Positions 1 through 64,000 of a stretch of DNA of 64,000 nt are shown here, one piece after another. Below the pieces are notes generated by a model. The model did not search any database. It saw only the letters and a program-made list of their open reading frames with translations, and was not told the DNA's origin. The DNA is taken from positions 2,480,001 through 2,544,000 of the forward strand of contig NZ_CP132294.1 of the NCBI RefSeq assembly GCF_030734285.1, written 5' to 3'. Within the stretch, counting starts at the first letter, position 1. Every line of letters begins with the position of its first letter. A program made the translations under genes and the position numbers. This DNA comes from Natronococcus sp. AD-5 (GTDB lineage: Archaea; Halobacteriota; Halobacteria; Halobacteriales; Natrialbaceae).

Positions 1-419
1 AGGTTCGCCTGGACGCAGACCCCGACCCCACCGTCGTGCTCCCGCGACAGATCCTCGAAGGCGTCGAGGGTCGCGTCCGTCGTCGTGTGGTCTTCCATGT
101 CGATCCAGACGAAGACGCCGCGGTCGGCGGCCGCGTCGACGATCTCGGAGAGTTCCTCCCGGAAGACGTCCTTGCCCAGGTCGAGACCGATCTGGGAGGG
201 TTTGACGGAGATACAGGCCTCGAGATCCGATCGCGCGATGGCTTCGACGAGGTCCCGGTACTCCGCGGCGTCGGCGCGGACGGGCTCGCGGTCGTCGTAG
301 TGCTCGCCGAGCAGGTTCACGATCGCATTGACGTCGCGATCGTTCAGCTGTCGAACGTGCTCGAGCGCTTCCGCCGGTTTCTCCCCCGCGACGAACCGGC
401 TCGCGATTGGCGGAATCAT
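1..419 (-). CDS. Proline dehydrogenase, N-terminal part (runs off the left edge)
   Basis: Only the first ~139 residues are present; the gene reads leftward out of the window. The protein begins MIPPIASRFVAGEKPAEAL and contains SVKPSQIGLDLG and VWIDMEDHTTTDATLDAF, the early barrel strands of the proline dehydrogenase (PutA/ProDH) fold. The family oxidises L-proline to pyrroline-5-carboxylate with FAD and passes electrons to the quinone pool. The ATG at 417-419 lies about 25 bases from a TTATAA box, which suits a leaderless haloarchaeal transcript. The C-terminal FAD-binding strands lie outside, so full function cannot be checked here. Confidence 0.85.
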   Translation of the reverse strand, partial: MIPPIASRFVAGEKPAEALEHVRQLNDRDVNAIVNLLGEHYDDREPVRADAAEYRDLVEAIARSDLEACISVKPSQIGLDLGKDVFREELSEIVDAAADRGVFVWIDMEDHTTTDATLDAFEDLSREHDGGVGVCVQAN

Positions 420-436
420 ACCCAAGTGATATATCC

Positions 437-452
437 CTTCTTATAAGGAAGT
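437..452 (-). promoter_or_regulatory. TATA-type promoter for the proline dehydrogenase gene
   Basis: TTATAA at 441-446 sits 22-27 bases upstream of the proline dehydrogenase ATG on the minus strand, the spacing expected for an archaeal TATA box driving a leaderless mRNA. The surrounding CTTCTTATAAGGAAG is nearly palindromic, so it could also be an operator. Inferred from spacing only. Confidence 0.5.
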
Positions 453-537
453 AGTGCTCTGGCCGGGAGACGACGGCCGTCGACTCGACGACCGCGAACC
501 ACCGCAGGTTAAGACACGCCAGTTCATCCCGCCGCAT

Positions 538-1083
538 ATGGCAGTACTCGAGACGATCGTCGTCGCCTTCTGGGCGATGTTGCCCGCCTACGTCCCCAAT
601 AACGCCGCGGTCCTGGCCGGCGGCGGCCGACCGATCGACGCCGGCCGGACGTGGGGAACGAAGCGAGTACTCGGCGACGGAAAGACCTGGCGCGGGACGG
701 CCGCGGGGATCCTCGCGGGGATGGGCCTCGCCGGCGTCCTCAACGTCCTCGCGGACGACGTAAGCGCAGCGCTCGGATTCGACGTGCCGACGTTCGTGCT
801 GCCGGCGGCGATCGGACTCGCGGCCGGGGCGATGCTCGGCGACATCCTGGCCTCGTTCCTCAAACGTCGGAGCGGCCGCCAGCGCGGCGCGATGTTCCCC
901 GGTCTCGACCAGCTCGACTTCGTCGTCGTCTCGCTCCCGCTGACGGCGCTGCTCGCGACCGAGTGGTTCGTCGAGGTCTTCACGTGGGGCGTCATCGCAG
1001 TCGTCGTCGTCCTCACGCCGATCCTCCACGTGACGACCAACGTGATCGCCTACCAGCTGGGACTGAAAAACGAGCCCTGGTAA
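538..1083 (+). CDS. carS: CDP-archaeol synthase CarS
   Basis: This 181-residue integral membrane protein opens MAVLETIVVAFWAMLPAYVP and has about five hydrophobic segments. It carries the family signatures DGKTWRGT (about residues 46-53) and MLGDILASFLKRRSGR with GAMFPGLDQLDF. CarS transfers CMP from CTP to unsaturated archaetidic acid, giving CDP-archaeol, the branch point for polar archaeal lipids. The ATG at 538 is chosen because the hydrophobic N-terminus starts there and upstream in-frame residues look non-coding. It is transcribed divergently from the proline dehydrogenase gene and stands alone. Confidence 0.92.
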   Translation: MAVLETIVVAFWAMLPAYVPNNAAVLAGGGRPIDAGRTWGTKRVLGDGKTWRGTAAGILAGMGLAGVLNVLADDVSAALGFDVPTFVLPAAIGLAAGAMLGDILASFLKRRSGRQRGAMFPGLDQLDFVVVSLPLTALLATEWFVEVFTWGVIAVVVVLTPILHVTTNVIAYQLGLKNEPW

Positions 1084-1095
1084 GGGCCGTCAGTA

Positions 1096-1328
1096 TCAGA
1101 CCGGAAGCCGATTCTCGGGAACGATCACGTCGTCGGTCCAGCGGCGTTCGTTGCACTCGTCGAGCGCGTCCTCGAGTCTTCGAGTCCGTCGAGTTCGAAC
1201 GGAAGCGGGTCGACGCTCCGATCGAACCCGCGCCGACCGTTGAAGCCGCGCTCGAGCGTGACGATCCGATCGCCGACCTCGAGGTTCGTCTCGTCGATCT
1301 GTTCTACCTCCACCTTTAGCTCCGACAT
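1096..1328 (-). pseudogene. Decayed C-terminal fragment of an aldehyde:ferredoxin oxidoreductase
   Basis: On the minus strand, one frame from 1328 reads LEVGDRIVTLERGFNGRRGF then DRSVDPLPFELDGLED. This matches the LERxFNxREGF-xR-xDxLP block near the C-terminus of tungsten AOR-family enzymes. Near 1170 the match moves to another frame, reading LEDALDECNERRWTDD and VPENRLPV before a stop at 1096, the usual AOR ending. Everything upstream of this block is missing and the reading frame is broken, so it cannot encode a working enzyme. It is probably a deletion relic. Family assignment is by motif recall, not a search. Confidence 0.6.
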
Positions 1329-1459
1329 CGAGGGTGAGGGGCTTTCCTTTCACGCGCAGAATGGGTCGTGTGAACTCGTGACGCCCCGCAATATTGTTAC
1401 GATTTCTGTATCTGGTGTCATCTATATACGGTCAGTATCCCGCGTTCGGAATCAGTTTC

Positions 1460-1500
1460 TGTATACGTTCTATATGCTTATTGTGGATAAACTATTTATT
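1460..1500 (+). promoter_or_regulatory. Promoter and candidate operator of the first aminotransferase gene
   Basis: TTTATT at 1495-1500 lies 23-28 bases before the ATG at 1523, the position of a TATA box for a leaderless mRNA. Just upstream are TGTATACG (1460-1467) and ATGCTTATTGTG (1474-1485). The latter 12-mer recurs exactly at 7353-7364 upstream of the BCCT transporter, so it is a candidate binding site of a common regulator. Confidence 0.45.
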
Positions 1501-1522
1501 ACTGTTTCACCTGGCCTTACGT

Positions 1523-2905
1523 ATGACGGCAGGCCCACCGATCGACGACCTACACTACGAGGAGGCACCGAACGTGGACACCGTCCCCGGTCCGCGGTCG
1601 CGGGAACTGCTCGAGAAGCAACGCGAGATCGACAGCAGCGCGGTCGCCTACCCCGAGGACATTCCGGTCGCGTTCGAGGAGGGGTCGGGAGCGACGGTCC
1701 GCGACGTCGACGGAAACACGTACATCGACATGTTCGCCGGAATCGGCGTGCTCAACGTCGGCCACGCGAATCCGTACGTCCTCGAGGCCGTCCACGAGCA
1801 GGCCGACAAGCTCGTCCACACGGTCGACTTCCCGACGGAAGCCCGACTCGAGCTGATCGAAAAGCTCGACGAGATCGCACCCGCGGGCCTGCAGGGGAAC
1901 AACAAGGTCGTCTTCGGCGGCCCCACCGGCAGCGACGCGATCGAGGCCTCGATCAAGCTCGCCAAGTACAACACCGGCGGCGACGGCCTGATCGCGTTTC
2001 GCGGCGCCTACCACGGCGCGACGACCGGGGCGATGAGTCTCACCTCGAACAAGAGCTTCAAGGAGCACTACTCGCCGCTGCTCTCGGACGTCGTCCACGC
2101 GCCGTACCCGGATCCGTTCCGCCAGGGGAAAGCGCCGCAGGAGGCGGTCGATCACGCGCTCGAGGAAGTCCAGGCGATTGTCGAGGATCCGTACGGCGGC
2201 CTCGCGAACCCGGCCGGCATCTTCGTCGAGCCGATCCAGGGCGAGGGCGGCGTCGTCACGCCGCCGGAGGGCTTCCTGCAGGGACTTCGTGACATCGCGA
2301 ACGACAACGACGTCGCGCTCGTCTTCGACGAGATCCAGAGCGGCTTCGGCCGCACCGGCGAGTGGTGGGCCAGCGACTGGGACGGCGTCACGCCGGACGC
2401 GATGACCTCGGCGAAGGCCCTCGGCGGCGTCGGCTTCCCGCTGTCGGCGACGATGTACCACGAGGACTTCGACACGTGGGGGTCGGGCGACCACGCCGGC
2501 ACCTACCGCGGTCACGTCGTCGCGATGCGGGCGGGAACCCGCGCCATCGAGTGCGTGCAGGACCACGACCTGCTGGCGCACGCCCGCGAACTGGGAACGG
2601 ACATCCGCGACCGTCTCCGGGACGTTGCCGACGAGAACGACCGCCTCGGCGAGGTCCGCGGCCGAGGACTGTTTATCGGCGCCGAGTTCGTCGACGAAGA
2701 CGGCGCGCCGGACGGCGACCTCGTCGACGCCGTCCAGCAGTACTGCTTCGAGCACGGCGTCCTCGTCTGGACGGCCGGCCGACGCGGCAACGTCCTGCGG
2801 CTCCTGCCGCCGCTCGTGCTCACCGAGGACCTCGCGGAGACGGCGCTCGACGTTATCGTCGACGCGATCGAACACGTTACGGCCGAGATGCAACAGACCG
2901 CCTGA
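1523..2905 (+). CDS. Class III PLP aminotransferase, candidate diaminobutyrate transaminase (DoeD-like)
   Basis: The 460-residue protein is a complete fold-type I, class III aminotransferase. Visible motifs are [17 protein letters not shown] (phosphate-binding region), [14 protein letters not shown], the metal-independent core [10 protein letters not shown], the PLP-ring aspartate in [13 protein letters not shown], and the Schiff-base lysine K298 in [15 protein letters not shown] instead of the common NSGAEA resembles the diaminobutyrate aminotransferase branch (EctB/DoeD). That suggests transfer of the 4-amino group of 2,4-diaminobutyrate to 2-oxoglutarate. The start at 1523 fits the TATA spacing; longer upstream frames are hydrophobic and non-halophilic in composition. 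A RidA gene follows after 12 bases, probably in one operon. Exact substrate is inferred from context; a GABA or ornithine transaminase is possible. Confidence 0.85.
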
Positions 2906-2917
2906 ACGCCTCGAGCC

Positions 2918-3313
2918 ATGTCCGACAAAACACCCGTCAGCACCGATGGCGCACCGAGCAGCGACAACCCCTACTCGCAGGGCGTCCGCGCCGGGGACAC
3001 CCTCTACGTCTCCGGCTACGGTCCGGTCGATCCCGACAGCGGGGAGGCCGTCGAGGGCGACATCCGGGACCAGACGGAACGCGTCCTCGATAACATCGCC
3101 GCGGTCGTCGACGAGGCCGGCGGCGACGGCCTCGCGGACGTCGCGAAGGTCACCGTCTACCTCACCGACCTCGAGGACTACGAGCGGGTCAACGAGGCCT
3201 ACGGCGCGCAGTTCGGCGAGGAACCGCCGGCCAGGGTCTGCGTGGAGGTCTCGCGGCTGCCCGAGGACGTCCGCGTCGAGATGGACGCCACCGCCTACCT
3301 CGGATCGCAGTAG
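2918..3313 (+). CDS. RidA family enamine/imine deaminase
   Basis: This 131-residue protein is a full-length RidA/YjgF/UK114 member. It shows SQGVRAGDTLYVSG near the N-terminus and PPARVCVEVSRLPEDVRVEM near the C-terminus, where R106 is the arginine that holds the substrate carboxylate. RidA proteins hydrolyse reactive enamines and imines released by PLP enzymes. Its start lies 12 bases after the aminotransferase stop, so the two are likely co-transcribed, and it probably protects that enzyme or clears its intermediates. A trimeric cytosolic enzyme is expected from the family. Confidence 0.9.
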   Translation: MSDKTPVSTDGAPSSDNPYSQGVRAGDTLYVSGYGPVDPDSGEAVEGDIRDQTERVLDNIAAVVDEAGGDGLADVAKVTVYLTDLEDYERVNEAYGAQFGEEPPARVCVEVSRLPEDVRVEMDATAYLGSQ

Positions 3314-3359
3314 ACCGCGAGCGGTTCGGAGTGCGGTCTCGAGCCCGCCTCGAATCGCG

Positions 3360-4388
3360 CTATTCAGGACCGCACCATCGAATCCAGTCGCCGTACGACT
3401 CGAACTCCGCGAGCTGCGATTCCGTCGCGTCTCCGTCGGTAAACGACACCAGCCGGCACGTCGGCGTTCCGAGTTCCTCGTCGGGATCGATAGAGAGCCA
3501 ATAGACCGGTCGTTCCGAACCGTGGCCCGCCAGGAGCGATCGAAGTTCCGTTGTCGCGTCTTCCTCGAGCTGATAGAGGACGTGCGTGCTGAATACGATG
3601 AGAGCGGCGTCGTCCGGCGCTCCCGAAAGCTGGTGAGGCAATCGATCGAGCACGTCGCCCTCGACGAGCGTCGGTCGATTTTCGCGCGCCACCTCGAGCG
3701 CGGCCCCGAGTCGCCGGTGGCGTCCGGTCCGACCGGGAGGGATCAGCGCGTGCAGCCACCGCGCGCCCGCCTCGTCGGTCGCGTCGAGCGGATTCAGGTC
3801 GGTACCGCGCCGGTGCGTAACCGTCGGAAGCTCTCGAGAGAGCGGCGGCCGGCGGTCGCCGCGCACGTCGGTCGTGATCGCGACCGGAGACGCCTCGCCG
3901 CCGAACCGTCCGACCGCACCGAAGTCGTACCGATACCGATCCCGGTTGAGGTTGAGCCCCGCGCTCGTTCCGATCTCGATCTGCGCCACGGCGTCGGTTT
4001 CCGCAGTCCCGGCCACGTGCTCGAACGCCGGGAGAAGGACGGCCGAACGACCGACGTCGTTCGTCTGACAGCGGCGCGTCGCGATTACGGATCGCAGCCG
4101 CGCCTCGTTCGCCAGACAGAAGTCCCGGAAACGAGGGACGGGATCTTCACCGGGGTCGTCTCCCTCGCAGGTGGGTAAAACTGCGCAAGCGGGTGATCTC
4201 GCCCCCTCAGTAGGAGCGAACGCACCGCTGCGAGCAAGAGTTGCGGTTCGGGTTGCCCCGTCGAAGCTTCGGCGGCGATATCGCGCATCCGGCGATCATC
4301 CGCCGCCGCTTCGGCCGGTGTTGCGTACAGCGGGGACGCCTCCTCGACCCAATTCGCGTACCGCGCGAATTTCTCCGGTAGTATCCAT
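3360..4388 (-). pseudogene. DUF2332 family gene broken by two frameshifts
   Basis: The minus strand encodes a recognisable DUF2332 protein in three pieces. An ATG at 4386-4388 begins MDTT; one base later the frame shifts to EKFARYANWVEEASPLYAT then LLLAAVRSLLLRGRDHPLAQF. At the TTTT run near 4175 the frame shifts again to FRDFCLANEARL, VLLPAFEHVAGT and the hallmark IEIGTSAGLNLNRDRYRYD, ending at 3360. Removing one C near 4375 and adding one T near 4175 would restore the whole protein. DUF2332 has no assigned function. Either the gene is dead or these are sequencing errors; two independent indels favour decay. Confidence 0.7.
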
Positions 4389-4594
4389 AGCCGTGATTTT
4401 CACTCTGCTGTCATAAAACCCACATCACGCCCGCGTCGAATTAGGGAACGCGTACCCTCGAATACTCGCGGTAGACCGCTCATCTGTGCCGAACAGCTGG
4501 TTTATCTGTGATTTCGAAAAATAGCTCGCCTCGATTCCGGCGGTCCGCTGACGTGCTATCACGCGGGAGGGAGTCCAACGATCGAAACAGTTCC

Positions 4595-4606
4595 CGTGTA
4601 TAATCC
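4595..4606 (+). promoter_or_regulatory. Candidate operator upstream of the first M20 amidohydrolase
   Basis: CGTGTATAATCC lies about 55 bases upstream of the M20 start. It shares CGTGTATAAT with the site at 21649 upstream of the ectoine hydrolase gene. Both are AT-rich islands in otherwise GC-rich DNA. A role as a shared regulator site is inferred. Confidence 0.35.
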
Positions 4607-4659
4607 GAATACGATTATTGATTATCGTTAAGTGAGGCGGCTCCGTACTGCCGCAAACG

Positions 4660-5940
4660 ATGGTGCACGACGTTCGAAACAGGCTTTCCGAGATACGGCG
4701 CGATCTCCATCGGCTGCCGGAACCGGGGTGGCGGGAGTTCCGAACGACGGCCCGCGTCGTCGAGGAACTCGAGCGGATCGGGGTCGACGAGATCGCCGTC
4801 GGTCGGGAGGCGCTCGCGACCGACGCGCGGATGGCCGTTCCCGAGGAAGGGGAACTCGAGCCCTGGCTCGAGCGCGCCCGCGAGGCGGGGGTTCGATCGG
4901 ACATCCTCGAACGAACTGCGGACGGCCACACCGGCGCGGTCGCCGTGCTCGAGCGGGGGGACGGACCCACGGTCGGCCTTCGAGTGGATCTCGACGGGAT
5001 CTCGCTCCGGGAGTCCGACGAGGCGGGCCACCGGCCGGCGGACGAGGGCTTTCGCTCCGAGCACGAGGGGTACATGCACGCCTGCGGACACGACGCCCAC
5101 GCGACGATCGGTCTGGGGGTCCTCGAGGCGGTGAAGGCGAGCGACTTCTCGGGGACGCTCAAGGTGTTCTTCCAGCCGGCCGAGGAGATCTCCGGCGGCG
5201 GCAAGGCGATGACGGAGGGGGGGTACCTCGACGACGTCGACTACCTGTTCGCCCTCCACATCGGGCTGAACCACCCGTCGGGGACGCTCGTCGCCGGGAT
5301 CGAGAAACCCCTCGCGATGGCGCACGTGACGGCCACCTTCGAGGGGGCGAGCGCGCACGCCGGCAAGGCGCCGAACGAGGGGGCGAACGCGATGCAGGCG
5401 ATGACGACGGCGGTCCAGAACGCCTACGCCATCCCGCGCCACAGCGACGGGATGACCCGGGTGAACTTCGGTCGCGTCGAGGGCGGGACCGCGAGCAACG
5501 TCATCGCCGAGGAGATCACCGTCGAGGGCGAGGTTCGAGGCGAGACGACGGCGCTGATGGAGTACACCCGAACGGAACTCGAGCGCGTGCTGTACGCCGC
5601 CGCCGAGATGCACGACTGCGACGTGACGCTCCGGACGATCAGCGAGTCGCCGCGGACGGACAGCGATCCGGCGCTCCGCGAACTCGTCGGCGACGTCGCG
5701 AGGGGCAACCGGCGCGTCGACGCGGTCGTCCCCGCCGAAGAACTCGGCGTGAGCGAGGACGCGACGTACCTGATGCAGCGCGTCCAGAACGACGGGGGGC
5801 TCGCGACGTACGTCGTTCTGGGGACGGACCACCCGACGAATCACCACACGCCGACGTTCGACGTCGACGAGGAGAGCCTCGAAACCGGCGTCTCCGTGCT
5901 GGCCGAGAGCGTGGTCGAACTCTCCTATCGCAGGCCGTAG
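4660..5940 (+). CDS. M20 family amidohydrolase, candidate N-acetyl-diaminobutyrate deacetylase
   Basis: The 426-residue protein is an M20/AbgA-type metalloamidohydrolase. It shows LRVDLDGI, the metal ligands in HACGHDAHAT, FFQPAEEISGGG with the catalytic glutamate, a dimerisation domain with GASAHAGKAPNEGANA, and a final metal histidine in TDHPTNHHTPTFDVDEESL. Such enzymes remove acyl groups from amino acids using two zinc ions. It is closely related to the second M20 protein at 12270-13631, including an unusual extension between the first strands (residues ~45-85). Next to ectoine hydrolase and class III aminotransferases, the DoeB step (N-acetyl-diaminobutyrate to diaminobutyrate) is a reasonable guess, but other N-acyl amino acids are possible. 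Confidence 0.85.
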   Translation: MVHDVRNRLSEIRRDLHRLPEPGWREFRTTARVVEELERIGVDEIAVGREALATDARMAVPEEGELEPWLERAREAGVRSDILERTADGHTGAVAVLERGDGPTVGLRVDLDGISLRESDEAGHRPADEGFRSEHEGYMHACGHDAHATIGLGVLEAVKASDFSGTLKVFFQPAEEISGGGKAMTEGGYLDDVDYLFALHIGLNHPSGTLVAGIEKPLAMAHVTATFEGASAHAGKAPNEGANAMQAMTTAVQNAYAIPRHSDGMTRVNFGRVEGGTASNVIAEEITVEGEVRGETTALMEYTRTELERVLYAAAEMHDCDVTLRTISESPRTDSDPALRELVGDVARGNRRVDAVVPAEELGVSEDATYLMQRVQNDGGLATYVVLGTDHPTNHHTPTFDVDEESLETGVSVLAESVVELSYRRP

Positions 5941-6218
5941 CGGCACTCGGAATCGAAATTCGAGCGGACCTCCGCGGTCGGCGAGCGAATCGACCGTTAC
6001 TCGCCGGTCACGGCGTTTGCCGTTGCACGAAAATTGTATCACGGCGGTCGTTTCCGAACGCGAGCCGAGCGGCGAATTGACGCGGAACTGCTACGAAACG
6101 CGACGAGAGACGGATTCGTTTCGTTCGAAATCGGATTGGAGCGAGTCGCGAAGTGTCCGAACGGAATCACGTTTGCCGGATCAGAAGGGTTAATTCGAGC
6201 CGTAACCGTGTTTTGTGT

Positions 6219-6866
6219 ATGAGTCAGGACGACGTGCCGGAGTCACTACGGACCGCAGCGGACTCCGATCGGCCACGTGGGATCCTCACGCCCTCCGATC
6301 GCGACTTCTTGCTCGGTCGGAAGACGGATTACACCGACCACTCGAAGAAGCAGAAGCGAAACCGAATTCGGCGTCGGGTCAGAAACGCGATTCTCGACTT
6401 TAGCATTCTCTTCGAGTACATGGAGGAGCGGGATCGAAACACCGTCTTCGACCCCGACGACGAGGACCGCGACGCGTACACGCAGGGGATCACGGACACG
6501 CTCGCCTTCCTCCACCTCGGGACGATGGGGTACTACACGCCGTTCAAGGACATGCTCTCCGAGGGCGTCGGCAAGGCCGAGCAGCGACTCGCCGGCTCGA
6601 ACTACCGGATGGTCAACGTCGAGTTCAACGTCGACCCCGTCGGACAGATCGACGTCGACGAGGTCGTCGAGAAGCTCGAGAACGAGGAGTTCGCCCAGCT
6701 CACCGACGAGGAACTCCGGGCGTTCGTCCGGCTGTTGACGATGTCCGACGAGTTCTCGCCGGAGGCGACCCGCGAGGAGATCAAAGACCGCGTCGACGAG
6801 TACACGAAGCGGGTCAACGAGAGCGCCGAGACCCGCGAGCAGAAACTCGAGGAATTGACGAACTGA
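6219..6866 (+). CDS. Conserved haloarchaeal protein, DUF5806-like
   Basis: A 215-residue soluble protein beginning MSQDDVPESLRTAADSDRPR. It has a conserved-looking block RGILTPSDRDFLLG, a basic stretch KKQKRNRIRRRVRNAILDFS, and a helical acidic C-terminus rich in E and D. I recall this pattern as a haloarchaea-specific family annotated DUF5806; no function is known to me. The basic patch could bind nucleic acid, but this is speculation. It stands alone, followed by a hairpin at 6894-6918. The ATG at 6219 is preferred over upstream in-frame starts whose residues are arginine- and serine-rich like non-coding DNA. Confidence 0.75.
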   Translation: MSQDDVPESLRTAADSDRPRGILTPSDRDFLLGRKTDYTDHSKKQKRNRIRRRVRNAILDFSILFEYMEERDRNTVFDPDDEDRDAYTQGITDTLAFLHLGTMGYYTPFKDMLSEGVGKAEQRLAGSNYRMVNVEFNVDPVGQIDVDEVVEKLENEEFAQLTDEELRAFVRLLTMSDEFSPEATREEIKDRVDEYTKRVNESAETREQKLEELTN

Positions 6867-6893
6867 ACGCGGTCCCGACCGCTCTCGAAACTG

Positions 6894-6918
6894 CGATCGA
6901 ACGGTATCCGTTCGATCG
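6894..6918 (+). terminator. Perfect hairpin after the DUF5806-like gene
   Basis: CGATCGAACGG and CCGTTCGATCG form an exact 11-bp inverted repeat with a TAT loop, 28 bases after the stop codon. There is no strong T run after it, so it may stabilise the mRNA end rather than terminate transcription. Confidence 0.4.
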
Positions 6919-7350
6919 GCGGCGACTTCGACTCCTCGTCTTGGCCACGCTACTCGGCGGTGCTCCGCGGACGTCGGCGCAATCGGTTACTCTCGCGGAG
7001 TTCCGGCTCCGTTGAGGTCCTCCGGGGGTTGCGGGGCGGTCAGTGATACGGTTGATCGCAGCCCTTCGAAGTCTCGATCGCTCCGGCATCGTTCTGCTCT
7101 ACAGTATCGCTCGTGCGATTCAACTCGCTGACGAACGATAGGTACGCACGGTTACTCGCCGGCCGTTCGCACCTGGTAGCGTCGGAGTAACAGAATTTTA
7201 GCAGAGCCGGCGTACCTTCTTTTTGTCCGTGCGAAGCGTGCTTGTCGAGAGATACTATCAAATCCGCGTATCCGGCCGCAAACGACCCTCGGAGCGCGCG
7301 TGACAATTCCCAGACGATAAACACAATCTGTATATGGCAGATACGAAAAG
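6919..7350. other. Intergenic stretch without a recognisable gene
   Basis: No reading frame here has haloarchaeal composition on either strand. The left part is GC-rich and featureless. The part after about 7180 becomes AT-richer and probably belongs to the promoter region of the BCCT transporter. Confidence 0.5.
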
Positions 7351-7352
7351 AA

Positions 7353-7364
7353 AATGCTTATTGT
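7353..7364 (+). promoter_or_regulatory. Candidate operator upstream of the BCCT transporter
   Basis: ATGCTTATTGTG is identical to 1474-1485 upstream of the first aminotransferase. A CTGTATATGG element lies just before it (7327-7336). The recurrence in two promoter regions of the same putative pathway suggests a shared regulator. Confidence 0.4.
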
Positions 7365-7466
7365 GTAGAGTAGCAACCAGATTGGTATGCCATCGATCAG
7401 CATGGCGAGTGTTAGGTGGAAACAGGGGAGATCGCCAATCAGTCGCTCGAGAGACGGGGTGAGACG

Positions 7467-9131
7467 ATGAGTAGCGCCGAGGAAGGGACGATCGATCGGT
7501 TCCGCGAAGAGATCGATCCGATCGTCTTCGCGTTCGGAGCGTTACTGACCGTCGGCGTGATCGCGGCGTTTTTCATCAGTCCGACTACCGTGGAGGCGGG
7601 GATCACCTCCCTCAACGATTCGCTGCTCGGCGCGTTCAACTGGGCGCTGCTGGTGATCGTGTTCCTGATCGTCGTCTTCCTCCTGTTCCTGATCGTCGGC
7701 CCGTGGGGGAAGATCAAACTCGGCGATTCGAAACCGGAGTACAGCTTTCTGTCGTTCTTCGCGATGCTGTACTCCGCCGGGTTCGCGGCGGGCGTCGTGT
7801 TCTGGGGGCCGACCGAGGCGCTGTTCTACTACGACAGCCCCTCGCCGCTGTTCGACGTCTCCGGCGGGTCGGCTGAAGCGATCCCCATCGCCGTCCAGCA
7901 GACGCTGTTCCACTGGGCGCTACCCCAGCTCGCGGTGTTTACGATCATGGGCATCGCGATCGGCTACTTCGCGTACAACTACGATAACGTGCCGCTGCGG
8001 GTCTCCTCGGCGCTCACGCCGCTGATCGGCGCCGAGAACCTCGACGGATCGGTCGCCAAGGTCATCGACATCCTCGCCGTCTTCGCGACGATCGGCGGCG
8101 TGGCGACGTCGCTCGGCTTCATCGGCAGTCAGTTCGTCACCGGTCTCGACTACCAGTGGGGGATCGACATGGGCAACGTCGGGATCCTCGCCGTCGTGAC
8201 GATGATGACCCTGCTGTTTACGATCTCGATGGTCCTCGGAGTCGACAGGGGGATCCGCCGCCTCTCGAACTTCAACATGATCCTGTTCGTCGTGCTCATG
8301 GTGGCGACGTTCGTCGTGGGGCCGACGCTGTTTCTGGTGCTGCTCGGGACGCAGGCGCTCGGCGGCATGATCACCGACTTCATCTCGATGAGCCTCTTTA
8401 CCGGCGCCGGCCCGCTGGGGGCGGGCAACGGAGAGGCGACGCAGTGGATGAACGACTGGACCGTCTTCTACTGGGCGTGGGCGCTGTCGTGGTCGCCCTT
8501 CGCGGGCCTGTTCATCGCCCGCATCTCCAAGGGCCGGACCGTCCGCGAGGTCGCATTTACCGGCATCGTCGCGACGTCCGCGGCGACCATCCCGTGGTTC
8601 ACGTTCGTCGGCGGCACCGCCGTCTGGGCCCAGCACAACGGCGTCGCCGATTTCGGCGCCGTGATCGCCGGCGATGCGGGCGCGGAAGTCTCCGGATTCA
8701 TCCTGTTCGAGGCGTTCCCGCTCGGCTCGGTGTTCATGATCGCGTTTATGATCCTCGTGACCACGTTCTTCATCACCTCGGCCGACTCCTCGACGCTGGC
8801 CGTCTCGATGATGACCACCGGCGGGAAGGCCAAACCGTCGAGCATCAACCGGATCTTCTGGGGCGTCGTCCTCGGGATGACCGCGGCGATCCTGATGATC
8901 CTCGGCGGGACGGGCAGCGCGAACACGCTCCAGCAGGCGGCGATCATCACCGGAACGCCGTTCGCGTTCGTCTGTTTCCTCTCGATGCTCGCGCTGATCA
9001 AGGACTTCGGCTCCGAGTACGGCCGACTGTTACTCCAGGACGAGACCGTCCTCGTCGGCTCGAGCACGACGGCCGAGTCGGCCGAATCGCCGCCCGGTTC
9101 CGGCGGCCCCGTCGAATCCGACGACGACTGA
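7467..9131 (+). CDS. BCCT family osmolyte transporter, candidate ectoine/betaine importer
   Basis: The 554-residue protein is a betaine/carnitine/choline transporter with about twelve membrane helices. Diagnostic features are GAFNWALLVIVFLIV early, the glycine-rich TM5-like segment, and the family signature WTVFYWAWALSWSPFAGLFI with ARISKGRTVRE. Substrate stacking tryptophans are in that signature helix. Family members import quaternary or zwitterionic solutes with Na+ or H+. The ATG at 7467 follows GGGGTGAG, a good ribosome binding site; a GTG at 7416 in frame is less likely. Its place between an amidohydrolase and an aminotransferase points to uptake of a solute for catabolism, and ectoine is my favoured substrate. 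Confidence 0.92.
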   Translation: MSSAEEGTIDRFREEIDPIVFAFGALLTVGVIAAFFISPTTVEAGITSLNDSLLGAFNWALLVIVFLIVVFLLFLIVGPWGKIKLGDSKPEYSFLSFFAMLYSAGFAAGVVFWGPTEALFYYDSPSPLFDVSGGSAEAIPIAVQQTLFHWALPQLAVFTIMGIAIGYFAYNYDNVPLRVSSALTPLIGAENLDGSVAKVIDILAVFATIGGVATSLGFIGSQFVTGLDYQWGIDMGNVGILAVVTMMTLLFTISMVLGVDRGIRRLSNFNMILFVVLMVATFVVGPTLFLVLLGTQALGGMITDFISMSLFTGAGPLGAGNGEATQWMNDWTVFYWAWALSWSPFAGLFIARISKGRTVREVAFTGIVATSAATIPWFTFVGGTAVWAQHNGVADFGAVIAGDAGAEVSGFILFEAFPLGSVFMIAFMILVTTFFITSADSSTLAVSMMTTGGKAKPSSINRIFWGVVLGMTAAILMILGGTGSANTLQQAAIITGTPFAFVCFLSMLALIKDFGSEYGRLLLQDETVLVGSSTTAESAESPPGSGGPVESDDD

Positions 9132-9307
9132 CCGCGCGCTCGGCACTCCCCGCGCTCTCGGCGCTCCCGAAATCGGTCGCGCGATCGGTTTCGACCGCCG
9201 CGCTCCCTGGTTTTCATCCGTCCGCGAGCTGCGGCGGTCCGCGTTCTCCGATCCGTACCTGCTCCCTGATAACAAGTTTTAATGTATGCTGTAAACATAA
9301 ACTGTGT

Positions 9308-10675
9308 ATGGATAGGGACACGGCGGAACCCGACGCGGACGCGCTTCCGGGTCCGAACGCGGAACGGTGGGTGAACTTTCACCAGGCGCACTCGGCGCCC
9401 AGCGAGTACTCACACGAGTTCGTCTGGGACGTCACCCGCGAGGCGGACGGCCCGTTCGTCACCGACGTCGACGGGAACGTGCTGCTGGATTTCACCTGTC
9501 ACATCGGCGCGGCGCCGCTCGGCTACAACAACGAGAAGGTTCTCGGGAAGCTCCGCGAGTTCGACCTCGTCGAGCCGATGAAGATCGCCGGCCAGGACAT
9601 GTACTTCGGCGCCGGTCCGACTCCCGAGGAGTCCGCGCTTCCGGGCTCGAGTCACCTGATGGAGAAGCTCACCGAGGTCTCGAGCCAGTATGGGATGGAC
9701 ACGGTCTTCCTCTCGAACTCCGGCGCGGAGGCCGTCGAGAACGCCATGAAGATCGCACACGACCACCGAGCGCCCGCGAAGTACGGCGTCGCCTTCGCGG
9801 GGAGCTTCCACGGCCGGACGTTCGGCGCCCTCTCGATCACCAAATCGAAGGAGGTCTACACGCGCCACTACCCGCAGATAAGCGGGATCGAGACGGTCCC
9901 GTTCTGCGACGACCGCGGCTGCGACGGCACCGGCGACGCCTGCGACTGCGGGTTCTTCACCGGCGACGGATCGCAGCTGCGAAGCGCACTCGCACCCGAA
10001 GGCGGGCACATCAACCCCGACGAGATCGCGTTCCTCGTCCTCGAGCCGATCCAGGGCGTCGGCGGCTACCGCTTCCCCAGCGACGCGTTCGTGCGGGAGG
10101 TCGCGGCCGTCACCGACGAGTACGACATCCCGCTCGTGGTCGACGAGATCCAATCCGGCGTCGGCCGTACCGGCGAGATCTGGGCGTCGGATCACTACCC
10201 GATCGAACCCGACGTCATCGCCAGCGCGAAGGCGCTGCGCGTCGGCGCGACCATCTCCCGCTCAGAGATCTTCCCGAGCGAGAAGAACCGACTGGGTTCG
10301 ACGTTCGGCGGCGGCGACCTGCTCGGCTCGATGATGGGTGCGCTCACGCTCGAGGCCATCGAGGAGTACGACCTGCTCGCCAACGCCACCGAGCGCGGCG
10401 AGCAGGCGAAAGAGCTCCTGCGCGACGACGCGCCGGACCACGTCGTCGACGTCCGCGGCAAGGGCCTGATGCTCGCCGTCGAGTTCGACACCCCGGAGCG
10501 TCGGACTGCAGTGGTTCAAGAATCGTTGAAGCGCGGGCTGCTAACTCTCGGCTGCGGCAAGAAGACGATCCGACTGCTCCCGCCGCTGGACTCGAGCGAG
10601 CGCGAGATCGAACTCGGGATCGGGATCTTCTGCGACGCCATCGAGGCCGTCGGCGCGAGTCCGAAAGCCGCGTAA
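9308..10675 (+). CDS. Class III PLP aminotransferase, lysine/diamino acid type
   Basis: The 455-residue protein is a second class III aminotransferase, only distantly similar to the one at 1523-2905. It has LSNSGAEAVENAMKIAHDH, AGSFHGRTFGALSITKSK, VLEPIQGVGGYRFP, VVDEIQSGVGRTG and the PLP lysine K308 in ASAKALRVGATISRSE. A cysteine-bearing insertion CDDRGCDGTGDACDCGFFTG around residues 200-220 could hold a metal. The AKALRVGATISR block resembles lysine 6-aminotransferase relatives, so terminal amino groups of diamino acids are likely substrates. It follows the BCCT gene by 176 bases and has its own AT-rich promoter. A DoeD role is possible for this gene or for the one at 1523. Confidence 0.85.
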   Translation: MDRDTAEPDADALPGPNAERWVNFHQAHSAPSEYSHEFVWDVTREADGPFVTDVDGNVLLDFTCHIGAAPLGYNNEKVLGKLREFDLVEPMKIAGQDMYFGAGPTPEESALPGSSHLMEKLTEVSSQYGMDTVFLSNSGAEAVENAMKIAHDHRAPAKYGVAFAGSFHGRTFGALSITKSKEVYTRHYPQISGIETVPFCDDRGCDGTGDACDCGFFTGDGSQLRSALAPEGGHINPDEIAFLVLEPIQGVGGYRFPSDAFVREVAAVTDEYDIPLVVDEIQSGVGRTGEIWASDHYPIEPDVIASAKALRVGATISRSEIFPSEKNRLGSTFGGGDLLGSMMGALTLEAIEEYDLLANATERGEQAKELLRDDAPDHVVDVRGKGLMLAVEFDTPERRTAVVQESLKRGLLTLGCGKKTIRLLPPLDSSEREIELGIGIFCDAIEAVGASPKAA

Positions 10676-10797
10676 TCGGTTTCCGTATTCGATCCTCGAT
10701 TTTTACTTCGACAAACCTCCACGGAATGGTGCCGTCCGCGTGCGGTGGCGTGTGCTGGACCGCGATGAACGACGAGTGAATCGCGGGACGAAGCCGC

Positions 10798-10920
10798 GCG
10801 AGGGATGAGCGAATCGGTTGGGGAGGACGTGACAATCGCTAGTGGTCGTGATTTGCGAGTCGTGTGCTCTACGCTCTACTCGCCCTGACAACAGGGAATC
10901 TCCACACCCTCCCCAGCCGA
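10798..10920. repeat. Inverted pair of a haloarchaeal intergenic repeat
   Basis: CACACCCTCCCCAGCCGATT at 10903-10922 has an inverted relative at about 10812-10831 (complement CACGTCCTCCCCAACCGATT), 17 of 20 bases alike. The inverted copy continues into GCTCATCCCTCGC on the complement. A third member is at 56083-56101. I recall this sequence as frequent between haloarchaeal genes, often near IS elements, but no transposase is present here. Confidence 0.5.
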
Positions 10921-10986
10921 TTTGTTCGCTCGCTTCGCGTCTTCCAAGCCTTCGTTCACTTCGTTCACGAAGACCTCGCGATAGTC

Positions 10987-11009
10987 GAACCGCGACTCCG
11001 TCGCGGTTC
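10987..11009 (-). terminator. Hairpin downstream of the threonine dehydratase gene
   Basis: GAACCGCGAC and GTCGCGGTTC form a perfect 10-bp stem with a 3-base loop, 26 bases past the stop of the minus-strand dehydratase gene. It may end that transcript, or be part of the repeat tract that fills 10700-11034. Confidence 0.4.
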
Positions 11010-11034
11010 AGCGCGCCAGCAGGCCTCGGGGTGA

Positions 11035-12273
11035 CTAATCAAGCGAGTGCTCGACGGCGGAAACGCCCTCGAGCCCCGACAGCGCCTCGAGCACCCGAAT
11101 CAGGTGCTCGGGGCCGCTTCCCTCGAGCCCGATCGTCACCGGAACCCGATTCGGGTGATCGACGTTGCTCCGACGGGCGCGCTCGAGGACGTCCAGTTCC
11201 GCACCCTCCGATTCGACCGTCTCGACCACGTCGCCGACCGTCGTCGGCCAGCCCGCGACGGCCAGCCTGGCCTCGACGTAGCGCTCGAGTTGGTGCAGTC
11301 CGGTTCGGGTCAGTTCGGCGTGCTCGGTCAGGTTCACGTTGCCCCCCGAAACGACGATCGCGACGTGTTCGCCCTCGAGATCGAGGTCCGTTTCCGAGGA
11401 AACGGCGGCGGCGAGCGGCGCCGCGCCGGCGCTCTCGGCGACGGTCTTCGCGCGCTCGGCCAGCAGGGTGACCGCGGTGGCGAGTTCGCGGTCGCTGACG
11501 CCGACCACGTCGTCGACGACCTCGCGGGCGTTCGCGAAGGTGGTCTCGAGCATCCGGGTGTCGGCGATCCCCTCCGCGACGGTGTCGACGTCGGCGAGTT
11601 CGTGGATCTCGTCGCGCTCGAGCGACGGTTTGGCGTGGAGCGCGCCCTCCGGCTGCACGCCGACGACGCGAACGTCCGGCTCCACAGCCTTCAGCGCGGT
11701 CCCGATCCCCGAGATCAGCCCGCCGCCGCCGATGGCGACCAGCACGGTGTCGATCTCGGGGTACTGCTCGAGCAACTCGAGACCGATCGTCCCCTGCCCG
11801 GCGATGATCGCCGGATCGTCGAAGGGGTGGACGAACGTCTCGCCGGTCTCGTCGGCGCGCTCGAGGGCGTACTCGTAGGACCGTTCGTAGATGTCGCCCT
11901 CGACGATGACCTCGGCGCCGTAGCCGCGGGTGGCCTCGACCTTCGCGGCGGGCGTCACCTCGGGGACGACGATGCTGGTGTCGATGTCCAGTAGGTCACC
12001 CGCTAGCGCGACGCCCTGGGCGTGGTTGCCCGCGCTCGAGGCGATGACCCCCGATTCCCGCTCCTCGGCCGAGAGCTGCGCCATCGTGTTGTACGCCCCG
12101 CGGATCTTGAACGAGCCCGTCCGCTGGACGTTCTCGAGTTTGAGCCCGACCGAGGCCGCGCCGCTCAGCTCGGCGAACGTTCGAGAGGTGTCGAGCGGCG
12201 TCCGGTGAACCACGCCGCCGATGCGATCCCGGGCCGCCTCGACGTCCTCGAGGGAGACGACGTCCCCGGTCAC
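11035..12273 (-). CDS. Threonine ammonia-lyase (PLP fold type II) with ACT domain
   Basis: The 412-residue protein is a serine/threonine dehydratase. The PLP lysine is K56 in GSFKIRGA, preceded by KLENVQRT; SSAGNHAQGVA and the phosphate-cradle VLVAIGGGGLISG follow. Residues ~335-412 form an ACT-like domain (VPVTIGLEGSGPEHLIRVLE). It would deaminate threonine to 2-oxobutyrate, or a related 3-hydroxy amino acid. The GTG start at 12273 overlaps the TGA of the upstream M20 gene by four bases (GTGA), implying translational coupling. In bacterial hydroxyectoine clusters a dehydratase of this fold, EutB, acts with EutC; this copy could fill that place, though it looks like a normal IlvA/TdcB. Confidence 0.88.
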   Translation of the reverse strand: MTGDVVSLEDVEAARDRIGGVVHRTPLDTSRTFAELSGAASVGLKLENVQRTGSFKIRGAYNTMAQLSAEERESGVIASSAGNHAQGVALAGDLLDIDTSIVVPEVTPAAKVEATRGYGAEVIVEGDIYERSYEYALERADETGETFVHPFDDPAIIAGQGTIGLELLEQYPEIDTVLVAIGGGGLISGIGTALKAVEPDVRVVGVQPEGALHAKPSLERDEIHELADVDTVAEGIADTRMLETTFANAREVVDDVVGVSDRELATAVTLLAERAKTVAESAGAAPLAAAVSSETDLDLEGEHVAIVVSGGNVNLTEHAELTRTGLHQLERYVEARLAVAGWPTTVGDVVETVESEGAELDVLERARRSNVDHPNRVPVTIGLEGSGPEHLIRVLEALSGLEGVSAVEHSLD

Positions 12274-13631
12274 CGTTCTCCCTCCGGCGCCGAGGCTCGC
12301 CGCGACTCCCGCCGCTCGAGCGCGCGTATCGCGTCGACGAGCACCGAGACGCCGTGCTCGAGGCTCTCCTCGTCGACGTCGAACGTCGGCGTGTGGTGGC
12401 TGGTGGGGTGGTCGGTGCCGACGATCAGGTACGCGGCCAGGCCGCCCGACCGCTGGACGCGCTGCATCAGGAACGTCGCGTCCTCGCTCGCGCCGAACTC
12501 GGCGGTCGGTACCACCTCGTCGATCCCCGGGACCTCGCTCGCCACGCTCGCGATCACCTCGACGAGTTCCGGGTCGCTGTCGGCCCGCGGCGACTCGCTG
12601 ACCACGTCCACGTCGGCCCGGCAGCCGTGCATCTCGGCGGCCGACCGCACGACGCGCTCGAGGCGAGACTTCGCGTATTCCATCAGTTCGGTCGTCTCGC
12701 CGCGGGCCTCGGCCTCCATGTGCGCGCGTTCGGCGATGATATTGCTCGCGCTGCCGGCTTCGGCCCTCCCGACGTTCACCCGGGTCATCCCGTCGCTGTG
12801 ACGCGGGATCCCGTAGACGTTCTCGATCGCCGTTCCCATGGCGTGTACGGCGTTGTCGCCCTCCTGCGGCGCCTTCCCCGCGTGAGCCGAGGTTCCCTCG
12901 ATCGTCACGTCGACGTGGCACATCGCGAGGGGTTTCTCGATCCCGGCGACGACCTCGCCCGTCGGATGGTCCAGGCCGACGTGGACCGCGAGCAGGTAGT
13001 CCAGATCGTCGACGAAGCGGCTCTTGGCCATCGGACAGCCGCCGCCGCTGACCTCCTCCGCGGGCTGGAAGAAGACGACCAGCCGGCCCGCGAAGTCACC
13101 GTCGGAATGGAGTTCCGACGAGGATCGCGATCCGGCGGATCGCTCACCGCTCTCCGCGATCGCCTCGAGAACGGCGAGCCCCCACGTCATGTGCGCGTCG
13201 TGCCCGCAGGCGTGCATCGTCCCCTCGATCTCCGAGCGGAAGCCCTCGGCGGCCGGCGCGTGGTCGTCGCCGGTCGCCTCCTCGACGTACAGTCCGTCGA
13301 TGTCGACCCGCAGGCCGATCGTCGGCCCCTCTCCGCGGTCGAGAACGGCGACCGCGCCCGTGCTGCCGCCCGCCATTCGCTCGAGCAGTTCCTCGTCGGC
13401 GCCGCGCTCGCGAGCCCGCTCGAGCCAGGGTTCGATCTCGTTCTCCCCGGGGACGGCCATCCTGTCGGCCGGATCGTAGGCGTCCGGGCCGATCGCCAGT
13501 TCGTCGACGCCGATCGCTCGAATCTCCTCGACCAGTCGGTGCGTGGTGTAAAACTCCCGCCACGCGGGCTCCGGGTGGCGGTGGAGGTCCCGTCGAACGG
13601 CGGAGAGCCGGTTCCGGATCGGTTCGCTCAT
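12270..13631 (-). CDS. Second M20 family amidohydrolase
   Basis: The 453-residue protein is a paralogue of the amidohydrolase at 4660-5940. The two align through LSAVRRDLHRHPEPAWREF, the charged segment AVPGENEIEPWLERARERG, LRVDIDGLYVEE, HACGHDAHMTWG, FFQPAEEVSGGG, GTSAHAGKAPQEGDNAVHAM and TDHPTSHHTPTFDVDEESLE. A hydrophilic insertion GERSAGSRSSSELHSDG just before the QPAEE strand is absent from the other copy. Metal ligands and the catalytic glutamate are intact. It heads a two-gene operon with the dehydratase. The start at 13631 is the first ATG before the conserved N-terminus. Substrate is unproven; N-acyl amino acid hydrolysis is expected. Confidence 0.85.
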   Translation of the reverse strand: MSEPIRNRLSAVRRDLHRHPEPAWREFYTTHRLVEEIRAIGVDELAIGPDAYDPADRMAVPGENEIEPWLERARERGADEELLERMAGGSTGAVAVLDRGEGPTIGLRVDIDGLYVEEATGDDHAPAAEGFRSEIEGTMHACGHDAHMTWGLAVLEAIAESGERSAGSRSSSELHSDGDFAGRLVVFFQPAEEVSGGGCPMAKSRFVDDLDYLLAVHVGLDHPTGEVVAGIEKPLAMCHVDVTIEGTSAHAGKAPQEGDNAVHAMGTAIENVYGIPRHSDGMTRVNVGRAEAGSASNIIAERAHMEAEARGETTELMEYAKSRLERVVRSAAEMHGCRADVDVVSESPRADSDPELVEVIASVASEVPGIDEVVPTAEFGASEDATFLMQRVQRSGGLAAYLIVGTDHPTSHHTPTFDVDEESLEHGVSVLVDAIRALERRESRRASAPEGER

Positions 13632-13659
13632 GCGAGTCGATGACGCGCCCCACCGACTT

Positions 13660-13673
13660 AATTGTACACAATT
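13660..13673. promoter_or_regulatory. Inverted repeat operator candidate between divergent genes
   Basis: AATTGT-AC-ACAATT is an exact 6-bp-arm inverted repeat in the 113-base region between the M20/dehydratase operon and the 2-hydroxyacid dehydrogenase. It resembles the TGTATACAATT site upstream of the ectoine hydrolase gene. Position between divergent promoters suits a regulator site. Confidence 0.45.
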
Positions 13674-13744
13674 GTCGTTAACGTCGGATACACAAAAAGG
13701 ATAAGATAGTTGGTGACAATCGTACGCCAACGCATCGCGCTACC

Positions 13745-14713
13745 ATGAGCAAGCCAGACGTCGTCGTCCTCCGCGAGGGGACGGAAGGGCTGTCGATGGA
13801 ATCGTACGCCGAAACGCTGCGCGATCGCCTCCCCGAGGCGACCGTCGAACTCGCCAGAACGCCCAGGGAGGAGCGAGAGCTCGTCCCGCAGGCGCGGATC
13901 GTGACGGGCATCACGATCGAGGAGGACCTGCTCGAGGACGCCGACCGCCTCGAGCTGTTCGCTTGTACCTTCGCCGGCACCGAACACCTCCCGATGGACG
14001 CGCTCGCCGAGCACGGCGTCGTCGTGACGAACGCGGGCGGCATTCACGCCCCCGGCATCGCCGAGCAGGCGATCGGAAACATACTGGTCTTCGCGCGGCG
14101 GCTCCACGAGGGGTGGCGCCGGAAGCGGAACAACGAGTGGCGACACTTCCAGTCCCGCGAGCTGACCGGCAGCACCGTCACGGTCGTCGGCCTCGGCTCG
14201 ATCGGTCAGGAGGTCGTCAAGCGCCTCGAGGGATTCGAGGTCGAGACCGTCGGCGTCCGGTACACCCCCTCGAAGGGCGGCCCGACCGACGAGGTCGTCG
14301 GCTTCGACGAGGACGCGATCCACGACGCCTTCGCCCGCAGCGAGTACGTCGTGCTCGCGTGCCCGCTGAACGATCTGACGCGCGGGCTCGTCGGCGAGGA
14401 CGAGCTCGCCACGCTCCCGCCGAGCGCCGTGGTCGTCAACGCGGCCCGCGGCGGCATCGTCGACACCGACGCGCTCGTCGCGGCGCTGCAGTCGAACAAG
14501 ATCCGCGGGGCCGCCCTCGACGTCACCGATCCCGAACCGCTCCCCGCCGACCACCCGCTGTGGGACCTCGAGAACTGCCTCATCACGCCCCACACCGGCG
14601 GTCACACCCCGAAACACTGGAATCGGCTGGCCGACGTCGTCGCGACCAACGTCGATGCGCTCGAGGACGGCCGCGGGTTCGAGAACGCCGTCTTCCGGCC
14701 CGACTCGAGCTGA
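13745..14713 (+). CDS. D-isomer specific 2-hydroxyacid dehydrogenase
   Basis: The 322-residue protein belongs to the NAD(P)-dependent D-2-hydroxyacid dehydrogenase family. The Rossmann motif VVGLGSIGQEVVKRL is near residue 145. The catalytic Arg lies in NAARGGIVDTDAL, the Glu in the DVTDPEPLPADHPLW block, and the His in TPHTGGHTP. It interconverts a 2-oxoacid and a D-2-hydroxyacid (candidates are glyoxylate, hydroxypyruvate or a 2-oxoacid produced by the dehydratase). Seven bases after its stop begins a large FAD/Fe-S oxidase, so both probably act on the same D-hydroxyacid. The ATG at 13745 follows a compact divergent promoter. Confidence 0.9.
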   Translation: MSKPDVVVLREGTEGLSMESYAETLRDRLPEATVELARTPREERELVPQARIVTGITIEEDLLEDADRLELFACTFAGTEHLPMDALAEHGVVVTNAGGIHAPGIAEQAIGNILVFARRLHEGWRRKRNNEWRHFQSRELTGSTVTVVGLGSIGQEVVKRLEGFEVETVGVRYTPSKGGPTDEVVGFDEDAIHDAFARSEYVVLACPLNDLTRGLVGEDELATLPPSAVVVNAARGGIVDTDALVAALQSNKIRGAALDVTDPEPLPADHPLWDLENCLITPHTGGHTPKHWNRLADVVATNVDALEDGRGFENAVFRPDSS

Positions 14714-14720
14714 GCCCACG

Positions 14721-17700
14721 ATGGCCGGCGAACACCCGCGTTCCACGACCGACCACGGCGATCGGACGACGACCGACCACAGCGACCGGACCGAGACGCC
14801 GGATGCGACCGCCCTCGGGCCGCCGTCGGATCCGCAAGCGGGCGACCCCGTCGCGGACCCGCGGGCGAACTACGACTACGTCGGCGGCGACGTCGATCGT
14901 CCCGCGCTCGTCGCGGCCCTGCAGGAGCGAATCGACGGCGAGGTTCGGTTCGACGAGTACAGCCGGCGGCTGTACGCAACGGACGCGAGCGCCTACGAGA
15001 TGACGCCGATCGGGGTCGTCCTGCCGCGCTCGACCGAGGACGTGGCGAGCGTCGTCGCGTACTGCGCCGACGAGGGCATCCCGGTCCTCCCGCGGGGCGG
15101 GGGGACGAGTCTCGCCGGCCAGGCGGTCAACGAGGCCGTCGTCCTCGATTTCACGGCGCACATGGGCGAGGTGGTCGCGATCGATCCCGAGGAGCGACGG
15201 GCGACCGTCCAGGCGGGCGCGGTTCTCGCCGACCTCAACGACGCGCTCGCGCCCCACGACCTGAAGTTCGCGCCCGACCCCGCTGCGGGGAATCGGAGCA
15301 CGGTCGGCGGCGCCGTCGGCAACAACTCGACCGGCGCCCACTCGCTGCAGTACGGCAAGACCGACGCCTACGTCGAGGCCTGCGAGGTCGTCCTCGCCGA
15401 CGGCTCGGTCGAGCGCTTCGGCGAGCTGACGGTCGCCGAACTGCGAGAGCGGGCCGATCCGGACGGGAACCTGCTCGAGCGCATCCACGAGGCCCTGCGC
15501 CGCGTCGTCGACGAGGAAGCCGACGCGATCCGGGACGCGTTTCCGCAACTGAAGCGCAACGTCTCCGGCTACAACCTCGATCGGCTCGTCGCGGAGGCCT
15601 ACGGCGAACCCGACGCGTTCGACGAGGACGACGACGGCGCGGTGACGATCGACGGCGAACCCGACTCCGACGCGACGATCAACCTCGCTCGCGTCTTCGC
15701 CGGCAGCGAGGGGACCCTCGGCGTGATCACGCGGGCGGTCGTCTCGCTCGAGCCGGTCCCCGAAACGACGGCCGTCGCCCTGCTGACCTACCGCGACCTG
15801 CTCGAGGCGATGGCCGACGTCGACACCGTCGTCCGGAACCACGACCCGGCGGCGATCGAAGCGATCGACAACGTGCTGATCGATCTCGCCGAGCGAACCG
15901 AGGAGTTCGCCGACGTCGCCGAACGACTCCCCGCGGGGACCGAGACGGCGCTGCTCGTGGAGTTCTACGCCGACGGCGAGGACGACGGTCGCGAGCAGGT
16001 CGCGGACCTGCTGGCCGATCGGTTGCCCGACGCCGACGTCCCGGATCCGACTGCGGAGGACGCCGACGCGGACGACGAGGGCAACGTGACCGCCTCCGAG
16101 AACCCCGTCCGCGCCTTCGACGCCCTCGAGGCCCACGATCCGGAGGGGCGGGCCGAACTCTGGAAGCTTCGCAAGAGCGCGGCGCCGATCCTCCTTTCTC
16201 GAACGTCCGACGCCAAACACATCTCCTTCATCGAGGACACGGCCGTCCCGACCGAGAACCTCGCGGACTACGTCGCGGACTTCCAGGACGTGCTCGAGAT
16301 GCACGACACGTTCGCGAGCTTCTACGCCCACGCCGGCCCCGGCTGCATGCACATGCGCCCGCTGGTCGACACCAAGAGCGAGGCCGGCCTCGAGGAGTTC
16401 GAGGCCGTCTCCGATGCGGTGACGGACCTCGTCGTCGAGTACGGCGGCTCGGTCTCCGGCGAGCACGGCGACGGCCGCGCGCGCACCCAGTGGAACCGCA
16501 AGCTCTACGGCGACGACGTCTGGGAGCTCTTTCGGGAGCTGAAGACGGCGTTCGATCCCGACTGGCTGCTCAACCCGGGCAACGTCTGCGGCGACCACGA
16601 CATGACGGCTAACCTGCGGTTCGACCCCGACTACGAGTTCGCGGCCGGCTTCGACCCCGCCCTGAACTGGGACAACGACAACGGCTTCCAGGGGATGGTC
16701 GAACTCTGTCACGGCTGCGGCGGCTGTCGGGGCGACCAGGAGACGACCGGCGGCGTGATGTGTCCGACCTACCGCGCAGCGGAGGAGGAGAGTCTGAGCA
16801 CCCGGGGACGGGCGAACATGCTCCGGAGCGCGATGAACGGCGATCTCGACGTCGACGCCACCGATACGGAGTTCCTCGCCGAGATCACGGACCTCTGTAT
16901 CGGCTGCAAGGGCTGCGCCCGGGACTGCCCGAGCGAGGTCGACATGGCCAAACTTAAAGCCGAAGTCGAACACGCTGCCCACCGGGAACACGGTGCGAAC
17001 CTCCGCGATCGACTGTTCGCGAACGTCGACCGGCTGAACGCCGTCGGCTCCGCGCTGGCGCCGCTCTCGAACTGGGCGACGAGGCTTCCCGGATCCGGGC
17101 TCGTCGCCGAGAACGTCCTCGGAATCGCTCGCGAGCGCGACCTCCCGACGTTCGCCGGCGAGAGTCTCGAGGACTGGTTCGAAACGCGCGGCTCTCGCGT
17201 TCCGCTCGAGGAGGCCGACCGGAAGGTGTTGCTCTTCCCGGACGCGTACACGAACTACAACCATCCGAGAGCCGGGAAAGCGACCGTCCAGGTCCTCGAG
17301 ACGGCGGGCGTCCACGTCCGGATTCCGGACGGCGTGACCTCGACCGGTCGACCGGCCCACTCCAAGGGTTTCCTCGACACCTCGCGGGAGCGAGCCCGGA
17401 CGAACGTCGACGTCCTCGCACCATTCGTCGAGGACGGCTGGGAGGTCGTCCTGGTCGAGCCCTCGGACGCGGTGATGCTCCAGTCGGATTACCTGGATCT
17501 GCTCTCCGGACCCGACGTCGAACAGGTCGCGGCGAACGCATACGGCGTCATGGAGTACGTAGAGCGGTTCGACCTGGCCGCCGGCCTCCCCGCCGCCGAC
17601 CCCGGGGAGCGGCTGACCTACCACGGCCACTGCCACCAGAAGGCGACGAAGAAGGACGGCCACGCCGCCGCCGTCCTGCGGACGGTCGGCTACGAGGTCG

Positions 17701-17942
17701 ACGCGCTCGATTCGGGCTGTTGCGGCATGGCCGGCTCGTTCGGCTACGAGGCCGAGCACTACTCGCTCAGCCGGAAGATCGGCGAGATCCTCGTCGATCA
17801 GGTCGAGGAAAGCGACGGCGAGACGGTCGTCGCCCCCGGCGCGTCCTGTCGGAGCCAGCTTTCGGGGTACGACGGCCGCGAGGAGCCGCCGCATCCGATC
17901 GAGAAGGTATCGGACGCGCTCTCGAGCGACGAGAGTCGCTGA
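14721..17942 (+). CDS. Fused FAD-linked D-hydroxyacid oxidase and Fe-S/CCG protein (D-lactate dehydrogenase type)
   Basis: This 1073-residue protein joins two units. The first is a GlcD-like flavoprotein, with an FAD_binding_4 domain (VLPRSTEDVASVVAYC, PRGGGTSLAGQAV, TVGGAVGNNSTGA) and an FAD-oxidase C domain ending in SGEHGDGRARTQW. The second is a GlpC/GlcF-like part with two cysteine clusters, CHGCGGCRGDQ and CIGCKGCARDCPSEVDM, then CCG motifs GHCHQKATKKDG and CCGMAGSFGYE. Such fusions oxidise D-lactate or similar D-2-hydroxyacids and feed electrons to the membrane quinone pool. The N-terminal ~50 residues are low-complexity and rich in T, D and H. It is co-transcribed with the D-hydroxyacid dehydrogenase. 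Confidence 0.9.
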   Translation: MAGEHPRSTTDHGDRTTTDHSDRTETPDATALGPPSDPQAGDPVADPRANYDYVGGDVDRPALVAALQERIDGEVRFDEYSRRLYATDASAYEMTPIGVVLPRSTEDVASVVAYCADEGIPVLPRGGGTSLAGQAVNEAVVLDFTAHMGEVVAIDPEERRATVQAGAVLADLNDALAPHDLKFAPDPAAGNRSTVGGAVGNNSTGAHSLQYGKTDAYVEACEVVLADGSVERFGELTVAELRERADPDGNLLERIHEALRRVVDEEADAIRDAFPQLKRNVSGYNLDRLVAEAYGEPDAFDEDDDGAVTIDGEPDSDATINLARVFAGSEGTLGVITRAVVSLEPVPETTAVALLTYRDLLEAMADVDTVVRNHDPAAIEAIDNVLIDLAERTEEFADVAERLPAGTETALLVEFYADGEDDGREQVADLLADRLPDADVPDPTAEDADADDEGNVTASENPVRAFDALEAHDPEGRAELWKLRKSAAPILLSRTSDAKHISFIEDTAVPTENLADYVADFQDVLEMHDTFASFYAHAGPGCMHMRPLVDTKSEAGLEEFEAVSDAVTDLVVEYGGSVSGEHGDGRARTQWNRKLYGDDVWELFRELKTAFDPDWLLNPGNVCGDHDMTANLRFDPDYEFAAGFDPALNWDNDNGFQGMVELCHGCGGCRGDQETTGGVMCPTYRAAEEESLSTRGRANMLRSAMNGDLDVDATDTEFLAEITDLCIGCKGCARDCPSEVDMAKLKAEVEHAAHREHGANLRDRLFANVDRLNAVGSALAPLSNWATRLPGSGLVAENVLGIARERDLPTFAGESLEDWFETRGSRVPLEEADRKVLLFPDAYTNYNHPRAGKATVQVLETAGVHVRIPDGVTSTGRPAHSKGFLDTSRERARTNVDVLAPFVEDGWEVVLVEPSDAVMLQSDYLDLLSGPDVEQVAANAYGVMEYVERFDLAAGLPAADPGERLTYHGHCHQKATKKDGHAAAVLRTVGYEVDALDSGCCGMAGSFGYEAEHYSLSRKIGEILVDQVEESDGETVVAPGASCRSQLSGYDGREEPPHPIEKVSDALSSDESR

Positions 17943-18098
17943 ACGCTGGTGCGGGCTCGTTCGTGACGTCGGTCGTTTTCCGTCGACCACCCTTTCCGCA
18001 CCATCCCGCTCGATCGAACGCGACGCTGGCACGCGGTGGCCTCATCATCCTGTACCGACCTGTGAACCTTCTTTAGAGCTCGCGTGTAACGCTGCCGC

Positions 18099-18572
18099 AT
18101 GTCTTCGACCGTTCTGGACGACGTCGACAGGGGGGTTCTGTACGCGCTCCAGCAAGACGCTCGCAACACGACGACGAGAGAAATCGGTGACCGGGTGAAC
18201 GTGACGGCGACTACCGTCAGCAATCGTATCGCCCAACTCGAGGCGGACGAGATCATCACCAATTACTACACCACGCTGGATTACGACCGGGCGGGCTTTC
18301 CCTTGCACGTCCTGATCACTGGTACCGCGCCGATAGTCGAACGAGAAGCTCTCGCTCGACGGGCGCTCGACATCCCCGGCGTGGTGAACGTCTGCGAACT
18401 CATGGTCGGACAGGGCAATATTCGGATCGAAGCCGTCGGCCAGTTCAACGACGATATCACCCGAATCGTCACGGACCTGTCCGAAGTGGGCGTGTCGATC
18501 AGCGACGAAGTCCTCATTCGAAACCAGTACTATCATCCGCTGGCCTTCCTCGAGACCGAGGCCGAGATCTGA
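18099..18572 (+). CDS. Lrp/AsnC family transcription regulator
   Basis: The 157-residue protein has an N-terminal winged-helix: DDVDRGVLYALQQDARNTT then TREIGDRVNVTATTVSNRI. A RAM-like ligand domain with LDIPGVVNVCELMVGQGNIR follows. Haloarchaeal Lrp proteins respond to amino acids and bind AT-rich palindromes. It sits among amino acid and osmolyte catabolic genes, and bacterial ectoine clusters carry an AsnC/Lrp regulator (DoeX), so control of this locus is a natural guess. The AT-rich sites upstream of several genes here are candidate targets. It is transcribed alone, 156 bases after the oxidase. Confidence 0.88.
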   Translation: MSSTVLDDVDRGVLYALQQDARNTTTREIGDRVNVTATTVSNRIAQLEADEIITNYYTTLDYDRAGFPLHVLITGTAPIVEREALARRALDIPGVVNVCELMVGQGNIRIEAVGQFNDDITRIVTDLSEVGVSISDEVLIRNQYYHPLAFLETEAEI

Positions 18573-18700
18573 CGGCGACGTAGAACGTCTTTACGATCCG
18601 AAATCGGGTATTTACGCGCCCGTATATTTTCAAAGGACCTGCCTGCGAACGCGCGAGTACAGTTATCACCCATCGCCGCCTCACAGGGCGTGAGGTCAGA

Positions 18701-19048
18701 ATGCCAATGAAAGCGTCTCCCAGCCCCACCACCGAGTGGACCGACGAAGAACTCGACAGCTCTCTCGTGATTCTGGCCGACTCCGTTCGGCGGCACCTGC
18801 TTCGACAACTGTCTCAGGGGAACGGCAACGTCGCGACCATCGACGAGCTGTGTGACGGGCTCCCGACCGACGGTACCGAGAAATCGACCGGTGACGAAGT
18901 GCTGATCGCACTCTCGCACGTCCACCTCCCGATGCTTTCCGCCGCCGGAATAGTCGAGGTCGATTGGAAGCAGGAGACGGTCCGGTATCGGAACGGACAC
19001 CGCATCGAATTCCTCCTGGGGCCGATACTCGCCACCGCCGAGGCGTGA
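18701..19048 (+). CDS. Small haloarchaeal HTH protein (DUF7344-like)
   Basis: A 115-residue acidic protein. The region WTDEELDSSLVILADSVRR with RHLLRQLSQ and later EVLIALSHVHLPMLSAAGIV has the pattern of haloarchaeal ArsR-like winged-helix proteins (DUF7344 type): helix, recognition region and a 'HVHLPxLxxAGxV' block before the wing. It probably binds DNA, but nothing shows a ligand. It lies alone between the Lrp gene and the converging glutamate dehydrogenase gene. Start 18701 gives a conventional acidic N-terminus. Confidence 0.75.
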   Translation: MPMKASPSPTTEWTDEELDSSLVILADSVRRHLLRQLSQGNGNVATIDELCDGLPTDGTEKSTGDEVLIALSHVHLPMLSAAGIVEVDWKQETVRYRNGHRIEFLLGPILATAEA

Positions 19049-19132
19049 GAACGCTGGATTTCTCGACCGTAACGGGTGGGGTACCGGTCAGAACGTACGT
19101 CTCGCGTCGGTGAACCGAACGGAGACGTTCGA

Positions 19133-20419
19133 CTACGGCCAGAGGCCGCGCTTTGCCTTCGCCTCCGCGATCCGCGAGAGCGCGACGACGTAGGCCGCGT
19201 CCCGCCAGGTCAGGTCCTTCGCCTCGACCTCCGCCCGGACGTCGTCCCAGGCGGCGAGCATCTTCGCCTCGAGTTCCTCGTTGACCTCCTCGAGGCTCCA
19301 CTTCCGGCGGTTGATGTCCTGGAGCCACTCGAAGTAGCTCACCGTCACCCCGCCGGCGTTGGCGAGGATATCCGGAACCACGGGCACGTCGCGCTCCTCG
19401 AGGATCGCGTCGGCGGCGAACGTCGTCGGCCCGTTCGCCCCCTCGACGACGATCCCGGCCGCCACGTCGTCGGCGTTGTCGGCGGTGATGACGTTACCGA
19501 CCGCGGCGGGGATCAGCACGTCCACGTCGAGTTCGAGGATCTCCGCGTTGGTTAGCGTCTCCGGCGCGTCCTGCTCGAGGACCGCCTCGGGCTCTTCCTC
19601 GTGGGTCGGGATCGACCGGATGTCGAGCCCGTCGGGATCGTAGATCGCGCCGTTGACGTCGCTGACGGCGACGACGGTCGCGCCCCACTCCTCGAGCAGG
19701 CGGGCGGCGTTCGCGCCGACGCTCCCGAACCCTTGCACGGCGACCGTCGCGTCCTCGAGGTCGTCGCCGTAGTAGTCGACGGCCTCGCGGGCGATGATCG
19801 CCGTCGATCGGCCGGGCGCTTCCTCGCGGCCGTAGCTGCCCCCGATAACGGGCGGTTTCCCGGTGACGACGCCGGGAATCGTCTCGCCTTGCTGCATCGA
19901 GTAGGCGTCCATGAACCACGCCATCGTCTGGGCGTCCGTCCCCATGTCCGGCGCCGGAACGTCCGTCGTCGGTCCGATGACGTAGCGCAATTCCTCGGCG
20001 AACCGGCGGGTGAGCCGCTCGATCTCCTCCTCGCTGAGCGCCTTGGGGTTGACGGCGATCCCGCCTTTTCCGCCGCCGAACGGGAGGTCCATCACGGCGC
20101 ACTTCCAGGTCATCCACATCGAGAGGCCGACGCACTCGTCGGCGTTCACCTCGGGGTGGTACCGGAGGCCGCCCTTGTACGGCCCGCGAACGTCGTCGTG
20201 CTGGGCGCGGTAGCCCGTGAAGACGTCGACGCTGCCGTCGTCGCGCTCGAGCGGGACCGACACCTGTTCGACCCGAGTCGCGTGTTTGAGACGCTCGACG
20301 ACCCCGTCGTCGACGTCGACGTGCGCTGCGGCGCGCTCGAGCTGGCGGCGGGCGGTGACGAGCGCCGAATCGAGTTCCTCGTCCGGCTCGGCTTCCTGCT
20401 GGGATGGTGGCGAGCTCAT
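19133..20419 (-). CDS. Glutamate dehydrogenase
   Basis: The 428-residue protein is a complete hexameric-type glutamate dehydrogenase. It has [36 protein letters not shown] with the catalytic lysine and aspartate region, [30 protein letters not shown] and the Rossmann motif [17 protein letters not shown]. It interconverts glutamate with 2-oxoglutarate and ammonia. Its ATG at 20419 lies one base after the stop of the ectoine hydrolase gene, so the pair is a tight operon. In that setting it would regenerate the 2-oxoglutarate consumed by a diaminobutyrate transaminase. NAD or NADP preference cannot be read with confidence. Haloarchaea often carry several such paralogues. Confidence 0.93.
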
Positions 20420-20420
20420 C

Positions 20421-21599
20421 TTACGTGGTGAACAGTTTTCGCGGGAGGTCCGCAAGCGTTTCGGCTCCGCTTTCGGTGACGTGGAACGTCTCGCTGATCT
20501 CCATCCCGATCTCGTCCGTCCAGATTCCGGGAATCATGTGGAACGTCATGTTCTCCTCGAGGACCGTCTCGTCGCCGGGGCGGATGCTCGCGGTGTGTTC
20601 GCCCCAGTCCGGCGGGTAGCCGAGTCCCATCGAGTAGCCGATGCGGTCCTCCTTCTCGAGGCCGTACTGCGCGATGGTGTCGCGCCAGGCCTTCTCGACC
20701 GCCTCGCAGGTGACGCCGGGCTCGACGGCGTCGAGCGCGGCTTCGATTCCCTCGACGACGATGTCGGCGGTCTCCTCGAGCTCCGCGGGCGGGTCGCCGA
20801 CGAACGTCGTCCGGGCGAGCGGGGAGTGATACCGGTGACGGCAGCCGGAGAGTTCGATGATGACCGGATCGCCGTCCCGGAAGGGTCGGTCGGTCCACGT
20901 CAGGTGCGGCGTCCCGGTGTGGTCGCCCGACGGCATGAGCGGGACGATCGAGGGGTAGTCGCCGCCGAAATCCTCGGTGCCGCCGATCAGCGCGTCGTAT
21001 ATCGCCCGGGCGGCCTCGTACTCGGGAACGCCCTCCTCGATCGTCTCGAGTCCGGCCTGCATCGCGTTCTCGGAGATGCGGGCCGCCTGACGCATGTACT
21101 CGAGTTCCCGCTCGGATTTCTTCACCCGGACCCAGTTGACGAGCAGCGTCGCGTCCTCGAAGTCGGCCTCGGGGAGGTTCTTCCGGAGGCGCGTGTAGGA
21201 CTTCGCGGTGAAGTAAGAGGCGTCCATCTCGAGGCCGATCCGCCCGTCCTCGACGTCGAGGTCCTCGAGGACGCCCGCGACGTAGTCCATCGGGTGGAGG
21301 TCGTACGGCGAGTGAACGTGATCGTCGCTGTAGGAGCGAATGCTCTCCTCCGAGAGCCAGGTGGTCGCCCGCGCGCCGTTGGCGTCCATCTCGCGGCCGA
21401 CCCAGACGGGTTCGTCGCGCTCCGGCGTCACGACGACGGCCTGGTGGACGTAGAACGACCAGCCGTCGTACCCGGCGAGGTAGTTCATGTTCGCCGGATC
21501 GGCGACGACGACGGCGTCGAGTTCCTCTTCACGAAGGCGTTGGGTCGTCCGCTCGATCCGTCGTTCGTACTCTCGCTCGTCGAAAATATCCTGGGACAT
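20421..21599 (-). CDS. doeA: Ectoine hydrolase (DoeA/EutD), M24 peptidase family
   Basis: The 392-residue protein has the two-domain creatinase/M24 layout. It matches what I recall of bacterial EutD/DoeA over its length: [137 protein letters not shown] and the ending [10 protein letters not shown]. These are characteristic of ectoine hydrolase rather than prolidase. The enzyme opens the ectoine ring to N-acetyl-2,4-diaminobutyrate. It leads an operon with glutamate dehydrogenase. Upstream, AT-rich sites and TTTTATC form its promoter. Confidence 0.88.
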
Positions 21600-21648
21600 G
21601 GTAACTGGACTCTACTGGGTAGATTTCGTAGAAGCGATAAAAGTTTTT

Positions 21649-21680
21649 CGTGTATAATGGTTACAGTAATTGTATACATT
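21649..21680 (-). promoter_or_regulatory. Promoter-proximal operator candidates of the ectoine hydrolase gene
   Basis: Reading on the plus strand, CGTGTATAATGG (21649-21660) and AATTGTATACATT (21668-21680, core TGTATACA palindromic) lie just upstream of the TATA-like TTTTATCG. CGTGTATAAT recurs at 4595, and AATTGT with an inverted mate at 13660. A position directly upstream of the TATA region allows either activation or repression. Confidence 0.45.
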
Positions 21681-21761
21681 TTCGGGCGCCGCGGTCAGCT
21701 CGCCGACCGCTTCGGCGCCGTGCGGGAGAGTTACATAGGTTCGGCCGTCATCCGTTCACGT

Positions 21762-22121
21762 ATGGCAGAGACCGAACTCGCCGATCGGGAGTGTATCGCC
21801 TGCACCAGCGACGAAGACCCGCTCGAGGGGGAGGAACTGATCGACCTGTTCGAGGAACTCGACCGCGACGTCTGGAAGGTCGTCGACGAACACCACCTCG
21901 AAGGGACTTACGAGTTCGAGGACTTCCGCGACGCCCTCGAGTTCACGAAGGAGGTCGGCGAACTGGCCGAGGAGGAGTGGCACCACCCCGACATTCACCT
22001 CTCGTGGGGCGAGGTGGTGATCGAGATGTGGACGCACAAGATCGACGGTCTGTTCGAGACGGACTTCATCATGGCGGCCCGCATGGATCGGATCTCCGAG
22101 GAGTACGCGCCCGACGAGTAG
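21762..22121 (+). CDS. 4a-hydroxytetrahydrobiopterin dehydratase (PCD/DCoH family)
   Basis: The 119-residue protein contains the PCD signature region [20 protein letters not shown] with TH following, holding the three active-site histidines. An acidic helical N-terminus precedes it. The family dehydrates pterin-4a-carbinolamine formed by aromatic amino acid hydroxylases; in archaea and plants a related moonlighting role in molybdopterin or pterin recycling has been considered. It is divergent from the ectoine hydrolase gene and has no obvious partner. CIACTSDED near the start has two cysteines of unknown importance. Confidence 0.88.
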
Positions 22122-22185
22122 ACCGCGAGCGCCGCCCCGCTCGGCGCCCGGAAACGGTTAGGGAGTGCGAACCGTTGACACTGTT

Positions 22186-22692
22186 ATGGGTATCGACGAC
22201 ACGCTATCGGCGCTCCCCGATCCGCGGACCCACAGTTTTCCGGAGTACTCCCTCCCTCGCGGCGATCCGGTGGTGCCGATCGCGGTCACCGGAGACGAGT
22301 TGACGACGCTGCTGGAGCTGTACGAGACCTTCGCGGCCGTCGATCCGACCGGGATCGATTCGAACCCGTTTCTGCAGGCGACGACGCGGTTCTTCGAACA
22401 GACGTTCGGTACTCCGGTCTACCGCCCGGACGAGGAACTCGCAGACGACATCGCGGCGATGCTCAACGACTTCTCGGACGACCTCGCGGGCGACTCGCTC
22501 GGGGTCGTCGACGCGACGCCGAAACACCACAAGACGCTCTACTTCTTTCTGACCTCCTGTCGGGCCTACCGCTCGGCGCCGCACATTCGGTTTCAACCGG
22601 ATAGCGACGCGATCGACACGCTTTACGAGGTTTACGAGCGCGTCGTCGACCAGGAGATGTACCTCAAGCGGCCGCAGACCGTCTTCGAGTAA
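22186..22692 (+). CDS. Conserved hypothetical haloarchaeal protein
   Basis: A 168-residue acidic, soluble protein starting MGIDDTLSALPDPRTHSFPE. I see no catalytic motif, signal or membrane segment. Composition (D/E-rich, few K) is that of a genuine haloarchaeal gene. Hydrophobic periodicity in FLQATTRFFEQTFG and TLYEVYERVVDQEMYL suggests a helical fold. The start at 22186 is the ATG giving the acidic N-terminus; an in-frame ATG 21 bases earlier is possible. It lies 64 bases after the pterin dehydratase gene. No function is proposed. Confidence 0.7.
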   Translation: MGIDDTLSALPDPRTHSFPEYSLPRGDPVVPIAVTGDELTTLLELYETFAAVDPTGIDSNPFLQATTRFFEQTFGTPVYRPDEELADDIAAMLNDFSDDLAGDSLGVVDATPKHHKTLYFFLTSCRAYRSAPHIRFQPDSDAIDTLYEVYERVVDQEMYLKRPQTVFE

Positions 22693-22716
22693 GCGCGTGC
22701 AACGGGCGGATTACAG

Positions 22717-22872
22717 TCAGCCGTCCTCGACGCGGTCGACGAGTTCCGAATCGGCGTCTCGCCACGCGCCGGCCGCTCGAGCGAAGACGTCGGCCGCGCG
22801 GTCGCTCGCCGTCTCGAGCAGTCCGAACCGATCGCCCCGCATCGTCAGCGCGAGCGCATTCGCGAAGTCCAT
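22717..22872 (-). CDS. Possible small protein of 51 residues
   Basis: The minus strand reads MDFANALALTMRGDRFGLLE then TASDRAADVFARAAGAWRD and ends SELVDRVEDG. The composition is plausibly haloarchaeal and helical. It starts 61 bases downstream of the esterase gene end on the same strand and could be co-transcribed. No homologue is recognised, and the frame remains open upstream with less convincing residues, so it could also be a remnant of a longer gene. Confidence 0.3.
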   Translation of the reverse strand: MDFANALALTMRGDRFGLLETASDRAADVFARAAGAWRDADSELVDRVEDG

Positions 22873-22932
22873 GGCCCGAGAGATGGACGACGTCGACGAA
22901 AGCGTCCGCGAACGTGAACGCGCTCGAACGGT

Positions 22933-23946
22933 CTACTCGAGCGCGTCCCGCAGATCGGCCGCCACGTCGGCGTGGGCTTCGTGCGCGACCGAGAGATCGG
23001 CGGGTCGCTCGAGCATGCCGAAGAAGCCGTGGATCATGCCCGGGTAGTTCCGGTAGCTGACCGGAACGCCCGCGGCCTCGAGCCGGTCGGCGTAGGCCGC
23101 ACCGTCGTCTCGAAGGGGGTCGAACCCGGCGGTGAGGATCGTCGCCGGCGGCAGTTCCGAGAGGAGCCCGTCGTTCGTGAGCCGCGGCGCGGCGAAGACG
23201 TTGGCCGCGTCGATCTCGCGCTCGAAGTAGTGGTCGCGAAACCACTCGCTCTCTTCGGTCGTTAGCACGTACCCCTCCCCGTTCTCCTCGTAGGCCGCCG
23301 TTTCGGTCGCGTCGCCGGTGACGGGATAGACGAGGACCTGGTAGGCGACGGACGGCCCGTCGCGATAGCGCGTCAGCAGGGTCGTCCCCGCGGCGAGGTT
23401 CCCGCCGGCGCTGTCGCCCGCGAGGACGAGCCGCTCGGGATCGCCGCCGAAGTCGCCGGCGTTCTCGGCGACCCACTCGAGGGCGGCGGAGCAGTCCTCG
23501 AGCGCGGCCGGGAACGGGTGTTCGGGCGCGAGCCGGTAGTCGACGCTGACGACGGGGGAGCCGGTCTCGGTCGCCAGCTTCCGGCAGGTCGGATCGGCCG
23601 ACTCGAGGTCGCCGAGAACCCAGCCGCCGCCGTGGAAGTAGCAGATCGGCGGTCGCGGTTCCGGATCGCCGTCGTTCGGCTCGTCGGCCGGGTCGTAGAT
23701 CCGGATCGGAATGTCTCCTCTCGAGCCGTCGATACGCCGATCGTCGACGCTCGCGACCTCGATACTCGAGTCCACCGCGAGCAGGTCGCCCATTTGCTCG
23801 CGCGCGTCTTCAGGCGAGAGGTCGGCGATCGACGGCGCGCCCATCGCCTCGAGCGCGTCGAGCACCGCCTGCGCCTCGGGGTGCGGTTCGTCGGCAGCGT
23901 ACGCTTCGTCGACGGCGGGAGATTCGTTCTCCGGAGCCGGTGTCAT
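22933..23946 (-). CDS. Alpha/beta hydrolase of the hormone-sensitive lipase (HSL) family
   Basis: The 337-residue protein has the HSL oxyanion motif [11 protein letters not shown], the nucleophile elbow [13 protein letters not shown], the acid residue region [13 protein letters not shown] and the histidine in [11 protein letters not shown]. It is predicted to hydrolyse short-chain esters in the cytosol. The ATG at 23946 is chosen; an in-frame ATG at 23973 would add nine residues. Divergent from pyrE, with under 100 bases between the two starts. Confidence 0.9.
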
Positions 23947-24042
23947 CGGCGGCTCTTCGGAGCGCGGCTCCAAAGTGCCTCCGGCGGCCGCCCCTCGCCA
24001 GTATCAGACCGTTTATTTCGGTGGGGCTCGCCTCTCCCCCTA

Positions 24043-24570
24043 ATGACGAACCAGGACCTCATCGACGCGCTCCGCGAGGCGGAGGCCGTCCGGTTCGGCG
24101 AGTTCGAACTCTCCCACGGCGGCACGAGCGAGTACTACGTCGACAAGTACCTCTTCGAGACGGATCCGCGCTGTCTCGAGGCCATCGCCGACGCCTTCGC
24201 CGAGCGACTCGAGGCGGACGACAAACTCGGCGGCGTGGCCCTCGGCGGCGTCCCGCTGGCGGCCGCGACGAGCGTCGCCGCGGGCGTCCCCTACGTCATC
24301 GCGCGCAAGCAGCGCAAGGAGTACGGTACCGGGAACCTGATCGAGGGCCGCCTCGAGGAGGGCGAGGAGGTCGTCGTCGTCGAGGACATCGTCACCACGG
24401 GGACGAGCCTGGTCGACGCCGTCGAGGCCCTTCGAGAGGCGGGCGCCACCGTCGAGCGCGCGCTGGTCGTCGTCGACCGGCAGGAAGGCGGCCGCGAGAA
24501 CGTCGAGGAGGCGGGCGTCGAAATGGAGGCGCTCGTGACGGCGGAAGAGCTGCTGGCGGATCGCGACTGA
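24043..24570 (+). CDS. pyrE: Orotate phosphoribosyltransferase
   Basis: The 175-residue protein is a type I phosphoribosyltransferase. It has [20 protein letters not shown] near the N-terminus, [15 protein letters not shown] and the PRPP-binding loop [20 protein letters not shown]. It converts orotate and PRPP to OMP in pyrimidine synthesis. TTTATT at 24012-24017 is correctly spaced from the ATG for a leaderless transcript. Length and motifs fit archaeal PyrE with no missing residues seen. Confidence 0.93.
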
Positions 24571-24669
24571 CGTCTCATAGATCACGCTCATCCCGAACTC
24601 TGGACAGTCTCGGCGGCCGGAGTACGCGTTTATGCTCGCGAGAAGCGTACGGAGACGTCGGTGAGAGAG

Positions 24670-24966
24670 ATGCTGTTCGTAGCCACCATGCATCACAGCG
24701 CGGATAACTGCTGGGCCCGGGCGGAGAACGAAGAGAAAGCCGAAGAGTGGGTCGACGGAATGGAACGGAAGGCCGAGGAGACGGACGTCACGCTTCACGG
24801 AGCGTACGTTACGCCGAACGAGCACGCGTTTTACTTCGTGCTCGAAGCCGACACCTTCGAGGCGGTGACCGCCTTCCTCGGACCGCCGCTCCTCCAGGAT
24901 CACGAGGCGCACGTCGCGCCCGTCATGCCGCTCGGCGACGCGCCGCAACTCCTCCTCGAGGAGTGA
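24670..24966 (+). CDS. Small conserved protein, DUF3303/GYD-like
   Basis: A 98-residue protein starting MLFVATMHHSADNCWARAEN. It reads as a compact alpha-beta ferredoxin-like fold: strand MLFVATM, helix, strand TLHGAYVTPNEHAFYFVLEA, helix EAVTAFLG, then VAPVMPLG. This matches small dimeric DUF3303/GYD type proteins as I recall them; no reaction is known. The ATG at 24670 is preceded by GGTGA at good spacing, preferred over a GTG three codons earlier. Confidence 0.7.
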   Translation: MLFVATMHHSADNCWARAENEEKAEEWVDGMERKAEETDVTLHGAYVTPNEHAFYFVLEADTFEAVTAFLGPPLLQDHEAHVAPVMPLGDAPQLLLEE

Positions 24967-25125
24967 TCGGCGTCCCCGCTCTTCGTCAGCGCCCGCGCTT
25001 CTCGATACGTCCGCGCCGACGCCGAGCCTGCGTTTCGAACCACCCGACGGTCGCGAGTTCGACGGAACGTCACGGGGCGACGTCCACGCGGTCGCGTACT
25101 CGCCGTCGATCGGCGGCGAAGCGCG

Positions 25126-25767
25126 TTACTGCCCGTAGGACTCGAACTTCTCGAGTACCGTCTCGAGCTGCTCGTCCGAGAGCGTCCGCGGCTCGAGCCC
25201 GGCGGACTGCGTCTCGAGGTACAGTCGGGCGAGGCTCTCGACGTGGTGGGTGTTCTCGAGGGCGGTCTCGAGATCCGGCGCGGTGACGACGAGGCCGTGG
25301 TTCTCGATGAACGACGCGGTCGAGCCGGCTTCTTCCATCGCCCGGACGATGTTCTCGGCCAGCCGGTCGGTGCCGTAAGGAGCGTACTCGGCGACCGGCA
25401 CCCGCTTCCCGACCGCGACGATCATGTAGTGGATCGGCGGCAGCGGCTGGTGGGCGACCGCCATCGCCGTCGACCACGGCGAGTGCGTGTGGACGATCGC
25501 GCCGACGTCCTCCCGGCGGTAGATGGCGCCGTGCATCGGGACCTCGCTGCTCGGTGCCATCTCGCCGTCGCGTTGTTCGCCGTCGACGCCGACGACCGGC
25601 GTCTCCGCGACGTCGAAGCTGTCGTAGGGAACGCCCGTCGGCGTGATCGCGAAGGCGTCACCGTCCGTGCCGTCGCGGACGCTCAGGTTCCCGGTCCGCG
25701 CGGGGGTCAGTCCGGCCAGTTCGGATGCGCGCTCGACGACCTGTCGGCGTTCGGACTCGAGAATCAC
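25126..25767 (-). CDS. Class II aldolase (fuculose-phosphate aldolase-like)
   Basis: The 213-residue protein has the class II aldolase/adducin layout: TGNLSVRDG with ITPTGVPYD, the acidic catalytic region [17 protein letters not shown], zinc ligands in [14 protein letters not shown], and [16 protein letters not shown] with the third histidine. These enzymes split sugar phosphates to dihydroxyacetone phosphate and an aldehyde. The GTG start overlaps the TGA of the upstream HAD gene by four bases, so the two are coupled. Possible roles are lactaldehyde production or disposal of deoxy-pentose phosphates; the substrate is undetermined. Confidence 0.85.
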
Positions 25768-26465
25768 AGTACCACCTCCGTTAGCTCCTCGAAGGCATCT
25801 ATCCTGTGGTCGGGTTTCCGCCGGCCCTCGAGCGGTTCGTCCGGCTCGGCGTTCCAGAGTACCGTCTCGAGGCCGACGGCGTTGGCGCCCGTAATGTCCG
25901 CACCGACGTTGTCGCCGACCATCACCGCTTCCGACGCTCGCCGGTCGAGCCGCGCCAGCGGGAGGGTGAACATGACCGAACCCGGTTTCTCCCGACCGGT
26001 CTCCTCGGAGGTGAGCAGGAGGTCGATGTGGGGCTCGAGTCCGAGCTTCTCGAGCTTCGCGAGCTGAATGCGCGTCGTCAGGTTGGTCGTGATCGCGACG
26101 TCGACGCCCGCCTCACGGAAGGTCGCGAGCGTCTCCTCGACGCCCGGAAAGAGTTCCATCTCGTCGACGTAGGCCTCCCAGAACGCGTCCCCGAGCGCCA
26201 GCGCGTCGCCGGGCCGCGGTTCCCCCGTTCGCTCCTCGAGCGCGCGCTTGAAGTACAGGAACCGCTCGTGGGTGGCCGCCGTCCCGGAGAGTTCGCGCTT
26301 GACCTCCAGACGACCCCGCTGGTAGAAGTCGTCGAACGCCTCGCGATCGAAGTCGTACCCTCGCTCGCGGGCGGTCTCCAGGGCTGCTTCCATTCCCGCC
26401 TCCTTACAGGGAGGGTACGGATAGAGCGTGTCGTCGAGATCGAAGAGTACGACGTTGATCGACAT
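25764..26465 (-). CDS. HAD superfamily hydrolase
   Basis: The 233-residue protein shows all HAD motifs: nucleophile [15 protein letters not shown], motif II in [10 protein letters not shown], the lysine in [14 protein letters not shown], and the acidic motif [16 protein letters not shown]. The helical cap between residues ~20-95 is of the C1 type. It likely dephosphorylates a small metabolite or sugar phosphate. It is the first gene of a coupled pair with the class II aldolase, so a sugar phosphate shared with that enzyme is a fair guess. Confidence 0.88.
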
Positions 26466-26539
26466 ACCGTGTCGTGCACCGTCGAGCGAAAAACGAGTAT
26501 CGGTGCGCGGCCGTCGTCCCGCGAGGCGGCGAACCGCCG

Positions 26540-26719
26540 TCACCCGGTTCGGATCCACTCGTCGACGAGTCCTCGCACGATGTAGCCGAAGACGAGGACG
26601 ACGCAGAGAACGGCGACCCACACGAGCGCTGCAAATGTCGTTTCGCTGAGCACCGCGAGCGCGACCATCCACCCGCCCGTGAGCGCCCCGTAGATCGAGG
26701 GGTCGGTGGACGCGCTCAC
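26540..26719 (-). CDS. Small two-helix membrane protein paired with the SSS symporter
   Basis: A 59-residue protein from GTG 26719. It has two hydrophobic segments, GALTGGWMVALAVLSETTFA and ALVWVAVLCVVLVFGYIVRG, and ends DEWIRTG. Its GTG overlaps the symporter TGA (GAGTGA), so it is translationally coupled. Some SSS symporters are encoded with small membrane partners (for example the YhdT/PanF pair), which suggests an accessory subunit. It has no recognised domain and is missed by length filters. Confidence 0.65.
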   Translation of the reverse strand: MSASTDPSIYGALTGGWMVALAVLSETTFAALVWVAVLCVVLVFGYIVRGLVDEWIRTG

Positions 26720-28230
26720 TCGTCCACCTCCCGGCCGCCGTCGGTGACCGAATCGTCGAGTCGCCTGATCTCGCGGTCGAGCGTGTCGAGATCGACCCCC
26801 GCATCGGTCGTTGCGGCCGCGAGCGCAGTTGCGACCGCGGACAGGCCGGTCGCGCCGACGAACGCGACGAGGAACGACGGCTCCGGAAGGACGTCCCCGG
26901 CGCCGGGAATCACGGCGAGCGCCGCGCGGGCTAGTGGGAAGAAGGCGATTCCGACGACGATGCCCGAGACGCTCGCGGCGATCGCGCCCGATCCGGTGAG
27001 TCGTTCGGTGTACAGCCCGGCGAGAAACGGGACGAAGACGGCCGCCGCGAGCAGGTCCGCCGTCAGGAACAGTTCGAGAACGCTGTAGCCCTGCACGCCG
27101 ACGACCATCGCGCCGAGCGCGACCGCGATCGTCAATCCCCGCCCGCCGATCCAGAGGGTTCGCTGCTCGACGTCGTCGAACACCCGCGCGAGGTCGGCGG
27201 TGACGACGCTCGCGATCGCGTTGAACATCGTGTCCGCGGAACTCATCACGAGCAACACGGCGAGCACGACTACGGCGAGCGTCACCCAGGTCGGGAACGC
27301 CTCCTCGAGCACCAGGAAGAACGCGACGCTCGCGGTTCCGGCCTCCGTCAGACCGAGCGCCGCGGCCGCGACCCCGAACAGCCCCGCCAGCAGGATCATC
27401 GGAATCACGACGATCGCGGCGACCCCGAAGCCGCGCCGGAGCGAGGACGTCTCGTCGGCCGCATACACGCGCTGCCACATCCCCTGGTTCAGCATGTTCG
27501 CGCCGAGGATGGCGAACGCCACGTAGGCGCCGAACTCGAGAGCGGGGCGGAAGGTCGGATCGAGCAGCGTCGCGTCGGTCGCAACGGCGGCCGCGTGGAG
27601 CTCGCCGGCGCCGCCCAGCGCGAGCAGCGCGCCGGCGAAGCTGATCGCGAGCAGCGGAAGGATGACGAGCGTCTGGATCGTATCGGTGACGATGCTAGCG
27701 ACGAGCCCGCCGTACGCCGTGTAGACGAGCGTGAACCCCCCGACGAGCAGCGCCGTCTGCCAGTGAGGGATCCCCGCGACGAGCGCGAGTGCTCCGGCGA
27801 TACCCGTCAATTCCGCGGCGAGGAAGATGAACATGTAGAAGACGGAAACCAGCAGCACGAACAGGTACATTCCGGCGCCGAAACGCGCGTAGGCGAACTC
27901 CGTCAGCGAGTGCCCCGACGGCATCACCGTCCGGATCCGTGCGCCGACCGGGACGAACAGGAGAAGGGGGACGGCGCTCCCGATCGCGTAGCCCAGAATT
28001 GCTCCGACGCCGCCGAAGGCGGCCCCGGCCTCCGCGGGACTGAAGAGGATCCACGCGCCCATCATCGAGGCGACGACGGTGGCGGTGAGCGTCCCGCGAC
28101 CGGCCGTCCCGCGAGCGCTAATGAAGTCGTCGACCGATCGGACCCGTCCCCTGGCGGCGAGCAGTCCTACGACGGTGAACGCCGCGACCGTCGCGATCGT
28201 TATCCCGAGCGCGAGCGACGACGACACCAT
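26716..28230 (-). CDS. Sodium:solute symporter (SSS family), candidate thiamine-precursor transporter
   Basis: The 504-residue protein has about 13 membrane helices. It carries SSS landmarks such as DDFISARGTAGRGTLTATVV early, GHSLTEFAYARFG, TLVYTAYGGLVASIVTDTIQ and LLVMSSADTMFNAIASVVTA, the Na2-site helix. It begins immediately after the TenA_E-type stop (28231/28230) and is followed by a coupled small membrane protein. Neighbouring pyrimidine-salvage enzymes suggest uptake of a thiamine degradation product or hydroxymethylpyrimidine. Specificity is inferred only from context. Confidence 0.88.
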   Translation of the reverse strand: MVSSSLALGITIATVAAFTVVGLLAARGRVRSVDDFISARGTAGRGTLTATVVASMMGAWILFSPAEAGAAFGGVGAILGYAIGSAVPLLLFVPVGARIRTVMPSGHSLTEFAYARFGAGMYLFVLLVSVFYMFIFLAAELTGIAGALALVAGIPHWQTALLVGGFTLVYTAYGGLVASIVTDTIQTLVILPLLAISFAGALLALGGAGELHAAAVATDATLLDPTFRPALEFGAYVAFAILGANMLNQGMWQRVYAADETSSLRRGFGVAAIVVIPMILLAGLFGVAAAALGLTEAGTASVAFFLVLEEAFPTWVTLAVVVLAVLLVMSSADTMFNAIASVVTADLARVFDDVEQRTLWIGGRGLTIAVALGAMVVGVQGYSVLELFLTADLLAAAVFVPFLAGLYTERLTGSGAIAASVSGIVVGIAFFPLARAALAVIPGAGDVLPEPSFLVAFVGATGLSAVATALAAATTDAGVDLDTLDREIRRLDDSVTDGGREVDE

Positions 28231-28989
28231 CTACGCTCCCTCCGGATCGGTCGCCTGCGGCTCGTACGCCTCGTCGAAGAACGCGACCTCGAGGTCGACC
28301 GTCCGGCGGAACAGCCGTTCGACGCGCGCCTGTCGGCGCGGCGAGCAGTCCGGCCCGACCGCGTCGAGTTGCTCGCGGAGTTCGTCGACGAACGCGACGA
28401 ACGACGGCACCGCGTGGAGGTCGATCCACTCGGCGTAGTAGAACGGCAGGTCGGCGCCGGCGCTCGGGGGCTCCGTTTCGGAATCCGCGTACTCTTCGGC
28501 GACCGCGGTCGCCCACTCCCGGTAGATCCACTCCGCGGGGACCAGCACGGCCAGCGTCTCGGCGTATCCCCCTTCGCGCGCGGCCCGGCTCAGCAGGTCG
28601 ACGAACGCCGCGGTCGTCGGCGAGTGGTCGGGATCGCGCCGCCGCGATTCGGAGACGTCTAACGCGTCGAACGACCGCTCGAAGTAGTCGTTCTCCTCGC
28701 CGGTGACCGTCTCGAGGAACTCGATCAGCGGCCGCTTCGCGTCGATACCCGGCGCCTCTCCGACGGCGAATCCGAACGTCCCGACGAGCGCGTCGAGGAA
28801 CGCGTAGTCCCGAACGAGGTACGCCGCGTAGGCCTCCTCGTCGAGGGTGCCCGCGCCCAACTCCCGCGTAAAGGGGTGAGCTACCGCGTCCGACCACGCC
28901 GGTTCCGACCTCTCGCGGAGCCAGTCGGTGAACCGCGCGTCGTCGATCTCGTCCGCGTACGCGTCGTACGTGGCGGGGACGTCGCTCAC
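28231..28989 (-). CDS. TenA family protein of the cysteine-less (TenA_E) type
   Basis: The 252-residue protein has the TenA helical fold: FTDWLRERSEPAWSDAVAHP, YAAYLVRDYAFLDALVGTFG, and PFYYAEWIDLHAVPSFVAFV near the end. Where TenA_C proteins have the nucleophilic cysteine (YPCMQGY in the neighbour) this one reads LVPAEWIYREWA, with a glutamate. That matches the TenA_E group, known for processing formylamino/aminopyrimidine breakdown products of thiamine. The GTG start overlaps the stop of the upstream tenA by four bases. Confidence 0.82.
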   Translation of the reverse strand: MSDVPATYDAYADEIDDARFTDWLRERSEPAWSDAVAHPFTRELGAGTLDEEAYAAYLVRDYAFLDALVGTFGFAVGEAPGIDAKRPLIEFLETVTGEENDYFERSFDALDVSESRRRDPDHSPTTAAFVDLLSRAAREGGYAETLAVLVPAEWIYREWATAVAEEYADSETEPPSAGADLPFYYAEWIDLHAVPSFVAFVDELREQLDAVGPDCSPRRQARVERLFRRTVDLEVAFFDEAYEPQATDPEGA

Positions 28990-29645
28990 AGCCCCCACCC
29001 CTCCTGCGTGTAGGCCATCTCCCAGAACCGGTACTCGAGCTTGGCGCTCGTCAGAAACGCTTCGCGCATCGCGTCGTGTTCGCCGGGGTAGCGCTCGCCG
29101 CACCGATCGACGAACGTCCGACACCACGCGGTCGCCTCGCGGAACTCGTCGCCGGTGTACGTCTCGATGAACGGCGTGAACTCGTGCTCCCCGTCGGCGA
29201 GCTCCGTCATACGTTCGGCGACGTCGAGGTACCCCTGCATGCACGGGTATAGCGCCGCGGCGATCTCCGCGATCGACCCCTCGTAGGCCGTCCGCACGAG
29301 GAAGCTCGTGTACGCGACGCAGGTCGGCGCCTTCTCGACCCGCTCGAGTTCGTCCGTCGAAATGCCGTAGTCGGCGGCGAACTCCCGGTGGAGGTCCAGT
29401 TCGTGGTCGAGCACCTGGTGGGCGACGCCGAGGAGGTGGGTCATCGTCTCCTCGTCGCGCGCCTTGCTGCCGGCGATCGCGAACAGCCGCGCGTAGTCGA
29501 GCAGGTAACGGTAATCCTGTTTCACCCAGTATTCGAACGCGTCGTCGTCGAGCGTCCCCTCGGCGAGTTCGACAACGAACGGGTGTTCGAACTGCGCCTC
29601 CCAAACGTGTCGGCCGTGCTCGAGGAGGTCCTCGCTGAAAGCCAT
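28986..29645 (-). CDS. tenA: TenA family aminopyrimidine aminohydrolase (TenA_C type)
   Basis: The 219-residue protein is a canonical TenA/thiaminase II. C135 in AALYPCMQGYLDVAE is at the same number as the catalytic cysteine of Bacillus TenA. YWVKQDYRYLLDYARLFAIA and the C-terminal EYRFWEMAYTQEGW with its glutamate are present. It hydrolyses aminomethylpyrimidine to hydroxymethylpyrimidine for thiamine salvage. First gene of an operon tenA_C, tenA_E, symporter, small membrane protein, with overlaps at most junctions. I looked for a TPP riboswitch core upstream and did not see one, so control is probably by protein. Confidence 0.9.
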   Translation of the reverse strand: MAFSEDLLEHGRHVWEAQFEHPFVVELAEGTLDDDAFEYWVKQDYRYLLDYARLFAIAGSKARDEETMTHLLGVAHQVLDHELDLHREFAADYGISTDELERVEKAPTCVAYTSFLVRTAYEGSIAEIAAALYPCMQGYLDVAERMTELADGEHEFTPFIETYTGDEFREATAWCRTFVDRCGERYPGEHDAMREAFLTSAKLEYRFWEMAYTQEGWGL

Positions 29646-29831
29646 CACCCTCCCTTCGGACGTGCTGAAGATATACGTGGCGAATACCACTCGATAATCA
29701 CCGTGACGCTCCGTATATCGGACGGGTTCGACGGCGTGGTACGGCGGGGGTGAGATCGCTCGAGGCCGACCCCGACCGGAGCACACACCATCACAACGCT
29801 TTTATCCCGCTCGAGATAACTCGTATCCACG

Positions 29832-29952
29832 ATGGTAGGTGTCCGCTTTACAGGGGCTCTCGCCCGCTTCTAATCCACACCTACCGCTCGCCGTGTCGAT
29901 CCACCGGCGAGCGGCGTGCGCGGACGCCCGTCCGAACTTCTGTCCGAAGTTC
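29832..29952 (+). promoter_or_regulatory. Structured 5' leader of thrS with three hairpins
   Basis: After a TATA-like TTTTATCC near 29800, transcription should begin near 29828. Three exact inverted repeats follow. The first is GGTAGGTGT (29834-29842) with ACACCTACC (29877-29885), enclosing GGGC-TCTC-GCCC at 29854-29865. The second is CCGCTCGCCG (29884-29893) with CGGCGAGCGG (29905-29914). The third is GAACTTC (29934-29940) with GAAGTTC (29946-29952). Stems 1 and 2 share two bases and so could compete. Long structured leaders are unusual in haloarchaea; a cis-regulatory or small RNA role is inferred. Confidence 0.6.
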
Positions 29953-29969
29953 CCAGATCAGTTACAGTC

Positions 29970-31913
29970 ATGTCAGAATCAGATTCACAGCAACGGATAG
30001 CGGTCGTACTGCCAGACGGGTCCGAACTCGAAGTCGACGCCGGCGCCACGGTCGAGGACTGCGCCTACGAGATCGGCCCCGGACTCGGAAGCGACACGAT
30101 CGCCGGGAAGCTCGACGGCGACCTCGTCGCAAAGGAAGAGCCCGTCTACGACGGCGCGGAACTCGAGATCGTCACGGATCAGTCCGAGGAGTACCTGCAG
30201 GTGATGCGCCACTCCGCTTCGCACTGTCTCGCCCAGGCCGTTTTCCGCCACTACGACGACGTCGACCTGGCTATCGGTCCGCCGACGGACGAGGGCTTCT
30301 ACTACGACTTCGACAACCTCGAGATCGACGAGGAGGACCTCGCGGACCTCGAGCGCGAGATCGAGGAGATCGTCGCGGAAGACTACGAGATCGAGCGCGA
30401 GGAGGTCTCGATCGAAGAGGCCGAGGAGCGCCTCGCCGACGAACCCTACAAGCTCGAGTTGCTCGAGGAGTTCGCCGACGAGTCGGACACGGTGAGCTTC
30501 TACAAACAGGGCGAGTGGGAGGACCTCTGTGCCGGCCCGCACGTCGACTCGACGGGCGAGATCGGCGTCGTCGAACTGCTCGAGATCGCCGGCGCCTACT
30601 GGCGCGGCGACGAGGAGAATCCGATGCAGACGCGCATCTACGGCACGGCCTTCGCCGAGGAGAGCGACCTCGAGGAGTTCTTAGAGCGCAAGGAGGAAGC
30701 CGAGAAGCGCGACCACCGACGGATCGGCAACGAGATGGATCTCTTCTCGATCCAGGACGTGACGGGCCCCGGCCTGCCGCTGTATCACCCCGCCGGGAAG
30801 ACGGTGCTGAAGGAACTCGAGGAGTTCGTCGAGGAGCTGAACCAGGATGCGGGCTACGACTACGTCGAGACGCCACACGTCTTCAAGACGGACCTCTGGC
30901 ACCGCTCGGGCCACTACGAGAACTACGCCGACGACATGTTCATCTTCGACGTCGGCGACGACGAGTTCGGCCTGAAGCCCATGAACTGCCCCGGTCACGC
31001 CGCGATCTTCCAGGACCACTCCTGGAGCTACCGCGACCTCCCCATTCGGTACGCCGAGAACGGGAAGGTCTACCGCAAGGAACAGCGCGGCGAGCTGTCG
31101 GGACTCTCGCGGGTCTGGGCGTTCACGATCGACGACGGCCACCTCTTCGTCCGTCCCGACCAGATCGAGGCCGAAGTCGAGGGGATCATGGACATGATCA
31201 CGGACGTGCTCGAGACGTTCGACCTCGAGTACGAGATGGCCCTCGCGACGCGGCCCGAGAAGTCCGTCGGCAGCGACGAGATCTGGGAGCGCGCCGAGGA
31301 GCAACTGGAGTCCGTCCTCGAAAAGCGGGACCTCGACTACGACCTCGAGGAGGGCGACGGCGCCTTCTACGGGCCGAAGATCGACTTCGCGTTCGAGGAC
31401 GCCATCGGCCGCTCGTGGGACGGCCCGACGGTCCAGCTCGACTTCAACATGCCCGAGCGGTTCGACCTCGACTACGTCGGGGAGGACAACGAGGAGCACG
31501 AGCCGGTGATGATCCATCGCGCGCTGTACGGCAGCTACGAGCGGTTCTTCATGATGCTCATCGAGCACTACGAGGGCCGGTTCCCGCTGTGGCTCGCCCC
31601 CGAACAGGTCCGCGTACTGCCGATCTCCGACGACAACCTGGGCTACGCCCACCGGGTCGCGAACGAGTTCGACGACTTCCGGGTCGAGGTCGACGACCGC
31701 GACAGCACGCTCGAGCGCAAGATCCGCGCGGCCCACGACGACCGCGTCCCCTACCAGATCATCGTCGGCGACAACGAGGAGGAGGCCAACAACATCTCGG
31801 TTCGGGACCGCTTCGAGGACCAGGAGTACGACGTCGAGATCGACGAGTTCAGAGCGCACCTCGAGGCCGAGCGCGAGGAGAAGCGGACGGAACCGGACTT
31901 CCTGCGGGACTGA
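29970..31913 (+). CDS. thrS: Threonyl-tRNA synthetase, bacterial-type architecture
   Basis: The 647-residue protein has an N-terminal TGS domain ([20 protein letters not shown]), the editing N2 domain with [17 protein letters not shown], and the class II core. Motif 1 lies near [17 protein letters not shown]. Motif 2 is [20 protein letters not shown]. Motif 3 is [20 protein letters not shown]. The zinc ligands include the cysteine in [14 protein letters not shown]. The C-terminal anticodon domain is complete. The editing domain is of the bacterial/eukaryal type rather than the archaeal DTD-like type, as is common in haloarchaea. It is preceded by a structured leader that may regulate it. Confidence 0.95.
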
Positions 31914-31924
31914 GACGGGCGCGA

Positions 31925-32527
31925 TTACTCCGTTCTGACTGCTTTTACCGTCCGTAACCCGACGAACCGCGGCGCGCGCTCGACGTAGCGTTCGTAGGCC
32001 TCGCCGTACTGTTCGCGGAGCCACGGTTCTTCGGCGAACGGAAGCGTCAGCCACCAGCCGACGTAGATCGCACAGAGCACGGCGACCAGCGCCGAGTTCG
32101 CCAGCAGCACGAACCCGACGCTCGCGACGACGTAGCCGACGTACTGCGGGTTGCGGGAGTACCGGTACCAGCCCCCGGTCCGTAACTCGCCGGTCAATCC
32201 TGCGGTCTCCTCGGCGCCCAGATCGAACCCGGACGCGATAGCTACGGCGAACCCGGGGACGAACAGCGCCGATCCGACGAGCAGCGAAGGAGTTCGCGGG
32301 AGGCCGAGACCGTTCCAGTCCACCAGCGCGACGACCAGTAAACTCGCGGTGAACACCTGCGAGAGCGTCCACTGGGCATAGAACCGCCAGTCCTGTTCGC
32401 CGGGCGGCCAGTAGTCCGCAACGCCGAACGCGCTGGCGAGCGCTCCCGCGAAGTTAGTGAGCAGCGCACCAGTTCCGACGGCGAACGCGACCGTCGACAG
32501 CGACTCGAGCGAACTCGACCCGATCAT
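31925..32527 (-). CDS. Isoprenylcysteine carboxyl methyltransferase-like / phospholipid methyltransferase membrane protein
   Basis: The 200-residue protein has about five membrane segments. It has the C-terminal ICMT/PEMT signature: GGWYRYSRNPQYVGYVVAS, then FAEEPWLREQYGEAYERYVE and RAPRFVG. These residues bind SAM at the membrane face in the family. The methyl acceptor (a lipid or prenylated compound) is unknown. It converges with thrS and has its own upstream region shared divergently with the HTH regulator at 32621. Confidence 0.8.
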   Translation of the reverse strand: MIGSSSLESLSTVAFAVGTGALLTNFAGALASAFGVADYWPPGEQDWRFYAQWTLSQVFTASLLVVALVDWNGLGLPRTPSLLVGSALFVPGFAVAIASGFDLGAEETAGLTGELRTGGWYRYSRNPQYVGYVVASVGFVLLANSALVAVLCAIYVGWWLTLPFAEEPWLREQYGEAYERYVERAPRFVGLRTVKAVRTE

Positions 32528-32620
32528 AGTCGATGATTCCGCCGGGCGGGTCCCTCGACGTTCTCGCGGACACGCTAGTGAATTTATAAGGGATCGGGGA
32601 CCAGCCTCGGTTACGCCCCG

Positions 32621-33322
32621 ATGAAGTACCTCGACGTGCGGCTCTCCCAGCCCGACCGGATGCTCCACCCGATGCAGCGGTTTATCAGAGAGACGGGGGC
32701 GGTCCGGTACGAGGAGCTACAGGCCTGGAACGTCGACGCTCGAGCGCCCGACCTCGAGTACGAACTGTTCTACGTCGAGGCCGACCGCGAGCCCTACGAG
32801 GAGGCGCTCGATATCGTCGACTCCATCCGCTGGTACGATCTGACGCCCGTCGACGACGACGCCTTTTACCTCTACGTCTGTCAGGAGACCCGCGACGAGG
32901 ACGTTCGCTGGCGGGAGGCGTTCGCCGCGCTGGACCTCGTCGTCGTGCCGCCGGTAGTCTACGACTCCACCGCCGCCTTCTCGATGACCGTCGTCGGCAC
33001 CGGCGAGAACCTCCGGGCGATGCTCGACGGGCTCCCCGACGAGATCGACGTCACCGTGCGGACGATCGGCGAGTACGACCGCCTGCACGCGCCCCTCGTC
33101 GACGACCTCACCGACCGGCAGCTCGAGGCCGTCGCGGCCGCGGTCGACGTCGGCTACTTCGACGTTCCGCGCGAGGGCGGGGTCGACGAGGTCGCGGCTG
33201 AACTCGGCTGCGCTTCGAGTACGGCGTCGACGTTGCTGCAGAAGGCCCAGGCGCGAGTGATGCGGCGGCTGGTTCGGCGGTACGGCCGAGAACGGGCGAT
33301 TCACGATTCAGCTGGCCGATAG
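32621..33322 (+). CDS. Bacterio-opsin activator type HTH regulator
   Basis: The 233-residue protein ends in an HTH_10 (Bat-type) domain: DDLTDRQLEAVAAAVDVGYF, DVPREGGVDEVAAELG, SSTASTLLQKAQARVMRRLV. The first ~150 residues form a ligand-type domain with no cysteine cluster, as in many haloarchaeal Bat paralogues. AATTTATAAG near 32580 is the probable promoter. Its targets are unknown; the neighbouring methyltransferase gene is transcribed divergently. Confidence 0.85.
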   Translation: MKYLDVRLSQPDRMLHPMQRFIRETGAVRYEELQAWNVDARAPDLEYELFYVEADREPYEEALDIVDSIRWYDLTPVDDDAFYLYVCQETRDEDVRWREAFAALDLVVVPPVVYDSTAAFSMTVVGTGENLRAMLDGLPDEIDVTVRTIGEYDRLHAPLVDDLTDRQLEAVAAAVDVGYFDVPREGGVDEVAAELGCASSTASTLLQKAQARVMRRLVRRYGRERAIHDSAGR

Positions 33323-33426
33323 AGCTGAGGAACGGTCGTTACCGTCCCGTTTAATCCATGTACGTGGTTTTCTCACACACTAACGGAGATCGAAATACCC
33401 ATGGTTGCAGAATCGTGCATACCACT

Positions 33427-34137
33427 ATGAACCGCGCCGAGAAGGCCGCCCTCCAGCTGCGGGCGGTCGACGTCCTGCGGATGTTGAAGGAGACGCGAAC
33501 GTACGACGAACTCGCCGACGAGACGGACCTGCCGGCCGGCGACCTCAACCGCTACGTCAACGGCCACGTCCTCCCCGGGACCGACCGGGCGGCGGAGGTC
33601 GTCGAGGAACTCGGGCGGGGCGCGCTCGCGAACGAACTGAACGCCCGGATCCGCGTCGACGACGAGGGATACGTCGACAACACGGCGACCGTCTTCGACC
33701 AGCCCTTCCTGGATCTCGTCGCCCCCGTCGTCGCCAACGCCTTCGACTTCGACCGGCCCGACGTCGTCCTGACCGCCGCGACGGACGGCATCACGCTGGC
33801 CGGCGCGCTCGCGAGCTACTACGGGACCCGCTGCGCCTACGCGAAGAAAACAAAGGAGACGGCCGTCGAGGAGTTCATCGAAGCCCGCGAGCGGCTCCAG
33901 TCCGGCATCGAGATCACCTACTACCTGCCCGCGTCGGCGCTCGACGCCGGCGAGTCCGTCCTCGTCGTCGACGACCTCATCCGCTCGGGGGAGACGCAGG
34001 AACTCCTGCTCGACATCGTCGAAACCGCCGACGCCGACGTCGCGGGCGTCTTCGCGCTCATCGCCGCCGGCGACGACGGGATCGAGCGCGCCCGCGCACG
34101 AACGGACGCGCCGGTCGGCGCCCTCACGACGGTCTGA
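33427..34137 (+). CDS. HTH-phosphoribosyltransferase fusion, likely regulator
   Basis: The 236-residue protein couples an N-terminal helix-turn-helix (TRTYDELADETDLPAGDLNR, YVNGHVLPG) with a type I PRTase domain whose PRPP loop is LVVDDLIRSGETQELLLDI. LTAATDGITLAGALASYYG and YAKKTKETAVEEF line the active site. Archaeal proteins of this design include purine-linked regulators and GfcR-type carbon regulators. Whether it still has transferase activity is unclear. The ATG at 33427 is chosen because residues before it lack haloarchaeal character. Confidence 0.82.
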   Translation: MNRAEKAALQLRAVDVLRMLKETRTYDELADETDLPAGDLNRYVNGHVLPGTDRAAEVVEELGRGALANELNARIRVDDEGYVDNTATVFDQPFLDLVAPVVANAFDFDRPDVVLTAATDGITLAGALASYYGTRCAYAKKTKETAVEEFIEARERLQSGIEITYYLPASALDAGESVLVVDDLIRSGETQELLLDIVETADADVAGVFALIAAGDDGIERARARTDAPVGALTTV

Positions 34138-34143
34138 CGCCGC

Positions 34144-34572
34144 TCACTCGGAGCGTTCGGCTTCGATCTCGCCGAACAGCGCCTCGACGCGCGCTTTGAC
34201 GTCCTCGCGAATCTCGCGAACCGACTCGAGGTCCCGCCCGTGCGGATCCTCGAGGTTCCAGTCGCGGACGTCCGCGTCGGCGTCGAGCTCGAGCGTCGAG
34301 CAGCCCATCGTCGCGACGTAGTCGCAGGCCTCGAGTTCCGCCTCCGTGATCTCCCGAGGCGCCCGATCCGAGAGGTCGATACCTTCCTCGTCCATGGCCT
34401 CGAGGACGACGTCGTGGACCGACTCCGCCGGGTGGGTGCCGCCCGAACGGATCTCGACGGCGTCGGCGAGGCCGCGGGCCTCGCGTTCGCGCTCGGCGTA
34501 GGCGGTCGCCATCTGGCTCCGGCCGGCGTTCTGGACGCACACCATCGCGATGCGGGTCGTCTCGGCTGACAT
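34144..34572 (-). CDS. Low molecular weight protein-tyrosine phosphatase / arsenate reductase family protein
   Basis: The 142-residue protein has the P-loop MVCVQNAGRSQMATAYAE, of the form CVQNxxRSQMA common to ArsC-type thioredoxin-coupled enzymes. DPHG near residue 111 holds the general acid Asp, and CDYVATMGC and a further cysteine CSTLELD lie downstream. The family reduces arsenate to arsenite or dephosphorylates tyrosine. No other ars genes are nearby, so a phosphatase role cannot be excluded. It converges with the PRTase regulator gene. Confidence 0.85.
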   Translation of the reverse strand: MSAETTRIAMVCVQNAGRSQMATAYAEREREARGLADAVEIRSGGTHPAESVHDVVLEAMDEEGIDLSDRAPREITEAELEACDYVATMGCSTLELDADADVRDWNLEDPHGRDLESVREIREDVKARVEALFGEIEAERSE

Positions 34573-34886
34573 AGCGGCTAGCAGTCGAAGCCGATACCTA
34601 ACGGTTCGTATGTGGATTCCCGTGAGGTAGATAGTCACTAATACCGAACCGATCGGATGCTCGAGTGCGAGTAGTGTCCGTATACTAACTGTTTCTGCAC
34701 TTCGTAACTCGCAGGAGTCGCCCAAACTCGGCGACTGGCACGACGACGCTCCGCCCGAGCGACGACTGACTACCGCGGCGAGCCGACGTCGGGCCGACCG
34801 GTCGAAATCCACCGCTACCTCTCGGTCGCCGTCTCAGGTTCCAAAAAGAGCGATATCGGGGCCGGTTCGGCGGCCGATCGTCGGAC
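34573..34886. other. Intergenic stretch, no gene seen
   Basis: The stretch lies downstream of uspA (minus) and upstream of the LMW phosphatase gene (minus). No frame shows a convincing haloarchaeal protein. A TA-rich segment around 34615-34690 probably holds the promoter of the phosphatase gene. Confidence 0.45.
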
Positions 34887-35321
34887 TCAGCGAACGATCG
34901 TCACCGGGACGGGTGACCGCCGGGCGACGGTTTCGGCGACGCTTCCGAGGAGGATCCGACTGGCGCCGGTGCGCCCGTGGCTGCCGATAACGACGTGATC
35001 GACGTCGTTGTCGTCCGCGTAGTCGACGATCGATCGCGAGATGCCGCCGACGATGTGGTCCGTCTCGATGGTGACGCCGCGCTCGGCCGCCCGTTCTTTC
35101 GCGTCCTCGAGGATGGTCTCGGCGCGCGTTTCGTGGTGTTCCTGGATCTCGTCGTAGTTCGCCATCGCGCCGCCCTCGATCCCCGTCGCCGCGTAGAAGT
35201 CGCCCGGATCGAGGACGTGCAACGCCGTGATCGTGGCCTCGGGGTGCTCCTCGATGGCGAACTCGAGGGCCTGCGTCGAACGGTCCGAGTCGTCTACGGG
35301 TACGAGGACGTGGTTTGCCAT
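34887..35321 (-). CDS. Universal stress protein UspA family
   Basis: The 144-residue protein is a single Usp domain: MANHVLVPVDDSDRSTQALE, and the ATP-binding loop VIGSHGRTGASRILLGSVAE with TVARRSPVPVTIVR at the C-terminus. The G-x2-G-x9-G-S type motif is complete, so ATP binding is expected. Haloarchaea carry many Usp paralogues; a specific role cannot be assigned. Confidence 0.92.
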   Translation of the reverse strand: MANHVLVPVDDSDRSTQALEFAIEEHPEATITALHVLDPGDFYAATGIEGGAMANYDEIQEHHETRAETILEDAKERAAERGVTIETDHIVGGISRSIVDYADDNDVDHVVIGSHGRTGASRILLGSVAETVARRSPVPVTIVR

Positions 35322-35491
35322 GAACGGAAATACACCGCCCGCTCGGATAAGTTCTCACCCCGAACACGTCTGTCTGCAACGCGATTCCGAGCGGAGCCGT
35401 CGGCGACACGCGACGCGACGGCGGTTTTCTCGAGCGAGCGCCGTCGCTCCCGGTTCGTGCGCCGGCGAAAAAAATCGAGTTCGGCGTGGGC

Positions 35492-36082
35492 TTACTTCGC
35501 GCGGCTCCGGTCGCCCGTGTTGGACGGCCGAACCTTCTCGGCGCCCTTGCCGCGGTTGTTGAGTCCGCGGTTGTCCTTGCCAGCGTTCGTGAGTCCGCGG
35601 AAGGCGCGGTTCTGGTGGGCGTCGTCGCAGATCCAGTTGAGGTCGTCGTCGTTCTGGATCGCGGGGTGGTTCGGATCCACGAGGATCACTTCGAACCACT
35701 TCTGGCTGCCGTCCTCGCCGACCCAGTAGCTGTTGAGCACCCGCAGGTTAGGGTACTTCCGGGAGACGCGCTCCTCGCCGATGCGCTGGATGTTCTTGCG
35801 TCGGCCGATGCGATTGACACCCTGGCGCTTCGACCGGCGACCGGCCGTGAAGCGCTGCTTCCGGGCGGTCCCTTTGCGGACCGAGACCCGGGTCACGACG
35901 ATGCCCTGCTTGGCCTTGTAGCCGAGTTCGCGCGCCTTGTCGAGGCGGGTCGGACGATCGATGCGCTCGATCGCGCCCTGCTTTCGCCATTCCTGCTTTC
36001 GCTGCCACTGCAGTTCCCCGAGCTTTCCGTCGTCGGGGTCCTTCCATGCCTCCTTGATGTGGGAGTAGAAGCTTTTTGCCAT
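35492..36082 (-). CDS. rpl15e: Ribosomal protein L15e
   Basis: The 196-residue basic protein matches archaeal/eukaryal L15e along its length: MAKSFYSHIKEAWKDPDDGK, LGYKAKQGIVVTRVSVRKGT, RRSKRQGVNRIGRRKNIQRI, YPNLRVLNSYWVGEDG and FEVILVDPNHPAIQND. It is a large subunit rRNA-binding protein. A haloarchaeal acidic C-terminal portion follows the conserved body. The start at 36082 gives the canonical MAKS N-terminus. It is a single-gene transcript with a ~290-base upstream region containing its promoter. Confidence 0.97.
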   Translation of the reverse strand: MAKSFYSHIKEAWKDPDDGKLGELQWQRKQEWRKQGAIERIDRPTRLDKARELGYKAKQGIVVTRVSVRKGTARKQRFTAGRRSKRQGVNRIGRRKNIQRIGEERVSRKYPNLRVLNSYWVGEDGSQKWFEVILVDPNHPAIQNDDDLNWICDDAHQNRAFRGLTNAGKDNRGLNNRGKGAEKVRPSNTGDRSRAK

Positions 36083-36369
36083 CGTAATCACCTGCGGGCG
36101 TTTCCTGGTTCAATCCGGCGGATACTCCGCGGATCACATTCCGACCTGTGGTGGCTCCGCGCCGAACAGGTGCCCGCTGACGCCCGCGGCTCAGCGAGTC
36201 GTGCTGATCTACCCAACTCCCGAGTATAAGAGCTTCGAAGCGCGACCGCTCGGCCGCAGCGCTCCGCGACGAGTCCGTCGACACGCCGGTCGGCGCGTGT
36301 GGCGCTCCCTACCGCCGGTTGTGCGGTTCCTGACGCGCGTTTTGCGCTCCGTTTCCCTCGCTCGAGCCG

Positions 36370-36564
36370 CTACGCGGGCTCGAGCAGTTCGTACTCCTGC
36401 GAGAGATCGTCCCAGAACTGGTCGACCGACTGCATCGACTCGATCGACTCCAGACGGTCGCGCAACTGCTCGGCCTCCGACTCCGACGTCATCCCCTCGT
36501 GGACCGCCTCGTCGACGACCGTCGCGAGTACGTCTTTCTGGTACTCGAGTGGTGTCTCGGACAT
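36370..36564 (-). CDS. Small conserved haloarchaeal protein (64 residues)
   Basis: A short acidic, helical protein starting MSETPLEYQKDVLATVVDEA and ending DDLSQEYELLEPA. The composition and amphipathic spacing indicate a real protein, perhaps a coiled coil or helical bundle. No motif or function is recognised. The start at 36564 is chosen over an upstream in-frame ATG because the residues between look non-coding. Confidence 0.6.
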   Translation of the reverse strand: MSETPLEYQKDVLATVVDEAVHEGMTSESEAEQLRDRLESIESMQSVDQFWDDLSQEYELLEPA

Positions 36565-36961
36565 ACCAGTTCGACCTACGCGATCGGGGCTGTTAGTTAT
36601 GAAATCCACTATCACCGTTGTACAGATGATAACGAATGACTAGCGCCCGGTGCGGACCGTTGCTGGAGTGTTGCAGCGACGTCAATCCGGCTGAACGACG
36701 ATCGGACGCCCGAACGACAGTGCGAGCGTCGCGAAATCGTCGTCGCCGTCGAACGCTTCGCCGGTCGTTTCTCGATTGCAACGCCGGATCCGGTCGTACC
36801 GTGACCGCCCGTCGGGTGAACCGTTCAGTCCGATTCCGTCAATAGGACGGACGAAGGGGGAGTTTCCGTGGGTCGAACAGTTTTGTGTGCGAAACCAGCT
36901 GACGTTTGGACAGACTTGCCACAACCTTTTGTACGGATACAAAATAACGGAACCGTGTGTT
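36565..36961. other. Intergenic stretch upstream of the protease cluster
   Basis: AT-richer DNA next to 36961 (TTTTGTACGGATACAAAAT near 36929-36947, an imperfect inverted repeat) is probably the promoter/operator of the first S8 protease. A minus-strand frame ending at 36682 (GDDDFATLALSFGRPIVVQP) has haloarchaeal composition but no start, so it may be a gene remnant. Confidence 0.35.
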
Positions 36962-39900
36962 ATGAGAAAACACGACAGTGTGGGAAGGGAGAACGAGAGT
37001 ACGCACGTATCGCGACGATCGCTGCTCCGACTCGGGGCGCTGGCGGGCGTCGGACTCGTGGGATCGGCGGCAACCGTCGATCGGGCGACGGCCCTCGGCG
37101 CCGATAGTGGGGACTCGTTCGACGTCGTATACGCCAACGTTCGCGTCAGAGAAGCGTTGCAGGCCTGGGAGCGCGGCTATCGGGGCCGACCCGACCGGTC
37201 GATCGCGCTCACCGACTCCGGAACGGACGCGCGGCATCCGGACGTCGGCCCCTGGAACGGCGTCACCGTCACTACCGAAGACGGCGAGTTCGAACTCCGG
37301 TCGACGCACCCGGGCGGCGGAGACGAAGACGACGTCGACACGCGGGAGCTCGACAGCGAGACGTTCGAGGGAACCAACCAGGGCGCGGTCGTCATCGGGC
37401 TGGTCGACAGTCCCGAGCTGTCGCCGGTCGACGGCACGGAGCGCATCGAGGCGACCCTCGAGTGGGAGGACGAGGGCGTTTCGGAGATGGAGATTCGACT
37501 CCTCGAGGACGGGACGCAGCGCACGGCCGCCCGGGGAGCCGAAGGGCCGCTGACGATCGCCTACGACGGCTACGCGACCGACGGCGAGTACGAACTCGAG
37601 ATCGTCTGCTGGGAGGGCGTCGTCGAGTACGAGGCCGTCGCCGTCTACCAGGAGTTCGTCGGGGACGGCGGTGGCGGCTCGAACGGCGAGACGGGCCGCG
37701 AGGTAGATCCGTTCGAATCGGTCGAGCGAACCGGCCTGCCGCACCTCGTCGGCTGGCACAACGACCACGACCGGTACGGCAGCTACAGCCGTCCGCGCGA
37801 CGATAACGGGCACGGCACCCACGTCGCCTCGATCATGGCCGGCAGCGGTCGGGCGAGCGCGATCGACACCGACCGGACGCAGGTCGACGAGCCGCGGACG
37901 ACGCTCGCGCTCGGCGACGCGCTGAGCTACGAGGTCGACGCCCGCGCCGGAACCGGCGTCTTCGGCAGCGTCTTCGGCGACGCCATCGAGGTCGTCGTCG
38001 AGGGGCCCGACGGCGAGGAACTCGCCCGCGCCGCCGGCGCCTCCGGCACGAGCGAAGAGTCGCTCGAAAACAACATCGTGGAGACGCCGACCGTCCACGA
38101 CGACGGCGAGGCGACCTACACCGTCCACGTGCGCACGCTCGAGGGCGAACTGATCACGTCGGGTCGCGTCGAAACCGTCGCGGTCGGCGCGTTCCTCCAC
38201 GCCGGCGAGACGGGCGGCGACGCCCTCGAGGGCGGCGACCCGTCGCTGCACGCCGGTTACGCGCCCGGCTACAGCATCACGAGCCTGACCGACCTCGGGA
38301 CCGCGACCGAGACGTTCGGCGAGTTCGCCGACGAGTTCGCGGCGACGTTCAACGTCCGCGCGCTCAACATGTCCTGGGGCTACGTCGGCGGCCTCCCGCT
38401 GGGGGCGGCCGGCGGAACGCTCGACGACATCCCGGCGTCGATCCGACGGATCGCGGAGGCGGGGGTCGTCCCGGTCGCGGCGGCCGGGAACGACGCCACC
38501 CCTGCGAGCGGTAACGGCGCGCCCGCCGTCGCGAACGAGGCCGTCTCCGTCGTCTCGACGGGGCCGTACGACGGCATCGCCGCCTACTCCTCCGGCGGTA
38601 TCGGCGGCGTCGACGACGACTCCGGCGAGCCGTACATGAAACCCGACGTCACCGCACCCGGCGGGCAGGTCAACGTCCTCGATATCGCCGCACAAACCGG
38701 CGAGCCGGAGGACGACGTCACCGAGGGCGAGGGCGACGAGGAAGCGACGGACGCCGACCTCGAGCCCGTCGAGGAACTCGAAGCGCTCGACTCCGCGGCG
38801 CTCGAGCCGAAGACCGAGTTCGACGAGGCGATCACCGGCGACGCGGACTACGAGATCGACCTCGCCGACGAGGTCCTCGACGCCCTGACCGACGTCGACG
38901 GGGAACTCCTCGGCAACCACGGGCAGGGTCGCAGTGACGGCGACCGCTACGGCGACATCCGCGATTACACGGGCAAGGCCGGAACGTCGATGGCCGCGCC
39001 CTCGGTCACCGGGATGGTCGGACTCGTCGCCGACGCGATGGAAGACGACGCCCCGGAGTCGATCTCGATCCCCGAACCCGCCGAAGCGGGCTACGAGGAC
39101 GCGCTCCGGCTCAAGCAGGTCCTGCTCGCGACCGCGAGCGAGACCGCGCTGACCGCCGCGCCGTACCACCGCGCGAAGGCCCCGATCTACCGCTTCGGTG
39201 GCCGGGACCCCTACGAGGGCTACGGCCGCGCGAACGTCGGCCCGGCCATCGACGCCGTCACTCGAGACCTCACGGACGAGTCGATCTCCGGAACGGTCGG
39301 CCTCGGCGTTCCCGACGACGAGCGCGCCGTCGCCGGCTACGTCTGCGTCTCGAATCCCGGGGAGATCGACGCGTCGGTCGAGTTCAGCCACTACGGCGGC
39401 GCCAACGCCGGCGCGACGAAGGGCGCTCCGCACGTCGACCTCTTCCTGTACGACGCACAGAACCCCGACGAGCTGACCGGCGAACCGACGGTCGTGGACA
39501 AGGACGCCGGTCTCGAGGGCGCCGCCGCCGTCTCGACGACCGTCTCGCCGGACGACCTCGAGGACAGCGGCGGCGAGCGCGTCCTCTACGTCGTCGCGAA
39601 GCTCGTGAACGTCCCCGGACTCGTCAACGGCTTCGACGTCCGGGCGCACCTCGACCTCGAGACCGCGTTCGACGAGGCCGGCCTCCTCGTCGAGGGCGAT
39701 CGCGAGGACGACGCCTCGGTCTTCACCGGCGGCCAGACCAATCGCACGGACCTCGGCGTCACGGTTCGCCACCCCGACGGCGAGGACGTCATCGTGCGCG
39801 ATACGGTCCCCGAGGGCTGGGACGTCGACGAAGAGTACGGCAACGTCGAGGCGACGACGCCCGCCTTCGGCGGCGGCACGCACGTCTACTTCGGCGTCGA

Positions 39901-40096
39901 CGACCCGCGGTCGGCCTACGAGGAGCTGACGCACTTCGCGCAGGCGCCGAACGACGTCGAGGAGTCCGGGCGCTACACCTTCGGCCCGATCGCGGTCACG
40001 ACCGACACGGGCGACGACGGGACGCTCACCGGCCGCGAGTGGACCGCGATCAGCGGCACCGACCGGACGGTCACCGTCGTCGCCGAGGAAACCTGA
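36962..40096 (+). CDS. Tat-exported S8 (subtilisin-like) peptidase with shared C-terminal module
   Basis: The 1044-residue protein begins with a Tat signal, SRRSLLRLGALAGVGLVGSA. The catalytic triad is D85 (ALTDSGTDARHPD), H284 (DNGHGTHVASIMAG) and S676 (GTSMAAPSVTG). The oxyanion Asn is in AAAGNDATP. About 190 residues separate Asp and His, far more than in subtilisin, and another insertion of ~140 residues follows His, probably beta-sandwich inserts. The last ~130 residues (from DREDDASVFTGGQTNRTDL) match the C-terminus of the M14 peptidase at 41749. No I9-type propeptide is evident. Secreted or surface-held, it heads a run of four exported peptidases in the same direction. Confidence 0.9.
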   Translation: MRKHDSVGRENESTHVSRRSLLRLGALAGVGLVGSAATVDRATALGADSGDSFDVVYANVRVREALQAWERGYRGRPDRSIALTDSGTDARHPDVGPWNGVTVTTEDGEFELRSTHPGGGDEDDVDTRELDSETFEGTNQGAVVIGLVDSPELSPVDGTERIEATLEWEDEGVSEMEIRLLEDGTQRTAARGAEGPLTIAYDGYATDGEYELEIVCWEGVVEYEAVAVYQEFVGDGGGGSNGETGREVDPFESVERTGLPHLVGWHNDHDRYGSYSRPRDDNGHGTHVASIMAGSGRASAIDTDRTQVDEPRTTLALGDALSYEVDARAGTGVFGSVFGDAIEVVVEGPDGEELARAAGASGTSEESLENNIVETPTVHDDGEATYTVHVRTLEGELITSGRVETVAVGAFLHAGETGGDALEGGDPSLHAGYAPGYSITSLTDLGTATETFGEFADEFAATFNVRALNMSWGYVGGLPLGAAGGTLDDIPASIRRIAEAGVVPVAAAGNDATPASGNGAPAVANEAVSVVSTGPYDGIAAYSSGGIGGVDDDSGEPYMKPDVTAPGGQVNVLDIAAQTGEPEDDVTEGEGDEEATDADLEPVEELEALDSAALEPKTEFDEAITGDADYEIDLADEVLDALTDVDGELLGNHGQGRSDGDRYGDIRDYTGKAGTSMAAPSVTGMVGLVADAMEDDAPESISIPEPAEAGYEDALRLKQVLLATASETALTAAPYHRAKAPIYRFGGRDPYEGYGRANVGPAIDAVTRDLTDESISGTVGLGVPDDERAVAGYVCVSNPGEIDASVEFSHYGGANAGATKGAPHVDLFLYDAQNPDELTGEPTVVDKDAGLEGAAAVSTTVSPDDLEDSGGERVLYVVAKLVNVPGLVNGFDVRAHLDLETAFDEAGLLVEGDREDDASVFTGGQTNRTDLGVTVRHPDGEDVIVRDTVPEGWDVDEEYGNVEATTPAFGGGTHVYFGVDDPRSAYEELTHFAQAPNDVEESGRYTFGPIAVTTDTGDDGTLTGREWTAISGTDRTVTVVAEET

Positions 40097-40209
40097 TCGA
40101 CTCGCTCGGAACGGCCCGGCGACGCCGCCTCTCTTCGAATCTGAACCACCACGCCACGGACGCGCTCGAGCGAACCGTGCGAATTGCACACACCGAACAC
40201 GACGAACGA

Positions 40210-41688
40210 ATGTCACCCACCCCACACTCGACAGCATCGAACCGACGACAGTTCCTCCGACTCGTCGGCGCCGCGAGCGCCGGCGCGGTCGCGTTCAGCG
40301 GCGCCGCCGCCGCGGCGATCGCGGACGGCCTCGAGACCGACGCCGACGACCTCCAGGAAGCGCTGGTCGTCTTCGACGACGCCGACGACGTCGATCGGCT
40401 CGCCGAACTCGACCTCGCCGAGGGCTTCTACGGCTACGAGACGCTCCCGATCGGTTACGGCCTGCTCTCGGGCGACCAACTGCTCGAGGTCGCCGGCTGG
40501 GAGGAGGTCCGCCGCGTCTCGCCCAACGCCGAACTCGACTGGGAGCACGACGACGCCAGACCCGATACCCGCGCCCGCGAGGTCCAGGCGGGCGAGGGGC
40601 TCGAGACGCCGTACACCGGCGAGAACGTCCACGCGGCCGTCATCGACACCGGCATCGACGGCGCCCATCCGGATCTCGAGGGGAACCTCGAGGCGAACTG
40701 GCAGTGGGTCGGAAACCCGCTCGACGAGGGCGGCGAGGACGACGTCTGGGTCGACCTCGGCGCCGTCAACAGCGACGACGTCGGCCACGGGACCCACTGC
40801 TGCGGCAGCGTCGGCGCCGACGGCTCGGAGAGCGACGGCGAGTACCGCGGGATGGCCCCCGATGTGACGCTGACGTCGTACTCGACGAACGCGTCGCTCA
40901 CGCTGTTGAAAGCCACGTCAGCGTACGACCACCTGCTCACGCTTCAAGAGTCCGGCGAGCACGAGATCCACCTCGCGTCGAACTCCTACGGCGCCGGGCC
41001 CGGCGAGTTCGACCCCTGGGATCCGCTGAACGTCGCCACCTGGTACGCCTACGAAGCGGACGTCCTGGTCTCGTTCTCGGCGGGCAACGACGGCCCCGAG
41101 AACGACACGCTGGGCCAGCGCAAGCAGGCGCCGTACGTGATGAACGTCGCCGCCGCTCACGCCGACCAGTCGATCACCGACTTCTCCTCGCGAGGCGACG
41201 CCGAGGGCAACCACGACCGCGAGACAGCCTTCGAGAACGTCGTCGATCTCTACTCCGGCGTCCCCGAGGACGAGATCGACGGCCCGTTCGGCCTCCACCG
41301 GCCGAGCGTCGCGGCCAAGGGCGCGAGCGTGATGAGCACGCTCAACCCGGCCCACCCGCTGCAGGCCTACGCCGTAGACGACGAGGTCTACTACGGCCTG
41401 CTCAGCGGCACGAGCATGGCCTGTCCGGTCGCCGTCGGCTGCGCCGCTCTCGCGCTCGACGCCTACCTCGAGCACCACGGCGAGGTGCCCGACCCGATCG
41501 ACGTCATCTCGACGCTCGAGGCGACCGCGGACGCCGCGGCGACGGACGGACTCGAGGAGCCGAGCGGGACGGCCGAGTACGCGCCGACCAACGCCGGCGC
41601 GGGCTACGTCGACGCCCTGGCCGCCGCGCAGCGCACCGAGGACGGCGACCTCGCGAGCTTCGAGGAGGTGACCCTGGCGGACGAGTAG
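40210..41688 (+). CDS. Tat-exported S8 peptidase (halolysin-like)
   Basis: The 492-residue protein has a Tat signal (NRRQFLRLVGAASAGAVAFS). An I9-like pro-region (EALVVFDDADDVDRLAELDL) follows, then a subtilase domain with D146 (VIDTGIDGAHPDL), H193 (GHGTHCCGSV), N293 (SAGNDGPEN) and S402 (GTSMACPVAVG). Paired cysteines next to the His and Ser (CC at 197-198 and C405) may form disulphides in the exported protein. It is highly similar to the S8 protein at 45159 and lies 113 bases after the first protease gene. Confidence 0.92.
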   Translation: MSPTPHSTASNRRQFLRLVGAASAGAVAFSGAAAAAIADGLETDADDLQEALVVFDDADDVDRLAELDLAEGFYGYETLPIGYGLLSGDQLLEVAGWEEVRRVSPNAELDWEHDDARPDTRAREVQAGEGLETPYTGENVHAAVIDTGIDGAHPDLEGNLEANWQWVGNPLDEGGEDDVWVDLGAVNSDDVGHGTHCCGSVGADGSESDGEYRGMAPDVTLTSYSTNASLTLLKATSAYDHLLTLQESGEHEIHLASNSYGAGPGEFDPWDPLNVATWYAYEADVLVSFSAGNDGPENDTLGQRKQAPYVMNVAAAHADQSITDFSSRGDAEGNHDRETAFENVVDLYSGVPEDEIDGPFGLHRPSVAAKGASVMSTLNPAHPLQAYAVDDEVYYGLLSGTSMACPVAVGCAALALDAYLEHHGEVPDPIDVISTLEATADAAATDGLEEPSGTAEYAPTNAGAGYVDALAAAQRTEDGDLASFEEVTLADE

Positions 41689-41748
41689 CGACCTCCGCCG
41701 ACGCCGGAGCACAGCCCGACGAACGACGCGAAACAGCCAACGATACCC

Positions 41749-44700
41749 ATGAGCGAGTACGATTCATCGCACGACGAAGCGGAACCGCACGACGCGGACG
41801 AACGGGGACGCAACCACGCCGGTCACACCCACGAGACGCTCGACGAGAGCGCGTTCGACGACGTCTCGATCGGCCGTCGCCAGTTCGGCCGACTGGCCGC
41901 CGCCGTCGGGGCGGCGCTGGCGCTCCCCGGGAACGCCGTCGCCGACCTCGAGAACGAGACGATGACCGACGAGTACGAGTACGTCGTCAACCACACGCCC
42001 GACGACTACCCGGCTCCGACGCTGATCCGGTTCGCGGATACGTCGGGGATCGACGACCTGCTCGGCCTCGATCTCGAGGTCGACGACGACTGGATCCTCG
42101 AGGAGCGGTCGGTCGCCTACGCGCAGTTGACGACCGCCCAGGTCGAGGACGTCGTCGACCTGCCGACCGCGGAGGAGTTGAGCTACACGCCCGGCTCGAA
42201 CCCGTTCTGGCGGCTGGGCTACTACCCGCTCGGGGTGTTCCCCCAGCCCCACCGGAGCGTCGACTTCGTCGACTACGAGCAGATGATCGACGGGCTCTCC
42301 CATCTCGAGTCCGAGCACGGCGATCGGCTGAACTTCTTCCCGATCGACGAGGACGCCCAGTACGGCGAGAGCCCGGGCCACTACAACTACGTCTCCGACC
42401 GCGACGATCCGAAGGACGTCTACGTCGCCGAGTTGACGAACGACGTCCGCGACCGGGAGTCGTTCGAGGAGAAGCGGAAGGTGATGTTCGTCCTCGGGAT
42501 GCACGGCCTCGAGCGGGCGGGCGTCGAAGCCGGCACGCGATTCATCGAGCAGTTGCTTCGAGGGACCGAACAGGAGACCGCGAACTTGCTCGACGACGCG
42601 GTGCTTCTGTTCCTCTTTGCCAACCCGGACGGGTGGGTCGCGCGGAGTCCCCAGCACTCGAGCGGCTGGCAGCTCGCCGGCCCCGGGACCGGCCTTCCGC
42701 GCGCCCCCGCCGCGCCGCTGTACGAGCGCGGCAACGCGGAGATATACGACACCAACCGCCAGTACCCGACCGTCGGTTGGATCGATCCCGCGCACTTCCC
42801 GAGCGAGCCCGATCCGGATCGGGCGGTCGGCGACTCGCCGCCGCGGGACGTGGTCGAGCGCGTCCCCGACTCGCTCGGCATCGTCGAGCACTTCCGGAAC
42901 TACGAGAACATCACGCACGGCGCGGACCTCCACGGGATGTTCTGGAACTCGGACTTCATCCTCGGGATGATCAACCAGAACGAGTACACCCAGGACGAGT
43001 TCCACGACCTCTACGAGATGAACCGGGTTCTCGAGGCCGACCTCGAGGAGGAACTCGACGACTGGGAGACCCTGGCCGACGTTCAAGAGGCGGCGACCGG
43101 TGACTACAACCCCGAGGTGCTGTTTCCGATCCTGCCCGAAACCGCGTACGATTATTCGACCATCTGGGACGCCATCGGGTACACCATCACCGGCGGACTC
43201 ATCGGCTGGATGGCGGCCGACGAGTCCCTGGGCGGGCTGGGCGTGACCACGATGGGATTCGAGATGGCCTACAGCCACATGATCGGCGGAAACGTCTACA
43301 ATCCCGAACTCGTCGACATCCAGACCAGGGGCTACCAGGCGTCGATCCGGACGATGACCGAGTACGCCCTCCGCGACGTCGACTCGAGCGTCGTCTCGGA
43401 CGGCGAATCCGTCGCCTACGTCGCCACCGACGGGCTCACCCGCTCGTCGGACGACCTCGAGTTCGCGAGCGACACCTCGCTTGCGGTCGAGACGACCTCG
43501 ACGACCGTCGCACCCGGGGAGACGGCGACGATCTCGTTCGACGTCGAGGAGGGGGTGCACACCCTCTCGGTGAATCCCCACGCCGACGACGGTCTCGCCG
43601 ACGCGATCCTTCGAGGACCCGCGGGATCGGCCGTTCGCACTTCGCGGCCGTCCGAGACGAACGCTAACGCTCACCACCACCACGAGCCGTGGACGGTCAA
43701 GCGTCCCCGAGCCGGGACCTGGACGGTCGAGTTCACGAGCCTCATGGCCGACAGCGATCCCGAGGACGTGATCGAACCCGAGGTCGAGGTCGGAACGCTC
43801 TCGGCCGAGGGCAACCCCGACCCGCGCGAGGCGCTCGGCTTCGAACAGGAGGAGTACGAGGTGACCCCCCTCGAGTTCTTCGCGGACTACGACGCCAGCA
43901 ACGCCGGCGTCGAGGTCGTCGAACTAACCGTCGACGACGTCAAATCCGGTGCCCACCACGACCACGAGAACCTCGTCGTCGTTCACGACGACTTCGCGGC
44001 CGACGCGGAGTACGTCGCCGCCCTCGACGACTACGTCGAGGCGGACGGCAACCTCGTGTTGACCGATACGGGCGTCGCGCTGCTGGCGGAACTCGAGAGC
44101 GCCCCCGGCGTGAGCGACGACGACGTCACCCGCAACGCCGAGTTCGAGGTCGCCCACCTCGATGAGAAAGACGAGGACCACCCGCTGTTGACCGACGCGC
44201 GCCCCATCCAGCAGCTGCTCTGGAAGGTCGCGCCGCTGGGCTACGCCTACGCCGAGGAGGCCCCGATGACGCTCGTCGACCCGGACGCGTTCGAGTCCTC
44301 GGGCGGCCTTTCGGCCGGTAAAACCGACGGTCAGGTCGCCGCGGGTTCGATCTTCACCGATCCCGACGAGTGGCAGGGCATCCACGTCGTCGGCGGGCTG
44401 CTCCCGCCCGCGAGCCAGGAGAACCTCCACCCGTTCGGGCTGATGAACCACGCGGTGTCGTTCTTCGGTCACACCGTCTTCACCAACGCGCTCGGCTTCG
44501 AGCAGGTACGGACGGTCGACGGCGAGGAAATCAAGCGCTTCGGCGACGCCGACCAGGGGCCGATCGAAGGCGAGGAACCCGCGTTCACGGTCGAGGGCGA
44601 CCGCGAGGACTCGGGATCGGTCTTCACCGGCGGCCAGACCAACCGCACGGAACTCGACGTGGACGTCCTCGAACCCGACGACGAGACCGTGCTGGTACGG

Positions 44701-44994
44701 GATACGGTGCCCGAGAACTGGGGCGTCGACGAGGAGTACGGCGACGTCGAAGCGACCGCGCCCGCGACGAACGGCGGCACGCACGTCTACTTTGGCCTGG
44801 ACGATCCCGCCGGGAGCTACGAGGAACTGACCCACTTCGCCGAAGCGCCCGACGACGTCCTCGAGAGCGACGCCTACGAGTTCGGCCCGATCGCCGTCTC
44901 GCGTGACGCGGGCGACGGAACGCTCACCGACCGCGAGTGGATCGACCTCGAGGACACCGATCGAGACGTCACCGTTGTCGCGGAGGACGTCTAG
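41749..44994 (+). CDS. Tat-exported M14 family zinc carboxypeptidase-like protein
   Basis: The 1081-residue protein starts with a long acidic n-region and a Tat signal (GRRQFGRLAAAVGAALALPG). Zinc ligands are H252 and E255 in MHGLERAGVEAG, with H395 in GADLHGMFW. NPDGW and DTNRQYP supply substrate-binding residues. A glutamate in the late catalytic region is expected but I did not place it with certainty. After the catalytic domain come beta-rich regions (EVVELTVDDVKSG, VVHDDFAADAEYV) and the ~130-residue C-terminal module shared with the S8 protein at 36962. It is flanked by two closely related S8 peptidases, suggesting joint extracellular protein digestion. Confidence 0.88.
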   Translation: MSEYDSSHDEAEPHDADERGRNHAGHTHETLDESAFDDVSIGRRQFGRLAAAVGAALALPGNAVADLENETMTDEYEYVVNHTPDDYPAPTLIRFADTSGIDDLLGLDLEVDDDWILEERSVAYAQLTTAQVEDVVDLPTAEELSYTPGSNPFWRLGYYPLGVFPQPHRSVDFVDYEQMIDGLSHLESEHGDRLNFFPIDEDAQYGESPGHYNYVSDRDDPKDVYVAELTNDVRDRESFEEKRKVMFVLGMHGLERAGVEAGTRFIEQLLRGTEQETANLLDDAVLLFLFANPDGWVARSPQHSSGWQLAGPGTGLPRAPAAPLYERGNAEIYDTNRQYPTVGWIDPAHFPSEPDPDRAVGDSPPRDVVERVPDSLGIVEHFRNYENITHGADLHGMFWNSDFILGMINQNEYTQDEFHDLYEMNRVLEADLEEELDDWETLADVQEAATGDYNPEVLFPILPETAYDYSTIWDAIGYTITGGLIGWMAADESLGGLGVTTMGFEMAYSHMIGGNVYNPELVDIQTRGYQASIRTMTEYALRDVDSSVVSDGESVAYVATDGLTRSSDDLEFASDTSLAVETTSTTVAPGETATISFDVEEGVHTLSVNPHADDGLADAILRGPAGSAVRTSRPSETNANAHHHHEPWTVKRPRAGTWTVEFTSLMADSDPEDVIEPEVEVGTLSAEGNPDPREALGFEQEEYEVTPLEFFADYDASNAGVEVVELTVDDVKSGAHHDHENLVVVHDDFAADAEYVAALDDYVEADGNLVLTDTGVALLAELESAPGVSDDDVTRNAEFEVAHLDEKDEDHPLLTDARPIQQLLWKVAPLGYAYAEEAPMTLVDPDAFESSGGLSAGKTDGQVAAGSIFTDPDEWQGIHVVGGLLPPASQENLHPFGLMNHAVSFFGHTVFTNALGFEQVRTVDGEEIKRFGDADQGPIEGEEPAFTVEGDREDSGSVFTGGQTNRTELDVDVLEPDDETVLVRDTVPENWGVDEEYGDVEATAPATNGGTHVYFGLDDPAGSYEELTHFAEAPDDVLESDAYEFGPIAVSRDAGDGTLTDREWIDLEDTDRDVTVVAEDV

Positions 44995-45158
44995 GTCCCC
45001 GCGGCGCCGCCGGAATCGAAACCGGCGGCTCGTTTCTCTCGGTCCGCCCGTAGGGAGAGACCGTTGATATTACACCCCCTGGGAGTTATTTCAGCATAGT
45101 GAAATCGAAAGATATGAGATAGTTGGCAGTAACTACCTATCGAGGTACGAGATACCAT

Positions 45159-46688
45159 ATGACTCGAGACACCCCCTCACCGGCCACCGGATCGACTCGA
45201 CGGCGGTTCCTCGCGGGCGCAGGCACCGCCGGGGTCGTCGGCGGAATCGGACTCACCGGGAGTGCGAGCGCACTGCTCGGCGACGCGATAGGCGGCCTCG
45301 TCAGCATCGGCGACACGCTGGTCGACGACGCACTCGACCTCGAGAGCGACGAGGAACAGGAGGTGATCGTGGTCTTCGAAGAAAACGAAGACGCGGATCG
45401 CCTGCTGAACCTCGACGTCCTCGTCGGCCGCTTCGCCGTGTTACCGATGGCGTACGCCGAACTCACCGGCCCGCTGATCGAACGGGTCGCGGGCTGGGAC
45501 GACGTGCGGTACGTCTCCGCGAACTACGAACTCGAGTACTACAACGACGACGCGCGGGCGTCGACCCGCGCGGATCAGGTTCAGGCCGGCGAGGGGCTCG
45601 AGTCGGGCTACACCGGCGAGAACGCACACGCCGTCGTCATCGATTCGGGCGTCGACGGGGCCCACCCGGACCTCGAGGAGAACCTGCAGGCGAACCTGCA
45701 GTACGTCGGCATCCCCGAAGTCACCGAACCGCTCTGGTGGCAGGACGTCGGCTTCGTCGACAGCGATAACAGCGGCCACGGCACCCACTGTTCGGGAAGC
45801 GTCGCCGGGAACGGGTCGGCCAGCGACGGCGAGTACGCCGGAATGGCGCCCGACGCCGACCTCACGGTTTACTCCTGCGGTGCCGGCGGACTGCTGGTCG
45901 TCTACGTCGTCGCCGCCTACGACGACATGTTGCGGCGCCAGCAGGAGGGCGAACACGACGTCCAGGTCGTCTCGAACTCCTACGGTCCCGTCGACGACGA
46001 CCGCCCGTTCGTTCCCGACGAGCCGACGAACGTCGCGACCTGGCACGCCCACGAGGCGGGCATCCTGCCGGTGTTCGCGGCGGGCAACAGCGGTCCCGAG
46101 AACGGGACCCTGAGTCAGTTCGCGAAAGCGCCGCACGTCCTCGGCGTGGCGGCGACCCACGCCGACCAGACCGTGACGGACTTCTCCTCTCGCGGTCGCT
46201 CGCAGGACGGTTCCTGGGATCACGACAACTACGACCGCGAGACGGCCTACGAGAACCTCACCGCGCTGCACGCGGAGACCGACGAGGACGAGGTAGACGG
46301 TCCGCTGGGGATCTACCGCAACGGGGTCGCCGCCAAGGGCGGCGACGTGATGAGCACGCTCAACCCCGCCGATCCGCTGAACGCCGTCGAACCCGACGAC
46401 GAACTCTACTACGGGCTCATGTCCGGAACGAGCATGTCCTGTCCCGTTACCGCGGGCTGTGCGACGCTCGTCGTCGACGCCTACGTCGAGAACCACGGCG
46501 AGGCGCCCCGTCCGATCGACGTGCTGACGACGCTCGAGGCGACCGCCGTCGAGGACGTCCACGACACCTACACCGCCGAATCGGTCGGCGCCGGATACGT
46601 CGACGCGCTGGCGGCGGTCGAACGCGCCGAGGCGGGCGATCTCGCCGGGTTCGACGAGATCGAGATCGCTCCCGGGAACCACGAGTAG
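45159..46688 (+). CDS. Tat-exported S8 peptidase, paralogue of the second protease
   Basis: The 509-residue protein has a Tat signal (TRRRFLAGAGTAGVVGGIGL), an I9-like pro-region (QEVIVVFEENEDADRLLNLD), and a subtilase domain with D162 (VIDSGVDGAHPDL), H208 (SGHGTHCSGSV), N310 (AAGNSGPENG) and S425 (GTSMSCPVTAG). It is collinear with the peptidase at 40210, including DADRLLNL, QVQAGEGLESGYTGEN and VMSTLNPADPL. They are evident duplicates separated by the M14 gene. AT-rich DNA at 45063-45120 suggests its own promoter. Confidence 0.92.
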   Translation: MTRDTPSPATGSTRRRFLAGAGTAGVVGGIGLTGSASALLGDAIGGLVSIGDTLVDDALDLESDEEQEVIVVFEENEDADRLLNLDVLVGRFAVLPMAYAELTGPLIERVAGWDDVRYVSANYELEYYNDDARASTRADQVQAGEGLESGYTGENAHAVVIDSGVDGAHPDLEENLQANLQYVGIPEVTEPLWWQDVGFVDSDNSGHGTHCSGSVAGNGSASDGEYAGMAPDADLTVYSCGAGGLLVVYVVAAYDDMLRRQQEGEHDVQVVSNSYGPVDDDRPFVPDEPTNVATWHAHEAGILPVFAAGNSGPENGTLSQFAKAPHVLGVAATHADQTVTDFSSRGRSQDGSWDHDNYDRETAYENLTALHAETDEDEVDGPLGIYRNGVAAKGGDVMSTLNPADPLNAVEPDDELYYGLMSGTSMSCPVTAGCATLVVDAYVENHGEAPRPIDVLTTLEATAVEDVHDTYTAESVGAGYVDALAAVERAEAGDLAGFDEIEIAPGNHE

Positions 46689-46735
46689 GCGAGCCGTCCT
46701 GCATCGACGACTCGCCCGCGGCCGCGGCTCGATCG

Positions 46736-46927
46736 ATGGTACAGACACTCACCCACGACTCGCTCGGGTGGCGACTCTGTGACCTGCCCGTATGCGTATC
46801 GGCGTTGTCGAGCGACCGATTCCGTCCCGATCCCGGCGCGGACGACGAGTCGCTACTCGGCGACGCCGCGATCGGGGCCGACGACGTCGCGGTCGTCGAC
46901 GGTCTCTCGATCGATCGGCTCGATTGA
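46736..46927 (+). CDS. Possible small protein of 63 residues
   Basis: The frame from ATG 46736 ends with a haloarchaeal-looking acidic part, DPGADDESLLGDAAIGADD and VAVVDGLSIDRLD. The N-terminal half (VCVSALSSDRF) is less convincing. It lies in the gap after the last protease and converges with the isomerase gene. It could be a decayed fragment. No family recognised. Confidence 0.25.
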   Translation: MVQTLTHDSLGWRLCDLPVCVSALSSDRFRPDPGADDESLLGDAAIGADDVAVVDGLSIDRLD

Positions 46928-46950
46928 CTCTGCGATTCTCGTTCTCCGAG

Positions 46951-47688
46951 CTACAGTTCGTCCAGAAACGCCGCCCCGCGTTCGATCGAGGCGGCGGGAT
47001 CGGCCGGATCGTCGTGCTCGTAGACGAGCCACTCGGCGTCGACCGCCGCGGCGGCCTCGGCGCAGGCCCGCATGTCGACGTCGCCCTCGCCGATCTCGAC
47101 GAAGCTCGGATCGGCGTCGACGTCCATATCTTTCATGTGGACCGTCCGCACCCGTCCCTCGAGGTCGCGGATGCGCGTTGCGGGCTCGTCGCCGGCGACG
47201 AGCGCCCAGCCGACGTCGAGTTCGATGCCGACGTTGGTCGCGCCGACGAAGCGGTCGAACGCGCGCTCGTCGCCCAGGTCGGCGTACTCGTGGTCGTGGT
47301 TGTGGTAGTGCAGGTCCCAGCCGTCGTCCGCGAGATCGGCCGCGAGCGCGTCGATCCGCGCCGCGGTCTCGTCGACGGCCGCCGCCGATTCGAACCCGTC
47401 GGGATCGAGCCACGGAACGACGACGGCGTCGATTTCGAAGGGCGCGTAGGCCTCCCGGACGGCCGATCGGTCGTCCTCGAGCGCCTCGATACCGACGTGG
47501 GGCGGAGCGACCTCCAGGCCGCGTCGTTCGAGCGTTTCGGCGATCGCGTCCGGATCGTCGTGTACCGGCGAGCACTCCCCGGCGAACTGCACGCCGTCGT
47601 AGCCCGCGTCCGCGACGCGGTCGAGAACCTCGGTCGCGGACGCCTCGAGCGCGCGAACGCTGTAGAGGTTGATTGCGGTCTTCGGCAT
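46951..47688 (-). CDS. Sugar phosphate isomerase/epimerase-like TIM barrel
   Basis: The 245-residue protein belongs to the xylose isomerase-like/AP endonuclease 2 barrel family: MPKTAINLYSVRALEASATE, DAGYDGVQFAGECSPVHDD, HYHNHDHEYADL, GIELDVGWALVAGDEP, VRTVHMKDMDVD and WLVYEHDDPADP. The histidine and acidic residues are suited to one divalent metal. Members include hydroxypyruvate isomerase and inosose-metabolising enzymes. Adjacency to galactonate dehydratase hints at sugar (acid) metabolism, but the substrate is unknown. Confidence 0.85.
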   Translation of the reverse strand: MPKTAINLYSVRALEASATEVLDRVADAGYDGVQFAGECSPVHDDPDAIAETLERRGLEVAPPHVGIEALEDDRSAVREAYAPFEIDAVVVPWLDPDGFESAAAVDETAARIDALAADLADDGWDLHYHNHDHEYADLGDERAFDRFVGATNVGIELDVGWALVAGDEPATRIRDLEGRVRTVHMKDMDVDADPSFVEIGEGDVDMRACAEAAAAVDAEWLVYEHDDPADPAASIERGAAFLDEL

Positions 47689-47747
47689 GGTCGATTACAC
47701 TCGCTACCGCGGTAATGAGCTACCGGTGTCGGAAAAGAGCCCCGGCG

Positions 47748-48896
47748 TTACCACTCGGCGACGCCGCCGTCGTCGTGGCGCCACACGGGATTGTGCCAGT
47801 CGACGCCGCCGGCCTGCGCTCTCACGGACTCCTCGTCGACGTCGATGCCGAGTCCCGGGCCGTCGGGGAGGTCGACGTAGCCGTCGCGGTACTCGAACAC
47901 CGAGGGGTCGGCGAGGTAGTCGAGCACGTCGCTGGTCTCGTTGTAGTGGATGTCCAGGCTCTGCTCCTGGATCAACGCGTTCGGCGAGCAGGCGTCGACC
48001 TGGATGCACGAGGCCAGCGCGATCGGCCCCAGCGGACAGTGCGGCGCCATCGCCACGTCGTACGCCTCGGCCATCGACGCGATCTTGTTCACCTCGGTGA
48101 TCCCGCCCGCGTGCGACAGGTCGGGCTGGATCACGTCGACAGCGTTCGACTCGAAGACCTCCTTGAAGTCCCACCGGGAGTACATCCGCTCGCCCGTCGC
48201 GATCGGGATCGTCGTCGCGGCGCGGATGTCCGGCAGCGCGTCGTTGTGCTCGGGGAGGACGGGTTCCTCGACGAAGAACGGATCGTACGGCTCGAGCGCG
48301 CGCGCCAGTCGGCGGGCCATCGGCTTCGAGACGCGGCCGTGGAAGTCGACGCCGACGTCGACCTCGCTCCCGACGGCCTCCCGGACGGCGGCGATCCGGT
48401 CGACCGCCTCCTCGACGGCTCGCGGGTTATCGACCGATCGCAACTCCGCGGTGGCGTTCATCTTGAGGGCGGTGAACCCGGCGTCGACCTTCTCGCGGGC
48501 CGCGTCGCCGACGTCGGCGGGTCGGTCGCCGCCGATCCACTGGTACACGCGCACGCGATCGCGGGCCTTGCCGCCGAGGAGGTCGTAGACCGGCGCGTCG
48601 AAGCGCTTGCCCTTGATGTCCCACAGCGCCTGGTCGACGCCCGCGATGGCCGACATGAGGACCGGTCCGCCGCGGTAGAAGCCGCCGCGGTACATCGCCT
48701 GCCAGTGATCCTCGATGGCGCTCGGATCCTCGCCGAGCAGGTAGTTCTCGAGCAGTTCCTCCACCGCCGTCCTGACGGTCTTCGCGCGCCCTTCGACGAC
48801 CGGCTCACCCCAGCCGATGGTGCCGTCGCTCGTCGTCAGCTTGAGAAAGAGCCAGCGGGGCGGGACTTCGAACAGTTCGTAATCGGTAATTCGCAT
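47748..48896 (-). CDS. dgoD: D-galactonate dehydratase-like enolase superfamily protein
   Basis: The 382-residue protein has the enolase superfamily layout. The capping domain ends near YRGGPVLMSAIAGVDQALWD, and the barrel includes GFTALKMNATAELRS. Metal ligands sit around VDFHGRVSKP, FFVEEPVLPEHN and ATGERMYSRWDF; PDLSHAGGITEVNKIASMAE and APHCPLGPIALAS carry the catalytic His. HCPLGPIALA and the DFHGR acid/base His are typical of galactonate dehydratases. It dehydrates galactonate to 2-keto-3-deoxygalactonate. An aldolase for the later step is divergently transcribed at 49147. Confidence 0.87.
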   Translation of the reverse strand: MRITDYELFEVPPRWLFLKLTTSDGTIGWGEPVVEGRAKTVRTAVEELLENYLLGEDPSAIEDHWQAMYRGGFYRGGPVLMSAIAGVDQALWDIKGKRFDAPVYDLLGGKARDRVRVYQWIGGDRPADVGDAAREKVDAGFTALKMNATAELRSVDNPRAVEEAVDRIAAVREAVGSEVDVGVDFHGRVSKPMARRLARALEPYDPFFVEEPVLPEHNDALPDIRAATTIPIATGERMYSRWDFKEVFESNAVDVIQPDLSHAGGITEVNKIASMAEAYDVAMAPHCPLGPIALASCIQVDACSPNALIQEQSLDIHYNETSDVLDYLADPSVFEYRDGYVDLPDGPGLGIDVDEESVRAQAGGVDWHNPVWRHDDGGVAEW

Positions 48897-49146
48897 GTTA
48901 TCGTGAGACCTCCGTTCCGATGCCGTCGGACACTGCGTCCGCCTTCGTATTCAACGCCGCGTTCGAGTCGTCGAAGAGAGACGGTGACGCCTCGAGGAGG
49001 ACGTGACGGACCTCGTCGTCAGCACGGCGAAGGCGCTCGAATTCGAGTTACTCGACTCGAGCGAGGGCGAGCAGTGGGCGACGACGGCAGAACCACCGTC
49101 GCGGACGGATCATCGCGCTAAAGGCCCCCTCCACCGAATCGCGACT

Positions 49147-49797
49147 ATGGAATTCACTCACCAGGTCGAACGACGGATCGTCGACAGCGGAATCGTCGCA
49201 GTGCTTCGCGGAATCGAGGCCGAACGGATCGTTCCGGTCGCTCGCGCGATCCACGAGGGTGGCGTCGGTGCGATCGAAATCACGGCGAACGATCCGCGGG
49301 TCCGCGAGAAGGTCGCGGCGGTCGACGACGAGCTTTCGGACACCGACGCCGTCGTCGGTGCCGGGACCGTCCTCGACGAGCCGACGGCGCAGTCGGTGAT
49401 CGACGCCGGCGCCGAGTTCGTGCTGTCGCCCGACGTGAACCCCGACGTCGTCACGACGTGCAATCGCCACGGCGTGCTCTCCGTACCGGGCGTGATGACG
49501 CCGACGGAGGCGGTCACCGCGATCGACGCCGGCGCGGACGTTCTCAAGATGTTTCCCGCGACCACCGTCGGTCCGGATCACATCGGCGCGCTACAGGGCC
49601 CGCTCGGCGAGATCTCGATCCTCCCGACCGGCGGCGTTTCGCTCGAGAACGTCGGCGAGTTCTTCGAAGCGGGCGCAGCCGCCGTCGGCGTCGGCAGCGC
49701 GCTCGTCGACTACGAGGCAATCGCCGCCGGGGACATGGATCGAGTTCAGGAGACGGCCGAGGCGTTCGTCGAGGCCGTCGAGGACGCGAGAGAATAA
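49147..49797 (+). CDS. 2-keto-3-deoxy-6-phosphogluconate/galactonate aldolase
   Basis: The 216-residue protein is a class I KDPG aldolase: SGIVAVLRGIEAERIVPVAR, GAIEITANDP (catalytic Glu), VVGAGTVLDEPTAQSVIDAG, FVLSPDVNPDVV, GVMTPTEAVTAIDAGADVLK with the Schiff-base lysine in LKMFPA, and LPTGGVSLENVGEFFEAGA. It splits KDP(G/Gal) to pyruvate and glyceraldehyde-3-phosphate. With galactonate dehydratase divergent to it, a semi-phosphorylated DeLey-Doudoroff route is likely. ATG 49147 is chosen; an in-frame GTG at 49003 would add 48 doubtful residues. Confidence 0.9.
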   Translation: MEFTHQVERRIVDSGIVAVLRGIEAERIVPVARAIHEGGVGAIEITANDPRVREKVAAVDDELSDTDAVVGAGTVLDEPTAQSVIDAGAEFVLSPDVNPDVVTTCNRHGVLSVPGVMTPTEAVTAIDAGADVLKMFPATTVGPDHIGALQGPLGEISILPTGGVSLENVGEFFEAGAAAVGVGSALVDYEAIAAGDMDRVQETAEAFVEAVEDARE

Positions 49798-49822
49798 TCG
49801 ACGCGTCTGTGTTCTTTTCGTC

Positions 49823-50356
49823 CTACTCGGACGTGGGTGCCCTGCCGCGAATCGTCTCGGGAGCAACGCCGTTGATCGCCGCGAAGACTGCGCCGAGGAC
49901 CAGCCCGTACACGAGGTGGCCGACGGCGAACAGGAACGCGGCGAACAACTCGCCCGCGAGTCCGGGTACCGGCAGGAACGGTACGGGAAACGTCGCCACG
50001 CCCGCCCGAGTCATCGCGACCGGGAAGATGAGCCCGCCGGCGACGATGCCGAGCACTGTTCCGAAGACGATGCCGGCGATGACGTACTCGCGGAACGTAT
50101 TCACGAACTCCTGAATCGACCGTCTCGATACGATCGCGGCGAACGCCAGTCCGAACAGCACGCTGAGTATCAGGTGAATGGTCCATCCGACTCCGATGGC
50201 CGCCGCCGGGATGGGCGCGAGTCCCCCGAGCAGCTCGATCTGGTTGCCGCCGAGGTGGAGGACCAGTCCCATCGCGATACCGCCCGTCAGTCCGCCCGTG
50301 AAGCCGCCGCCCCAGCGACCGACGCCGTCGACGGATTGTGTGTTAGTCTCACCCAT
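49823..50356 (-). CDS. Membrane protein of unknown function
   Basis: A 177-residue protein with four or five glycine- and alanine-rich hydrophobic segments (GGFTGGLTGGIAMGLVLHL, TIHLILSVLFGLAFAAIV, YVIAGIVFGTVLGIVAGGLI, LFAAFLFAVGHLVYGLVLGA). The pattern resembles haloarchaeal histidine kinase-linked or DUF-type integral membrane proteins, but I cannot name the family. It stands alone with a 330-base upstream gap. The ATG at 50356 begins a polar N-terminus. Confidence 0.7.
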   Translation of the reverse strand: MGETNTQSVDGVGRWGGGFTGGLTGGIAMGLVLHLGGNQIELLGGLAPIPAAAIGVGWTIHLILSVLFGLAFAAIVSRRSIQEFVNTFREYVIAGIVFGTVLGIVAGGLIFPVAMTRAGVATFPVPFLPVPGLAGELFAAFLFAVGHLVYGLVLGAVFAAINGVAPETIRGRAPTSE

Positions 50357-50688
50357 GGTTTAGAGTAGGACCGCCTGCCGGAATAAGCCTGTCATCGGGT
50401 AGCTTTCGAGACTTTCACGGAATCTGATTTATGCGGTAACGATCCGCGCCGAGCGTACCGATAAAGTAGCCGAACGCGATCCCTCGTGGCCGTTTCAGAA
50501 GCAGCCGACGCGCCGGCGGTCCGACGCCGGGGCCGAATTTTGTATATCGCTATATGATTTAACGCGTGACTAGGCGATGCCGCTCCTGATCGGGGCGTCG
50601 GCCGTCAGATAGCCGTCGCTCGAGGATACCGGCCGTCGATCAGCAAAACGCTGGGAAGTGCTAACTCCCGACGCCGCACCACGGAACG
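50357..50688. other. Intergenic stretch, no gene seen
   Basis: No convincing frame is present. TTTTGTATATCGCTATATGATT near 50538-50559 is an AT island; a related sequence (complement ATATCGCTGTATGCG) occurs near 51780 upstream of the lipoate ligase-like gene. A regulatory role is speculative. Confidence 0.35.
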
Positions 50689-51591
50689 CTACGCGCGGAT
50701 GGTCTCGAAGGACTCGTCGGCGATCGTCGTCGCCAGGTCGTCGCTCGCGAGCCCGTCCGGAACGTGCCGCGGATACTTGCGGCGGAAGTAGCCGAGCGCG
50801 TTCTCGAGATCGCGCCGGAGGAACTCGTCGGCGTTCGCGTGATCGGTCGGGACCGCCTGGGGCCAGTCGAACACTTTCACGCCGCCCTCGTTTACGAAGA
50901 CGTTGTACTCGCTCATGTCGGCGTGAACGTACCCTTTTTCGTATGCGCGCGCGATCTCCCTCACGAGGAGGTCGAGGAGGCCGAGCACCTGGTCGTCCTC
51001 GAGTTTGGTTCGCGAGAGCTCTACGCCGTCCATCTTCTCCATCACGATGGCGTGGCGGTTCTGGTCGATCGGCCGCGGCACCGCGACGTCAGGGTAGAGG
51101 TCCTCCAGGATATCGTGTTCGCGCTCGGCGGCTTTCCGGGCGGTGTACATCCAGGAGACGTGTTCCTTGTCGGACGTGTAATCGCGCTCCTTGTGAACCT
51201 CCCGAAAATTCGTATAGCCCTCGCGGTGGTACTTCAGGGCCAGCGGCTTGTAGGAGCGCACCTCGTAGACGTCGCTCTCCTTGCCGACGCCGAGCGGCGA
51301 GCCGAACTCGCTGATCGTCTCCCGCTCGACGAGCGCGCGCAGCGCGAGGGCGTCGTAGCCCTCGAACTGGAGGGTGTACCCTTCGTACTGGATCGTCTTC
51401 TTCTCGACTAACCCGCGTTTGAGACAGCGTTCGAGGCGGTAGTCGACCTCTTCGTCGGTCAGGCCGGAGAACTTCGGGAGCTTCTCCCGCTGGACCCACT
51501 CGGAGAAGCGCATTCCCTGCTCCACGCCGGAGAGGAGATAGAAGTCTTCCTGCTCGAGTTCCGGCAGTAATTCGGCGACGTTCCGCACCAT
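50689..51591 (-). CDS. rio2: RIO-type serine kinase Rio2
   Basis: The 300-residue protein has the Rio2-specific N-terminal winged helix (VAELLPELEQEDFYLLSGVE). The RIO kinase core has the ATP loop SPLGVGKESDVYEVRS, the lysine in PLALKYHREG, the flexible loop around EHVSWMYTARKAAEREHDIL, the catalytic loop GYVHADMSEYNVFVNEGG, and the metal-binding VFDWPQAVPT. Rio2 acts as an ATPase in late small ribosomal subunit maturation. It is complete and ends with a short C-terminal helix. Confidence 0.95.
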   Translation of the reverse strand: MVRNVAELLPELEQEDFYLLSGVEQGMRFSEWVQREKLPKFSGLTDEEVDYRLERCLKRGLVEKKTIQYEGYTLQFEGYDALALRALVERETISEFGSPLGVGKESDVYEVRSYKPLALKYHREGYTNFREVHKERDYTSDKEHVSWMYTARKAAEREHDILEDLYPDVAVPRPIDQNRHAIVMEKMDGVELSRTKLEDDQVLGLLDLLVREIARAYEKGYVHADMSEYNVFVNEGGVKVFDWPQAVPTDHANADEFLRRDLENALGYFRRKYPRHVPDGLASDDLATTIADESFETIRA

Positions 51592-51846
51592 GCGTCGGGG
51601 TAACCGCCGTATACGTAAAAACGTCGTGACGACAGTTCTGCGGCGAACGCTCGAGTTCGTTACGAGCGACCACTGTGTCCGCCCCGATTCAGGCGGTACT
51701 GGCCGTACTCGCGTTCCCGACTCCGGTTCGACGGCGCTGCGAGCGCAGCGGTCCAGTAGCTACTCGCCAGACATAAATCGCATACAGCGATATCAAATCG
51801 GCGCGGCGACGGAATTGCTTTCCGTTTCGCCTCCGTCCGAACGAGC

Positions 51847-52680
51847 ATGACGGCGCTTGCCGACAGCGACTGGCGGCTCATTCGGGACGATCCGCGGGAC
51901 GGGGCGACCCAGATGGCGCTCGAGGAGATCGCCGCCGAGACGGCGCTCGAAGACGACGTTCGGACGGTACGGGTCTACTCGTGGGAGCCGAGCACGCTCT
52001 CGCTCGGATACCGACAGGACCCGGAGTCGGTCGACTGGGAGTACTGCGAGCGCGAGGGGATCGACGTCACGCGCAGACAGACCGGCGGCGGCGGGATCTA
52101 CCACGATCGGTACGCCGACATCTCGTACACGATCGTCGCGCCGGCCGACGAGGTTCCCGGGGATCTGATGGACTGTTACGCCCTGTTCTGCGAGCCGATC
52201 CTCGAGGCGTTCGACCGAATGGGGATCGACGCGGACTTCGCCGCCGCGGAGCAGGACGCCATCTATTACCCTTCGTGCTACCTCCGGGATATCAACCCGG
52301 CACACGACGTCGTCGCCCCCGTGCCCGCGAGCGCGGACGCGGAGAAGATCAGCGGGAACGCCCAGTATCGCCAGCGCGACGTGGTAATCCAGCACGGCTC
52401 GGTGAGCTACGATCTCGAGCCCGACTGTCACGTCGGCGCGTTCGACGCCGACGTCGCGTCGGAGACGTTCGTCGATCGGGTGACCAGCATCCGCGAGCAG
52501 GCGGGTCTCGACCGGGACGAGGCGGTCGAGACGATCGCCGAGTCGCTTCGGGACTGGTGCGCCGCCACGGAGGGGCGGTGGCGGGAGGGCGAGCTCGAGG
52601 CCGCTCGCGAGCTCGCCGACCGGAAGTACGGCTCGGATAGCTGGATCCGGAACCGAGAAGTGCTCGAGGCGGGCGACTGA
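51847..52680 (+). CDS. Lipoate-protein ligase A-like (BPL_LplA_LipB family)
   Basis: The 277-residue protein has the LplA/LipB cofactor transferase fold: GATQMALEEIAAE, YSWEPSTLSLGYRQD, TRRQTGGGGIYHDRYADISY (the RRxTGGGxxxH motif), and the catalytic lysine in EKISGNAQYRQRDVVIQHGS. It likely attaches or transfers lipoyl or octanoyl groups. A cysteine-bearing segment YYPSCYLRDINPAHD lies near residue 145. It is followed after 51 bases by nfo. Confidence 0.88.
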   Translation: MTALADSDWRLIRDDPRDGATQMALEEIAAETALEDDVRTVRVYSWEPSTLSLGYRQDPESVDWEYCEREGIDVTRRQTGGGGIYHDRYADISYTIVAPADEVPGDLMDCYALFCEPILEAFDRMGIDADFAAAEQDAIYYPSCYLRDINPAHDVVAPVPASADAEKISGNAQYRQRDVVIQHGSVSYDLEPDCHVGAFDADVASETFVDRVTSIREQAGLDRDEAVETIAESLRDWCAATEGRWREGELEAARELADRKYGSDSWIRNREVLEAGD

Positions 52681-52731
52681 CGGTTCGGCGACTCCGAAGT
52701 ACCTATCACGAGTCGGTACCGACTGGCGGGC

Positions 52732-53601
52732 ATGAACGTCGGTGCACACGTTTCGATCTCCGGCTCGCGCGTCTCCTCCGACGACGAAACACCGCCCTAC
52801 GGCGACATTCGGAACGCGGTTCACCGCCAGCTCGCGTTCGGCGGCAACTGCGGGCAGATCTTTACGACCTCGCCGCAGGTCTGGGCCCAGCCCGAGATCG
52901 GCTGCGAGGCCGCCGAGGGCTTTCGCGAAGAGAGCGACGACCTGCTCGAGGGGCCGTGGGTGATCCACTCCGCCTACCTCGTCAACCTCTGTACGCCGAA
53001 AGACGACCTCCGCCGGAAGTCCAAGGAGAGCATGCAGGCGGAACTCGACGCCGCCGAGAAACTGGGAATTCCGTACGTGAACGTTCACCTCGGCGCCCAC
53101 ACGGGCGCCGGCGTCGAGGGCGGGCTCGACAACGCGGCGAGCCTCATCGACGAACTCGACGTCCCCGAGGACGTCCGGATCCTCATCGAATCCGACGCCG
53201 GCAGCGGCACGAAACTGGGCGGCGAGTTCGAACACCTCGCGGGGATCATCGACCGCACGGAGACCGACATCGGCATCTGTATCGACACCGCCCACACGCT
53301 GGTCGCGGGTAACGACCTCACGACTCCCGACGCGGTCGACGAGACGGTCGGCCGGTTCGACGACGAGGTCGGCCTCGAGTACCTCGAGTACATCCACCTC
53401 AACGACTCGAAGCACGACGTCGGGACCCACAAGGACGAACACGCCCACGTCGGCGAGGGCTACATCGGCGAGGACGGCATGCGCGCTATCGTCAACCATC
53501 CCGACCTGCGCGAGCTGCCGTTCGCGCTCGAGACGCCGACCGAGGACGGTCGCGGCTTCGCGTGGAACATCGAGAAGGTGAAAGAGTTTCGCGAGTCCTG
53601 A
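52732..53601 (+). CDS. nfo: Endonuclease IV
   Basis: The 289-residue protein is an AP endonuclease of the Nfo family. It has the N-terminal [126 protein letters not shown] and FALETP, which supply the three-zinc site ligands. It cleaves 5' of abasic sites in base excision repair. Confidence 0.95.
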
Positions 53602-53733
53602 GGCCGAACAGAACGGGATCTCACCCGAAAGAACTATTTTCTGCGCCGAAGAAGTTCGATCGTCCTTTCTGGCCGTAGCTGCGGGACCGTCCCGCGCGGC
53701 GGCCGGCCTCCGTCCGTAAACGGGATCCGACCC

Positions 53734-54675
53734 ATGCAACCGGAAACCACCCAGAACAGGCCACAGCCCGGTGTATCGATCCTCGACGATCTCACGATCG
53801 TCCGCGAACTCCACGACGTGCCGCCGTACCGCGTCTACGAGGTTCGAATCGACGGCCATCGAGCAGTGCTGAAAGTCGACTATCACTCGCGGGGCCACGC
53901 AGCCGTCGAAGGGCGGGTGCACGCGTACGTCGCAGCACACACGACGGTCCCCGCTCCCGAGATTCTCGACGTCGGAGACCACCATTACGTCGCGAGGTGG
54001 GACGACACCCTCCAGACGGGAGAGACGGTCGACGAGCGCTGGGCTCGAGCGGCCGGTCGAACGCTCGCGACGCTGCACGAGGACACCGACGGCGAGTTCG
54101 ACGGATTCGGCCAGTTTCGAGTCGGCGACAGCGGACTCGAACTGGCAGGTCACGACGACTGGCTCACCGCCGCCCGGGACCGACTCGAGTACCACCGTCC
54201 GTTCCTCGAGCGCGTCGGTCACGCGGATCTCGTCACGATCGTGGACGAGTTTTTCGCCGAGCACCCGGCCCTCTTTGAGGGCGCCGGAAACCCCGTCTGC
54301 TGCCACGGAAACGTTCACCCGGAACACGTGGCGTCGACGGCCGGCGAAGTGACGGCCGTCATCGATTTCGAACACGCGCTCGTCGCGCCCGGAGAGTACG
54401 ATTACTGGCGGGTCGTCCCTCCCGTATTCGGGACCGACCCCGACGTTGGCGACAGCGTTCCCGACGCGTTTCGCGACGGGTACGAATCCGTCCGACCGTT
54501 ACGAAACGGCTTCGAACGGCGACGAGACGCCTACCAGCTCGTCAACCTCGTGGCGTACGTCGAATCGCTCTACCTCCAGGAGAACGTCGAGCCGTCGAGG
54601 CTGCCGAAGCGGGCGGCGTTCTTTCGCGAACTCGCGTTCGACACCCTCGAGCGATTGCGCGACACCGTCTCGTGA
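53734..54675 (+). CDS. Aminoglycoside phosphotransferase (APH) family kinase-like protein
   Basis: The 313-residue protein has a protein-kinase-like small-molecule kinase fold: YRVYEVRIDGHRAVLKVDYH with the ATP lysine, PAPEILDVGDHHYVARWDD, the catalytic loop VCCHGNVHPEHVAS (HGN in place of HGD), and the metal site AVIDFEHALVAPGEYDYWR. The usual catalytic Asp of HGD is an Asn here, so catalysis may be altered or the substrate unusual. It is widespread among haloarchaea without proven antibiotic function. Confidence 0.8.
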   Translation: MQPETTQNRPQPGVSILDDLTIVRELHDVPPYRVYEVRIDGHRAVLKVDYHSRGHAAVEGRVHAYVAAHTTVPAPEILDVGDHHYVARWDDTLQTGETVDERWARAAGRTLATLHEDTDGEFDGFGQFRVGDSGLELAGHDDWLTAARDRLEYHRPFLERVGHADLVTIVDEFFAEHPALFEGAGNPVCCHGNVHPEHVASTAGEVTAVIDFEHALVAPGEYDYWRVVPPVFGTDPDVGDSVPDAFRDGYESVRPLRNGFERRRDAYQLVNLVAYVESLYLQENVEPSRLPKRAAFFRELAFDTLERLRDTVS

Positions 54676-54741
54676 CTGGTCACAGCTCGGCGGGACGCGG
54701 CGAACCGACCGGTTTTTACTCGAGACGGACGAACTGCGCCC

Positions 54742-55551
54742 GTGCGCGAGTTCTCCGAAGCCTACCTCAAGCGGACCCGCAAGGGGATGTGGGACGACAC
54801 CCGGGCGGCGCTCGAGCCGCTGGCCCTCGACTCCCGCGACCGCGTCCTCGACGTCGGCTGTGGGACCGGCGAGCTGAGTCGCGTACTCGCGGCGGAGTGT
54901 CCGGGCGAGGTGATCGGCTGCGACGCCGATTCCGACCTGCTCGAGGTCGCCGGCGAGCACGTCCCGGTCGTCGCCGGCGACGCCCTCCGACTGCCGTTTC
55001 CCGACGACGCGTTCGACCTCGTCGTCTGCCAGGCGCTGTTGATCAACCTGCCCGAGCCGACGGCCGCGCTCGCGGAGTTCGTCCGCGTCTCGAGCGACCT
55101 CGTCGCCGCCGTCGAACCGGACAACGCCGCCGTCGAGGTCGACTCGAGCGTGGCGACCGAAGCGCCGCTCGAGGCGCGGGCGCGACGAGCCTACCTCGAC
55201 GGCATCTCGACCGACGTGACGCTCGGCGCCGACACCGGGGACGCGTTCGCGGACGCGGGCCTCGAAGTGCTCGAGACGTGCCGGTACGATCACGAGCGGA
55301 CGATCGAACCGCCCTACGGCGAGACGGCGGTGACGATCGCACAGCGAAAGGCGACGGGCGCGGGGCTGGCCGACGACCGGGAGACGATGCTCGAGGGGTC
55401 GATGAACGACGAGGAGTACGACGAACTCCGCAGCGCCTGGCGATCGATGGGCCGGAACGTGATCGAACAGATGGAGGAGCGGTCCTACCGCCGGAGCGAG
55501 GAGATTCCGTTTTTCGTCACCGTCGGCCGGGTGACTCGAGACAGTAGGTAA
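54742..55551 (+). CDS. SAM-dependent class I methyltransferase
   Basis: The 269-residue protein shows the SAM-binding motif RVLDVGCGTGELSRVLAAE, the acidic ribose-binding residue in EVIGCDADSDLLE, then GDALRLPFPDDAFDLVVCQ and a post-motif strand. The unusual C-terminal ~100 residues (TIEPPYGETAVTIAQRKATG, FFVTVGRV) resemble UbiE-like archaeal methyltransferases. The substrate is unknown. GTG at 54742 is the first suitable start, right after the kinase-like gene. Confidence 0.85.
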   Translation: MREFSEAYLKRTRKGMWDDTRAALEPLALDSRDRVLDVGCGTGELSRVLAAECPGEVIGCDADSDLLEVAGEHVPVVAGDALRLPFPDDAFDLVVCQALLINLPEPTAALAEFVRVSSDLVAAVEPDNAAVEVDSSVATEAPLEARARRAYLDGISTDVTLGADTGDAFADAGLEVLETCRYDHERTIEPPYGETAVTIAQRKATGAGLADDRETMLEGSMNDEEYDELRSAWRSMGRNVIEQMEERSYRRSEEIPFFVTVGRVTRDSR

Positions 55552-55741
55552 TACGAGATATCGATCCGCATCGAGAGTGAACAAGAGTGATCGATTCGTT
55601 ACGCGGGTGTGCGAATGTATCGTCCCCTCCCTGAATAGAACGGCGGTTAGAAGGCGCAACACAAACGATAGACTGCGTAGAAATCAGTTCACCCAGATAG
55701 TCACACAAGATACAAATACATGATGGATGGTATCATTCCAC

Positions 55742-55969
55742 ATGGGAACTCAGTTCAGGGATTGGCTTGGGTGTCCAGAATGCGATGAACGAGAGGGTAT
55801 TTCGATGATGGCTCATAAGACCGACATCGTGCTCGAATGTTACGACTGTGGGACAATATCCGAGTACACAATCGGACACGACATTTCGATTCATGGGCCC
55901 GATATTGACGCCATCGCAGAAGTCGCTCAAGAGCGCGCAAACGATCGAATCACGCTTTCTACCCGGTAA
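55742..55969 (+). CDS. Small zinc-ribbon protein in an AT-richer islet
   Basis: The 75-residue protein starts MGTQFRDWLGCPECDEREGI and has a second pair in VLECYDCGTISEYTIG, giving two CxxC knuckles of a zinc ribbon. The C-terminal half is acidic and helical (DIDAIAEVAQERANDRITL). Its codon use and the flanking DNA (TACAAATACATGATGG before it) are clearly less GC-rich than the neighbours, suggesting recent acquisition. No function is recognised. ATG 55742 is preferred; an ATG five codons earlier is possible. Confidence 0.65.
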   Translation: MGTQFRDWLGCPECDEREGISMMAHKTDIVLECYDCGTISEYTIGHDISIHGPDIDAIAEVAQERANDRITLSTR

Positions 55970-56049
55970 CTTCCCTACTTTCACAGGTGCTACCGATTTC
56001 TCGAGGTCTTGTTACGTGTGTACCCTGTGCGTAACGCAGTGTATTACTC

Positions 56050-56241
56050 GAGCACACGACTTCCACTGGCAACACGGATTTCCACGTCCTCCCAGCCGAT
56101 TTCTGCTCACGGGCGCTGCGAGACGGTGAAACCGTTTCGACAGTCGCGGCGCTACGCGCCGCGCACCGCCCGTTCGCATGGTTCGCGGAACGAAGGTTCC
56201 GCGCAACGCTCGCCAATAGGCTCGCTCATCCCTCGCGCAGT
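56050..56241. repeat. Palindrome-rich intergenic repeat, relative of the 10.8 kb copy
   Basis: CACGTCCTCCCAGCCGATT at 56083-56101 and GCTCATCCCTCGC near 56224-56236 match the repeat at 10798-10920. GAGCACACGACT also precedes both. Between them are small perfect hairpins such as GCGGAAC-GAAG-GTTCCGC (56178-56195) and GGTGAAACC. The tract is likely a non-autonomous mobile or IS-derived remnant. Confidence 0.5.
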
Positions 56242-56326
56242 GCCGTCGATCAGTTCTCGCCGCCGCTCGAGCGTAATCGACAGCGCGCGACACCGCGACG
56301 CAGATCGGGCAGTTCGAAAAACTCCG

Positions 56327-56497
56327 TCATCGACCCGCGTACGACAACCGTTTCACGATCGATCCGTGCCGCCGACTCTCGTTAGTTCGGCTCCGTCTCC
56401 TCGTTCGTCCCAGTATCGAGACGTAGATTCCGATCAGTCCGATACAGACGACGAAGACGCCGCTCCAGAGATCGAGCATCCCGAGAAGCGCGAGCAC
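56327..56497 (-). CDS. Possible small membrane protein (~56 residues)
   Basis: From GTG 56497 the minus strand reads VLALLGMLDLWSGVFVVCIG then LIGIYVSILGRTRRRSR, one or two hydrophobic helices followed by a basic tail. An in-frame stop lies just upstream (ILVSTGS precedes the GTG), so the true start or an N-terminal frameshift is uncertain. It could be a degenerate fragment of a larger membrane protein. Confidence 0.35.
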   Translation of the reverse strand: MLALLGMLDLWSGVFVVCIGLIGIYVSILGRTRRRSRTNESRRHGSIVKRLSYAGR

Positions 56498-56556
56498 GGA
56501 GCCCGTAGATACGAGAATTCACCGATGGAGTCGCCAAAATCCTTTGCGCCTGTTAC

Positions 56557-57216
56557 TCAGACCACGTCGCCGCGCACCGTCACGCCGTCCTGTTGCTCGC
56601 GCCAGGCGTGGAGTTCCCGGGCCGCGTCGCTCGCCTCGTCGGCGTCCATCCCGAGCATCTCGAGGGCGGCCGACAGCGTCGGCAGCGCGAGTTCGCTCTC
56701 GCGAAGTTTTCGGAACGCCTCCTCGCTTCGGGTGCCGTCGACCCAGAGGCAGACGCCGCGGGGGTCGAGCAACTGGGTGTAATCGTCCCGGAGCTTCGCG
56801 CCGCGGAGCCGCTGGGTGACGTTGTCCTCGAAGCTGGCGTTACAGACCTCGAGGTGGATCGGTTCGTCGTCTCCGAGGAGGTGTGCCGCGAGGCACTTCT
56901 CGGGCGCGGCGTGGCCGTTCGCGTTGGCGCGGAGATGCTCGGGATACTCGGCGGCCCAGTCCGCCCGGACCGACTTGCCGACGCCCTCGATTCCGCACTT
57001 GGCGTTCGGATCGTCGTCGGCGCTCGTCCCGCTGTCGTCACGCATCAGCACGTCCTTCGTCAGGTAAACGTCGAGCCGGTCGACGGGATCGAGTCCCAGC
57101 GCGACGTCGCCGAAGGCCCAGATCTCGCGTACCGGGACGGGCATCCGCTCCCGCTCGACGGTTTCGACCAGGTCCTCGAGTCGATCGACCGCGGCGCCGC
57201 GGTCAAATTCACTCAT
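56557..57216 (-). CDS. Conserved haloarchaeal hypothetical protein (DUF7095-like)
   Basis: The 219-residue protein begins MSEFDRGAAVDRLEDLVETV. It has the distinctive block MPVPVREIWAFGDVALGLDP with VDRLDVYLTKDVLM, and later CLAAHLLGDDEPIHLEVCNA and LLDPRGVCLWVDGTRSEEAF. I recall this as a haloarchaea-only family annotated as a DUF. VxxxDVYxTKD superficially resembles a nucleotidyltransferase GD/DxD arrangement (AFGDVALGL), a weak hint of that fold. No function is proposed. Confidence 0.75.
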   Translation of the reverse strand: MSEFDRGAAVDRLEDLVETVERERMPVPVREIWAFGDVALGLDPVDRLDVYLTKDVLMRDDSGTSADDDPNAKCGIEGVGKSVRADWAAEYPEHLRANANGHAAPEKCLAAHLLGDDEPIHLEVCNASFEDNVTQRLRGAKLRDDYTQLLDPRGVCLWVDGTRSEEAFRKLRESELALPTLSAALEMLGMDADEASDAARELHAWREQQDGVTVRGDVV

Positions 57217-57296
57217 TACACCGAGGTGGGGCCTCGAGTCGCAAAACGGTTTCTCAGAGACGGTTCGAGTGCCTCCTCGAGTGCCCTCTCCAGAGG

Positions 57297-57770
57297 TCAG
57301 GCCGCTTTCGTCCGGTCAGTTGTCACGTAAACGGTGTTACGGACGGTCGCGTGAACCGTTCCGTCGGCGTCGACGAGGTCGACGGCGTAGTGGCGATCGA
57401 TCGCGTCCGTTCCGTCGGTTGTCAGTTCGGCCTCGATCGCGTCGATCTCCTCGTCGGTCAGCGTAAACGTCGCGTACAGCGTCTCTTTCCCCGGCTTCTT
57501 GAATCGGATTTCCGCTTCCTTGTCCCAGACGACGTACTCGTCGCCGAGGTTCCTGAGCAGCATCATCATGTAGAACGGATCGACGGCCGCGTACATGCTG
57601 CCGCCGAAGGTCGTGCCGACGTAGTTCCGGGTTCGCCAGTTTAGCGGGAGCTTTATCCGAACCTCCTGCCAGTCCGGCGAGATGTACGTGACTCGACCGC
57701 CGGTCCGACGATACGCGGGAAAGAGGTTGAACCCGATTCGATAGAGACGCGATCGAAGCGAGGCGAGCAT
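57297..57770 (-). CDS. Hotdog-fold DUF4442/thioesterase-like protein
   Basis: The 157-residue protein matches DUF4442: RIGFNLFPAYRRTGGRVTYI, EVRIKLPLNWRTRNYVGTTF, GGSMYAAVDPFYMMMLLRNL, YVVWDKEAEIRFKKPGKETL. GTxxGGSMYAAxDP is the typical hotdog helix region. The family is thought to act on acyl thioesters, but activity is untested for most. ATG 57770 is chosen; an in-frame ATG 28 codons earlier is possible. It diverges from the hydrolase at 57942. Confidence 0.82.
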   Translation of the reverse strand: MLASLRSRLYRIGFNLFPAYRRTGGRVTYISPDWQEVRIKLPLNWRTRNYVGTTFGGSMYAAVDPFYMMMLLRNLGDEYVVWDKEAEIRFKKPGKETLYATFTLTDEEIDAIEAELTTDGTDAIDRHYAVDLVDADGTVHATVRNTVYVTTDRTKAA

Positions 57771-57941
57771 ACGCTTCCTGTGGGTGGGCGCGAGGAAAGC
57801 CGTTGGCAAACGTGGGGCACGTGGCTGACCGTTGTCCTCGGCGGAGACCTCCATCGGCGACGTGGGAGGCGTACCCGCCTCGCAAAGCGAAAGCGTGTCG
57901 AGAGATCGGGTTTTTTATCCGATCACACCGAACGAAAACCT

Positions 57942-58661
57942 ATGAGACACCGGATCTTCCACGACGATGGCGACGACGACCTCGTCTTCGTCATGGGCTG
58001 GGGCAACCGCTGGACCCACGAGAACGTCAGCTGGCTCATCGGGAAGTTGACCGAGGCCGGCTACCGCGTTCACGCCTTCGAGCTGCCGACGAACATCGAC
58101 GACTTCAAAGCCGACTGGCTCGAGCCGATCGCCGAGTACGTCCGCGACCTCGAGGAGTACCAGCTGCTGGGACACAGCGCGGGCGCGCTCGTCGCACAGG
58201 CGCTCGACGGCGCGGACAACCACGTGTACCTGAGTCCGTGGTGGGGCTACAGCAGCCGGCACCCGGAACCGCTGCTCGAGGTCGTCTCTCGCCTCGATAC
58301 GACGTTCCCCTGTCTCCCGGTCGGCGAGATGGACAGGGACGCCCTCGGCGAGAAGGCCACCGATCACCAGCTCGCGACGATGCCGCGGTGGGTCTCACCC
58401 GCGTTCGTCCGGGAGACGCGCCACGCACAGCGGGACCTGCTCGCGATCGATCACGACGCCGTCGTCTTCTGCTCGCTTCGGGATTCCGTCGTCAGCCTCC
58501 GTCCGATCGGCGAGCGGGTTCCCGCCGAACACGTCGTCCTCTACGACGGCGGCCACGAACTGTTCTCCTCGGCGAGTCGGGAGCGTTACGTCGATCTCCT
58601 GCTCGACGCGCTCGAGAGCGGGGCCAAAGCCGTCGAAGCGCGCGAACACGTCATCGGCTGA
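57942..58661 (+). CDS. Alpha/beta hydrolase-like protein
   Basis: The 239-residue protein has FVMGWGNRWTHENVSWLIGK, the nucleophile elbow YQLLGHSAGALVAQALDG, the later strand VVFCSLRDSVVSLRPIG with the acid, and the histidine in LYDGGHELFSS. It is thus a complete Ser-Asp-His hydrolase. VMGWGNR replaces the usual HGxG oxyanion motif. The substrate is not identifiable. Confidence 0.82.
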   Translation: MRHRIFHDDGDDDLVFVMGWGNRWTHENVSWLIGKLTEAGYRVHAFELPTNIDDFKADWLEPIAEYVRDLEEYQLLGHSAGALVAQALDGADNHVYLSPWWGYSSRHPEPLLEVVSRLDTTFPCLPVGEMDRDALGEKATDHQLATMPRWVSPAFVRETRHAQRDLLAIDHDAVVFCSLRDSVVSLRPIGERVPAEHVVLYDGGHELFSSASRERYVDLLLDALESGAKAVEAREHVIG

Positions 58662-58729
58662 ATCGCGTCATCGCGCCGCTCGAGCGAGAGGCGAAACGGA
58701 CATACGCGCTCGTCGGTAACCTGTTCCCG

Positions 58730-59701
58730 ATGGATTGTAACCGGTGTGACGAGGAGGCGATCATGCACGCCGCCTACTCCGGGGCGCACCTCTGTACGGA
58801 CCACTTCCGCGAGTCGGTCGAAAAGCGGGTGCGGCGCCGTGTGCGCCGGGACGACCTCGTCCCCCACGACGCGACGCCGGACGACCCGCAGACGTGGGTC
58901 ATCGGACTCTCGGGAGGTAAAGACAGCGTCGTGCTCACGCGGATCCTCCACGACACGTTCGCCGAGGATCCTCGGATCGAACTCGTCGGACTGACGATTC
59001 ACGAGGGCATCGAGGGCTATCGGGACGCGAGCCTCGAGGCCTGCATCGACCTCACCGACGAACTCGACATCCGCCACGAGGTCGTCACCTACGAGGACGA
59101 ATTCGGGATTCGGATGGACGACGTCGTCGAAGACGACCCCGAGAACATGGCGGCCTGCGCCTACTGCGGCGTCTTCCGGCGGGACGTCCTCTCTCGGTAC
59201 GCCGACGACCTCGAGGCAGACCTCCTCCTGACGGGCCACAACCTGGACGACGAGGCCCAGACCGCGCTGATGAACTTCCTCGAGGGCGACGTCGCCCAGA
59301 TCGCCAAACACTTCGACGCGAGCCTCGGTCCGCTGTCCGAACGCAGCGATCAGGACGAGTTCGTCCCGCGCGCGAAGCCGCTGCGGGACGTCCCCGAGAA
59401 GGAGGTCGCGCTGTACGCCCACGTCGAGAACCTCCCCGCGCACATCACCGAGTGCCCCCACGCCAGCGAGGCCTACCGCGGCGAGATCCAGCAACTGCTG
59501 TACGACTTAGAGGAGAACCACCCCGGGACGCGCCACTCGATTCTCTCCGGCTACGAGGAGCTCGCCGGCATCGTCGCCGACGACCGCAAGGGCGAAGGCG
59601 AGGACGAGGGCGGCCCCGACCTGCAAGAGTGCGTCGAGTGTGGCTCGACGACGACACGGGAGGTTTGTCGAAAGTGTTCGCTGCTCGAGTCGCTGGCCTG
59701 A
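58730..59701 (+). CDS. ncsA: tRNA 2-thiolation ATP-pyrophosphatase NcsA/TtuA family
   Basis: The 323-residue protein starts with a zinc knuckle MDCNRCDEEAIMHAAYSG, then the PP-loop VIGLSGGKDSVVLTRIL. The active-site cysteine motif is CAYCGVFRRDVLSRYA, followed by LLTGHNLDDEAQTALMNFL. A C-terminal zinc ribbon CVECGSTTTREVCRKC ends the protein. It adenylates and thiolates U34 of tRNAs using sulfur from ubiquitin-like SAMP proteins or an Fe-S cluster. The ATG at 58730 fits the zinc-knuckle start. Confidence 0.93.
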   Translation: MDCNRCDEEAIMHAAYSGAHLCTDHFRESVEKRVRRRVRRDDLVPHDATPDDPQTWVIGLSGGKDSVVLTRILHDTFAEDPRIELVGLTIHEGIEGYRDASLEACIDLTDELDIRHEVVTYEDEFGIRMDDVVEDDPENMAACAYCGVFRRDVLSRYADDLEADLLLTGHNLDDEAQTALMNFLEGDVAQIAKHFDASLGPLSERSDQDEFVPRAKPLRDVPEKEVALYAHVENLPAHITECPHASEAYRGEIQQLLYDLEENHPGTRHSILSGYEELAGIVADDRKGEGEDEGGPDLQECVECGSTTTREVCRKCSLLESLA

Positions 59702-59935
59702 CCGTACTCGAGCCGCGTATACGTCGCGTCATACATTCGCCGACAGACCGCTCGAGCGGTCGAACCGCCGCGCGTCCGGCGATTTCAGCTCCGGTATCGT
59801 CGACTCCTCCTCGCGAAGCAAGACGATTGTCGTACACGTCGTACTCCGTCGGCGACCCGCTCGATCCGCGGTCGTCAGACCGGCGTCGCAACTCGCGGTC
59901 GATGGGTCGTTCGAGAAACGTGCGACCGACGATCG

Positions 59936-60122
59936 GTGTGGTGTGTCGGTCACCAGCGTCGTCGGCGGTGTGTCGATCGCGGCGGTGTCGGATCGGTGGT
60001 GTGTCAATCGCGAGCACCGCGGTGTGGTGTGTGGTGTGTCGATCGCCGACGAGGCTGGATCGGTGGTGTGTCGATCGTGGGATCGCCGGTCGCGCGGTGT
60101 CGTCGGCAGCGGTAACCGATTA
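59936..60122. repeat. Degenerate upstream part of the minisatellite
   Basis: Copies of GGTGTGTCGATCG-like units occur irregularly here (for example GTGTGGTGTGTCGGTCACC at 59937 and GGTGGTGTGTCGATCGTGG near 60061). They look like older, diverged relatives of the exact array that follows. Confidence 0.6.
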
Positions 60123-60257
60123 GTGGTGTGTCGATCGGTGGTGTGTCGATCGGTGGTGTGTCGATCGGTGGTGTGTCGATCGGTGGTGTGTCGATCGGTG
60201 GTGTGTCGATCGGTGGTGTGTCGATCGGTGGTGTGTCGATCGGTGGTGTGTCGATCG
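60123..60257. repeat. Tandem array of nine identical 15-bp units
   Basis: GTGGTGTGTCGATCG repeats nine times without a mismatch from 60123 to 60257. It ends six bases before the ftsZ2 stop codon on the opposite strand. Because 15 is a multiple of three, a spurious open frame repeating DRHTT runs through it. Units have no spacers, so it is not CRISPR. The exactness implies recent slippage or selection. Confidence 0.95.
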
Positions 60258-60263
60258 TCGCGG

Positions 60264-61448
60264 TTACCGGATGACGTCGACGCCGTTCTGTCGCTCGAGT
60301 GCGTTCGTTCCGCCGTCACTCTTCGCGCCGTACTGACGCTGTTCGACGTTGTTGCTCGCGTCGAACTCCGCATCGTTTACGCCTTCGATGCTCGCGCGAG
60401 ACTTGTCGGCCTGTTTCTGCGTGGTCGGGCCGAGAACCTGGGCGCTCTGGACGCCGGTCATGATCGCCATGACGCGAACCTTGCCCTTGTAGTTCTCCTG
60501 GATGCGGGCGCCCCAGATGACGTTCGCCGAAGCCTCGAGGCGCTCGGTGATGTTGTCGGCGATGCCTTCGGCCTCCTTGAGGGTGAGGTCGGGACCGCCA
60601 GTGATGTGGACGAGTCCGCCGGAGGCGCCGCGGTAGTCGACGTCCAGCAGCGGGTGGTTCATCGCGTCCTTGACGACCTCGTCGCTTTTGTTCTTGTCCT
60701 GGGTCTCGCCGACCAGCATCACCGCGACCCCGCCCTGGTTCATGATCGTGGACATGTCCGCGTAGTCCAGGTTGATCAACGAGGGCTGGGTGATCGTCTC
60801 CGAGATCCCCTTGACGGTCTCGGCGATGATCTGGTCCATCACCGAGAACGCCTTGCCGATCGGGAGGTTCGGGACGTAGTCGAGCAGTCGGTTGTTGTCG
60901 AGGACGATGATCGAGTCAGCCCGATCGCGGAGCTTCTCGAGGCCTTCCTCGGCTTTCACCGTGCGGGCGCGCTCGACGTTGAACGGCGTCGAGACCATCC
61001 CGACGACGATCGCACCCTGCTCTTTGGCGATCTTCGAGACGACGGGGGCGGCACCCGTGCCGGTGCCACCACCCATTCCCGCGGTTACGAACACGAGGTC
61101 CGCGTCGCCGAGGACCTCCTTGATCGTGCTCTGGGCCATCTCGGTCGCGCGCTCGCCCATCGACGGATCGCCGCCGGCGCCGAGCCCGTTCGTGAGCGAC
61201 TTACCTACCAGGATCTTGGTGTCGGCCTCAATCATCTTCAGGTGCTGCTTGTCCGTGTTGATCGCAACGGTGTCAGCACCGTCGACGCCGATGTTGTACA
61301 GCCGGTTGATCGTGTTGTTTCCGGCGCCGCCACAGCCGACGATGACGATCCGCGGATCGCCGAACTCGTCGTCGTCGTCCATCGACGCGTCCATCTCACG
61401 GGCCTCTTCTTCGGCGTTCTCGAGTGCATCCTGAACGATATCCTGCAT
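60264..61448 (-). CDS. ftsZ2: Cell division tubulin FtsZ2
   Basis: The 394-residue protein has the GTP-binding FtsZ features: [40 protein letters not shown], the tubulin signature [20 protein letters not shown], and the synergy loop [15 protein letters not shown]. The N-terminus [20 protein letters not shown] is typical of haloarchaeal FtsZ2, the paralogue linked to ring constriction. A long disordered tail ([17 protein letters not shown]) ends the protein. It starts two bases after cdrS and shares its operon. Confidence 0.95.
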
Positions 61449-61450
61449 CG

Positions 61451-61630
61451 TTACACCTTGGCCCAATTGCGTTTGTTCGCCTGTTCCGCCCGTCCGTCGG
61501 CCTGTTCGTTGATCATCTCACGAACGGCCGAACGGATAGCCTCGCTTCGATTCGGGAACTCACCCGAGTCGACCAGTTGTTCGACCTCCTCGATCTGCTG
61601 TTTTGGAATTCGCAGTGTCACACGCTCCAT
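61451..61630 (-). CDS. cdrS: Ribbon-helix-helix regulator CdrS (59 residues)
   Basis: The minus strand encodes [40 protein letters not shown] and [19 protein letters not shown]. The first strand ERVTLRIPK, helix A and helix B ([12 protein letters not shown]) form an RHH DNA-binding domain. The position, two bases upstream of ftsZ2, and the short length match CdrS, the cell division regulator described in Halobacterium that controls ftsZ2. Palindromic sites upstream at 61651-61757 are candidate operators. Confidence 0.88.
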
Positions 61631-61650
61631 GGTTGTATTCCCCGTTGGAG

Positions 61651-61757
61651 GTAAGACGGTGGTGCGCCCCTGTCAGACGCTCGGTGTCTTACACCGAAAC
61701 CGCCCGACATCGGGCGGTTTCTGTCGTTTGTCAGCTGGTGTAAGACGGCCGTCTTAC
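61651..61757. promoter_or_regulatory. Repeated GTAAGAC sites and hairpin upstream of cdrS
   Basis: GTAAGACGGCCGTCTTAC (61740-61757) is a perfect 18-bp palindrome. Further GTAAGAC half-sites occur at 61651 (direct) and, inverted, within GGTGTCTTACACC at 61683-61695. Between them GAAACCGCCCGA (61696-61707) and TCGGGCGGTTTC (61710-61721) form a 12-bp perfect hairpin, possibly terminating cdrL transcripts. RHH proteins bind such palindromes, so CdrS or CdrL autoregulation is a good guess. Confidence 0.6.
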
Positions 61758-61830
61758 GCGACTAATAGCGAGATTGTCGTGGATATTAAAGCTTTCGCCC
61801 ATCGCGAGTTTCTGCGTATTACAACAGCCC

Positions 61831-62406
61831 TTATTTAGGCTGTCCGGAGTCCAGCACGTCCGCGGCCGGGGTCCGCCGCCCGCAGCTCGGACAGAACGAC
61901 CAGTCCGAGCGTACCTCGTCGCCACAGTCGCAGAACAGCCGCCGCGAGGCCTTCTCACCGCAGTTCGGACAGTACACGTGCTCCGCGTCGACCCGTTCGC
62001 CACACTGCACACAGGCAGTGTCCCTCTCCGTCTCCTGTCGGGACGTACGGCGCTGGCCCTGATCGGGGTCGGGTTCGGTTGCCGTGACTCGAGCGTCGGG
62101 CTGACCCCCGCTCCGAACCTGTTCGCCCTCGAGCGAGATCGTGACGTTCACGTCCTGCGGCTGGGACGCTGGCTGTCGGCGACCACCGGCCCGGCGGTCG
62201 CCGAGTCGCTCCGTGAGGAGGTCGTCGACGCGCTCTCGAACCAGATCGTCGATCGCGGTCTCCGTCGTCCGTTCCGTCGACGCGGACTGCCCCTCGTCCG
62301 CGAGGAAGGCTCGCAGCGCCTCCCGCATGACTTCGCTTTTGGACGCGTCGAGCTCCTCGAGTTGCGCGACGAGGTCGTCGTCCGCCCGGAACGTGATCTT
62401 GCTCAT
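61831..62406 (-). CDS. cdrL: RHH and zinc-ribbon regulator CdrL
   Basis: The 191-residue protein has an N-terminal RHH domain (SKITFRADDDLVAQLEELDA then SKSEVMREALRAFLADE) and a linker with short hydrophobic helices. The C-terminus has several CxxC knuckles (CVQCGERVD, YCPNCGEKASRRLFCDCG, FCPSCGRR) forming two zinc ribbons. Its position upstream of cdrS-ftsZ2 and its domain order match CdrL, reported with CdrS in haloarchaeal cell division control. Confidence 0.85.
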   Translation of the reverse strand: MSKITFRADDDLVAQLEELDASKSEVMREALRAFLADEGQSASTERTTETAIDDLVRERVDDLLTERLGDRRAGGRRQPASQPQDVNVTISLEGEQVRSGGQPDARVTATEPDPDQGQRRTSRQETERDTACVQCGERVDAEHVYCPNCGEKASRRLFCDCGDEVRSDWSFCPSCGRRTPAADVLDSGQPK

Positions 62407-62534
62407 GGTCGCAAGCTATCACTACGTTAATAGTCCATCTATATCAATCATTCCTCTGAACACGAATTACCGTACCGACATCGTCACCGAGAATGATAAC
62501 CCTTATGTCGCCTACAGCGGCTACGTATGAGTGA

Positions 62535-62608
62535 CCGCTCTTAGCTCAGCCTGGTAGAGCAGCCGACTGTAGATCGGCTTGCCCCCCGTTCAAATCGGGG
62601 AGAGCGGA
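62535..62608 (+). tRNA. tRNA-Tyr (anticodon GTA)
   Basis: The acceptor CCGCTCT (62535-62541) pairs with AGAGCGG (62601-62607), followed by discriminator A. The anticodon arm GCCGA-CTGTAGA-TCGGC presents GTA. The T arm CCCCG-TTCAAAT-CGGGG is perfect and the D arm GCTC/GAGC is regular. C1:G72 is the archaeal tyrosine identity pair. No intron is present. Its 3' end has a truncated copy at 62714. Confidence 0.97.
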
Positions 62609-62692
62609 CTGATTTTCCGCGAACAAACTGGTGAGCGGAAAGCACGTCCAATCGAGCCGATTGAAACACGGAAGTCGCAGCGCGCGAACGAG

Positions 62693-62711
62693 GTAAGCGC
62701 GGCCGTCTTAC
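62693..62711. promoter_or_regulatory. Second CdrS-type palindrome-like site
   Basis: GTAAGCGCGGCCGTCTTAC shares the 11-mer GGCCGTCTTAC with the palindrome at 61740-61757; the left half is degraded (GTAAG CGC). It lies between tRNA-Tyr and the truncated tRNA copy, away from any obvious gene. Confidence 0.35.
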
Positions 62712-62713
62712 GG

Positions 62714-62737
62714 CGTTCAAACCGGGGAGGGCGGACT
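62714..62737 (+). repeat. Truncated direct copy of the tRNA-Tyr 3' end (possible att remnant)
   Basis: The 24 bases at 62714-62737 match 62587-62610 (T arm through acceptor end and two more bases) at 22 positions, 127 bp downstream. Direct repeats of a tRNA 3' end are the usual footprint of integration by tyrosine recombinases. No integrase is seen. An old, decayed attachment site or local duplication is likely. Confidence 0.6.
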
Positions 62738-63639
62738 CCGATTTCGCCGCGCAGTAGTTGAACGGACACCGGCGTTTACGGCCATTGTAAGCGCTCTGTC
62801 TTCGTTTTTGCCGTAGAATAGGTGCGGCTCGAACTCGTCCCGTTATTCGTTCGACGATCGACTCGAACGGTAATCGATAGCACCCTACACGTCGACGTAC
62901 GCGCGTATAGTTGATCAGAGACGCCGGTTCGGACTCCGTCGGCGATCGGCGGAGAGCGTACGTGAGGGCCGATAACTGCTTCTCGAGGTTCCGCGGTAAC
63001 GTACGAAGCGTCGGACAGTCGTTCCTGGCGAGTCGATCGTCCGACGCGTCGGGTACGGCACATGCGACGGCGCGCGAGTCAGACGGACTCGAGCAGTCAA
63101 CATGCTTCTCGAGCGACGTCCGCGAGTACGAAATCGCTGGAGTCGCAACGGCATCGTTCTCTTCCGATCGGCTGGATCTTTCCGCCGGGCCGTTTCCCTG
63201 TGACGTACGCGGAGTCACAGCTTCCACACGCAGCCGGAACTCGAGAAACGTGTTTCCTTCGGTCCATACTTCAGCGTACGCTACGCGGGAGTGCTCGAAC
63301 TTGTTTTACCCGCCCGTAAACGCACAGTGAGCGCCTCTCGACGCGGCACCGACGAGTAACACTGGTAATTCGCGACGGGTTCGACCGCTCGGTCCTCGAG
63401 AACCCGCAGGCGATGGCAGTCACATTCGCGACTGTACTGGAAGCACCGAATTGGCAAACGGATAACGATCGAGCGGCTGTAGCGGCGAGCATGAGTCGAA
63501 AATACGGCGACGTTTCGCGCTCGGAAACATTCTCGAGCGATCGTCCAGAATACGAAACGAACGACGACCCGTCAGTTCGACGTGAAAGTCACGATAATCC
63601 GGTCAAAAACTCTTCAACTCGAGCGCACGGTCGCCGCGT
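62738..63639. other. Gene-poor tract downstream of tRNA-Tyr
   Basis: No frame on either strand shows an acidic haloarchaeal protein over a useful length. Short open frames are arginine- and serine-rich. A plus frame from about 63322 (VIRDGFDRSVLENPQAMAV) looks briefly coding but has no clear start. The tract resembles a decayed integration region. Confidence 0.45.
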
Positions 63640-63786
63640 TCAATATCCCAGCAGCCCCTGGATGAGTACGCCGGAGGTCAGAGGCACCGCGATCGAGGCC
63701 GAATGGATGCCGCGAGAGGGAATCCATTCGTCCGATCCCGACACACCATCTTCCCCACCATCGTTCAAACCCTTTTTACCGGGCAT
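63640..63786 (-). CDS. Plausible 48-residue small protein
   Basis: The minus strand reads MPGKKGLNDGGEDGVSGSDE, WIPSRGIHSASIAVPLTSGV and LIQGLLGY, then a stop. A basic start, acidic glycine-rich middle and hydrophobic end, with haloarchaeal codon use, argue for a real gene in an otherwise poor region. A TTTAGCAT element lies ~45 bases upstream. The hydrophobic C-terminus may be membrane-associated. No homologue is recognised. Confidence 0.45.
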   Translation of the reverse strand: MPGKKGLNDGGEDGVSGSDEWIPSRGIHSASIAVPLTSGVLIQGLLGY

Positions 63787-64000
63787 CGCTACCGATGACA
63801 CGCGAAAAGCGAGAGAAGACGGCAGCGGTATGCTAAACGTGTGGAACGATCTGCGTCGCGTGGGTGCTGTCCGACGGAAATCGTTCCGGTTAGCGCCATC
63901 GTCGATTGCGAGTGCGGTGAGGCCGCACTACGCGCACTCGAGGGGCCCGAGATACGATTGGAGGCCGAGTGAGACGCGACGACCGTTTGCTCGAGTAGCG
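63787..64000. other. Right end of window, no firm gene
   Basis: A plus-strand frame from GTG 63841 to a TGA near 63972 (PTEIVPVSAIVDCECGEAAL) has haloarchaeal composition. It is too short and lacks a clear start, so it may be a remnant or a small gene. Confidence 0.3.

Follow-up and report, generated by a model that had tools for sequence, protein, structure and literature searches.

We identified a conserved upstream open reading frame (uORF) and two competing RNA helices in the leader of the threonyl-tRNA synthetase (ThrRS) gene, thrS, of a haloarchaeal genome of 5.17 Mb, and we consider it fairly probable that this leader works as a ribosome-sensing leader-peptide switch; its anatomy is strongly supported, and its function is predicted from sequence. 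All positions below refer to the 64,000-nt stretch of this genome that was analyzed (hereafter the window). The uORF is of the leaderless type, extends from ATG to TAA at positions 29832-29873 on the plus strand, and encodes the 13-residue peptide MVGVRFTGALARF (ATG GTA GGT GTC CGC TTT ACA GGG GCT CTC GCC CGC TTC TAA). With its Thr codon, it is the main feature that a first-pass annotation of the same DNA overlooked.

The thrS gene itself (29970-31913, plus strand) encodes a bacterial-type ThrRS with TGS, SAD, class II core, and anticodon-binding domains (Pfam), which matches TIGR00418 with 669.8 bits (cut-off 383.65) and scores under the cut-off of PRK03991. Its closest counterpart among the fetched loci is the ThrRS of Natronococcus pandeyae (93% identity). 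Some relatives (e.g., G029 and f3 g47) gave weak matches only, and their enzymes may be of another type. Divergent from thrS, two TenA-type (thiaminase II family) genes lie beside a sodium:solute symporter gene on the minus strand (26716-29645), possibly forming a thiamine salvage cluster.

Conservation of the uORF was examined in 53 thrS loci that had been chosen on the ThrRS sequence alone. It precedes thrS in 52 of them, within a block conserved nearly letter for letter, and the 53rd locus, that of Natrinema versiforme, has an in-frame extended version (MAVGNAEIDEADRKPTSGSPLRFTRAFARF). As in an attenuator, a short uORF with a start, a stop, and a conserved frame thus lies upstream of the gene. 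A pattern search of 391 genomes of the class recovered the element in 125 of them, at about one copy per genome: it is present in nearly all Natrialbaceae (f1), in families f7 and f10, and in parts of f3, f4, and f6. No second copy was found elsewhere in the genome of the window, and the few three-mismatch matches away from thrS in other genomes were, in those that were read, chance matches.

Several features indicate that the frame is maintained. Across 64 distinct uORF sequences (11 to 18 codons), the start, the Phe-Thr pair, and an in-frame stop are all retained, while TAA, TGA, and TAG are all used as stop codons. In all 87 distinct leaders, the uORF frame contains the first stop within 36 nt after TTTACA, compared with 0 and 7 of 87 for the other two frames; the leader collection demanded a stop within 25 codons, by which only two extended thrS forms of 30 codons were lost, and these were added by hand. 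Both extended forms keep RFT..ARF before the stop as well as the promoter spacing. In one leader (L083), the uORF ATG has changed to ACG and a replacement in-frame ATG is found one codon upstream. Among 110 leaders, the start codon has A at -3 in 97 and G at +4 in 101. These are the bases preferred at haloarchaeal hsp70 start codons, where substitutions affect expression (PMC4574771).

The only Thr codon of the uORF lies in the pair TTT ACA (Phe-Thr; 29847-29852, plus strand), which is invariant in all 53 loci and is the proposed sensor site. Both codons are rare, since in four genes of the window ACA accounts for 1 of 89 Thr codons and TTT for 3 of 73 Phe codons. There is no run of Thr codons, and one Thr in 13 residues does not amount to enrichment. 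The peptide itself is not strictly conserved, as codon 5 can specify Arg, Cys, Tyr, or His. Moreover, codons 2-7 show almost no variation at their third positions, and the nucleotides of the first seven codons are close to fixed, which implies that the conservation is partly one of RNA sequence rather than of the peptide. A synonymous-substitution test gave a modest excess in codons 8-13 and near invariance in codons 1-7; because both leave such a test uninformative, the evidence from frame, stop, and start was used instead.

A TATA box (CTTTTAT; 29799-29805, plus strand) is centered 30 nt before the uORF ATG and is compatible with a predicted transcription start near 29828. Of 110 leaders, 108 have such a TATA-like box 28-33 nt upstream of the uORF ATG. 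In families that lack the element, the distance was measured to the ATG of thrS itself, and 31 of 34 leaderless genes have the box 25-33 nt upstream of it. This common spacing indicates that thrS is leaderless in those families and that here the uORF takes its place. Judging from the predicted transcription start, the uORF would sit at the 5' end of the transcript, and a start downstream of the hairpins, the outcome that the first-pass annotation had named as fatal to its reading, is unlikely in view of the promoter spacing. Its claim of a genuine thrS leader in a lineage of mostly leaderless mRNAs is supported.

The leader contains exact inverted repeats at 29834-29842/29877-29885 (9 bp), 29884-29893/29905-29914 (10 bp), and 29934-29940/29946-29952 (7 bp), as had been described before, and bases 29884-29885 are indeed common to stems 1 and 2. 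Its folding energy is -58.6 kcal/mol, compared with -46.0 kcal/mol for dinucleotide shuffles (z = -3.5), and none of 200 shuffles is as stable. The three stems differ in their conservation. Conservation across families is seen for stem 1; stem 2 (a 10-bp hairpin; 29884-29914, plus strand) is recognizable mainly in Natrialbaceae, and stem 3 (GAACTTC/GAAGTTC; 29934-29952, plus strand) is lineage-restricted, being retained in only a part of Natrialbaceae. The first-pass annotation had taken stems 1 and 2 to be mutually exclusive. Exclusive folds do exist in this leader, but that pair was the wrong one: it is the segment 29838-29842 that takes part in two conserved helices. An embedded small RNA, which had also been considered, finds no backing, as the leader matched no Rfam family (T-box was absent even at E up to 5 and at the gathering cut-off) and what is conserved here is an ORF.

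The first of these helices corresponds to stem 1. It joins arm A (GGTAGGTGT; 29834-29842), which covers uORF codons 1-4, to arm A' (ACACCTACC; 29877-29885) directly 3' of the uORF stop. The second joins arm B (GGTGTCCGC; 29838-29846), which covers codons 3-5 and overlaps arm A by 5 nt, to arm B' (GCGGACGCC; 29920-29928), which lies between stem 2 and thrS, 41 nt before the thrS ATG, and rivals A' for the start of the uORF. All four arms are on the plus strand. Since 29838-29842 belongs to both A and B, A:A' and B:B' cannot form together; as in an attenuator, mutually exclusive helices are placed where a ribosome on the uORF could control them. A further hairpin within the uORF, right after the Thr codon (GGGC-UCUC-GCCC; 29854-29865, plus strand), is shared by the two competing folds, also appears in the consensus of the alignment, and is re-formed by other sequences elsewhere.

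Both helices covary. Among 28 distinct A:A' arm pairs, 16 double-change cells were counted, compared with 6.8 after shuffling, and the covariation score was reached by none of 500 shuffles. The way in which partners were placed (best pairing, or inspection by eye) favors pairing, but the own pairs also exceeded all 200 permutations. Alternative arms include GGTGAC/GTCACC (L069) and GTCGGTGATC/GATCACCGAC (L311). B' covaries with codon 5 (CGC/GCG, CGT/ACG, TGC/GCA, and TAC/GTA), and the own B:B' pairing amounts to 7.85 pairs against a permuted maximum of 7.76 (300 permutations). B:B' is a feature of Natrialbaceae and f10; B' is weak or missing in Natrialbaceae of the TAC type and outside Natrialbaceae and f10. 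Pairing is conserved in relatives, as the covariation analysis of thrS upstream regions suggested in the first-pass annotation has found, and the absence of conserved pairing that would have spoken against its reading is excluded. In one leader (L130), an insertion of about 70 nt with a strong inverted repeat separates the uORF from A', producing an 18-codon uORF with A' kept beyond it. In the computed folds of the window leader, forcing either helix gives an equal energy of -58.6 kcal/mol. A simulated ribosome footprint at ACA removes both helices, and one at the stop codon leaves B:B'.

These features can be combined into a model, which builds on the uORF, its invariant codon, the promoter spacing, the two covarying exclusive helices, and the cognate uORFs of pheS and a second trpS (see below). 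Transcription would begin just before 29832, and a ribosome would load on the leaderless uORF, whose 5' end (29834-29846) could pair with either A' (29877-29885) or B' (29920-29928). When Thr-tRNA(UGU) is scarce, the ribosome would pause at the single rare ACA codon and cover arms A and B, so that A' and B' would remain unpaired, the leader would stay open, and thrS would be translated. When Thr-tRNA is plentiful, the ribosome would reach the stop codon and cover A', and the freed start of the uORF would pair with B' and close the leader. The inferred elements of this model are translation of the uORF, Thr-tRNA as the signal, the direction of the response, and control at the level of thrS translation rather than of transcription or mRNA decay. 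RNA-level control, as proposed by the first-pass annotation, is probable.

With regard to the output, a bacterial-style scan of 29700-30100 revealed nothing resembling an intrinsic terminator, which makes an effect on translation or mRNA stability likelier. No conserved Shine-Dalgarno target was found in the leaders, and no Shine-Dalgarno sequence was seen upstream of the thrS ATG in the window. Among the f7 leaders (L123-L128) and some f3/f4 leaders, several lineages have GGAGGTG-like Shine-Dalgarno sequences before thrS, and Natrialbaceae are without them. These sites are partly complementary to arm A'. Masking of a Shine-Dalgarno sequence by A' is possible in f7 and a few others, but most leaders have no such site. 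One predicted fold paired the thrS start codon to GGCGUG; this pairing was not conserved and was dropped.

Several observations count against the proposed switch. The thrS uORF has a single Thr codon, and classical attenuators contain runs of cognate codons. In two genomes (L114 and L115), the Thr codon is so far downstream of arm A that a ribosome pausing at this codon would leave the arm uncovered. Sensing of Thr alone leaves the invariance of TTT unexplained. The nucleotide-level constraint on codons 2-7, the weak or missing B' in the groups named above, and the failure to find a terminator or a conserved Shine-Dalgarno target also weigh against it.

Other synthetase genes of haloarchaea were also analyzed. 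A dRNA-seq study of H. volcanii lists, in its Table 2, uORFs in long 5'-UTRs of TSS-mapped transcripts of trpS (HVO_A0127; 23 aa) and pheS (26 aa) (PMC4983044). For this reason pheS and trpS were examined, and the number of genes examined is small. A pheS uORF ending in or near GFGFFF was found in 27 of 30 haloarchaeal loci (L183-L212, including L205 from G000). Differences within GFGFF fall at the first, second, and third codon positions in 25, 13, and 189 cases, respectively, and this third-position excess is a clear coding signature. Phe makes up 13.6% of the residues of the pheS uORFs. The pI of 5.9 listed for the H. volcanii pheS uORF in that table is at odds with the basic GFGFFF peptides read here. 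Before the second trpS (trpS2; L244 from G000, L263-L269, L271-L273, and L324-L326), most of the 11 leaders read have a WRW(R/W) uORF, in chromosomal as well as plasmid copies. In the loci tested, segment 2, which follows the TGG codons, can pair either with segment 1 before them or with a third segment located 57-67 nt further on (usually 58), as in a bacterial attenuator. Cognate codons at the regulatory position, as in bacterial attenuators, are accordingly present in the pheS and trpS2 leaders. Haloferax mediterranei and H. larsenii have a 23-aa CWRW uORF before a plasmid trpS (masses 2703 and 2728), which fits the tabulated H. volcanii trpS uORF in its length and in its mass near 2743 (PMC4983044).

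For valS, Val-containing uORFs were detected (L282-L284 and L286) that end in FVGAP in Natrialbaceae or, in L286, read MSVGIAVVRV and have a TATA-like box upstream, and valS probably has a cognate-codon uORF as well. As negative controls, the tyrS and ileS upstream regions were leaderless and had no cognate uORF, and none was recognized upstream of the primary trpS or leuS. A short conserved uORF (MERYR../MESYR..) without Leu codons is located near leuS in L289-L291. This kind of anatomy is found before several synthetase genes within a single class of Archaea, with cognate codons in each (for thrS, one Thr codon). It appears rather likely that haloarchaea steer thrS, pheS, the second trpS, and probably valS by cognate-codon leader peptides and exclusive RNA folds, with leaderless uORFs and a translational output. 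If this is confirmed, the ribosome on a leaderless uORF would serve archaea as a sensor of aminoacyl-tRNA, and some of the uORFs already reported in H. volcanii would gain a function.

The main rival to a leader-peptide switch is autoregulation, in which ThrRS would act as a repressor by binding to its own leader RNA, as it does at the E. coli operator, the uORF being incidental or serving to keep the RNA open. In its favor, the enzyme is bacterial-type and has TGS, SAD, and anticodon-binding domains, and the unpaired UUUACA is invariant, synonymous positions included, as a protein-bound motif would be. However, a by-eye comparison with the three tRNA-Thr genes of the genome revealed no conserved copy of the anticodon loops (UUNGUAA/CUUGUAA) in the leader, which speaks against the autoregulation by ThrRS suggested in the first-pass annotation, and the UGGUA of AUGGUAGG is gone in the AUGGCAGG, AUGCUAGG, and AUGGUUGG leaders. 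Binding would also leave the conserved frame, the shifting start codons, and the parallel uORFs of pheS and trpS2 unexplained, and we regard it as unlikely. The same low probability is assigned to a uORF that acts constitutively, as a translational damper or as a ribosome loader with reinitiation, and that fixes the ThrRS level without sensing Thr-tRNA. The lone, unenriched Thr codon would agree with this, and a 5'-terminal start codon in a -3A/+4G context is expected to be efficient in ribosome loading (PMC4574771), but neither the invariant ACA and the two covarying exclusive helices nor the cognate codons of the pheS and trpS2 uORFs would then be accounted for.

Two other explanations are less probable still. 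If the arms, the UUUACA loop, and the hairpin formed an aptamer or a protein site, the open frame would be a by-product and the near invariance of the first seven codons at the nucleotide level would follow; the use of three stop codons, the frame-keeping indels, the replaced start codon, and the frame-extended versions make this very unlikely. Least credible is a transcription factor that binds the inverted repeat GGTAGGTG..CACCTACC as DNA, for which its location directly downstream of the promoter might speak: the arms are replaced by other complementary sequences (such as those of L069 and L311), and their spacing varies, up to the hairpin inserted in L130.

The favored reading, a leader-peptide switch, has a well-known counterpart, as leader-peptide attenuation is a textbook mechanism in bacteria. 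To our knowledge, there is no established case in Archaea, and the open-access papers searched contained no earlier description of this leader and no report of attenuation or leader peptides in archaea. Our findings suggest that archaea may use this type of control too. The uORFs of H. volcanii are similar in that they are haloarchaeal, lie in trpS and pheS leaders, and come from dRNA-seq, whereas the section of Table 2 in which they appear gives length, pI, and mass only, with no cognate codons, alternative folds, or thrS entry in that section (PMC4983044). The T-box riboswitch shares the synthetase leader, the cognate codon, and the alternative folds; in contrast, the thrS leader gave no Rfam T-box match, no terminator was found in it, and its codon lies in an open frame. 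The E. coli thrS operator controls the same kind of gene through a structured leader, here too probably at the level of translation, but the haloarchaeal leader has no conserved mimic of the tRNA-Thr anticodon and contains a conserved uORF, which the E. coli operator presumably lacks. Bacterial attenuators such as E. coli trp and pheST likewise combine a short uORF, in which the amino acid of the controlled gene is encoded, with exclusive helices overlapping or following it, and in bacteria they also target a synthetase (pheST). The haloarchaeal leaders closest to them are those of pheS (GFGFFF) and trpS2 (WRWR, with segments 1:2 versus 2:3). The haloarchaeal systems differ in being archaeal, in having a leaderless-type uORF at the mRNA 5' end, and, for thrS, in the single Thr codon and in that no intrinsic terminator was found. 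The working principle is thus known from bacterial attenuators, and what would be new is its appearance in the archaeal domain, in a form with a leaderless uORF and, as far as the scan of the thrS leader shows, no terminator.
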